A program made the translations under genes and the position numbers. A DNA stretch of 33,589 nt, taken from the IMG/VR virus record IMGVR_UViG_3300011115_000486, positions 1 to 33,589 of that record. One strand, 5' to 3'. Shown piece by piece: positions 1-33,589 of this stretch (the first letter of the stretch is position 1; each line of letters starts with the position of its first letter). The stretch comes from a virus. Under the pieces are notes generated by a model. The model did no database searches, was not told where the DNA came from, and was given only the letters and a program-made list of their open reading frames with translations.

Positions 1-1255
1 TAATTCTTAATGCGGCAGTTGTTCCAACCGATGGTGATGTTCTCATTGTTACCGGAAATGTTGAAACAGCAGAGACTGCCGTTGTAGAACTTGCAATTCC
101 TGCAAAACCGTCTATTATTTGGTAATAACGCTCACATAACAACAATTCAGTTCCATAATTTCGAACATCAAACGATGTGGCTGTGCTGCCTTTTTCTAGC
201 TGAACATTGCCAATTGTCCATGTTAAGCCTGCCGTTAATGCGCCAACAGTAAACAAAATTTGTATGCCAGTAGTAGCCGCAGCAGGAACGCTAATATTTG
301 CTGAAAAGTTGGTAACTGTTGCGCTAACTGTAAATGTTCCTGTGGCAATCTGAGTAACGGTTGGGCTTGCCAATGAACCAAACGTGTCCGCAGTTGTTGT
401 AGCGTAATAAGCAGTCCATGTAATTGTGGTCAATGTTGCAGATATAGCCAAGTCTGCTGATAAAGTGCAAGTAGAACCAGCCAAATCGTAAGAATTCTTT
501 TGTTCAATACGTTGACCAAACCCTACTGCCGTAACAGATGCAGCGCCTGTAAATCTGTATCTATTTTGCGTAACTGTTGGAGTTGTACCTCCAGCAATTT
601 GTTGACCCGTGACGTTTGCCCCTGTGCAATACCCATACCATCTATCTACTGCATACGCCAGTGCAGCAGCAGCAGTAAATGTTTGTGATGCTCCAGCATT
701 GCGCTGGTCAATCACCATCGCGCCGTTGATGATGCGGTTCTTGAATCCAAATGTGTTGGGTGCGTTAACATAACCCGCAAAAGTGGCGTTCTGGCTTGTG
801 TCGTAGGTGACCGCTGTGTTGCCGTTGTTGCTCTGCAATACGAGCGCAGTGCCCGCAGCAGAAGTGATGGTGTTGATGGTTGGCGTAGCAATAGTAGGGC
901 TAGTGCCAAGTACGTTGTTGCCACTGCCTGTGTTGGTCACGCTGACAATGTTCTTGCTGGCATCTAGCGCCAGAGCAGTAGATGCGGTCAAGCCCGTCAA
1001 TGTGCTTGTGCCAGTAATCACCGCTGTGCCAATGTTGGCAGTAGTTAAATTAGCGGTTGTGACCGCGATGTTTGTGAGCGTGACACTGCCGCTGCCAATC
1101 GTGACATTTGCCAGCGTCATGTTGTTGAGCGTGGTGACGGTGTTTCCTAGCTGGATAGCCGTGTTGCCCAACGTGATGGTGGTTGCAAAGTTGCTGTCAA
1201 GGTTGGACAACGGAATAGATGCCGTAGCCGTGCCAAAGATATAGGGAACTGCCAT
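1..1255 (-). CDS. Tail fibre protein, C-terminus cut off by window edge
   Basis: The reading frame opens with ATG at 1255, directly after the stop of the tail-hub gene (TAA at 1256-1258), and stays open for 418 codons to the left edge. Residues 1-165 are Thr/Asn/Ala-rich with short TLxN/TAN strands, as in fibre shafts. Residues 174-187 carry NRIINGAMVIDQRN, a segment I recognise from many phage tail-fibre proteins, followed by a beta-rich domain and a QLEKG...LCERYYQ stretch that also recurs in such fibres. The role would be host-surface recognition at the tail tip. The receptor cannot be inferred. The C-terminal end and any chaperone or trimerisation domain lie outside the window. Confidence 0.85.
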   Translation of the reverse strand, partial: MAVPYIFGTATASIPLSNLDSNFATTITLGNTAIQLGNTVTTLNNMTLANVTIGSGSVTLTNIAVTTANLTTANIGTAVITGTSTLTGLTASTALALDASKNIVSVTNTGSGNNVLGTSPTIATPTINTITSAAGTALVLQSNNGNTAVTYDTSQNATFAGYVNAPNTFGFKNRIINGAMVIDQRNAGASQTFTAAAALAYAVDRWYGYCTGANVTGQQIAGGTTPTVTQNRYRFTGAASVTAVGFGQRIEQKNSYDLAGSTCTLSADLAISATLTTITWTAYYATTTADTFGSLASPTVTQIATGTFTVSATVTNFSANISVPAAATTGIQILFTVGALTAGLTWTIGNVQLEKGSTATSFDVRNYGTELLLCERYYQIIDGFAGIASSTTAVSAVSTFPVTMRTSPSVGTTAALRI

Positions 1256-3256
1256 TTAGAACCTCACTCTCAATTCATGTTCAAACTCAAACGTGTTGTA
1301 CACAAAACCAGCACTATTACTGGTAACGGTTAAACCCAGGTACTTGCCGTACTGCTGCGCGTCACTCTTGTACAAGGCGTACCCGTTGGAAGTCAACCAG
1401 GCAATAGTGACATTGCTGTTGTTTTTCCAGGTTATGGTGGTAAAGCTATTGTTATACCAAGTGACGCTGTTGTCTAGTGAGTAAACAGGGCTGGAACCCG
1501 CCTCGCTGTCCACGGTGACGCTAAGAGAAGCGGCGTTTGTAAGAGTGGCTTCAATGCCAAACTTGAGCGCCTGCTTAGTGCGGATGCTGTCACCCATAGG
1601 CATCAGGGCCGTGCGAATGGTGCTGGCGACATTGCCTGTGGAGTTGCCGTACAGCTTGTACAGGTCTGTTCCTGTAGTCCCGTAGAGGTTAATCACCCCG
1701 CTGAATGGGACAGAAGTGACGTATGTCAATGCGCCTTGGCTGGTAATGAACCATTTCTTCTCAAAGAACACCGCCTGGATGGGTCGTGCAGAAGACAGCG
1801 GGTCGTTGTAGGTAAAAGAAAACGCCGCGCACAGTATGCTGTTGAGCAAGACTTGCCCACCCGTGACAGGCTTGGTGAAGTCTATGTAAGGAAAGATGCC
1901 GTCCAGTTGGTCAGAAATCTTGCTGGTGGTAGAGCCAACCAAGGCGTACATGCCGTAGTCGTTCATAAACAGAACAGAACGAAAGTACGGGAAGATGCCG
2001 TACACCCGTTTAGTACCGATACTGGCGCTGACGTTGGTGTTGGTGAACAGGGTTACACCCGTGCTGGACACCCGCAAGTCAGAGAACACGTTGATGCTGT
2101 CATCACCAAACACGTACAGGAAATTGTTGGCAGACAACAGAGCCTGGATGTTGCCGTGCAGCGTGGAGTCTGTGATGGTGAAAGACCCCGCAGACACAGA
2201 CGTAAAGTCGCTGACGCTGGTGGCAGAAGAAAAGTACACCGTCCTACCCGCAGCTACCCATGACCGCCCAGAGAAAGTAGCTACGTCCACAATCTTGTCT
2301 ACGTTGACAAAAGCTGTGGCAGTTGCTCCTGTTCCTGGTGTACCGCTGCTGTCGGTGATGACCACCGTCACATTGGATGCAGAGGTGTATCCTGCGCCTG
2401 CGTTGGTCATAATGACCTGGGTAACTTGCCCGCCGGACACGATGGCGTTGCCTACAGCCCGTGTTGTCCAGCCAGTGCCGTCACCGATAACCACCGTGAC
2501 GTTAGAAGAATTGGTGTAGCCAGTGCCAAAAGTGTTCATCACCACAGACACCGTGCCTGTCTTGAACGTGACCAGAGAAGCTACCGCTGTAGCGCTGGTA
2601 GTAGCTCCACCGCCGCTGATGGTAACCGTAGGTGCAGCCGTATATCCTTGACCGCCGTTGGTTAGGGTAATGGCAGTAACAACGCCAGAACCAACAGTAA
2701 CAGTAGCCGTTGCTTGCACGTTACCGCCTGTTTCTTGCGGGGCAGAAATAGTGATGCTGGGAGTGCTGGTGTAGCCTGCGCCAGCGTTTCTGATACCAAT
2801 AGCGCCTACAGAACCAATGCTAGACAGGTTGCCGCCGTCCCAAGAGAACAAGCCTTTGTCAGGGTCGCCAATGATGACGCGCTGGTTCTTGTACTGGGCA
2901 GCGGTTACGCCTGTTGAGGAGAACGTGCCCGCAGCAGCAATGTTGCCAGTGGTGGAGGTTGTGACATTAAAATATTGCGCCGCACCATTGGATTGAAAGC
3001 CAACTACATAGTCACTGACATCTATGTTGGCAGAAACAATCGTGGTGATTGTGTTGCCAAAAGCCACAGCGGCATTGCCAGAGTCTCTGACAGTTGATTG
3101 CGCTGGAATGATTTTAATGTTGCCGTGCCCAATAGGCATGGCGTTCTCTATCCAGGCAAACTCATCCTCTTTGATAGCCGTTCTGTTGGCTTTGGTGTTA
3201 AGAGTGGTGAAATTCTTAACAACAGCATAAGACTTCTTTTGCTCTGCTGCTGCCAT
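1256..3256 (-). CDS. Beta-rich tail hub / tubular-type protein with inserted GxGYT repeats
   Basis: This 666-residue protein sits between the adaptor and fibre genes, where T7-like and P22-like phages encode the tail hub (gp12- or gp10-type). Residues 30-56 (EDEFAWIENAMPIGHG...) resemble the N-terminal strand region of such hubs. Residues 325-460 read like propeller blades (GRSWVAAGRTVYFSS, NNFLYVFGDDSINVF, FRSVLFMNDYGMYAL). Between them, about residues 157-320, are four copies of a GxGYTxxxxVTI motif at residues 159, 203, 245 and 288, a period of about 43 residues. That block looks like a domain inserted in the hub. Assignment rests on position and fold-like patterns. P22 gp10-type stabilisation protein and T7 gp12-type tubular protein are both possible. 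Confidence 0.7.
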   Translation of the reverse strand: MAAAEQKKSYAVVKNFTTLNTKANRTAIKEDEFAWIENAMPIGHGNIKIIPAQSTVRDSGNAAVAFGNTITTIVSANIDVSDYVVGFQSNGAAQYFNVTTSTTGNIAAAGTFSSTGVTAAQYKNQRVIIGDPDKGLFSWDGGNLSSIGSVGAIGIRNAGAGYTSTPSITISAPQETGGNVQATATVTVGSGVVTAITLTNGGQGYTAAPTVTISGGGATTSATAVASLVTFKTGTVSVVMNTFGTGYTNSSNVTVVIGDGTGWTTRAVGNAIVSGGQVTQVIMTNAGAGYTSASNVTVVITDSSGTPGTGATATAFVNVDKIVDVATFSGRSWVAAGRTVYFSSATSVSDFTSVSAGSFTITDSTLHGNIQALLSANNFLYVFGDDSINVFSDLRVSSTGVTLFTNTNVSASIGTKRVYGIFPYFRSVLFMNDYGMYALVGSTTSKISDQLDGIFPYIDFTKPVTGGQVLLNSILCAAFSFTYNDPLSSARPIQAVFFEKKWFITSQGALTYVTSVPFSGVINLYGTTGTDLYKLYGNSTGNVASTIRTALMPMGDSIRTKQALKFGIEATLTNAASLSVTVDSEAGSSPVYSLDNSVTWYNNSFTTITWKNNSNVTIAWLTSNGYALYKSDAQQYGKYLGLTVTSNSAGFVYNTFEFEHELRVRF

Positions 3257-3258
3257 GA

Positions 3259-4104
3259 TTAGTACGGGCTAGAGTAGGGGTCTGGAATGCGGCGCGTGAA
3301 GACAGAGTTCTGAACAGCATTGACATGTTTCATGTACTCTTGCTTGTAGATTTCCGCTTCACCATAGCTCTGTTCCTTGTACTTGGCCTTGTAGGCTGCG
3401 TAGAAGGCCACAGGCGAGGTGTACGGGGATACGATGGTATCAACGGTACTAGGTGCAGCAGTTGTCAGTGCTGTAGGCAGAATGACCGTATCTATCTCCA
3501 TGTAATAGCTTTGGTCTGGCACTGGCGCTATGTATATCTGTCCCTGACCATAGGTTGAGAAACAGATGGGCCTGCCAACGTAGTTCTGCCAGTACCGTAG
3601 CTGGGCGTTGAAGTTGCTCCAAGGCAAGTAACGCAAAGGTATACGACTGTTACCCCAATATATCGTAACATTCATAACATCCAGCGTGTACTGCCCGTTA
3701 GGCATAGCTGCATAGTTGACAAGTTCCGCAGGGCCAGAATACTGGAGAGTTGCCGTGCCGTTGGTGAACGGGGCGGTGGGCGGGAACGTAGAACCAGATG
3801 CCGGATACGGCGGTGGAGTAGTGTCAGTAGTTCCGCTGACTGTTACTTGGTAAATAAAAATGTTGGAGAACAAGTAGTCTCCAGCAGTAACGGGCGTACT
3901 TGCTGCCCAAGCAGTGGCTACATTGCCAGTAGCAGAGATGGGAGTTTGGGTAATCTGAAGGGTACGTAAGCACCCCGTGTCTCTAACAACGCGCTCACGG
4001 GCGCTGTTAATGTCATCCGTTAGTTCAGCATCGTCCCAGAAGACACCATTGGCATCGTGCAGGAGCCGCCGGACTTCCGATAGGTAGGAAGTAAGTGTTG
4101 CCAT
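3259..4104 (-). CDS. Head-to-tail adaptor (connector) protein
   Basis: This 281-residue protein starts with a helical segment (MATLTSYLSEVRRLLHD, then WDDAELTDDINSARERVV) typical of phage adaptor proteins that dock under the portal. The middle is beta-rich. The end (residues 235-281, AFYAAYKAKYKEQSYGEAEIYKQEY) is helical again. Helix-beta-helix order, size and position between capsid accessory genes and the tail hub all fit an adaptor of the P22 gp4 / T7 gp11 functional class. A GGAAG ribosome site precedes ATG 4104. Its stop is two bases before the ATG of the hub gene. The functional class is fairly firm, the exact family is not. Confidence 0.65.
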   Translation of the reverse strand: MATLTSYLSEVRRLLHDANGVFWDDAELTDDINSARERVVRDTGCLRTLQITQTPISATGNVATAWAASTPVTAGDYLFSNIFIYQVTVSGTTDTTPPPYPASGSTFPPTAPFTNGTATLQYSGPAELVNYAAMPNGQYTLDVMNVTIYWGNSRIPLRYLPWSNFNAQLRYWQNYVGRPICFSTYGQGQIYIAPVPDQSYYMEIDTVILPTALTTAAPSTVDTIVSPYTSPVAFYAAYKAKYKEQSYGEAEIYKQEYMKHVNAVQNSVFTRRIPDPYSSPY

Positions 4105-4116
4105 GTTGCTTCCATT

Positions 4117-4458
4117 TTATGCTGCCCTTTGCGTAACTTTTCCCCCTACGGATTTTTCAATCCGCAGAGGTACTACGCTAACCGCCGAGGGTAAGGAGCG
4201 GTTCTGCTCTGGCTGCTGCTCAGAGATGTCAAACTGAGCCAGCAATTCCAATCCTGTTTCTAACTCTGCATGGGACTTAATCCATCCCAAGCGGGCAAGG
4301 AAATTTTCCTTGTTGGGGTTTCCATAACCAAATACATGCTGCGCCACATGGAGAGGAATCTCTACGGGCTTGTCTTTCACGAATTCATAAAAGACACCAC
4401 CGTACCCATCTCTGAGTACGGTGTTGCTGCGGTTGGTTACAAAAACCGTCTGTGTCAT
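4117..4458 (-). CDS. Conserved phage structural-region protein
   Basis: A 113-residue soluble protein. Residues 5-55 (VTNRSN...YGGVFYEF...IPLHVAQHVFGYGNPNKENFLARLGW) match a pattern I associate with a conserved small protein between capsid and tail genes of many phages, with no established function. Its start overlaps the stop of the upstream gene (ATGA at 4455-4458), so the two are translationally coupled. The last 30 residues are basic and low in structure. A head-completion role is plausible from position only. Confidence 0.6.
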   Translation of the reverse strand: MTQTVFVTNRSNTVLRDGYGGVFYEFVKDKPVEIPLHVAQHVFGYGNPNKENFLARLGWIKSHAELETGLELLAQFDISEQQPEQNRSLPSAVSVVPLRIEKSVGGKVTQRAA

Positions 4459-4859
4459 AGATTCACGATGTCACCGTAAACCGTCACTTCGCAAGTTGCA
4501 TCGTTGGCAGTAGTGACTTTCACCCACAGAGCGCCTGAGCTATACACGTTAGAAACGGCATTAGCGGTAGGAGCAATGTCTTGAAAAGTTGTAGTGCTGG
4601 TGATGTTTGAGAGCTTGGTTGTTGCAAAAACTGCATTGGCAGCATTGCCATCGCTGGACGTAATGATACTTACGTTAGCGGTGGCAGCACTTGCGTTTGC
4701 GTTAGAGATGGTGACACGGCGAACTATGTAGCTTGTTCCCACCACAGACATCACAACAGCAGCATTGCTTACCGCATTAAGCGGAACAATGGGTGCTGTG
4801 GCAATAACAAAATTGCCAAATGAGTCTGGGTAGCGTGCGCCTACATGGTTTGCGTTCAT
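4455..4859 (-). CDS. Beta-rich capsid accessory protein (decoration candidate)
   Basis: 134 residues, almost wholly alternating small/beta-prone residues, Ala/Thr/Val/Asn-rich, with no Cys except near the end (DATCEVTVYGDIVNL). The composition and order (MCP, then two such genes) fit a capsid decoration or head-surface protein. A TAAGGAGTAGAC ribosome site precedes ATG 4859. It resembles its upstream neighbour (4869-5243) in size and composition, and an ancient duplication is possible. No family name can be given from sequence alone. Confidence 0.6.
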   Translation of the reverse strand: MNANHVGARYPDSFGNFVIATAPIVPLNAVSNAAVVMSVVGTSYIVRRVTISNANASAATANVSIITSSDGNAANAVFATTKLSNITSTTTFQDIAPTANAVSNVYSSGALWVKVTTANDATCEVTVYGDIVNL

Positions 4860-4868
4860 GTCTACTCC

Positions 4869-5243
4869 TTAGGTGTTGTACGTGCCAGTGGCGTTGTTAC
4901 CGCCATTGGATGTGTACAGCGTAAGGCTCTGAGTGGATGTAGTTGCGTTTGCACGCACGTTGAATCCATCAGAAATGACAGTACCGCCAGTGTTGGCTGC
5001 AATGTACGTAGTCCAGGCATTTGCACCAGCAGAGGTATATGCATTCACTTCAATAGCCACGTTGTTGGTGGTTTGAGGAAGAATGTAAGTACCAGCAGGG
5101 ACGTTTTGTGCGCTAGACACACCAGCGTTCATCAGCGTGGTGTTGCCAATGCCGATGCTGGTGATAGTGACACCTTGCAGATACGCGCCAGCCGTGTTGG
5201 TAGGTGCGTTAGCAAGTAGGATTTTATTGAGTGCTAAAGACAT
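4869..5243 (-). CDS. Beta-rich capsid accessory protein directly after major capsid gene
   Basis: 124 residues, rich in Thr/Asn/Ala/Gly, with predicted strands throughout and no helices of note (GVTITSIGIGNTTLM, GTYILPQTTNNVAIEV). It is the first gene after the major capsid gene and has a clean TAAGGAGTAGAC site before ATG 5243. Position and composition suggest a virion surface or decoration protein. Role is inferred. No catalytic motif is visible. Confidence 0.6.
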   Translation of the reverse strand: MSLALNKILLANAPTNTAGAYLQGVTITSIGIGNTTLMNAGVSSAQNVPAGTYILPQTTNNVAIEVNAYTSAGANAWTTYIAANTGGTVISDGFNVRANATTSTQSLTLYTSNGGNNATGTYNT

Positions 5244-5256
5244 GGTTGTCTACTCC

Positions 5257-6267
5257 TTACAGTGAAAGGTAGTTGTAACCCGTCACCTTGGTCATCGACT
5301 TGGGCTTGACGTTTACCAGTTCGGCAATCATCAGCACCGCGCCAACATAACCAATTTGCCAGTTGGGCAGAGTGGACTCAAATCCCGTGAACACAAACGA
5401 ACCTTGCTCATGGATGTAGAGCGACAGGTAGTTAGTGTTGAGGAAGTACACCGTGCCTTCGGGGCAGTAGGGGTCAGGATAGATAGGAACACCAGCAACC
5501 ATCAGGGCGCGGAATGCAGCCTGGGGGCCGTTGTTGTCGCCGTCAAAGCCGGAACCTGGGGTGATGACATATTGCTCTTGACCAACAAAGTCTTGAGCCA
5601 GCAGCGTCCAAGTGCCAAAGCCGCAAACACCAAAGCTAGGCATCTCAGCGCCGTTCTTCACAGTACCAGAGATGTATTGCAGGATGTTCTGACGGGTAGG
5701 GTTAACAGAACCAGCAGCGTACTGCTTCGACTTCCACCAGGTGTAGGTCGAGCGGTTGATGTTGCCGTAGGTTTGCAGGGTTGTACCGTCATCCACAGCA
5801 CCAGGCAGTCCGATGAACTGTTGGGTGTTGGTGGTGTTGTTGTACAAGGCAGTTGCCATTGCGTCCATCATCACGTTGGTAGCATCGTTCATACGAGCCT
5901 CAATCAACGGGATGATTGCTGCGTCTTGCTGAACTGCGCCTTCCATGCCGAGGAACGGCACGGGAGAAATCATCAGCTTCAAGTCAAACTCAGCGTTGTA
6001 AGCACCTTGTTGGACTGACGGTTGGGCAAAAGAGCCGCTGTAGTCAGACCATTGGGCATTTACAAACTGTGCGCCTTGGACGGGAACAGTGATGGAAGAA
6101 ACACCACCAGAGGCTTGCTGACTATTACTAATCAGGGCCGCGAGTAGCGGGGTCGAGTTGTAAAGCTGGACAACCAGCTTCGGGATAAAGGCTCTACGAG
6201 TTACGTAAGTCAGTTCAGTAAACTGAGATGACCCTGTAGCTGGTAGGATGCCGCCGCCAATAGCCAT
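5257..6267 (-). CDS. Major capsid protein, HK97-like fold expected
   Basis: 336 residues beginning MAIGGGILPATGSSQFTEL. The N-terminal arm (about 1-45) leads to RRAFIPKLVVQLYNSTPLLA, a helix followed by a small-residue loop as in the E-loop/N-arm region of HK97-type capsids. A P-domain-like helix follows at about 125-145 (PLIEARMNDATNVMMDAMATALYNN). The C-terminal part is beta-rich (VPIYPDPYCPEGTVYFLN, YLSLYIHEQGSF). The gene has the strongest ribosome site in the block (AAGGAGG four bases before ATG 6267), as expected for the most abundant virion protein. It directly follows the scaffold candidate. Confidence 0.85.
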   Translation of the reverse strand: MAIGGGILPATGSSQFTELTYVTRRAFIPKLVVQLYNSTPLLAALISNSQQASGGVSSITVPVQGAQFVNAQWSDYSGSFAQPSVQQGAYNAEFDLKLMISPVPFLGMEGAVQQDAAIIPLIEARMNDATNVMMDAMATALYNNTTNTQQFIGLPGAVDDGTTLQTYGNINRSTYTWWKSKQYAAGSVNPTRQNILQYISGTVKNGAEMPSFGVCGFGTWTLLAQDFVGQEQYVITPGSGFDGDNNGPQAAFRALMVAGVPIYPDPYCPEGTVYFLNTNYLSLYIHEQGSFVFTGFESTLPNWQIGYVGAVLMIAELVNVKPKSMTKVTGYNYLSL

Positions 6268-6308
6268 AAGGCCTCCTTACGAACAGATTAACAAAAGAAT
6301 ACCCTCTT

Positions 6309-6839
6309 TTACAAACCTATTGGACGATTTGGTCTACGCAAATCGTTCAACGCATTCATAGCTTCAGTCCGTGCAGCACCAACTGGATTTTTCCAGTAAC
6401 GGTTCAAATCAAATTGCTTTACGGGTGAAGCGTTGTAGCCAGAAGAAGTAGGAATTGCTGCCTGCTTCATCCACGCATGGTACTGCGCCGCAGTCTCATG
6501 GTCATGGATTTTCTTGTCAAGCATGATTTTTTCTACTTCTTCGATTTCGCCTTCGGACTGAATCAGTCCTTTCTTCATCAGACTATTGCGCCGCTTCTGG
6601 AGTTCTTCCACAGCGTCACGCTCACGCAACCGTGCTTCCAATTGTTGAACGCGCTGCTCAGACTTTCCCACAGCATTGCGGGTGTAGTCTTCCATGTCAA
6701 GTTCGGGAATTGGCAAGTCCGGCTTGACCTTCTTGGTCATGCGGAGAAAGTCTTTGCGAGTTTCAGGATTTTCAGCCAGCATCTGGGACAGGGCGGCTAA
6801 CTCATCACGAGCCTCAAGAGAAATGTTTTCAAGCGACAT
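6309..6839 (-). CDS. Scaffolding protein candidate
   Basis: 176 residues, highly charged and mostly helical. Residues 58-110 form a likely coiled coil (GKSEQRVQQLEARLRERDAVEEL..., then EGEIEEVEKIMLDKK). The C-terminus is short, basic and Pro-rich (NDLRRPNRPIGL). Position immediately upstream of the major capsid gene is the standard place for a scaffold, which guides capsid assembly and then leaves. An AGAGGGTAAC site precedes ATG 6839. No protease is encoded nearby. Confidence 0.65.
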   Translation of the reverse strand: MSLENISLEARDELAALSQMLAENPETRKDFLRMTKKVKPDLPIPELDMEDYTRNAVGKSEQRVQQLEARLRERDAVEELQKRRNSLMKKGLIQSEGEIEEVEKIMLDKKIHDHETAAQYHAWMKQAAIPTSSGYNASPVKQFDLNRYWKNPVGAARTEAMNALNDLRRPNRPIGL

Positions 6840-6859
6840 AGTGTTACCCTCTAAATGTC

Positions 6860-7045
6860 TTAAATTACGCGCTTACCGTCAGCAGGCTTTTGTACAGCCA
6901 TGCCCATTTTTCCACCCAGCTTGGACGGGTTAGACAGACCGCCAAGTTGAGCAAACCGAGGGGTGTTGGTTACAACGCCATTTTGTTGATTGTTGTCAGT
7001 GGGTTTGCGAGGAGCCGCTGCGCCACGTGGTTTAAACAAGTCCAT
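6860..7045 (-). CDS. Small basic protein between portal and scaffold genes
   Basis: 61 residues, Pro/Gly/Lys/Asn-rich and without hydrophobic core (MDLFKPRGAAAPRKPTDNNQ...KPADGKRVI), so probably disordered or bound to another virion protein. ATG 7045 follows an AAGGA site nine bases after the upstream stop. Clean spacing on both sides supports a real gene. No family recognised. Confidence 0.55.
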   Translation of the reverse strand: MDLFKPRGAAAPRKPTDNNQQNGVVTNTPRFAQLGGLSNPSKLGGKMGMAVQKPADGKRVI

Positions 7046-7054
7046 GATATTTCC

Positions 7055-7558
7055 TTACATAGGTGGGGGAGAAGGGGGTGGCATACCGCCGCCAGGTGGG
7101 GGAGGCATACCTCCTCCGGCGGGTGGCATACCTGGAATCGGCGCAGCAGACATAGCCTTCGCCTCAGGCGATGCGCCACCAGCTTGAGGAAGAGTTTGAA
7201 GCATCTGCAAAATTTCAGACTGCTGCAATTCGTTGGTTTTGTTCTTGCGCGGCCCCATCAAGCCAGACAGTTGCCGAATAGCAGCCAAGGCTTTTTGGCC
7301 TTCTGGAGATTCTGACCCAAAAGCAGGCAGTGACTGTTCCAACAAGTCTACTGCCATCCCAATGTTAATCATTGCGGCTTCTTTGCTACCCATCTTTGGC
7401 TCTGGGGTAGACATAGGCGCGGACATAGGCGGGGTTTCCGCATCCGACATTGCACCAGGAGGTGGAGCGTCAGCACCACCAGGAGGGGTTGGCATAGCAG
7501 CGCCAGCAGAACGACTGCCTCGCATTAGCTCTCTCAACTTCTCTTCTGGCACACTCAT
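7055..7558 (-). CDS. Pro/Gly/Met-rich virion-region protein
   Basis: 167 residues from ATG 7558, chosen because an AAGGAG site lies eight bases upstream, while the longer frame would start on a TTG inside the promoter-like sequence. Residues 1-15 (MSVPEEKLRELMRG) and 60-110 are helical. The tail (about residues 140-167) is a run of GMPPPPGGG-type repeats. The position between portal and scaffold suggests a head-assembly role, perhaps a minor scaffold or portal-associated protein. Function is unknown. Confidence 0.6.
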   Translation of the reverse strand: MSVPEEKLRELMRGSRSAGAAMPTPPGGADAPPPGAMSDAETPPMSAPMSTPEPKMGSKEAAMINIGMAVDLLEQSLPAFGSESPEGQKALAAIRQLSGLMGPRKNKTNELQQSEILQMLQTLPQAGGASPEAKAMSAAPIPGMPPAGGGMPPPPGGGMPPPSPPPM

Positions 7559-7576
7559 AACTAACTCCTTTGGTCG

Positions 7577-7606
7577 CGTTTGTACCATATACAAACGGTT
7601 TGTCAA
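7577..7606 (-). promoter_or_regulatory. Promoter-like TTGACA with an 8-bp dyad ahead of capsid genes
   Basis: On the minus strand TTGACA (7606-7601) is a perfect -35 hexamer. TACAAA at 7584-7579 is a weak -10 with 16-bp spacing. Overlapping the -10 is a perfect inverted repeat CGTTTGTA-N5-TACAAACG (7577-7584 and 7590-7597). The layout suggests an internal late promoter under operator control, feeding the scaffold and capsid genes. Confidence 0.4.
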
Positions 7607-7676
7607 TAGTGGCGGTTATTTAGCATCCAACCGCCAAATGATGTGCTGCTCTAGGCAACCAAGGGTTCCCCCCTGA

Positions 7677-7715
7677 TTACTTGCGAGACTTACGTCCTTT
7701 ACGACCTTTACGCAT
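7677..7715 (-). CDS. 12-residue Arg/Lys-rich micro-ORF
   Basis: ATG 7715 is preceded by a consensus AAGGAG site (seven-base spacing) and encodes MRKGRKGRKSRK before TAA at 7677-7679. Ten of 12 residues are Lys, Arg or Gly. A second ORF of the same kind lies 77 bases upstream (7793-7834), with its own AGGAG site. A tiny nucleic-acid-binding or capsid-neutralising peptide is conceivable. Translation is unproven. Confidence 0.45.
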   Translation of the reverse strand: MRKGRKGRKSRK

Positions 7716-7772
7716 AATGCGCTCCTTCATCAAGGCGGCCACTTACTTACCAGGGGAAGCAGCCATACCCTT

Positions 7773-7790
7773 ATCGCCCTTTCGGGCAAT
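7773..7790 (-). other. GAAA-tetraloop hairpin between the micro-ORFs
   Basis: The transcript folds as ATTGCCC-GAAA-GGGCGAT, a 7-bp stem (one G-U pair) closed by a GNRA tetraloop, starting two bases after the stop of the 13-residue ORF. There is no U-run, so it is not a standard terminator. It may be a stability or processing element. A seven-codon ORF (7743-7766) follows but its ribosome site is poorly spaced. Confidence 0.45.
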
Positions 7791-7792
7791 TC

Positions 7793-7834
7793 TTACCGAC
7801 GAGTCTTGCGACCGCGCTTTGCCATTTTGTACAT
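7793..7834 (-). CDS. 13-residue Arg/Lys-rich micro-ORF
   Basis: ATG 7834 follows an AGGAG site six bases upstream and encodes MYKMAKRGRKTRR, then TAA. The core AKRGRKTRR parallels the RKGRKSRK of the ORF at 7677-7715, so the two look like duplicated basic peptides. An internal ATG at M4 is possible but has a worse site. Coding status rests on the ribosome sites and the repeat of the pattern. Confidence 0.45.
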   Translation of the reverse strand: MYKMAKRGRKTRR

Positions 7835-7850
7835 GAAAAACTCCTAGTGG

Positions 7851-8027
7851 TCAACGGCGGGCGTAATCACGCTGACTGCGCCCTGCATAGTTTTTAACCC
7901 CGTCCTGACGGTATGTCAAGGAGGGGGACGCTTCTTTTCTTTGTAGAGAGGATGTGTTCACGCGAGGCTGGTCTGCCTTGGGCTGCGTAATGCCTGCGCG
8001 GGATGAGCCTGGTGCTGTTGCCATCAT
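7851..8027 (-). CDS. Small basic protein coupled to portal gene
   Basis: ATG 8027 lies in an ATGA overlap with the portal stop (8024-8026) and has a GGAG site. The 58 codons give a polar, basic, Ser/Gln/Arg-rich protein starting MMATAPGSSRAG and ending GRSQRDYARR. No hydrophobic core or known domain. The coupling and codon-perfect overlap make it a credible gene; it is short enough to be missed by length-filtered gene calling. Confidence 0.6.
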   Translation of the reverse strand: MMATAPGSSRAGITQPKADQPRVNTSSLQRKEASPSLTYRQDGVKNYAGRSQRDYARR

Positions 8028-9643
8028 TTCTCCTTGGGTGCTGGGCCTGGGGACTTGGGTGGGGCAGAGGCGGCTTTCTCAGCCTGCGTCTTCTCCATCT
8101 TCTTGAGCCTGTCCTTGAGCAATTGTTTCATAGGCGGCTCTAGCAAGTCAAGCAAAGATTCCTTGTCAATTGCCTGCGCTTTAAACAAGTTGAACGCCAG
8201 TTGCCGCAAGTCCTCGGTAAAGATGGGACTGTTGCTGTGTGCATCCACCTTGACCACAAAGTCTTTGGTGAACTGTTCGGCAATGAACGGCAAACCTTCT
8301 GTATCTTTGAAGTGCGTATCGTCATACGCTTGCATACACTTGAGGTACAACGTAGCCAACTTCTCCAAGCTGTCCTCAACAATCAACGCACGTTTTTTAG
8401 CGCGGCTGCTACCAAGACGGGCAAGCTGGCTGGCGTGACCAGAGGAGCGGACACCCGCCTCACCCTTGCCTTGCAGCACGTTGCCAATGCCGGACACTTC
8501 TTCAAACATCTGGTCTATCTGACCTAGCTCTTTGAACAAGTCCGGCGGGATAGTGGGAGCCAGCTTCTCAACCTTGGCGTTGGGCATGTCGGTTGCCAAC
8601 AAACCACCAGCGCGGTTGAGCGCAAAGTTCTTCTCATCCAAGATGCCCGTAAAGCCAATCAACGCCGTGGGCGGCGAGACTTGTTTGCTAAGAAGGTCAA
8701 GGATTTCAGCCAGACGTTTTGTTCGCAGTTGCTGGAGGTAAACCAGACGCGACACTTCTGACTGACCCCAGTAGTAGTCATACAACGGGCTAGGGCAAAT
8801 CTGAATGAATGGCAGTTCGCCCTTCAAGAATACCTGTTCGCCTGGGCGGTCATAGATGATGATGTCGGGGTCAGCGCGGGTGACCACTTGGTAGTCAGCA
8901 ATGTCATCGTTCCACACCCACAACTCAATCATCTCTACAGTTTCTTCCGACACCGTAGCCTTGTACTTGTTGTTGCCAGCAAGGTCGAGGTTGACATTAC
9001 CGTACATGGTTGGGTTGGACGCAGACAGGATGATGCGCTCTACCCCGTTGGCTATCTCTGTGCGCTCATGTTGTGTGGCACTAACTCGCTTGACAATAGC
9101 ATCACGCTGAGGGTGGTTGTACAGACGGGCGTACAGCTCAGACTTGGTGATGTAGTAGCTCTGAACAATGGCCTCTTGCCTGTCTGTGTAGGGTGTGTCT
9201 TCCCGCAACACGCCCATGCTTCCAGGCTCCACCATGTACGGGTGGATACCGTTGTTCATAATGATTTTGACAAAAGTAGAGTTGTAGCAAAGTGCCCAAG
9301 AAACAGCAGATGAAAACACCTGGTCAGCATTGCTGTTGAGCCACTCATCGTTGAGTGCACGGGTCAGCGTGGGAATCTTACGGTGTTCTAATTCATTCAC
9401 CGCCGCACCAATATTGATAGAGAAACGGGTTGTCTCTGCTGAGTACAGAAACGCCGTCAACTGGTCAATGTGCGGATAGATTTTGTTGAAGATTGCAGGC
9501 GATTCACTAGGCGCATTTCCAAAGAGAAAATAGCTACGCAGGGAAGCATAGTCAGGGCGGCGCTCTTCCCTAGATACCAGACACTTTTGTATCAGGTCTA
9601 GGTAGAACAATTCCCTCTGTACTGGCTCTTTGGGGATTCTCAT
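8024..9643 (-). CDS. Portal protein
   Basis: 539 residues, the usual size for podovirus portals. The N-terminal half alternates helices and strands (DYASLRSYFLFGNAP, YPHIDQLTAFLYSAETTRF). The middle has FIQICPSPLYDYYWGQSEVSRLVYLQ, the kind of stem-region stretch seen in portals. Residues 400-470 are helical (RSSGHASQLARLGSSRAKKRALIVEDSLEKL), and the C-terminus is Lys/Pro-rich. It forms the dodecameric channel at the capsid vertex through which TerL packages DNA. It starts in an ATGA overlap with the upstream gene and lies two genes after TerL. Confidence 0.8.
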   Translation of the reverse strand: MRIPKEPVQRELFYLDLIQKCLVSREERRPDYASLRSYFLFGNAPSESPAIFNKIYPHIDQLTAFLYSAETTRFSINIGAAVNELEHRKIPTLTRALNDEWLNSNADQVFSSAVSWALCYNSTFVKIIMNNGIHPYMVEPGSMGVLREDTPYTDRQEAIVQSYYITKSELYARLYNHPQRDAIVKRVSATQHERTEIANGVERIILSASNPTMYGNVNLDLAGNNKYKATVSEETVEMIELWVWNDDIADYQVVTRADPDIIIYDRPGEQVFLKGELPFIQICPSPLYDYYWGQSEVSRLVYLQQLRTKRLAEILDLLSKQVSPPTALIGFTGILDEKNFALNRAGGLLATDMPNAKVEKLAPTIPPDLFKELGQIDQMFEEVSGIGNVLQGKGEAGVRSSGHASQLARLGSSRAKKRALIVEDSLEKLATLYLKCMQAYDDTHFKDTEGLPFIAEQFTKDFVVKVDAHSNSPIFTEDLRQLAFNLFKAQAIDKESLLDLLEPPMKQLLKDRLKKMEKTQAEKAASAPPKSPGPAPKEK

Positions 9644-10161
9644 GGTTTAGGAACCGTTAGGTTTTCGTGGTCAGCATAATAACTTGCGGGCTTTGGCCCT
9701 GTCAAATTGCCCGCTTCACGGGGGTTGATGCCCACAGACTCCCCCGCTACGGACTTGAACTGCCCGCCAAGTACTGACTTCATGTTGATGTTCCCCCCGT
9801 TACCCCAGATAGCGGCATCACCAGCCCGTCCTTCTTTCTGCTTTTGGCTTTCATTCTGGCTCTCAAAGTGTTCACTGGCGGCTGTAGCCTCTGCATATTG
9901 CTTATCAGTGAGCTTATTGTTCCGCTTGAGGTAGCCAGTTTGGTGTTCGCCCTCCTTGGTGGACTTGATGTCCGTCATTTGGAAGTCTTTTGCCAAACCT
10001 TCTAGTGTTTTGTCAGTTTTGGCAGTCTTTGCAGACTTCATCCCCACTGGTTTGAGGTGGATGATAGAAATGGTGGCCTTGCAGTGCTTCATGGGGCACT
10101 CAGGCTCCCATGCTTCAAATACACCGTGTGATTCGCAGTAGTAGTCTCTCAATATAGCCAT
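9640..10161 (-). CDS. Zinc-ribbon-like protein between TerL and portal
   Basis: 173 residues. Residues 7-27 (YYCESHGVFEAWEPECPMKHC) contain Cys9, His12, Cys22, His26 and Cys27, spaced as in a small zinc ribbon. The rest is polar and Lys/Asn/Gly-rich, likely extended. The C-terminus repeats a short LTxPKP pattern. It could be a DNA- or portal-binding packaging accessory. Position is the only clue to function. The stop overlaps the portal start by ATGA. Confidence 0.55.
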   Translation of the reverse strand: MAILRDYYCESHGVFEAWEPECPMKHCKATISIIHLKPVGMKSAKTAKTDKTLEGLAKDFQMTDIKSTKEGEHQTGYLKRNNKLTDKQYAEATAASEHFESQNESQKQKEGRAGDAAIWGNGGNINMKSVLGGQFKSVAGESVGINPREAGNLTGPKPASYYADHENLTVPKP

Positions 10162-10163
10162 AG

Positions 10164-10553
10164 TTACCCTCTAAGTGCTTCCTGTAGGTCAATTTCACTG
10201 TAATCATGGCGGTTGACCATTCCAACCTTGATTTTTATGCCGTCTGGCGTAACTTTTAGCCCCATACCAGGCATCATGGCGGGTTGCGGCTCCCGTCTGT
10301 ACTCCACATAGCGGGTGTTGTCTTTGCGGCGCATGACCTTCACGTTGCCCTCTTTCCACTGCTGGTAGGCCTTGCTAACCCGCAATTGCATCATTTCAGT
10401 CTGTGGATAAGTCCTGTGGACAAATACATCGTAGAACTGCACGGTACTTATGCCCGCAAGACGGCAAAACAAGTCTATAGAGATGCCTCTTTCCCTGTCT
10501 TTTACGAACCGCTTCATCTGACGGAACAGTTCTTGTTTGGTTAAAGCCTTCAT
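10164..10553 (-). CDS. HTH protein next to TerL (small terminase candidate)
   Basis: 129 residues. Residues 21-65 (RGISIDLFCRLAGISTVQFYDVFVHRTYPQTEMMQLRVSKAYQQW) read as a helix-turn-helix domain, followed by a basic linker (KVMRRKDNTRYVEYRRE) and a short beta tail. The start overlaps the TerL stop (ATGA at 10550-10553). A DNA-recognising packaging subunit is the natural guess, but small terminase genes usually precede TerL, and here it follows. A regulatory DNA-binding role is the alternative. Confidence 0.5.
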   Translation of the reverse strand: MKALTKQELFRQMKRFVKDRERGISIDLFCRLAGISTVQFYDVFVHRTYPQTEMMQLRVSKAYQQWKEGNVKVMRRKDNTRYVEYRREPQPAMMPGMGLKVTPDGIKIKVGMVNRHDYSEIDLQEALRG

Positions 10554-12304
10554 GACCCGTACATTCCTATCCGCTTGAGGTAGTTGCTGACGTTGGTGGC
10601 TGTGGATAACTCTTCTGCTGACCGCATTTCTTTCATAACACTCACCTCACGGGTGAGCTTGGCGGCTATCAGGCGGGGTTGAACCTGTTCGGCAAAGGCT
10701 ACACAAGCCAGCGCGGCGGCAATCACCCTATCATCCTTGGCTCTGCCAGGTGCGCCTATGAATCCGTTCTCACGCACAATGGTCTTCATCTCTTCCAGTA
10801 AGTCCATGCTGAACACGTTCATCATCCCGCGCTCAAAGTAGTCCTTGTAGTACGCCAGCATACGCTCTTTGGTGTTGGCAGTGGTCAAGTACCCCATGCT
10901 GTTGCCAGGGCCGCCGAGGTTGTCGTTCCTGCGCCAGAGATAGTTCTGCATGTTGCCCAGTACGTCCATCAGGTCTTTGCCCATAACGTTGCCCATGCTT
11001 GCTGCTGTCCGGCGCAGCGTTCTGATTTCGTTGATGACCGCCTGCCCAGGGCCGTTGACCTCTAAATTAAGGGTGGAGTTTTTGTAAGCTCCGGCAAGGT
11101 GGGCAATCACCCAAGCAAACTGGTAAGTGTTCATCTCGCTGGTGGCAAATTCTGCCACCTGGTCTAAGCCGTTGGCATACACCCTAAAGACTTGAATGCA
11201 GAAGCGGTCTGCCCAATCAGAGGAACCGTAGGCAGGGTCAGCACCGATGACGTAGTAGGCGGCATCGTTAGGCTCTTCCCAAATACGCAGCGTACCCAGC
11301 CGCTCTGTTGAGCGCATGACCTCTGTGTCTTGGAAGTTCTGCCCAAAGATGTAACGGTAGCAGTCAGGCAGAGTTTTCTTCGCAACCTTCGCAGCGTCTG
11401 TGCAGCGGCTGCTGGAGAAGAAGGAAGTGCCTGTCATCACAAAGGCGTAGTCCTCGGTAGGCGGAAACTCCTGGTACATCAGGGATTCATCCTTGATACC
11501 TTCCAACATCTTCCACCGCCACCAGGCCATCTGTCTGGAGTTTATCTCCACGCCGTATAACTTCTTTATATCTTTCGTCCACTCACGTTCTTCTGGACTT
11601 AACTTGCCATCCCAATAGACCTTATAGATGTTGCTGTCCGCAGGAACAGAATAGTATTCATTACGCCACCAACCGCAGAAGATGGCACGCTGGGTCTTAG
11701 CAGACTTGGCAGTTTTGTACATGTCGTGGAACATGTTGAAGCCCTGGGCGGTACTCTCAAACATGTAGAGCCTCTCAGGGTTCTTTTCAGCCAGAGAAGC
11801 TATCAGGGAAGCTAAGCCTTCCTCATTGCCCCAGGAGGCTGTCTCTGTGCCGTGAAGATAAGTGATAGCTTTACCCTGCCCCAATCGAGACTTATTTCCC
11901 GCAATTTGGTAGAAGATTCGACTTCGGTTCTTGAGAACCATTTGGTTCCTATTGTGGGCAACCAGAGGAATCTTGTACTCTTTTGGAAGCCCTTCCATAT
12001 ACATAGCGAGAGTAGAGCGGAACATGTCTCTGTTCTCCTCTGTATCTGCAACCAACGTGCCTTGCCACCCAGGGTGTGTGAACTGCCAGTAAAGGTCAAG
12101 TGCCAAACTGACAGTGGTAATACCCAACTGACGGCCTTTGAGAATGACAAAGAAGTGGACATCTTCGGCTAACCCTTTCTGTATTTCTTCCATGACATAC
12201 GTCTGCGTCCCCAGCAGTTGCCCCATCTTCTTGAGACCTTCTTCCTTGGTCTCAATCTTTAGTTCTGAGCAAAACTTGTAGAACTTCTGTAGGTCAAACT
12301 TCAT
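10550..12304 (-). CDS. terL: Terminase large subunit
   Basis: 584 residues. The ATPase P-loop variant is at about residues 54-64 (ILKGRQLGITT), and the Walker-B-like strand is in AITYLHGTETASW with the acidic residue in the expected place. The nuclease half begins near VIGADPAYG (first catalytic Asp) and ends with KDDRVIAAALACV, where TerL nucleases keep a late acidic pair. Roles are ATP-driven DNA translocation into the prohead and headful or site-specific cutting. It starts in an ATGA overlap with a glycosyltransferase-like gene. No frameshift or intron is seen. Confidence 0.9.
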   Translation of the reverse strand: MKFDLQKFYKFCSELKIETKEEGLKKMGQLLGTQTYVMEEIQKGLAEDVHFFVILKGRQLGITTVSLALDLYWQFTHPGWQGTLVADTEENRDMFRSTLAMYMEGLPKEYKIPLVAHNRNQMVLKNRSRIFYQIAGNKSRLGQGKAITYLHGTETASWGNEEGLASLIASLAEKNPERLYMFESTAQGFNMFHDMYKTAKSAKTQRAIFCGWWRNEYYSVPADSNIYKVYWDGKLSPEEREWTKDIKKLYGVEINSRQMAWWRWKMLEGIKDESLMYQEFPPTEDYAFVMTGTSFFSSSRCTDAAKVAKKTLPDCYRYIFGQNFQDTEVMRSTERLGTLRIWEEPNDAAYYVIGADPAYGSSDWADRFCIQVFRVYANGLDQVAEFATSEMNTYQFAWVIAHLAGAYKNSTLNLEVNGPGQAVINEIRTLRRTAASMGNVMGKDLMDVLGNMQNYLWRRNDNLGGPGNSMGYLTTANTKERMLAYYKDYFERGMMNVFSMDLLEEMKTIVRENGFIGAPGRAKDDRVIAAALACVAFAEQVQPRLIAAKLTREVSVMKEMRSAEELSTATNVSNYLKRIGMYGS

Positions 12305-12981
12305 GGAACGATACGTCCGTGGTAGGGTGCTTTGGTGGGAATCAGGAACTCTGTTGACAAGTTGCCCTTGATGATGCTGTCACAGGTGTTGACAAACATC
12401 TGGACGTTCTTGTCCATGCGACCTTGGTACAGGTGGTACACACCTTCCTCAAAGTGCGTGCCTATGCCGTACAGCCCGTAGGTATGCAGCCGCCAAGCGC
12501 CTTCCTCCGGCTCTGCTGTCCAGTGGGTAGGGAACAGAGTCTTGTAACGCAGCCCAGCCATCTCTGCGGCGTAGCACACGTTCTCTGCCACATCACTCTG
12601 CTCTGTCTCCGAGAAGGTTGGCTTACGCAACTCTGTCCAAGCATCACGCCACATGAAGAAGAAGGCAGGCGCAGCAAAGATATGGGACTTGGGCCAGATG
12701 TGATTACTTGCCTGCGCTATGCCCACAAACGACTCATTCTGGGCAGCCCACGCCGCAGCAGCGTTGACAACGCCTGGGTTGGTGGGAACACAGTCGATGT
12801 CCAGAAAGCCAACAACGTCCGCAGTGCTGTTGTCCATAACGATGTCCATCCACTTGCCGTGCGGGGTCTGTGTCATGTGGTACGCCACATCCAGACCTAA
12901 GTGCTTACAGGTATTGGTGTGTGCCTCCACCATCTTCACGTTAGTGTTGGGCCAAGCAAGGGTGTGTATCTCTATGTTCAT
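12301..12981 (-). CDS. Glycosyltransferase-like protein (GT-A type)
   Basis: 226 residues. DVVGFLDIDCVPTN places a DxD-type motif at residues 61-63 at the end of a hydrophobic strand, as in GT-A nucleotide-sugar enzymes. WRLHTYGLYGIGTHFEEGVYHLYQGR in the C-terminal half resembles the acceptor side. It is coupled (ATGA) to both TerL downstream and a second glycosyltransferase upstream. Donor and acceptor are unknown. Virion protein, host-surface or DNA glycosylation are all possible. The domain is incomplete compared with full GT2 enzymes. Confidence 0.6.
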   Translation of the reverse strand: MNIEIHTLAWPNTNVKMVEAHTNTCKHLGLDVAYHMTQTPHGKWMDIVMDNSTADVVGFLDIDCVPTNPGVVNAAAAWAAQNESFVGIAQASNHIWPKSHIFAAPAFFFMWRDAWTELRKPTFSETEQSDVAENVCYAAEMAGLRYKTLFPTHWTAEPEEGAWRLHTYGLYGIGTHFEEGVYHLYQGRMDKNVQMFVNTCDSIIKGNLSTEFLIPTKAPYHGRIVP

Positions 12982-13679
12982 GCTGTTGTTCTCAGGTCTG
13001 CGTACTTCTTAATTTGGGGGACACCATTCTTTAGCAAGACCACCTTGCTGTCATCAGGAGGAACTTCCCCCGCCTGCTGGTAGTGGAAGGCCAGGGTGGT
13101 AGGGTAGTTGACAGTGGCTTTCATAGACCGCGCTATCTTGACCCCTGAGTCCTGCACGGCTTTCCAGAAGTACCTGTCTCCTATGTACCCGTACTCTCTG
13201 GGCCGGAAACCCCACTCCTTGCACAGCGGGAATGTTTCACGTGAAAGTAGAAAGCAGTTGGTGTCATTCCAATGGATACCGTTGCTCTCAGTGTCTACAC
13301 CCATCTGTGTCCCGTCCATCCTCCACAGCACGCGAGGACAGGTTACCACCTTGGCCTGCGACTGCTGCATGACCTCCACCATCGTAGCTATGTGGTCAGG
13401 CTCAAACCAGCAGTCAGCATCCAGCAAGCAGATAGCGTCAGCACCCTGCACACTGGCTACCGACAGCCCCACTATTCTGGGCGTGTCGCCAGAGTCATTG
13501 CAGTTGGGCAGAGAGATGTGGACAACATCCGCACCCTTCTCAAAAGTCTGGACAGGGTGACCGTCTGCCACCATGTAGTGAACAATGTCGCAGTGGATCT
13601 GCTGCCGGACACTACGCCAGCACCGCTCCAGTACGGCTATAGGTTCTTTCCAGTAAGGGGTGACTACTGCTACTCTCAT
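12978..13679 (-). CDS. Glycosyltransferase family 2-like protein
   Basis: 233 residues starting MRVAVVTPYWKEPIAVLERC, the classic first strand and helix of a GT2 nucleotide-sugar fold. ADAICLLDADCWFEPDH carries the DxD metal site at residues 87-89. Later EYGYIGDRYFWKAVQDSG resembles the catalytic-base region of GT2 enzymes. The protein ends without membrane helices, so it should be cytosolic. Together with the next gene it forms a pair upstream of TerL. The substrate cannot be told from sequence. Confidence 0.75.
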   Translation of the reverse strand: MRVAVVTPYWKEPIAVLERCWRSVRQQIHCDIVHYMVADGHPVQTFEKGADVVHISLPNCNDSGDTPRIVGLSVASVQGADAICLLDADCWFEPDHIATMVEVMQQSQAKVVTCPRVLWRMDGTQMGVDTESNGIHWNDTNCFLLSRETFPLCKEWGFRPREYGYIGDRYFWKAVQDSGVKIARSMKATVNYPTTLAFHYQQAGEVPPDDSKVVLLKNGVPQIKKYADLRTTA

Positions 13680-13681
13680 GC

Positions 13682-13894
13682 TTACTCCTCATAGAAGGTC
13701 TCTGTATCCTTGACACGGCGCATGTACTGCTTGATACGTACGTCCGACTGCTTGCCGTAGAGCTTCTCTAGCTTCAACAACTGGGCGGCTAGGAACCTAT
13801 CTGCCTGCGGCTTCCCGTGGGTACGCTTGGCAGCAAAGTAAGAATGCAGCAACACCCTGGCCTCTGCCATCTCTAGCTGTACTCTGTCTGACAT
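13682..13894 (-). CDS. Small helical protein upstream of glycosyltransferases
   Basis: 70 residues from ATG 13894 (one base after the upstream stop; a GTG at 13903 in frame is the alternative, neither has a good ribosome site). The sequence is helical and charged (DRVQLEMAEARVLLHSYFAAKR, ADRFLAAQLLKLEKLY). No domain recognised. Gene context is late but at the very start of the leftward operon, where early-late regulators or small accessory proteins are common. Confidence 0.5.
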   Translation of the reverse strand: MSDRVQLEMAEARVLLHSYFAAKRTHGKPQADRFLAAQLLKLEKLYGKQSDVRIKQYMRRVKDTETFYEE

Positions 13895-13895
13895 G

Positions 13896-14084
13896 TCAGT
13901 CACTGATGTAGTCCAGCAGCACCTTGCAGGCTGCTATCTCCTTGTCGGTGTGCCCTTCCTCCAGCACGTTGTCCAGCAAGTCCTGTAAGTACTGGGCCAC
14001 AAAGTCATCCATCCCCTGCATGAAGCTCTCTGTGAGGTCTATGGTGATAGGAATGTTGAGAGTTATCTTTTTAGTCTTGGGCAT
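13896..14084 (-). CDS. Small protein, paralogue of upstream neighbour
   Basis: 62 residues (MPKTKKITLNIPITIDL...), with the C-terminal helix DKEIAACKVLLDYISD. The same pattern, PDIQAACKTLLDWMVN, ends the neighbouring protein at 14071-14250, and both have an acidic helical middle of equal length. They look like a tandem duplication with divergent N-terminal strands. Function unknown. Confidence 0.55.
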   Translation of the reverse strand: MPKTKKITLNIPITIDLTESFMQGMDDFVAQYLQDLLDNVLEEGHTDKEIAACKVLLDYISD

Positions 14085-14250
14085 GAGGGTTCACCATCCA
14101 ATCCAGCAGAGTCTTGCAAGCAGCCTGTATGTCAGGCTCACTATTCCACTCCTCTAAGTTGTTGTGTATCTCTGCCAACCTAGCCCGCATAAGCCTGTCA
14201 ACAAGGTCAACAGACGTAACCTTGTCATGCACTTCAACTTGTACTTTCAT
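14071..14250 (-). CDS. Small protein, paralogue of downstream neighbour
   Basis: 59 residues from ATG 14250, chosen because GGAG lies six bases before it and the upstream stop overlaps it (ATGA, 14247-14250). The in-frame TTG at 14262 is less likely. MKVQVEVHDKVTSVDL forms a strand, then a charged helix (VDRLMRARLAEIHNNLEEW) and the shared AACKTLLDWM end. It overlaps the next gene by 14 bases. Function unknown. Confidence 0.55.
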   Translation of the reverse strand: MKVQVEVHDKVTSVDLVDRLMRARLAEIHNNLEEWNSEPDIQAACKTLLDWMVNPHAQD

Positions 14251-14465
14251 GCCATTCTCCAAACTCTGATTAGGTCACCTTCTGTCCTGGCTACAAACAC
14301 ACGCTGTAGCCGCTTCCCAGCCCTGTAGTTAGCGTTGAGTACCTTCGCCCTAGCCTCCACAGGCACGGTGAAGGAATCCCCTATTTCCATGTCCTCATAA
14401 GGGTAGGCGTACACCACCCTGGGCTTTGGCATAGCAATACCGCTTTCTCTCTCTATCGCTTGCAT
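14247..14465 (-). CDS. Conserved small phage protein, first gene of leftward operon
   Basis: 72 residues from ATG 14465. This start has a GGAG site eight bases upstream, whereas ATG 14504 has none at proper distance. PRVVYAYPYEDMEIGDSF followed by a basic helix (ANYRAGKRLQRVFVARTEG) and a final RVWRM strand matches a small-protein pattern common in phages and plasmids, often next to regulators. A DNA-contacting role is possible but unproven. Confidence 0.5.
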   Translation of the reverse strand: MQAIERESGIAMPKPRVVYAYPYEDMEIGDSFTVPVEARAKVLNANYRAGKRLQRVFVARTEGDLIRVWRMA

Positions 14466-14596
14466 ATCAACATCTCCACTGTGTCTATAACCTAATACTA
14501 GCATACTTCCATCAGCGGAGGGAAACCTATTTTTTTCTGGGGGGGACGAGATGTTGGGTGCACACTCACACAGGTATTGAAACCCATCAACATGGG

Positions 14597-14766
14597 CAGA
14601 GCGGCAGCAGGCAGCGCAGCGCAGGCAGGCAGCAGGGCCATTCCCCTATTGAGAGACTACAGGCAGTGCAGGCAGCTACAGGCAGGCTAGGTGCAGGCTA
14701 GGGAATAGCATGGTGCAGGCAGTGCAGCATGTAATGACTAGTGCAGCAGGCAGGCTAGGCAGGGGA
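14597..14766 (+). repeat. CAGGC-rich array in the divergent control region
   Basis: Eleven CAGGC pentamers lie in the same orientation between 14608 and 14755 (starts 14608, 14622, 14626, 14660, 14669, 14679, 14683, 14694, 14716, 14747, 14751), many extended to GCAGGCAG or CAGGCTAG. I see no GCCTG in the stretch. The region has no ORF and separates the leftward and rightward operons. A small dyad CCCAT-CAAC-ATGGG (14583-14596) borders it. Candidate protein-binding array at an origin, packaging site or promoter. Confidence 0.55.
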
Positions 14767-14853
14767 CAATCGGTAGCCAGGGAACGGGATGTTGCAATCT
14801 ATCCCCTATCCATGCCAGGTGACTACAGCAAGGCCTAGTTACTAAGTACCTAA

Positions 14854-14899
14854 TACCCCTAATTGAATTACTAGTATACCCCTAACTAGGTTACTAGTC
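14854..14899 (+). repeat. Two abutting 23-bp direct repeats (iteron-like)
   Basis: Copies at 14854-14876 and 14877-14899 share 18 of 23 positions. Both begin TACCCCTAA and contain TTACTAGT. A degenerate third copy (CCTAGTTACTAAGT) lies just upstream at 14834-14847. The repeats are AT-rich, directly next to the rightward promoter, which is the usual arrangement of phage origin iterons or operator repeats. Confidence 0.55.
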
Positions 14900-14913
14900 T
14901 ACTACGGGTGTTG

Positions 14914-14931
14914 ACTAGGGAAAACCCTAGT
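14914..14931. promoter_or_regulatory. Operator-like dyad ACTAGGG-AAAA-CCCTAGT
   Basis: A perfect 7-bp inverted repeat with a 4-base centre, preceded by TTGACT and followed by GTGTCAA, so the similarity extends imperfectly outward. It sits between the 23-bp repeats and the rightward promoter. It could be a regulator site or a small hairpin. No U-run follows, which argues against a terminator. Confidence 0.45.
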
Positions 14932-14950
14932 GTCAATTATTGAGATTGTC

Positions 14951-14982
14951 CCTATGGAATTGCATAGGAATAGCCTTATAAT
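14951..14982 (+). promoter_or_regulatory. Rightward early promoter with dyad over the -35 position
   Basis: TATAAT at 14977-14982 is a consensus -10. No good -35 hexamer exists at 16-18 bp. In its place is a perfect inverted repeat CCTATG-N6-CATAGG (14951-14956 and 14963-14968). This suggests an activator-dependent or repressor-blocked promoter for the early operon starting at 15031. Confidence 0.55.
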
Positions 14983-14989
14983 CACGTCA

Positions 14990-15006
14990 CCTCTAGAGTT
15001 TAGAGG
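14990..15006 (+). other. 5'-leader hairpin of early operon
   Basis: CCTCTA-GAGTT-TAGAGG starts eight bases after the TATAAT box, so the transcript should begin at or next to the stem. It is followed after one base by AACC and then the GGAG ribosome site (15018-15021) of the first early gene. The same order is seen at 18096-18128. Confidence 0.5.
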
Positions 15007-15030
15007 CAACCCAAGTCGGAGAAAGTTTCT

Positions 15031-15372
15031 ATGAGCTACTATCAACAGATTCACAGCCACACATCACGTGGCTTTCATATCGTTCTCAGCATCACGCCAG
15101 AGGACACCCATCCCCGTGACCTATTCGATGATTCCGTAGAGGACATCGGCGAGATATGCCGCAAGATTGATAACGGGACATACAACTGGTTTTGCGCCCG
15201 TGTAGAGGCTTACAAGCATGGCATCCTACTTGGCACGGCCTACCTTGGCGGTAACCTTTACAACGATTCGCGTGAATTCATCACTGATGGATGCTTCGAT
15301 GACATGATGGATGAAGCCATCTCCGAAGCAGAGGCGAATCTCGCCAAGCTACAAGAAACCGAAACAGCATAA
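15031..15372 (+). CDS. Conserved early phage protein
   Basis: 113 residues, acidic, beginning MSYYQQIHSHTSRGFHIVLS. The stretches HPRDLFDDSVEDIGEICRKI and GTYNWFCARVEAYKHGILLG are familiar from conserved hypothetical proteins at the start of early regions in phages and plasmids. No function is established. GGAG nine bases before ATG 15031. It is the first gene after the TATAAT promoter and so probably among the first made. Confidence 0.65.
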   Translation: MSYYQQIHSHTSRGFHIVLSITPEDTHPRDLFDDSVEDIGEICRKIDNGTYNWFCARVEAYKHGILLGTAYLGGNLYNDSREFITDGCFDDMMDEAISEAEANLAKLQETETA

Positions 15373-15382
15373 GGGGCACGAT

Positions 15383-15568
15383 ATGACCAAAATCACAGAA
15401 CAAAAGAACGGCGCATACACCACATTCGAACGCCTATTACCTAGCGGCATGTACCTAGTGATGCTGTACAGCACTAGAGGCGAGGTGATGGACAAAATAC
15501 GCTGCGACACCTACCGCGCAGCACGGGAATACCTCGCAGCATTCAACCGCATAGCAAAAGCACAATAG
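15383..15568 (+). CDS. Small early protein
   Basis: 61 residues from ATG 15383, selected because AGGGG lies just upstream and the longer frame overlaps the previous gene. It is a strand-helix protein (YTTFERLLPSGMYLVMLYS, then CDTYRAAREYLAAFNRIAKA), compatible with a small DNA- or protein-binding fold. No family recognised. Followed by a strong RNA hairpin. Confidence 0.55.
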   Translation: MTKITEQKNGAYTTFERLLPSGMYLVMLYSTRGEVMDKIRCDTYRAAREYLAAFNRIAKAQ

Positions 15569-15573
15569 CGCAC

Positions 15574-15603
15574 CCTCTAGGCCTTGCGTGCAGGGTCTAG
15601 GGG
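15574..15603 (+). other. Strong intergenic RNA hairpin
   Basis: A 13-bp stem (15574-15586 with 15591-15603, three G-U pairs) closed by a CGTG loop. Only three U residues follow, so it would be a weak terminator at best. It more likely trims transcription or protects or processes the early mRNA between the genes at 15383 and 15645. Confidence 0.6.
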
Positions 15604-15644
15604 TTTGCACTATCGCAAGCCGTAATCTTTTAGGAGCAATTGCC

Positions 15645-15950
15645 ATGACAGACACAACCTACAACGGCTGGTCAAATTACGCCACTTGGCGTGTTCAGCT
15701 AGAAATCTTTGACGGCATGGAGCATGAGCTAGACGGCTACATCGAAGACAGAGAAGAGCCTGACACCTATGGTTTCTCTCAGTCCTTACAGGAACTCGCG
15801 GAAGAAATCATCTTCTCAGGCATGGGCTATGACGAACGCCGCCCGTCTAACCTTGTCGAGGACTATGCGCGGGCATTCTTGCAGGATGTCAACTATTACG
15901 AAATCGCCAAGCACATCATCAACGACTACATTTCGGAGAATCAAGCATGA
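15645..15950 (+). CDS. Conserved NGWxNYATWRV-type phage protein
   Basis: 101 residues from ATG 15645, with AGGAG at 15632-15636. The N-terminal NGWSNYATWRVQLEIFDG motif marks a small family common in phages and plasmids of proteobacteria, with unknown function. The rest is acidic and helical (QSLQELAEEIIFSGM, YEIAKHIINDYISEN). The stop overlaps the next start by ATGA. Confidence 0.65.
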   Translation: MTDTTYNGWSNYATWRVQLEIFDGMEHELDGYIEDREEPDTYGFSQSLQELAEEIIFSGMGYDERRPSNLVEDYARAFLQDVNYYEIAKHIINDYISENQA

Positions 15951-16426
15951 ACATCGAACTTAAGAACGTCAAACACAGCGAGTTTGCAAGCCATGAGACA
16001 AACTGTTTTCAAGCCACAATCTACATTGACGGGAAGAAAGCAGGAGAGGCCAGCAACAATGGATATGGAGCCTCAACTAGCATCTTTCCCAATGCGTTGT
16101 ACCAAACCCTGCAAGCCTACGCATTGACGCTGCCCCCGATTGAGTACGATGAGGGCAAGCATGTATTCCTACAGTCTGCGGATGGCCTAATAGATGACTT
16201 AGTGACTGCTTGGCTATATGCCCGCGACCTCAAGAAAGCCATGCAGAAACGCATCCTCTTTGTGCGTGGGCAGGACATGTTGGAGACAAAAGGCATGGAC
16301 TCATCTAGTTTGCAGAAGTGGCTATCACGCCCCGACTTACAGCAGAAACTTAACGCAGACAAGGTGCTAAACCTCCTCCCATTCGGTGAGGCTGTGTCTG
16401 TTTATCGGGAGATGCAGCATGTCTGA
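15947..16426 (+). CDS. Conserved early phage protein
   Basis: 159 residues. Residues 1-45 (LKNVKHSEFASHETNCFQAT, then IDGKKAGEASNNGYG) match a conserved phage/plasmid protein of unknown function in which an N-terminal beta domain is followed by a helical part (DGLIDDLVTAWLYARDLKKAMQ). Start in ATGA overlap with the upstream gene. No catalytic motif. Confidence 0.6.
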   Translation: MNIELKNVKHSEFASHETNCFQATIYIDGKKAGEASNNGYGASTSIFPNALYQTLQAYALTLPPIEYDEGKHVFLQSADGLIDDLVTAWLYARDLKKAMQKRILFVRGQDMLETKGMDSSSLQKWLSRPDLQQKLNADKVLNLLPFGEAVSVYREMQHV

Positions 16427-16736
16427 GGGCGGCTATATCTTCCCATTCCCCCGCGCCCGTAATAGCGACCCCGCCACTAGCCATGCAGCAGCGGCAGCGG
16501 TCACTACAGCAGCGGCGCACTATGGCCTTATACACGCAGCCCTAATCCTTTTTGGGCCTAGTGGTAAAGACCGAATAGCCTCTCTCGCGGGCCTAGACCC
16601 ATCTCAGGTAGCCCGTAGGTTGCCGGAGATGCGTAGGCTTGGCCTTGTGGGGCTAACGGGCGAGACTGTGCAGTCCAACAGCGGACGCGCAGAGCGTGAA
16701 TGGCAAGCGATAACCCAACAGGAGAAAACAGCATGA
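16419..16736 (+). CDS. Winged-helix DNA-binding protein
   Basis: 105 residues. SDPATSHAAAAAV opens a pattern seen in phage winged-helix proteins. The helix-turn-helix lies at about residues 50-75 (KDRIASLAGLDPSQVARRL, PEMRRLGLVGLTGE), followed by SGRAEREWQAI as wing and last strand. Likely a MarR-like or initiator-type DNA-binding protein that could regulate the early or late switch. ATG 16419 overlaps the upstream gene by eight bases. Confidence 0.65.
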   Translation: MSEGGYIFPFPRARNSDPATSHAAAAAVTTAAAHYGLIHAALILFGPSGKDRIASLAGLDPSQVARRLPEMRRLGLVGLTGETVQSNSGRAEREWQAITQQEKTA

Positions 16737-16909
16737 CCGACCATAACCCCACCACGCGCAGATACCCACGAACGCTAGATGAGGCTTTCCCCCGCAGCCC
16801 TGAGTGGCGGGAACACGATAGCCACGGGGAAGATTGGGACTTTGTAATCACCATCTTGGGCATTGTTCTTATAGGGTTAACCCTGGTTTTGACTTGGTTG
16901 GGGCATTAG
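16733..16909 (+). CDS. Small single-pass membrane protein
   Basis: 58 residues from ATG 16733, in ATGA overlap with the winged-helix gene. The first 34 residues are polar. VITILGIVLIGLTLVLTWLG at the C-terminus is one membrane helix, so the polar part should be cytoplasmic or periplasmic. The stop abuts the next ATG (TAGATG). The function of such early membrane proteins is unknown. Superinfection or host-envelope effects are possible. Confidence 0.6.
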   Translation: MTDHNPTTRRYPRTLDEAFPRSPEWREHDSHGEDWDFVITILGIVLIGLTLVLTWLGH

Positions 16910-17521
16910 ATGAGAGTCCTTGTCGCCTGTGAATACAGCGGGACAGTCAGGGACGCATTCCTGCGGGCGGGACACTATGCGGCGAGTTGTGACTTGTTGC
17001 CTAGTGACTCCCCGTTGGGTGACCATTACCAATGCAGCGTCTTAGACATTCTCGACCACGGCTGGGACTTGATGATTGCCCATCCCCCGTGTACGCACCT
17101 AGCGGTTAGCGGAGCCAAGCACTTTGCCCGTAAGGCCGTGGAGCAAGCGGAGGCATTGGAGTTTGTCCGTGCGCTCCTAGACGCACCTATCCCGCGCATA
17201 GCCTTAGAAAACCCCGTATCGGTCATCTCCTCGCGGGTACGCAAGCCCGACCAGATAGTGCAGCCGTGGATGTTTGGGGAAGAGGCTACCAAAACCACTT
17301 GCCTATGGCTAAAAGGTTTGCCTCACCTGATGCCTACGCGCATAGTGGGCAAGGGGGAGAGGCACATTACCAAGTCCGGCAAGAGTTTGCCCAAGTGGTA
17401 CAACCTCCCGCCTAGTCCCGACAGGTGGAAAAAGAGGAGTGCGACCTTTCAAGGGATAGCGGACGCTATGGCTACCCAATGGGGTGTTGACACGCCCAAG
17501 CAAGCTGTGATAGAGTTCTGA
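16910..17521 (+). CDS. DNA cytosine methyltransferase-like protein
   Basis: 203 residues. MRVLVACEYSGTVRDAFLRAGH is the SAM-binding motif-I strand and helix, with SCDLLPS as the motif-II acid. IAHPPCTHLAVSGAK at 57-70 holds the PPC catalytic-loop motif (Pro-Cys at 60-61), and ALENPVSV (99-104) stands where C5 methyltransferases have ENV. Later KTTCLWLKGLPHLMPT matches the distal motif of this phage family. It is short and lacks an obvious target-recognition domain, so specificity may be relaxed or supplied elsewhere. Product could be 5-methylcytosine on phage DNA to evade restriction. Related nucleotide-modifying roles are not excluded. Confidence 0.65.
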   Translation: MRVLVACEYSGTVRDAFLRAGHYAASCDLLPSDSPLGDHYQCSVLDILDHGWDLMIAHPPCTHLAVSGAKHFARKAVEQAEALEFVRALLDAPIPRIALENPVSVISSRVRKPDQIVQPWMFGEEATKTTCLWLKGLPHLMPTRIVGKGERHITKSGKSLPKWYNLPPSPDRWKKRSATFQGIADAMATQWGVDTPKQAVIEF

Positions 17522-17528
17522 CCGTTGT

Positions 17529-17615
17529 CGTCGAAGTCAACAAATGAAAGCCGTTTACACATGCCTCGCCCCGTTAAGGGGAACTTCGACGGGGCAGTTG
17601 TAAGCGGCTTTTTTT
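17529..17615 (+). terminator. Branched terminator with a competing upstream pairing
   Basis: AAGCCG(T/C)TTAC at 17548-17558 pairs with 17600-17610 (one wobble) and is followed by seven T (17609-17615). Inside it a perfect 7-bp hairpin GCCCCGT/ACGGGGC forms (about 17568-17574 and 17589-17595). CGTCGAAGT at 17529-17537 is perfectly complementary to 17583-17591, which overlaps the inner stem. The element ends the methyltransferase-like gene's transcript and could be an attenuator. A 19-codon ORF (17545-17604) reads through the stem without a ribosome site. Confidence 0.6.
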
Positions 17616-17932
17616 ATGCTCACGACATCCGTACTCCGCACGATAGTAAGAGCCAGGGACGTGGCTGCGCGGAAGGAAAGCGGACTGAGCTTGACCCAAG
17701 GGGAACGGCTCCGCGAGGGTTCTGCCCCAAGCGATAAACACGGAACTAGGCTTGACATAGGTAACAGAACGGGACTGCAACCCGCCGTGATAAATAAAGC
17801 AGCAGAACAGCATAAGGGTCAAACCCCATGCTGGACACCCCACAGGGGTGAATTAGACCTAGAGGATAGGGGCTTACCTATCATCATCGTCTAATGTAGC
17901 CCTTGTATTGTCTGAACACTTAGGGGCATCGT
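17616..17932 (+). other. Non-coding or undefined stretch between early sub-operons
   Basis: About 317 bases with no convincing gene. The frame 17616-17894 is open but starts right after the terminator U-run without a ribosome site, has no recognisable domain and has an unstructured composition. Imperfect stems are visible, for example GGGGAAC near 17699 with GTTCTGCCCC near 17720, flanked by CTTG/CAAG. TTGACA occurs at 17752 without a fitting -10. It may be a structured RNA or decayed sequence. Confidence 0.4.
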
Positions 17933-18100
17933 ATGCAACATCAAGGATACAAAGAGTGGGCTTACCGCCTACAGGACAAAGAAGCAGCAGGGATACCGCT
18001 ATCCAAACTCCAGCAACAGTACTGGAGGGAAGCACTTAACAAAAGAAAGGAAGACCCAGCAGTAAGAAGGCCCCGCACGCCTAATCAGATAGTGCTATAA
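17933..18100 (+). CDS. Small basic early protein
   Basis: 55 codons from ATG 17933 with AGGGG eight bases upstream. MQHQGYKEWAYRLQDKEAA... is helical and basic (SKLQQQYWREALNKRKEDP). No domain recognised. The stop TAA forms part of a TATAAT box (18096-18101) for the next genes, so gene end and promoter overlap. Confidence 0.5.
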   Translation: MQHQGYKEWAYRLQDKEAAGIPLSKLQQQYWREALNKRKEDPAVRRPRTPNQIVL

Positions 18101-18128
18101 TTCTCTCGCGGGATGTTCCCCGCTAACC
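18096..18128 (+). promoter_or_regulatory. TATAAT box followed by leader hairpin and AACC
   Basis: TATAAT (18096-18101) is followed after six bases by GCGGG-ATGTTC-CCCGC (18108-18123), one base, then AACC (18125-18128). The early promoter at 14977 shows the same layout. No -35 consensus is visible at proper distance. It would drive the recombination genes separately from the first early block. Confidence 0.5.
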
Positions 18129-18146
18129 TTAATGAAAGTTTTCACC

Positions 18147-18362
18147 ATGAAATTCTGCATCAACTGCAAGCATTTTTCCCCAGCGAAAGATGATTCAGAA
18201 CACCAATACGCGCGGTGTTCTTACTTACATTCTGTATCCCTAGTCACTGGCACTCATGTGCGGTCAGGCATGTCTTTTTGCTCCGTTCTCCGCATGGATG
18301 GCCCAGGCAAGTGCGGGGAAATAGCTAACCACTACGAAGAAAAGGCGGTGTCCCATGTCTGA
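18147..18362 (+). CDS. Cys-rich zinc-binding-like small protein
   Basis: 71 residues from ATG 18147 (MKFCINCKHFSPAKD). ATG 18132 is an alternative without a better ribosome site. Six Cys occur: CINC near the start, then ARCSY, FCSVLR and GKCGE, the pattern of a small zinc ribbon seen in many phage hypothetical proteins (MKFCxxCKHF). Likely structural zinc. Partner unknown. It overlaps the next start by eight bases. Confidence 0.55.
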   Translation: MKFCINCKHFSPAKDDSEHQYARCSYLHSVSLVTGTHVRSGMSFCSVLRMDGPGKCGEIANHYEEKAVSHV

Positions 18363-18525
18363 TTTCTTAAAAGCAGGCGGCTATGCCCGCGACATGACCC
18401 TGCGTGACCACTACGCTGGTCTGGCAATGCAGGTGCTTAAAGACAGCGTTTGGAATTTTGAATTGCTTAGCAAACAAGCCTATGAAATGGCAGACGCAAT
18501 GCTGAAAGCGAGGGCAGACAAATGA
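18355..18525 (+). CDS. Small conserved helical phage protein
   Basis: 56 codons from ATG 18355. The pattern DMTLRDHYAGLAMQVLK and YEMADAMLKARADK matches a short phage protein found beside recombination or replication genes, with 'LRDxxAxxAL' and 'A(D)AML(K)AR' blocks. Function unknown. Overlaps both neighbours (eight bases upstream, ATGA with the exonuclease gene), so it is clearly within the recombination operon. Shorter than usual gene-calling limits. Confidence 0.65.
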   Translation: MSDFLKAGGYARDMTLRDHYAGLAMQVLKDSVWNFELLSKQAYEMADAMLKARADK

Positions 18526-19421
18526 CCGATTTCTCACCCGAAACCCGTAACTCTGCCTGGTGGTCAGGCGATAGCCGCCTAGCCGCGCAGGGACGCGCTA
18601 ACGAAGCCATCCTTATCAAGCAGGGCAAGATGGAGCGCCCCGACCTGTCCGGCATAGAGGCCGTGCAGATGGGGCACGTTATGGAACCCGTTATAGGGCA
18701 ACTGGCACAGAAGGCTCTAGGCGTGGAGCTACAGAAGATAGAGGACGCCTACACGCATAAGAAGGAGCCTTGGCTCAAATCTCACTTTGACTTTGTTGGA
18801 AGGGGTAATGATGGTCAAGCATTTCTTGTGGAAGCTAAGAACTACAACGCGGGCACGCGCAACAAGTTTGACGCTGATTCTGGACTTATGCCTTTTGCTG
18901 ACCTTTCTCAGCTTGTCCATGAGGCTACCGTTTTCGGGGTGGACAAGATTTACCTGGCAGTCCTTTTCGGTGGTCAGGAGTTTGTACTCATTCCTAAGAC
19001 CATCACGGAGGACATGAAAGAGAACCATGTAAAGGACATGGCAGTACTGTGGGCGCATGTACAGGCAGGGACGGCTCTTGAGCCGGAGACTACCGACCAA
19101 GCTAGGGCACTCTACCCAGCAAGCCAAGAGGGGCTGAGAACGGCCTCACAGAACGTGGAGCAGGCTGCGGCTGTACTGAGCAAAATCAAGGCTCAAATAA
19201 AGGGTCTAGAGGCGCAGGAAGACCAACTGGCGACCATGTTGCAGGGCTATCTCGCAGACAGCGACACGCTGGTCACAGTAGACGGGCGGGTGCTTGCCAC
19301 TTGGAAGTCTGCCAAACCCAGTATGAAGTTCGACAGCAAGCTGTTCGCTACTGCTATGCCGGACATCTACCGCCAGTTCACAGTTTCATCCCCAGGCTCA
19401 CGCCGTTTTCTTTTGAAGTGA
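18522..19421 (+). CDS. YqaJ / lambda-exonuclease-like recombination nuclease
   Basis: 299 residues. Catalytic pattern of the PD-(D/E)XK exonuclease family is visible: GHVMEPVIGQ (Glu55), SHFDFVG (Asp90) and LVEAKNYN (Glu104-x-Lys106). SRLAAQGRANEAI near the N-terminus is where YqaJ proteins bind DNA. The C-terminal 100 residues form a coiled-coil-like extension (AAAVLSKIKAQIKGLEAQEDQLATML), as often in phage members. It should resect double-strand ends 5' to 3', handing 3' single strands to the RecT-like protein encoded two genes later. Confidence 0.75.
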   Translation: MTDFSPETRNSAWWSGDSRLAAQGRANEAILIKQGKMERPDLSGIEAVQMGHVMEPVIGQLAQKALGVELQKIEDAYTHKKEPWLKSHFDFVGRGNDGQAFLVEAKNYNAGTRNKFDADSGLMPFADLSQLVHEATVFGVDKIYLAVLFGGQEFVLIPKTITEDMKENHVKDMAVLWAHVQAGTALEPETTDQARALYPASQEGLRTASQNVEQAAAVLSKIKAQIKGLEAQEDQLATMLQGYLADSDTLVTVDGRVLATWKSAKPSMKFDSKLFATAMPDIYRQFTVSSPGSRRFLLK

Positions 19422-19429
19422 GGTTCACC

Positions 19430-19636
19430 ATGTTTTTTTTCCAAGATGAGAAAGATGAATTGAAGCAAACCCTAGTGGGGATTCTGCGTGACATGGAGCG
19501 GATGCGGTCATCCATGCAGCACCAAGTGGATGTCCTGACCCAACGCCTAGACACTCTCACCCACCCGCACGGGGCTAAGAAGGATGGCTCACCCCGCGCT
19601 AAACCAGGCCGTAAACCAAAAGGAGAAACAGCATGA
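19430..19636 (+). CDS. Small coiled-coil protein in recombination operon
   Basis: 68 residues from ATG 19430, nine bases after the exonuclease stop with GAGG upstream. Residues 5-45 form an amphipathic coiled coil (DEKDELKQTLVGILRDMERM...VDVLTQRLDTL), and the tail is basic (GAKKDGSPRAKPGRKPKGE), suited to DNA contact. It ends in an ATGA overlap with the RecT-like gene. A cofactor for the nuclease or annealing protein is a plausible guess. Confidence 0.55.
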   Translation: MFFFQDEKDELKQTLVGILRDMERMRSSMQHQVDVLTQRLDTLTHPHGAKKDGSPRAKPGRKPKGETA

Positions 19637-20397
19637 GTACCGCATTAGTGCCAGTGGCAGATATAGAGAAGATGGCGGTTGCCATAGCCAAGTCAAAGAT
19701 GTTTGGCATGAAGACAGCAGATGAGGCTTTTGCTCTCATGCTGATAGCACAGGCAGAGGGTATGCACCCAGCTATCGCTGCCCGTGACTACCATGTCATA
19801 CAGGGCCGTCCTACTCTGAAAGCAGACGCCATGCTTGCCCGTTTCCAGAATGCTGGCGGCAAGGTGCAGTGGGATGTCTACACAGACGCAGAGGTCACAG
19901 GGACGTTCTCGCACCCCTCTGGCGGCTCTCTGAAACTCACCTGGACGTTTGCCCAAGCAAAGAGCATTGGCCTTACGGGGAAGGACAACTGGAAGAACTA
20001 TCCCCGCGCCATGCTGCGTGCCCGCTGTATCTCAGAAGGCATCCGCACTGTGTACCCAGGCTGTGTGGTGGGAACCTACACCGCAGAAGAGCTAGAGGAA
20101 ATCCCGAAAGCTAAAGACATGGGCATGGCAGAGGTTGTCGAGGAAATCACTGCGGCTGTGGAGGAGGTGAAGGCTGCGCAGGATGGGGCTTTCAAGCTCT
20201 ACGTGCCCAACAGTGATGAACCCTACGCTGCGTTCCACACAGAGCAGGAATGGCTGGATGCCTACGAAGCTATGGCAGAGCGCATAAATGTCAGCGTCAA
20301 GATGGATGCCTTGCAGAAGGCTGCGAAGCTGGATGGCCTGAAAGCCTGCAATTTGGACATGTTGGATTACGTAACACCCTTGGAGAGAGCACTATGA
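19633..20397 (+). CDS. RecT/Bet-like single-strand annealing protein
   Basis: 254 residues. Residues 30-150 follow the RecT-type layout: ALMLIAQAEGMHPAIAARDY, then VIQGRPTLKADAMLARFQNAGGKVQW, a beta hairpin (TGTFSHPSGGSLKLTW) and KDNWKNYPRAMLRARCISEGIRTVYPG. That last segment corresponds to the conserved P-x-x-M-L...A block of Bet/RecT proteins. The C-terminal 90 residues are helical and acidic. It would anneal complementary single strands after end resection. AGGAGA precedes ATG 19633. Remote-family assignment, so moderate confidence. Confidence 0.65.
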   Translation: MSTALVPVADIEKMAVAIAKSKMFGMKTADEAFALMLIAQAEGMHPAIAARDYHVIQGRPTLKADAMLARFQNAGGKVQWDVYTDAEVTGTFSHPSGGSLKLTWTFAQAKSIGLTGKDNWKNYPRAMLRARCISEGIRTVYPGCVVGTYTAEELEEIPKAKDMGMAEVVEEITAAVEEVKAAQDGAFKLYVPNSDEPYAAFHTEQEWLDAYEAMAERINVSVKMDALQKAAKLDGLKACNLDMLDYVTPLERAL

Positions 20398-20711
20398 GTA
20401 GCAGTAACCCCCACCGCGAGATGCCAGGCTCTGGCGTAGCCTACTGGGAGACAGAGAAGAAGTCCGACAAAGGGCCGGACTACAAGGGCTTCCTAGTCCT
20501 AGAGATGGACTACAAGGCTGGCGAGAAGCTGAAGGTTGCTATGTGGCTGAAAGACACTGCACGGGGCGACACCCTGCTGTCTATTAAAGAGGACAACTGG
20601 CTCAAGCGTAAGAAGCTGGAGCAGGAAGCACCTGTAGAGGTCACCCCTGCCTACCGCCGTGCCCCGCCCCGCAGGGGGCAGGACGATTATGACGGGGATA
20701 TCCCTTTTTAG
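20394..20711 (+). CDS. Unknown protein with SSB-type acidic C-terminal tip
   Basis: 105 residues from ATG 20394 in ATGA overlap with the RecT-like gene. The body (GPDYKGFLVLEMDYKAGEKL, KVAMWLKDTARGDTLLSIKE) is beta-rich, and a Pro/Arg-rich linker (TPAYRRAPPRRG) leads to DYDGDIPF. Bacterial SSB ends in the same D-x-D-D-I-P-F type tip, which docks partner proteins. The body does not show a clear OB-fold signature, so this is either a diverged SSB or a protein mimicking the tip. Placement in the recombination operon fits. Confidence 0.6.
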   Translation: MSSSNPHREMPGSGVAYWETEKKSDKGPDYKGFLVLEMDYKAGEKLKVAMWLKDTARGDTLLSIKEDNWLKRKKLEQEAPVEVTPAYRRAPPRRGQDDYDGDIPF

Positions 20712-20789
20712 TTAGAACGGGGGAAAGCGGATGCTGATACAGGGGACTGCGGAACGGCGGTCAGTCAGTGCAGCGAGTACCCCACCTAT

Positions 20790-21107
20790 ATGTCAAAAAT
20801 ATCACCCACACAGCGTAGCTTGGCTCACTTGCGTGAATCAGGATACCACGTTGAAATTGTAGAAAAGTGGAACAGCTTCACCAAGCAGCGGAAAGACTTG
20901 TGGGGCTGGGCGGACTTGCTTGCTATTCGCAAAGGAGAAGTCTTGGCAGTGCAAGTGACCGCCTCTGCTGTCAGCGACCGCATAAAAAAGATTATGGACT
21001 CTGAGACTCTTTCTCTTGTGCGGGATGCTGGAATAAGGATTGAAGTGCATGGACACCGGAAAAACTCGAAAGGGAAATATGTTATGCGTGTTGTTGATTT
21101 ATCTTAG
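20790..21107 (+). CDS. PD-(D/E)XK-like small nuclease
   Basis: 105 residues. After an N-terminal helix and strand (LAHLRESGYHVEIVEKW) comes RKDLWGWADLLAIRKGEVLAVQVT, with Asp36 and Asp42 before the strand and a VQVT in place of E-x-K. This is the arrangement of small Hjc/VRR-like endonucleases common in phages. The second acidic residue is replaced by Gln, as in several members. Likely acts on branched DNA or at ends. ATG 20790 has only a weak ribosome site. Confidence 0.6.
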   Translation: MSKISPTQRSLAHLRESGYHVEIVEKWNSFTKQRKDLWGWADLLAIRKGEVLAVQVTASAVSDRIKKIMDSETLSLVRDAGIRIEVHGHRKNSKGKYVMRVVDLS

Positions 21108-21116
21108 GAGAACACA

Positions 21117-21569
21117 ATGAAATATGCTGATGTCTATAACGAACCAAACTATGAAGTTTCTGAGCTTGGCATTGTGCGTAGAAAACCGCACGTTGTTCCT
21201 GACAAGCGGTATGGCGAAAGAAATTTACCGGAACGGTTCTTGAAGCTCATCAAAGACAAAGACGGCTATTACCTAGTCAGGCTATCCCATCGCTTGGCTT
21301 TTGTGCATGTGCTTGTTCTTGAGGCCTTTGTTGGCCCTAGGCCAGAAGGAATGCAATGTTGTCACAACAACGGAATAGCTGATGACAACAAGCTAAAAAA
21401 TTTACGTTGGGACACACCAAGAAATAATGTTCGAGACAGAAAACTTCATGGAACTTATCAATATGACCAAAGAAACCCAAACTACAAACACGGCAACAGT
21501 TTCTACTGCAAAAAAAACAGAGAGTCAGCACTTGGAGGAAGTCGAGCGTCACAAAGAAGTGGGTCTTGA
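21117..21569 (+). CDS. HNH homing endonuclease (NUMOD4-HNH type)
   Basis: 150 residues. EPNYEVSELGIVRRKP (9-24) is a NUMOD4-type DNA-recognition motif. HVLVLEAFVGPRPEGMQCCHNNGIADDNKLKNLRWDTP (64-101) is an HNH_3 core with His83 and Asn residues and the NLRW ending. It has a good AGGAG site before ATG 21117. The last about 25 residues lack similarity to the family and read through the start region of the following gene in another frame. It behaves as a free-standing selfish endonuclease inserted between host-phage genes. Confidence 0.8.
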   Translation: MKYADVYNEPNYEVSELGIVRRKPHVVPDKRYGERNLPERFLKLIKDKDGYYLVRLSHRLAFVHVLVLEAFVGPRPEGMQCCHNNGIADDNKLKNLRWDTPRNNVRDRKLHGTYQYDQRNPNYKHGNSFYCKKNRESALGGSRASQRSGS

Positions 21570-21660
21570 GGATATTAGACGTCTCCTGAGAGAAGCCTAC
21601 CAGCAGGGCTTTGAAGACGGCATGGCCTGGATGCAGAGGCCAGAGAGCGAGTTGCAATGA
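21463..21660 (+). CDS. Small acidic helical protein overlapped by HNH gene
   Basis: 65 residues if started at ATG 21463 (MTKETQTTNTATVSTAKKTE...). ATGs at 21427 and 21448 are in frame, none with a strong ribosome site. HLEEVERHKEVGLEDIRRLLREAYQQGFEDGMAWMQ is a charged helix. The first 107 bases of the ORF lie inside the HNH gene, so the native start may have been disturbed by the insertion. It ends in an ATGA overlap with the next gene. Confidence 0.5.
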   Translation: MTKETQTTNTATVSTAKKTESQHLEEVERHKEVGLEDIRRLLREAYQQGFEDGMAWMQRPESELQ

Positions 21661-21785
21661 ACCAAGACGATGACACTGACGCTGGAGGTGATTTCTTCAT
21701 CGACATGGTGAAGGTACTCATTGCCCTGTTTCTATTTATTTTGTTTGTCACCTTACTGGGTGGCATTGTTTGGAGCCTGATATGA
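21657..21785 (+). CDS. 42-residue single-pass membrane protein
   Basis: ATG 21657 and stop TGA 21783-21785 both overlap neighbours by ATGA. Sixteen polar, acidic residues (MNQDDDTDAGGDFFID) precede one membrane helix (VLIALFLFILFVTLLGGIVW) and the protein ends at once (SLI). Double coupling supports reality despite its length. It could be a small host-envelope or regulatory peptide. No family recognised. Confidence 0.6.
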   Translation: MNQDDDTDAGGDFFIDMVKVLIALFLFILFVTLLGGIVWSLI

Positions 21786-22255
21786 AGACAGAAGAGGATG
21801 AGGCGTTCGATGACCTTGCTAAACGGCAAGGTGCGTGGGGCGGCGGCTTTCCAGCCAAGCGGAGGATGGCTGCTCACAAACTAGAAGGGGATGTTGATGC
21901 TTTTGAAAGATGGTGGTACTACGAAGGCAGTGCCCCGCCTTACACACACCATGATTGTGAAGAACACACCAAACGGATGTGCAAGATTGCATGGAGCAAT
22001 GGAGCTTATTTAGCAGCACAGCCAGCGCAGGAGCCTGTGCGTGCAGCATTGAAGCTGGCGCTTGAGGCGTTGGAAATTATGTACATACATTACACACAAA
22101 ACCGCCATGTAATAGAAGCTATCACCGCCGCTAGAGCAGCCTTGGCACAGCCAGCGCAGGAGCCTGTTGAGTGCTTGGATTGCGGCTCCCACAATGTCGG
22201 CATACCAGCTACCTACGATTCATTAATAAATTCTGTGAAAGCACTAAATACATGA
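21782..22255 (+). CDS. Ea22-like accessory protein with AQPAQEPV repeats
   Basis: 157 residues from ATG 21782. The N-terminal half (FERWWYYEGSAPPYTHHDCEEH...MCKIAWSNGAYLAAQ) resembles accessory proteins of unknown function in lambdoid and Burkholderiales phages. Two AQPAQEPV units, 43 residues apart, follow and are typical of this class. The end has CLDCGSHN, a possible zinc knuckle half. Start and stop are both in ATGA overlaps. The function is unknown and the gene is probably dispensable. Confidence 0.6.
   Translation: MKTEEDEAFDDLAKRQGAWGGGFPAKRRMAAHKLEGDVDAFERWWYYEGSAPPYTHHDCEEHTKRMCKIAWSNGAYLAAQPAQEPVRAALKLALEALEIMYIHYTQNRHVIEAITAARAALAQPAQEPVECLDCGSHNVGIPATYDSLINSVKALNT
22016..22167 (+). 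repeat. Exact 23-bp direct repeat encoding AQPAQEPV
   Basis: Copies at 22016-22038 and 22145-22167 are identical (GCACAGCCAGCGCAGGAGCC followed by TGT) and 129 bases, that is 43 codons, apart. Both stay in frame in the same gene. The identity at DNA level suggests recent duplication or recombination within the repeat. Confidence 0.75.
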
Positions 22256-22998
22256 CAGACAAGAAACACATTTTCGTAGCCACACCTATGTATGGTGGCA
22301 TGTGCAGCGGCTACTTTACCAACAGCCTTATTTCCATGACCAACGTGATGAAACAGGTGGGGTGGGACATGTCCTTCTCTTCTATGTTTAATGAGTCATT
22401 GATACAGCGGGGCAGGAATGCACTGGCTCACCAGTTCCTAAAAACACCCTGCACCCACTTGATGTTCATAGACGCAGACATCAAGTTTGACGCAGGCCAC
22501 ATCCCGCCTATGGTGGAAGCTGACGTAGACATCATCTGCGGCATCTACCCTAAGAAGGAAATCAACTGGCACGGGGTCGAGAAGGCCGTGAAAGAGGGCG
22601 TGGAGGTGGACAAGCTGACTACACGCACTGGTAGCCTAGTTGTGAACCTTGTGGACTACACAGGCTCTGTAACCGTGCCGGAGAACAAGCCAGTGGAAAT
22701 CTGGAATGGCGGCACAGGGTTCATGCTTATCAAGCGGGAAGTCCTAGAAGGCATGAAAGACAAGGTGTCCAGCTACGTCAACGATGTGACCATTATGAAT
22801 GGCAACATAGGCGACAGTCGCATCATTGAATACTTTGCTTGCAGCATTGAACCAGAGACGCAGCGCCTGCTGTCAGAGGACTATCACTTCTGCTACATGG
22901 CTAGGAAGAACGGCTACAAGGTCTGGGCAGCACCGTGGGTGCGCCTGGGGCATCTTGGCAGCTATCTGTTTGAGGGCGGCTTGCTGCCTGCGCCTTAA
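22252..22998 (+). CDS. Glycosyltransferase-like protein (early operon)
   Basis: 248 residues from ATG 22252, in ATGA overlap with the previous gene. HIFVATPMYGGMCSGYFTNS opens a GT-A type fold. SLIQRGRNALAHQFLKTPCTHLMFIDADIKFD carries a DxD at 74-76 of the type found in phage and bacterial sugar transferases. Later WNGGTGFMLIKREVL and SEDYHFCYMARKNGYKVWAAP match the catalytic-base end. Third enzyme of this kind in the window. Acceptor unknown. Ends four bases into the convergent gene at 22995. Confidence 0.7.
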   Translation: MTDKKHIFVATPMYGGMCSGYFTNSLISMTNVMKQVGWDMSFSSMFNESLIQRGRNALAHQFLKTPCTHLMFIDADIKFDAGHIPPMVEADVDIICGIYPKKEINWHGVEKAVKEGVEVDKLTTRTGSLVVNLVDYTGSVTVPENKPVEIWNGGTGFMLIKREVLEGMKDKVSSYVNDVTIMNGNIGDSRIIEYFACSIEPETQRLLSEDYHFCYMARKNGYKVWAAPWVRLGHLGSYLFEGGLLPAP

Positions 22999-23138
22999 CG
23001 CTTGGCAGTCTTGGCAGAACGCTTGAAAGCCTTGGCGGTAGGGTAACCCCTCTGCCCTGGCTTCTTAGCTGGCAGACCAGCCTTCTTGCGTTTGTTGATG
23101 TTGTAGTACAACCCGCGCTTTGCTTTTGGTGTTCTCAT
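22995..23138 (-). CDS. 47-residue basic phage protein
   Basis: ATG 23138 overlaps the stop of the upstream gene by ATGA. The protein, MRTPKAKRGLYYNINKRKKA...KAFKRSAKTAKR, is a strongly basic small protein of a type I have seen beside endolysin genes in phages (KxxRGLxYNINxRKK pattern). Its stop shares TTAA with the stop of the convergent glycosyltransferase gene. DNA binding is plausible. Confidence 0.6.
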   Translation of the reverse strand: MRTPKAKRGLYYNINKRKKAGLPAKKPGQRGYPTAKAFKRSAKTAKR

Positions 23139-23362
23139 CTGCATCCCCAGCGTTTACGTGCGGCCTTGCCGCGCTCACCCGTCCAGCTTTTGCTGCGGGC
23201 ACAGAAAGACTTGTGGCGTGGCCCAGACTTCTGAGGGGCTTTGAGGTTGCTGCCAGTGGCACGGTTGTACTTCTTCCGGCCCTTCTCTGTCAGTCCTCCA
23301 CCCTTCTTGACAGACTGCTTCTCGCCTCTGCCGACAGAGAGCTTCACATTTTTCTTAGGCAA
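23135..23362 (-). CDS. DUF6321-like basic protein with TTG start
   Basis: 75 residues. GRGEKQSVKKGGGLTEKGRK and NRATGSNLKAPQKS, then CARSKSWTGERGKAARKRW, are the hallmark of a highly conserved small basic family of phages (DUF6321 type) with unknown function. The start is TTG 23362, supported by AAGGAG six bases upstream. GTG at V6 is the alternative. It overlaps the endolysin stop by eight bases and the next gene by ATGA. Confidence 0.65.
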   Translation of the reverse strand: MPKKNVKLSVGRGEKQSVKKGGGLTEKGRKKYNRATGSNLKAPQKSGPRHKSFCARSKSWTGERGKAARKRWGCR

Positions 23363-23771
23363 TCTTTGCTCCTTGCTGTAGTTGAGCCAAGGTCAGGCCA
23401 CCTGTGTACTGAAAGTGAGGGTATTCCTTGAATGTCTTCCAGTTGCCCGCCCACTCTAACCCGCAGGCTACACCAATTTCACCAACTTGCTTCCATGTAT
23501 TTTGGTCATCCCAGATGGCCTTACCGTTGACCAATGGGACAACATCTAAGGCGCATCGGTGGTTATGCCAAGACTGTCCTGCTTTGGCTCTGGTCACTAT
23601 GTTGCCAGGGGTTGTGCGTCCTTGTGCGTAGAGTGCGTCTTGGCTCTCGCTGTCGCGGTAGGTAGAGGTCACCAGCAAGTCGATACCTTTGGCCTTGGCG
23701 GCTGCAATAAAGGCTTCTGCCCGCTGCTTGGCGGGTGGTGCTAGGTCATCCAGGTTGCGGGAATTTATCAT
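23355..23771 (-). CDS. Endolysin: M15-type L-alanyl-D-glutamate / VanY-like peptidase
   Basis: 138 residues. SWHNHRCALDV places zinc ligands His69 and Asp76 in the SxHxxxxAxD motif, and EYPHFQYTG gives His119. This is the M15 peptidase fold of T5-type endolysins, which cut peptidoglycan stem peptides. The protein has no signal peptide, so release depends on a holin. TSTYRDSESQDALYAQG is the conserved helix before the active site. Follows the holin by one gene, as in many lysis cassettes. Confidence 0.85.
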   Translation of the reverse strand: MINSRNLDDLAPPAKQRAEAFIAAAKAKGIDLLVTSTYRDSESQDALYAQGRTTPGNIVTRAKAGQSWHNHRCALDVVPLVNGKAIWDDQNTWKQVGEIGVACGLEWAGNWKTFKEYPHFQYTGGLTLAQLQQGAKIA

Positions 23772-23976
23772 TCTTCACTGCCTTGTTAGGGTCTTTCAAG
23801 GTAACAAACACATCAACACAGATGCCTTCTACTTTGGCATGGGTGTTGTCTTTGTACCAATTTACTCTGTCGTTAAGCACTTTTTTGCATTGTTCCTTGT
23901 CAGTGTAGAACGTCTGTTGCTGCAACCATTCGCACTGCTCCAATACGCACAGATACATGACAGGAACCCAAATCAC
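23746..23976 (-). CDS. Small Cys-containing protein in lysis cassette
   Basis: 76 residues from GTG 23976, in GTGA overlap with the holin stop. Met7 (23958) is an alternative start. Cys10, Cys15, Cys29 and Cys53 suggest two disulphides in the periplasm, with a short hydrophobic N-terminus (MIWVPVMYLCVLEQC) as possible export signal. It overlaps the endolysin by 26 bases. A spanin subunit or antiholin-like role is possible but no family is recognised. Confidence 0.5.
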   Translation of the reverse strand: MIWVPVMYLCVLEQCEWLQQQTFYTDKEQCKKVLNDRVNWYKDNTHAKVEGICVDVFVTLKDPNKAVKNDKFPQPG

Positions 23977-24380
23977 TTCGCTGCTACGCCGTTGATTTTC
24001 TCAGCAGTCCTCATGCCGGACAAGCCCAGCATTCCTAGCATGAGGGGCATCATCGTGCCCATGTCCATCTGGGGAAACTTCACAGGATGACCGTAGATGG
24101 CGCTGCCCCACTCAGCAAGAGGGCCAATAACGAACTGCACGGCAAAGCCTGTACCGCACACCCAGCCTATGCCTGGTCGCCAGCCGCTAACAAACACGCT
24201 GGGGTTAGCAGCCTCTGCTTTGTTGATGTCTAGTTGCCCTGCAATGATGGATAGCTCACCAGACTGTTGCAGCTTGAATAATTCCATCTTGGCAGCAGCA
24301 GCTTGCACGGGGTCAGGCCACAGCCTGTCCATGACTTTGCCACCAATGTCGAGCAATGCGGATACGGGGTCAAGTGCCAT
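23973..24380 (-). CDS. Holin, 3-TM GTA-type
   Basis: 135 residues. DPVSALLDIGGKVMDRLWPDPVQAAAAK followed by a helical LFKLQQSGELSIIAGQLDINKAEA is the conserved start of the 3-TM holin family of gene-transfer agents and proteobacterial phages. Then come SVFVSGWRPGIGWVCGTGFAVQFVIGPL and MMPLMLGMLGLSGM membrane segments. It would form the inner-membrane lesion that lets the endolysin pass. GAGGTAG precedes ATG 24380. Start overlaps the next upstream gene by 11 bases. Confidence 0.8.
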   Translation of the reverse strand: MALDPVSALLDIGGKVMDRLWPDPVQAAAAKMELFKLQQSGELSIIAGQLDINKAEAANPSVFVSGWRPGIGWVCGTGFAVQFVIGPLAEWGSAIYGHPVKFPQMDMGTMMPLMLGMLGLSGMRTAEKINGVAAK

Positions 24381-24609
24381 CTGCTACCTCATCCATGTGT
24401 GAGCCTACTTTAAGGCCGGATAGCCAGCCTATCAATCCACCAATGATGGTCTGAAAAGCAGGGCCGATAACTTCAAAAATCTTGGTGTTGTCTACTTCTT
24501 TGACAAACAGACCGTGTATGAGTGCGCCTATAAGGGCAACGACAACAGCACAAAGAGTGGCGGTCACCATCAACGTGACCATGTAAATGAGCCTGTCTTT
24601 CGGTTCCAT
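24370..24609 (-). CDS. Two-helix membrane protein upstream of holin
   Basis: 79 residues with membrane segments at about 8-33 (YMVTLMVTATLCAVVVALIGALIHG) and 47-67 (VIGPAFQTIIGGLIGWLSGL). The start overlaps the previous stop (TAATG). Position suggests a second holin or antiholin. Many phages encode such a pair. No further motif. Confidence 0.6.
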   Translation of the reverse strand: MEPKDRLIYMVTLMVTATLCAVVVALIGALIHGLFVKEVDNTKIFEVIGPAFQTIIGGLIGWLSGLKVGSHMDEVADGT

Positions 24610-24893
24610 TACTTTGCCTTTTCGTACAGCTTCTCTATCTTTGTCCTGATAGCAATAGTGTCGGCAGTGCCTACTGCTTGCGCCAGATTGTTGTAAATCG
24701 TAGCCAATTGCTCTTTAGTGCAGACTGAACCTGATTCATCCAACCAACCAATAATTCTTTCATGGCGCTCTTTCGGGTCGTGTGTGGAGTACGCTATGTT
24801 GGCAAAGTCAGATACGCTGCATTCTTTTTTAGAGGTAGCACCCCACAGGATGCCACCCACAAACACTAGCAGAAATATGTTTGCCTGCTTCAT
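24609..24893 (-). CDS. Exported small protein, possible spanin component
   Basis: 94 residues. MKQANIFLLVFVGGILWGAT is a signal peptide or anchor, followed by a soluble part with Cys25 and Cys58 and a helical end (NNLAQAVGTADTIAIRTKIEKLYEKAK). No lipobox is clear. In the lysis cassette an envelope-spanning role is conceivable. The stop shares TAATG with the next gene. Confidence 0.5.
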   Translation of the reverse strand: MKQANIFLLVFVGGILWGATSKKECSVSDFANIAYSTHDPKERHERIIGWLDESGSVCTKEQLATIYNNLAQAVGTADTIAIRTKIEKLYEKAK

Positions 24894-24899
24894 CCATTG

Positions 24900-25250
24900 T
24901 CAATTTCCCTCGCCAGGAGTGAAGTAACACTCAGACGCAGCGGCTCCAATAAACGCTATGTAAATAGGAGTAGAGCTAATTTGGTAAGGGACTGTGTATA
25001 CCTTGGTGCTGGCAGGCACAGACACTAGCGCGTACTGCGGTGTGCCATTACCAGGCACAGTGACAGTCACGCTGGCATTGGCACTGATGACAAAGTACAC
25101 AGGTTGACCAGTAGAACCCGCAGGCTGGTGGTTAGCCACGCAAATCTGATTGCAAGGGCTATCAGACGTTATGCTGATTGTCTGGGAAGCGGTGGTGGCG
25201 TTAGCCTTGTACGTCTTGCCCTGCGCCTGGAAAGGAATGTTTGCAGCCAT
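24900..25250 (-). CDS. Beta-rich protein, paralogue of right-edge gene
   Basis: 116 residues of alternating strands (YKANATTASQTISITSDSP, QPVYFVISANASVTVTVPG, STPIYIAFIGAAASECYFTP) ending TPGEGN. The protein at the right edge (33264-33589) has the same order, similar length and ends TPGDGM. Both look like small virion or fibre-accessory proteins. Here it sits in the lysis cassette, so it may be a surface or decoration protein. TAATG overlap upstream. Confidence 0.6.
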   Translation of the reverse strand: MAANIPFQAQGKTYKANATTASQTISITSDSPCNQICVANHQPAGSTGQPVYFVISANASVTVTVPGNGTPQYALVSVPASTKVYTVPYQISSTPIYIAFIGAAASECYFTPGEGN

Positions 25251-25465
25251 TAATACACCTTGCAGCCACCGCCGGAGGTAGGAGATTGTTTGGTGTTGTA
25301 GCTGCCTTCTGAGAAGTCAAAGGTAGAACGGTAGCCGCCTTTTGGCAACTGCCCTGGCTCCCAACGCTGCATGTCCTTGCTGCCGTCACGGGGCAGTTGA
25401 GGACGGGTGGACTTAGCTATTTGCTGGTTAACGTCATGTGGACGTTGTATTCCTTGGTGCTTCAT
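25250..25465 (-). CDS. Small polar protein, phage conserved type
   Basis: 71 residues, no hydrophobic core (MKHQGIQRPHDVNQQIAKST...SGGGCKVY), probably extended. ATG 25465 has an AAAGGAG site. Gln/Pro/Lys-rich composition and a single Cys near the C-terminus. Unknown function. Confidence 0.5.
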   Translation of the reverse strand: MKHQGIQRPHDVNQQIAKSTRPQLPRDGSKDMQRWEPGQLPKGGYRSTFDFSEGSYNTKQSPTSGGGCKVY

Positions 25466-25655
25466 TACTTTTCTCCTTTACGGTTACTAGAAGATACGCG
25501 AATATCACATAAATTGCCAGTGTTGTCACTCTTTCCCAGCCCATGCCCCACATCGTCCAGCACCCAAGGCCAAACGATGTAAGCAGAGCGGCGATAGTTA
25601 TCAAGCGGTCGGAGATGACCGCCAAAGCTAGGCGAATGATAGATGTTGCATCCAT
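25434..25655 (-). CDS. Two-helix membrane protein
   Basis: 73 residues. Membrane segments are about residues 3-31 (RLALAVISDRLITIAALLTSFGLG) and 42-58 (VTTLAIYVIFAYLLVTV), with a polar tail. GAGGG precedes ATG 25655. It overlaps the next gene by 32 bases. Candidate class II holin-like or accessory membrane protein. Confidence 0.5.
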   Translation of the reverse strand: MDATSIIRLALAVISDRLITIAALLTSFGLGCWTMWGMGWERVTTLAIYVIFAYLLVTVKEKSNEAPRNTTST

Positions 25656-25690
25656 GACGATTACCCTCTAGTTGTAGAGTAATCATCTTA

Positions 25691-25897
25691 TCATTTATCG
25701 TCATCATCGTCTAACCCAAACCCGCTGCCCCACTCGGAGTCAGCATCCTTCATCTTGAGTTGCTCTAGCTTTAGAGCGCGGTCTAGCACCCGCATCTTGT
25801 CGGTGATGGTAGCCGTGGGGTCAGCCATGACTTCCTTCATCAGCTTGCTGATAGCACTCTCCAACTCAGGGTTGATGCCTTTTGCCTTCTTGCTCAT
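25691..25897 (-). CDS. Small acidic protein, conserved phage type
   Basis: 68 residues, helical (NPELESAISKLMKEVMADPTA, DKMRVLDRALKLEQLKM) with a very acidic end (GFGLDDDDDK). It lies between the last large virion protein and the membrane-protein genes. Helix pairing suggests a small adaptor. No function known. Confidence 0.55.
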   Translation of the reverse strand: MSKKAKGINPELESAISKLMKEVMADPTATITDKMRVLDRALKLEQLKMKDADSEWGSGFGLDDDDDK

Positions 25898-25899
25898 GA

Positions 25900-27462
25900 T
25901 TACAGTCCAAAAGTACGGCGAACGCCGTAGTACATCGGCAAACCTATTGCCGCACCCAAAGTTCCTGCTCCTGCCGCATACCCTAATTTCTTGAGTATTT
26001 CTTGCCTGCTCTCTGCTTTCTCGGCTGCGTTGGCATACTTTATAACGTCATCCAACACACCAGCTTCCCGCATCCAACCAATGTTTTTAGGGTCTTTGGC
26101 AAACGCTTGTATTTGTTGGGGTGTCTTGTTGGACATTAAAGAAGCTACATATTCTTTGCCCAATTGGCTAACAGCAACAGTGTCCTGTGTCACATCTTTG
26201 AGTTGCCGAACACCATCCACATCACTAAAAAACTTAGGCCCAAACTCTTCTGGAGATGCAACCAAGTTCTTAGGGTCAAACTTCTCGCCCTTGAGAGCAC
26301 CAGACATAAGCTGAGTTCTGAAGGGTGCAAGCTGGGCAGAAGCGGCCTTGTACGCTTCATCAGCTGCTTTGTATTTTGGGTTCCAAGTGTAAAGAGCAGA
26401 CTCTAACTTCTTAATTAAGTCACGTTTGTAGTTTGCATCCAAAGCGGCATAAGCCTCATACGGCTTTCCTTTAGCATCCACATCACGCAAGAACCTGAGT
26501 TCTTCAACAATTGCCTCAATGTCTTTTTCGGTGGTTTTCTTTGGTTCACCTTCCATGCGGAAGATTTTTTTGCCAGCAGGAGTTTCTTTTGAGACTCGCT
26601 CAATGCCGCCAGTTGTTTTTCCTTTGATGGCATCAATCAAACGGTTTATGCCAGCAATTTTTTCCTCGCCACGAGCAAATCTTTCTCCGCCAGCAAGAAC
26701 GCTCTTCTCCGCCTCTAGGCTTTGAATCAACGCCCGTCCTTGGTTAGAAACGGCAAACGGCTCTCCGAGTGCTTGTGCTTTTCTTGCGGCATCAAACGCT
26801 TCGTTGTACTTCTGGTCTGCCTCTGCTGACCGTGCACCATATAGCTTTTCCGCTTTTTTCTTTATGAGGTCAAATCCTTTTTCACCCACAACGTCCAACG
26901 CTTCAGCGTCAGCTATTGCCGCAGGCTTCTTAAAACTAGAAATCAAATCTTTGGTGGTTTTTGCAATGTAAGGAGCAACGACTCCTGCGCCTAAACCTAA
27001 AGCAGTAGCAACTCCACCTGACTTAGCTTTTTCTTTCAACCTCTCGGCGTAATCTTCTTCCCCAGTTCCAGTGGTAGCAGCGACAACACCACCAAGTCCC
27101 AACGCTTGCTTTAACCTAGATGCACCTGTAAGCAATTTTGCGGCAGGAAGAGGTGTGACAAGCTGCCCTGCAATTTGAGCTTCGGGAGGCCCAATTTGTT
27201 TTAATTTTTGAGTTGCTCTTGCGGATGCCGCTCCAGCTTTACCAGGCAACAATTCTCCTAAACCAGTAGCAGTCTGAGCAGCACCAGAAGCCGCACCCTT
27301 CAATGCTTCGCCGTAACCCACTGCTTCTTCTTTGGGGTCAGGCGGAACACCAAACATGGTGTACGTGCGAGGTTTTCCTTTAGGAGCAGGAGAAGGAGCA
27401 GGTAAATCAGATATGTCTACGCCTTTGGTAGGCGCGGGTAAATCGCTAATGTCTACTGCCAT
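25900..27462 (-). CDS. Large helical virion protein (ejection protein candidate)
   Basis: 520 residues. An N-terminal tandem VDISDLPAP repeat (residues 3-11 and 15-23) precedes a Pro/Lys linker. Residues 50-180 are Ala/Gly-rich with hydrophobic stretches (GAASGAAQTATGLGELLPG). The rest is a long charged helical part (KKAEKLYGARSAEADQKYNEAF). Fourth of four consecutive large genes of this composition, as in the internal core or ejection proteins of podoviruses. No transglycosylase motif seen. TAATG overlap with the previous gene. Confidence 0.6.
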   Translation of the reverse strand: MAVDISDLPAPTKGVDISDLPAPSPAPKGKPRTYTMFGVPPDPKEEAVGYGEALKGAASGAAQTATGLGELLPGKAGAASARATQKLKQIGPPEAQIAGQLVTPLPAAKLLTGASRLKQALGLGGVVAATTGTGEEDYAERLKEKAKSGGVATALGLGAGVVAPYIAKTTKDLISSFKKPAAIADAEALDVVGEKGFDLIKKKAEKLYGARSAEADQKYNEAFDAARKAQALGEPFAVSNQGRALIQSLEAEKSVLAGGERFARGEEKIAGINRLIDAIKGKTTGGIERVSKETPAGKKIFRMEGEPKKTTEKDIEAIVEELRFLRDVDAKGKPYEAYAALDANYKRDLIKKLESALYTWNPKYKAADEAYKAASAQLAPFRTQLMSGALKGEKFDPKNLVASPEEFGPKFFSDVDGVRQLKDVTQDTVAVSQLGKEYVASLMSNKTPQQIQAFAKDPKNIGWMREAGVLDDVIKYANAAEKAESRQEILKKLGYAAGAGTLGAAIGLPMYYGVRRTFGL

Positions 27463-29480
27463 TATTTGTACCCCTGTGAACGCAAATAATCTTCAGCCTT
27501 TCTTGCATCTTTGCCAAAATGCTCATCTGCGTACGCTTGTAATTTAACCCCAGTTGGCATCACTTTTTGAGCGCCGCCACTTGTTGATGCGCCGCCGCTT
27601 TGCATACGTCCAAACGCCTCTATAGCATCTGGGTCACGGGTTTGGGCCACACCAAGACGCATCAAGTTCTCTGGCGTAATCTTGGTGCTGAGAACAGCAG
27701 ACTTGGCAGCAATCTCCCGTATCTGCTCTTTCATCAGACCATCAAAACCTTCTGCATTGAACTGGTTCTGTTGCATCAAGTTGTTGAACCGATTCATGAA
27801 CGAAACGGTGAAGCCTTTGGCGCTTCCGGCAAGAGCCTGCTCATAACGAATCAAGTAAGCAGCGTACCGTTTGCTGAACAACAAAGCCTCTTGCTCTTGT
27901 CTGTTTGTTGGCACAGGAGTTTTGTCAGTCTCTAGGCCATCGCTGCTGAGTGATTTGACATATCGGTCAATGAAGCCCTTTGCCTGACCAACTCGACCAA
28001 CAACATCAGGACTTTTGCGGACAATGTTTGACAGCGCCAAAGCCTCTGCTGATGTGTTAGCAGCAGCCGCAGCTTGGTCGTACTTAGCATCTGCTTGTTT
28101 GCCAGTGCCAAAGTTTACGCCCAAGAAGTTCTTGACATCACTTGCGGTATCAGAACCAGCACCGCCCTTATTAGCAATTTCCAACGCCCTAAGTCTTTCG
28201 GATTCTTTGTGCTGTCGAGCATCTTCAGCAAGTCTTCTGTTTTCGTAGCTTTGACGCTCCTTCTTGTCTTCTTCATGCCAACTTTCAACTTTCTGCCGCC
28301 ATGTTTGGTCTGCGGCTCTGTAAGCGGCATCTGATATGTCTTTTGCTTTTTCTCTGTCTATGCGTGCAATCTCAACATCAGAAGCCCACTTCTTCTGAAT
28401 TTTGAACAACTCTTCTGAGTGCTGCATCGTAGCTTTTGCTTTTTCAATTTCAAAGCCTCTATTTTGCAAGTCACGCGCCAGTTCAAAGTCTCTTGATTTT
28501 TCTGCTGTTTTTGATGCCTCTGTCAATTGCAGATTCATACGGTCATAAGCATCTGCTCTTTCGTCCGCTTTCACTTGTCTAGCTTCTGTAGCTTTTTGCG
28601 ACTCCATTTTTAAGTCATACGATTGTTGAGCAGCGCGGTCAATCTCTTTCTGAGTGAGGTTGTTTATTGTTCCAGCGACATCTACTGCTTTTTTCATAAG
28701 CTCCAAAGTGGGGCCATAACCCCTCTTTTCGTAGAAGTCTTTTAGGAAAGTGGCGTTTTGTTGCAAAAACTCGCCTTGGATTTTTTGGTCGCGGGCGGTC
28801 TTGTCCATGCCTGACAACAACTCTGTGTCTTGCATAAATGCCATAAGCTGTTTAATCCTTGAATCCAGTTGTTTCTGGTTTGTTTCAAAGATGCTCTTCT
28901 CTTTCTTGTAGAGGTCATCTCTGCCTTTTTGATGGCCTTCTAACATGCCGTTCATAGCAGACATAGCAACCTGGGAGTACTCTTTGCCGCCAGCGCCAAT
29001 AGCAAAACCCAATACGTTCATCAACCCAAACAACATCACCATGTCTTGGGCGTTCTCTTCATGCGGAATAAACGGCTTGGCTTTATCGTCTAATGCTTTT
29101 CTGTATTCAGCACGCGAAGGGTCGTCCAAAATGTCCAGTCTTTGTTTAGCAGAAGAGTCAGCAAGTTTCTTTTGTTTTGTGGCTTCAAACCCTATTTCTG
29201 CCAACTGCTTGTCTGCATCTTCCTTGAGTTTTTTCTCTTCCGCTGTCTGCAAAGCCAACATAGGGGCTTTCATTGCTTTTTTGTAGGCTTCTCCAGCAGT
29301 GCCTATTCGGGGTAATTCCGGCGCAACAAAATTAACTGGCTCAAGTTTTGATTCTCTTGGCTTAAAAGAATAATTTGTTGCTGCAAAATTTTTGGCTTGT
29401 CCTACTCCTCTAGCTCTACCCAACAACGCATCGTTGTCCACTGAAGTAGGAATTTCGCTTTCTTTTACTGTTTCTGCCAT
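27462..29480 (-). CDS. Coiled-coil virion protein (ejection protein candidate)
   Basis: 672 residues, largest of the block. Lys/Glu/Gln-rich coiled coil dominates residues 80-440 (for example AEIGFEATKQKKLADSSAKQ, EIDRAAQQSYDLKMESQKATE). The N-terminal 70 residues are polar and the last 150 are mixed. No catalytic motif. AAGGAG precedes ATG 29480. It probably forms part of a trans-envelope DNA tunnel as the internal proteins of T7-like phages do. Confidence 0.6.
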   Translation of the reverse strand: MAETVKESEIPTSVDNDALLGRARGVGQAKNFAATNYSFKPRESKLEPVNFVAPELPRIGTAGEAYKKAMKAPMLALQTAEEKKLKEDADKQLAEIGFEATKQKKLADSSAKQRLDILDDPSRAEYRKALDDKAKPFIPHEENAQDMVMLFGLMNVLGFAIGAGGKEYSQVAMSAMNGMLEGHQKGRDDLYKKEKSIFETNQKQLDSRIKQLMAFMQDTELLSGMDKTARDQKIQGEFLQQNATFLKDFYEKRGYGPTLELMKKAVDVAGTINNLTQKEIDRAAQQSYDLKMESQKATEARQVKADERADAYDRMNLQLTEASKTAEKSRDFELARDLQNRGFEIEKAKATMQHSEELFKIQKKWASDVEIARIDREKAKDISDAAYRAADQTWRQKVESWHEEDKKERQSYENRRLAEDARQHKESERLRALEIANKGGAGSDTASDVKNFLGVNFGTGKQADAKYDQAAAAANTSAEALALSNIVRKSPDVVGRVGQAKGFIDRYVKSLSSDGLETDKTPVPTNRQEQEALLFSKRYAAYLIRYEQALAGSAKGFTVSFMNRFNNLMQQNQFNAEGFDGLMKEQIREIAAKSAVLSTKITPENLMRLGVAQTRDPDAIEAFGRMQSGGASTSGGAQKVMPTGVKLQAYADEHFGKDARKAEDYLRSQGYK

Positions 29481-29491
29481 GCTGTTGCTCC

Positions 29492-30502
29492 TTATGTGAT
29501 TTGCGAGTATGAGTTCACATACGTAGGCGCATTTGATAAGGTGCGGGCAACATTGCTGGCGTAGCTACTTGCCAGTTGGTTGACATATCTGTCGGCATCC
29601 ATGCCAGTTCTGATGGCTCCACTAGCAATAGAATCTCCTATGCCAGAAACTTTCAGACCGTAGTCATATTGGTTCTGCAACAGTTGCTGACGCATGTTCT
29701 CTACCGCCATCATGGCTTGCTGTGCACCTACACCGCCGCGAGACTGTGCGCCCTGCGCGGCCTGTGCTTGTGCGGCTTGTAGCTGTTGCTGGGCAGCAGG
29801 CGTAAGCTCTCCACTCTGAGCTTGGGCAATAAGTTTCTTGCCTTCTGCTTGGTAGGGCTGCGCCAGCTTTGCCATGTCTTCTCTGTACTTCTTAGCTTGG
29901 TCTGTTGCTTGGCTAACTTGGTAAGCACCCAACACTGCCTGTGCACCGCCAATACCCAGCCGTGCTTTTGTTTGGTCGCTCATGCCTTCAAAGAAACCTT
30001 TTTCTGCGGCTGGCTGCGCTGCTGGCAAATATGCGCCTCTTTCGTAGCCCGCTATTGGTGCGCCAGAGCTTACAAACTTAGCAGCTCCTTCCCCAGAAAT
30101 AGGAGCAGCAGCAGTAGCGGCGGCAATGTCTACTGGAGCATCTGCCGTCACTTCGGGTTGAGAACGATATTGTGGAAAAGCTGTTCCTGGAGGAACAAAA
30201 GAAGAAGGAGATTCCGTAACGGTAGCAGCATCTGGAAATGCAGTTGTTTCTCCAGAGCCGTAACTGCTTCCAGTGTATTGGCTGGTAGGGCTGTAATCAG
30301 GCACATACTCTTCTTCTTCAAAAGAAGGCACACCCGTGTCCGCATGTGGCTTACCAGAGCCTCCACGGGCTTTCAGCAAGTCAGCTTCTTCTTGGTTGAT
30401 GTAGGCAAGCATGTGCCCTGGAGGGGCTTCTTTCTGCAACAGCCGCGCTATTTTGCGGATGTCGCCGCCTACTCCAGTAAGTTTTCTAACTGCTGATGCC
30501 AT
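29492..30502 (-). CDS. Ala/Gln-rich virion protein (ejection protein candidate)
   Basis: 336 residues from ATG 30502, with AGGAG eight bases upstream; the longer frame's start has no site. Residues 1-60 are helical. The middle is Ser/Pro/Thr-rich. Residues 200-290 form a long Ala/Gln helix (QLQAAQAQAAQGAQS) ending in MENMRQQLLQNQYDY-like patterns. Similar composition to phage internal proteins. Position third in the block. Confidence 0.55.
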   Translation of the reverse strand: MASAVRKLTGVGGDIRKIARLLQKEAPPGHMLAYINQEEADLLKARGGSGKPHADTGVPSFEEEEYVPDYSPTSQYTGSSYGSGETTAFPDAATVTESPSSFVPPGTAFPQYRSQPEVTADAPVDIAAATAAAPISGEGAAKFVSSGAPIAGYERGAYLPAAQPAAEKGFFEGMSDQTKARLGIGGAQAVLGAYQVSQATDQAKKYREDMAKLAQPYQAEGKKLIAQAQSGELTPAAQQQLQAAQAQAAQGAQSRGGVGAQQAMMAVENMRQQLLQNQYDYGLKVSGIGDSIASGAIRTGMDADRYVNQLASSYASNVARTLSNAPTYVNSYSQIT

Positions 30503-30504
30503 GC

Positions 30505-31959
30505 TTACACTCCTAGTGCGTCTTTGAGTTTCAGAGACTCTTCGTTCCAAACTTGTTTGCGTTTCTTGCCAGTACTTGTGCCTTCGATTTCACCAGCGCC
30601 ACGTTCGGCTGTCAACCCTGTGGTTGTGCCTGTTGTGCCTGTTGTGCCTAGCGCAGCACCAAGCGTAGATGAATAACTAGCTCCAGACTTTGGCTTCTTG
30701 TAAGTGGTTACAAAAATGTCAGGCTTGTAGGTGCTTGGCTTGTCGGCAGGAGCTTCTTCCGCAGGAGGTTCTTCTGCAAGAGGCTCTTCTGTAGGAACTT
30801 CTGTAGGAACTTCTGGTTCAGCCAATGAAGGAGGCGGCGTAAAGTCTGTTCTTGCTGGTTGGTTTGAGCCATATACGTCAACACGGGGAATTTTGTAACC
30901 AGAAGGCAATGTAATTTCGGGTGTGTATTCTTTTTCCCGTGTGCCCGTTATTATTACTTCTGGAAGAAAAAAATCTCCAATGTCTTCTGCTTTGGCGTTA
31001 GGAATTAAATTTCCTTGTGCGTCCACTTGGCTAGGGTCGTAATATTTGTTAGCAGCGCGGTCATAGTAAAGGTCGCCAGGTTTTTCTAACTTTACTGGCG
31101 CTGCGCCACCCGATGTTGATGGGTCTACAAACGGCTCTAAATCACCGCCGCCGCCTGTATCAGCAGCCAAGTTTGTCGTGGATGATGGCCTACCCAAACT
31201 GCCAGCAGCGGAGGACAAACCACCAACAACGGCTCCTTCTGTTCCACCCTTTACTGCACCAGCAGTGGCTCCACCAATAGTCTTGCTGTAAATGTCAGGA
31301 GCAGATTTTGCCACCGACTTGTATGCAGAAGAAGCAGCAGAGCCAGCAAGCCCTGCTGTCATGGCTTTCTCAACTTCTTCCTGAGAACCACCTCTAGCAG
31401 CGGTTGCGGCTCCAGAGGCCACGGTAGAAGTAATAGCGTCTGTTACAGCAGGACTGTTTAGAAGGCCGTCCAATTGTTTTGCAGCCGCAGGAGATAACTG
31501 CGATACAGCCACATCAGCAGCCGTGTTTTGAATGGCTTGCTCTAACGGCACACCCTGTGCTACTTGTGCGCTTGTGCTGGCAATAGCCGTTCCTATGACC
31601 GTGGCGGTAGCGGTTGCAGCTTGTGCTGCGGCAGCGGCTTGTGCGGCGGTGGCTCCTTGGGCAATAGCGGCGGCACTTGCTGCTTCTGCGCTAGTTACGG
31701 CTCCAGCAGCCATAAGCTCTGCACCAATGTATTGACCAACGACAGGTACGGCAACCATCATAGCAACAGCTAATTGAAGTTCTGGATGTGCGCCTACATA
31801 GTTGACTGCCTTTTCTACAGGCTGCAACGCACTGGTCAAATTCTTGCTGGTGTCTTCCACGCCAGCGGTCACAGCCTTTTCTATAGGCTGCGTTACTTGC
31901 GTAATTGTGTTGCTTACGTCTTGAACAAAGTCTTCAACCACTTTTGTAGGGCCACCCAT
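30505..31959 (-). CDS. Ala/Thr-rich virion protein with amphipathic segment (ejection protein candidate)
   Basis: 484 residues. Residues 1-55 are helical, then a hydrophobic, Ala-rich stretch (about 57-140: LQLAVAMMVAVPVVGQYIGA) capable of membrane insertion. A Gly/Ser-rich middle follows, then Pro/Glu-rich repeats (PTEVPTEEPLAEEPPAEEAP) and a basic end (TGKKRKQVW). Membrane-active helix plus low-complexity tail fits a protein ejected into the host envelope. A TGTTGTGCC DNA repeat (about 30625-30650) encodes a GTTGTTGTT stretch. Confidence 0.55.
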   Translation of the reverse strand: MGGPTKVVEDFVQDVSNTITQVTQPIEKAVTAGVEDTSKNLTSALQPVEKAVNYVGAHPELQLAVAMMVAVPVVGQYIGAELMAAGAVTSAEAASAAAIAQGATAAQAAAAAQAATATATVIGTAIASTSAQVAQGVPLEQAIQNTAADVAVSQLSPAAAKQLDGLLNSPAVTDAITSTVASGAATAARGGSQEEVEKAMTAGLAGSAASSAYKSVAKSAPDIYSKTIGGATAGAVKGGTEGAVVGGLSSAAGSLGRPSSTTNLAADTGGGGDLEPFVDPSTSGGAAPVKLEKPGDLYYDRAANKYYDPSQVDAQGNLIPNAKAEDIGDFFLPEVIITGTREKEYTPEITLPSGYKIPRVDVYGSNQPARTDFTPPPSLAEPEVPTEVPTEEPLAEEPPAEEAPADKPSTYKPDIFVTTYKKPKSGASYSSTLGAALGTTGTTGTTTGLTAERGAGEIEGTSTGKKRKQVWNEESLKLKDALGV

Positions 31960-31960
31960 A

Positions 31961-32344
31961 TTAAGCTCCTATCTCAATAGAAAATTCCCGCGCACCAGTA
32001 GCACTAGGCTTCTGCTGGACACGGTACTTAATACCAGCCTGGTCTAGCACTTTTGTCATCATGGGGTTGGTCACGGTGGACACAGCTTTGGTAAACCCTA
32101 CCGCTTTCATTCCCTCATACAATTTTTTGATGTTGCCAACTAACTCGCGGGGGCTGTCAATGGTAGCAATGTGGACGTTAGCCTCACCAGTGTTTCTGAC
32201 GCTTAACAGCAGCAGCGTGTTGCCAGCCCGCAATATGCGGAGCCTGTTCTCGCCCAAATGCTTCTGAAGCTGGCTGTATAGCTGGTTGAAGTCGCCGCCA
32301 GACCGCTGTATGTCCTGCTGGAGAATCTCTTGTACTGTTGCCAT
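31961..32344 (-). CDS. Conserved virion-region protein, GNAT-like pattern
   Basis: 127 residues from ATG 32344 in TAATG overlap with the previous stop. LRILRAGNTLLLLSVRNTGEANVHIATID followed by a helix (IKKLYEGMKAVGFTKAVSTV) and VLDQAGIKYRVQQ recalls a small beta-alpha fold near ejection-protein genes of podoviruses, sometimes compared with GNAT-like proteins. No acetyl-CoA motif is seen. A morphogenesis role is inferred from position. Confidence 0.55.
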   Translation of the reverse strand: MATVQEILQQDIQRSGGDFNQLYSQLQKHLGENRLRILRAGNTLLLLSVRNTGEANVHIATIDSPRELVGNIKKLYEGMKAVGFTKAVSTVTNPMMTKVLDQAGIKYRVQQKPSATGAREFSIEIGA

Positions 32345-32682
32345 TAGACCCCCAAAGAAGATGCTATTTGTTGATGAATGGTGAGGTGAACACCCAGCCA
32401 ATCGTAGAAGTCATCTTCCACATTCCAATCTGCGTCCAGCAACTGAAAAGGATTGTCCAACACTAGGATAGATGCCAGTGACTGATGTTCTTGGTTATGC
32501 ACAAACAGCCAATCATCCAGGTTGTCAGTGTTGGCATCAATGATGGGGTACTTGGGGTACAGGATGTTGTTGTCAGCAAGAATCTGGTGGAACAGCCTGT
32601 GCTGCACCCCGTTCTCAAACAAGAACTGTCCCAGGCCGTCTTTGTCGCCAAACCGCACGTAGGACAAGTCATTCATGTTCAT
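32344..32682 (-). CDS. Conserved acidic morphogenesis-region protein
   Basis: 112 residues, rich in Asp, Asn, His and aromatic residues (DWLFVHNQEHQSLASILVL, DDFYDWLGVHLTIHQQIA). The repeated DWL-V-H(N/L)xxxHQxxAS pattern appears twice, suggesting internal duplication. ATG 32682 overlaps the upstream stop (ATGA). Unknown role, likely a virion or assembly factor. Confidence 0.55.
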   Translation of the reverse strand: MNMNDLSYVRFGDKDGLGQFLFENGVQHRLFHQILADNNILYPKYPIIDANTDNLDDWLFVHNQEHQSLASILVLDNPFQLLDADWNVEDDFYDWLGVHLTIHQQIASSLGV

Positions 32683-32849
32683 GGCTTTTTCCCAAATATC
32701 TCATCTCGAATGATGACGTAGATGCGGAACAAAGTGAAAACAAGAGTAGACCACAACACCGCATCCGAAAGGGTGAAGTGCCCCAGGATAGTCCCCACCC
32801 AAATAACGATGAGGTCTGTGAATGATGTGTGGCCTGTGTCTTGTTCCAT
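32679..32849 (-). CDS. 56-residue membrane protein
   Basis: ATG 32849 to TGA 32679. Polar start (MEQDTGHTSFTD), then hydrophobic LIVIWVGTILGHF and VLWSTLVFTLFRIYVII segments and a basic end (RDEIFGKKP), so one or two membrane helices. The stop overlaps the next start (ATGA). Could be a small holin or ejection-associated protein. It is below usual length limits. Confidence 0.55.
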   Translation of the reverse strand: MEQDTGHTSFTDLIVIWVGTILGHFTLSDAVLWSTLVFTLFRIYVIIRDEIFGKKP

Positions 32850-32850
32850 G

Positions 32851-33261
32851 TCAGACTGCGTAGTAAGGAATTTTCTTGTTGGTTCCAGAAATCTGTACCG
32901 TAATGTAGCCTTCCGGCACTAGCGGCAGGCTGGACGTTGCAAATGTTGCAGACGCTGAGTTGGCACTGGTGAAGTTTGTGCCACCTAACGTAGCCAGCGT
33001 AGTCACAGAGATGGTGGTGAAGTTGCCAGTGTCACCGCCGTCTACCTTCTGCCAGATAGACCCGTTGAACACCGCCCAATCTCCCACACCCCACAGCGTA
33101 GTGCCGTCAAGGTTAGTGCTGCCAGCAACAGACACCACATAGTAGTTACCCTTAGTACCCACGCTGGAAGTCAGCGTAGGGGTGTTGGCATTAGCGTCCC
33201 ACGTACCTTGGTAGTTAAGAGCGCCTATGGCGTTGATGGTGCTGCTGACTGTTTTTAACAT
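32851..33261 (-). CDS. Small fibre-like protein
   Basis: 136 residues. Residues 15-75 (NYQGTWDANANTPTLTSS, VGTKGNYYVVSVAG, WGVGDWAVFNGSIWQKV) are a pattern common in phage tail-fibre and head-fibre proteins, followed by a Thr/Ser/Ala-rich shaft and VPEGYITVQISGTNKKIPYY. A short spike or head-fibre component is likely. Coupled to the upstream gene by two bases. Confidence 0.65.
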   Translation of the reverse strand: MLKTVSSTINAIGALNYQGTWDANANTPTLTSSVGTKGNYYVVSVAGSTNLDGTTLWGVGDWAVFNGSIWQKVDGGDTGNFTTISVTTLATLGGTNFTSANSASATFATSSLPLVPEGYITVQISGTNKKIPYYAV

Positions 33262-33263
33262 GG

Positions 33264-33589
33264 TTACATTCCATCGCCAGGGGTGATGTACACCGCAGCC
33301 GTACTGCTAGATGTGATGCCAGTAAAGTAAGCGTTAGGGACAAACGTCAGAATCTCATCTGTGCCAGGCAGCAGCGGGTAAGCAGGGCCAGTGCTGGTCA
33401 CCACTGTGGCGTTGTTGGTTGCATCACCAGACGCTGTACCGTAGCCCAGAAACACCGTTACAAGCCCGCTGTTGATGATGCGGTACTGGTTGCCGCCCAG
33501 CGTAGTAGACAGTGCTTGCACAGGCGTAGGCGCACTAGTGGCAGCCGTGAAGACCACCGTGTTGCCTGTTTTTGTGAAAGCGTTGGTAC
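33264..33589 (-). CDS. Beta-rich small protein, start beyond right edge
   Basis: 107 residues visible, open to the window edge. NAFTKTGNTVVFTAATSAP, then QYRIINSGLVTVFLGYGTAS and the TPGDGM ending align in order with the protein at 24900-25250, which starts MAANIPFQAQGKTYKANATT. By that comparison only one to a few residues are missing, so the true ATG should lie just outside. GTG at 33557 in frame is less likely as start. Probably a small virion protein. Confidence 0.6.
   Translation of the reverse strand, partial: TNAFTKTGNTVVFTAATSAPTPVQALSTTLGGNQYRIINSGLVTVFLGYGTASGDATNNATVVTSTGPAYPLLPGTDEILTFVPNAYFTGITSSSTAAVYITPGDGM

Follow-up and report, generated by a model that had tools for sequence, protein, structure and literature searches.

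The most conspicuous sequence feature of the window, the whole 33,589-base record of an uncultured IMG/VR virus analysed here, is an array of 11 CAGGC words in one orientation (14608-14755, plus strand), and this array proves to be the least conserved part of its region. The finding is both a warning and a better lead: an inconspicuous T-run/G-run sequence beside the array, termed element A, has been retained by all the relatives found by DNA pattern that we examined, and the family gives more than 600 matches to its terminase large subunit (TerL) in IMG/VR. The best explanation, in which we place about even confidence, is that the array is an expanded, fast-changing spacer between element A and a degenerate copy of it, element C, within the late-operon control region of a large family of uncultured phages. 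The flanking sites, not the array, deserve study, and they probably switch on late genes; element A in particular offers a definite starting point for finding out how late-gene expression, packaging or replication begins in these phages.

The window's gene content is that of a phage, with TerL (10550-12304, minus strand) as the family's anchor gene, SU10-like portal and adaptor proteins, RecE- and RecT-like proteins and a methyltransferase. We fetched the best 80 of the more than 600 stretches matching TerL in IMG/VR and collected further loci by DNA patterns. Of the annotated records, the closest two are circular phage genomes from the environment, no DNA similarity to the region was found in cultured phages, and neither the phage family nor element A was found described in the literature. 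A TerL profile gave no match to lambda, P2, T7, HK97, Sf6 or phiEco32, its nearest relative being T4 gp17 in a weak match (probability 31%), and NCBIfam matched neither TerL nor the small late protein described below. One further phage with a partial, 30% identical TerL match and Hydrogenobaculum phage 1 were fetched as outgroups, and in the latter no A-like match was found. As a separate observation, the 153-aa product at 20250-20711 ends in DYDGDIPF, an acidic tail typical of single-stranded DNA-binding proteins, and has no family matches.

The array had been singled out in the first-pass annotation as far denser than chance, and its description holds in full. Word starts run from 14608 to 14751, giving a block of exactly 148 bp with 11 CAGGC on the plus strand and none on the minus strand, where about 0.23 are expected from the plus-strand rate outside the block (Poisson P about 2e-15). 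The reverse complement GCCTG is absent from 14597-14766 as claimed, and the block does lie in the only divergent intergenic region of the window (14505-15030, between minus-strand and plus-strand genes), a gap free of ORFs of 60 aa or more. Across 150-bp stretches of the window this density is matched only by 5-mers that overlap the array, the next being TTTTT with seven copies. The array is irregular, with periods of 7-11 and about 80% matches, and is composed of CAGGCAG, GTGCAG and CTAGG words. Outside the block CAGGC occurs 53 times on the plus strand and 65 times on the minus strand of the window, without strand bias; a Chi-like reading of the word was rejected as no genome-wide strand bias was found.

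Conservation is where the array fails. Among 84 distinct homologous regions, CAGGC counts are 11 in the window, 8 in L113, 3 in L005 and 0-2 in the rest, so that L113 is the sole relative with a comparable array; as L113 belongs to a different metagenome record, misassembly of the window does not account for the array. Absence from close relatives that keep the flanking genes had been named in the first-pass annotation as the outcome that would count against the array, and this is what the search of relatives returned: in L007, L008, L105 and L115 the small late gene (72 aa) and element A are both retained, yet there are only 0-3 CAGGC. At the same place, CAGAC words replace CAGGC in L115, and sister clades carry different repeated words (GAGAG in L011, AGGGA in L019). 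An alignment of 18 relatives places the array within a gapped, unconserved block with conserved A and C on either side. Furthermore, among the matches listed for a 16-bp array pattern in IMG/VR, 80 were fetched, of which none contains element A and most look like chance matches. With the word lost or replaced between relatives and its periods irregular, the array lacks the retained units and regular spacing of an iteron or tandem-repeat array. It is very improbable, and the least likely of the readings given the close relatives without the array, that CAGGC itself forms a cooperative site for a lineage protein such as the winged-helix-like one encoded at 16386-16736: the strong clustering on one strand and the partial retention in L113 and L005 speak for such a site, but closely related phages that share the late gene and element A carry 0-3 copies, the spacing is irregular, and CAGGC elsewhere in the window shows neither strand bias nor enrichment. 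The suggestion that a phage protein might bind here survives for the region, which is conserved and protein-site-like and thus a well-chosen location, and not for the array; the origin, pac and promoter roles proposed with it may possibly apply to the flanking A and C.

Element A occupies 14530-14597 (plus strand) and reads T7-C-T-G7-ACGAGATGTTGGGTGCACAC...AAACCCAT in the window. Its family consensus consists of a T-run, G6-7, GTKGRGKKCAC and RACCCA, and the corresponding profile finds 127 loci. In loci collected by DNA pattern, and hence not selected by gene content, the element adjoins the same small late gene in 63/63 cases with enough sequence and lies upstream of TerL in 40/40, at a median distance of 957 bp; it can still be made out in two outgroups, at 72-74% TerL identity. 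The window's own distance from A to TerL is longer (about 2.2 kb) owing to a glycosyltransferase-like gene and a neighbouring 226-aa gene, which stand at 12301-13679 between the small late genes and TerL. Element A is non-coding DNA in which no conserved dyad, inverted repeat or hairpin was found, its inverted-repeat strength being equal to that of shuffles; with base pairing no higher than in shuffles and no Rfam family matched anywhere in the window, the features of a structured RNA are not seen. In L012, near 2915-2853, the G-run and core of the element are gone, through either deletion or assembly error. In L059 (4272-4346) and L070 (5913-5987) this gap also contains a tRNA-Met (CAT) gene, immediately next to element A.

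Element C (14779-14806, plus strand), on the 3' side of the array, is a degenerate direct copy of the A core (GGGAACGGGATGTTG...CCCC). In relatives, C is again picked up by its score as an A copy, and its position recurs; the window's own C is not the top PWM match and was placed by repeat family and alignment. The distance from A to C (in relatives, the reported offset plus 14) is about 129-196 bp for most relatives. The window's clade has 184-251 bp, with about 238 bp in the window, and the array takes up this longer part. Low-complexity variable spacers between paired operators behave similarly, in that length and words shift between lineages while the flanking sites are kept, but here one lineage has 11 copies of one 5-mer on one strand. 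As a spacer, the DNA between A and C would set only distance and flexibility, would have little sequence-specific function, and would grow by duplicating short words.

What the conserved sites might do is suggested by the sequence to the left of A. Just beyond it on the minus strand, at 14495-14503, lies the extended -10 (TGCTAGTAT) of a predicted leftward late promoter in which a good -35 box is absent. An extended -10 of the form TG[GC]TANNNT, a regular expression picked after inspection of the sequences, stands on the leftward strand of the interval that separates A from the late gene in 58/86 distinct sequences, compared with 4% of shuffles; its distance to the T-run of A is mostly 7-13 or 25-27 bp. 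An intrinsic terminator follows in the same interval in 72/92 distinct relatives, with stems that vary yet remain complementary; the window's clade and its sisters have the -10 and no terminator. In L146, L054, L080, L127, L147 and others, the interval contains a short leftward leader with the extended -10, a CAGTTGYC word and the terminator, the word being conserved in the leader of 48/86 sequences; from its sequence, the leader with its terminator may be a small RNA upstream of the late operon. A different arrangement recurs in L083, L035, L109, L031, L026, L023 and L071, where GCATGGGG ... CCCCAGCCGTG could form a long stem; the stretch gave no Rfam match in L083, L035, L109 and L071.

The first late gene, always beside element A, encodes a protein of 72 aa (14247-14465, minus strand). 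Its reading frame is open from 14504, but the start is probably at 14465, since this is where the conserved protein starts, and 14495-14503 is taken up by the predicted -10. The product is predicted to adopt a beta-alpha-beta-beta fold (pLDDT 84.6), for which a PDB fold search returned nothing significant; among viral folds it resembles mostly uncharacterised small phage proteins, and also part of a longer viral protein annotated with a DnaA C-terminal domain. That the 72-aa protein binds DNA is a guess.

From the position of these motifs we infer protein binding and activation at element A, as follows. The control region would separate the leftward late operon from the rightward early operon, and A, perhaps with C too, would be bound by a phage-encoded protein, for which the 72-aa first late gene product is a possible candidate. 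With A directly upstream of an extended -10 promoter that has no good -35, such binding would turn on late transcription. A fuller version, which we put forward tentatively as the less probable of the two statements, is that A and its remote copy C form an undescribed paired element, read by a small phage protein, that controls the late operon; most members would add a short, terminated leader RNA, and the DNA between the pair would evolve as a word array that expands quickly. Several observations sit poorly with late activation at A: the distance from A to the -10 falls into at least two classes (about 10 and about 26 bp, with 36 bp in L052 in addition), an uncommon arrangement for a strict activator; the terminator present in most relatives is missing from the window's clade; and A exceeds a typical activator site in length and conservation, as would also suit a packaging or origin sequence.

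Known late control systems resemble the region in part. In phage lambda, late control runs through pR', the 6S RNA and tR', with antitermination by Q, whose site lies between the -35 and the -10. Most relatives likewise have a predicted promoter that is closely followed by a promoter-proximal intrinsic terminator ahead of the late operon, but the window's clade has no terminator, a remote second copy (C) is present here, and the position of A is upstream of the -10 and, in most relatives, not within the -35/-10 spacer; no match to a Q-like family, as a Q-type antiterminator would give, was found among the window proteins scanned. The Ogr sites of P2, a phage whose record marks an activator-binding site between promoters pP and pO, offer a second likeness as conserved sites upstream of weak -35 promoters before capsid and terminase genes. 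They differ in that A has no conserved dyad, no sequence relation was found, and no Ogr-like zinc-finger protein was identified here.

Because element A is unusually long and conserved, packaging and replication are real rivals to late activation. In the first, which we regard as rather unlikely, A (with C) would be a pac-type packaging initiation site recognised by terminase, the array being a spacer or part of the site. Its tie to the terminase module in every locus tested, including the outgroups, would follow, although a late promoter should be linked to the late operon just as much. The weak profile match brings TerL nearest to a headful terminase, and near-complete contigs circularise at scattered places, as permuted DNA would; against this, no small terminase subunit was identified, and A has neither a dyad nor any resemblance to known pac sites. 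We compared the ends of 16 long contigs (31-57 kb): six have identical end overlaps of 114-127 bp and several others end at adjoining map positions, indicating that the genomes assemble as circles. The joins fall, in window terms, at about 3.2, 5.6, 6.2, 9, 16.5, 19.5, 22.5 and 33 kb, with none at A, a scatter compatible with headful packaging, collapsed terminal repeats or circular forms. As judged from these contigs, fixed physical genome ends at the site are not seen and a fixed cos end at A is disfavoured, a result that does not address pac. The likeness to the pac and cos regions of the P22, SPP1 and lambda types consists in conserved non-coding sequence near terminase genes, and the difference in the fixed end at A not found in near-complete contigs and the small terminase subunit not identified here.

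The second rival, which we consider unlikely, takes the region for a replication origin with A and C as initiator sites and the A+T-rich part of the intergenic region, where a 23-bp repeat stands in two tandem copies (14853-14898), as the unwinding element. The modular layout, with repeated G-rich sites beside an A+T-rich stretch with tandem repeats, is as this reading would have it, as is the structural neighbour of the 72-aa protein annotated with the DnaA domain. The GC-skew profile, proposed in the first-pass annotation as a check, does turn near 15-16 kb, with a local minimum of the cumulative skew near 15.5-16.5 kb, but the turn coincides with the switch of gene direction and so proves nothing. 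Moreover, the genes scanned included no recognisable initiator, helicase or primase, the occurrence of A goes with the late module rather than with replication genes, and DnaA boxes form no cluster, being at chance number in the window (4 vs 3.2 expected) and absent from 14505-15030.

On the early side of the control region, a predicted rightward promoter has its -10, TATAAT, at 14977-14982 (plus strand), and relatives have one at the equivalent position. The first early gene of the window (15031-15372, plus strand; 113 aa) is replaced by unrelated genes in most relatives; grouping the first genes on this side gives 38 unrelated clusters. A hairpin (CCTCTA/TAGAGG, 14990-15006, plus strand) begins at a constant 7 bp past the TATAAT, at the predicted 5' end of the early mRNA, with arms that differ and stay complementary in many relatives; since perfect stems were selected for, this is an observation and not a covariation test. 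The hairpin resembles a 5'-terminal stem-loop on the early mRNA.
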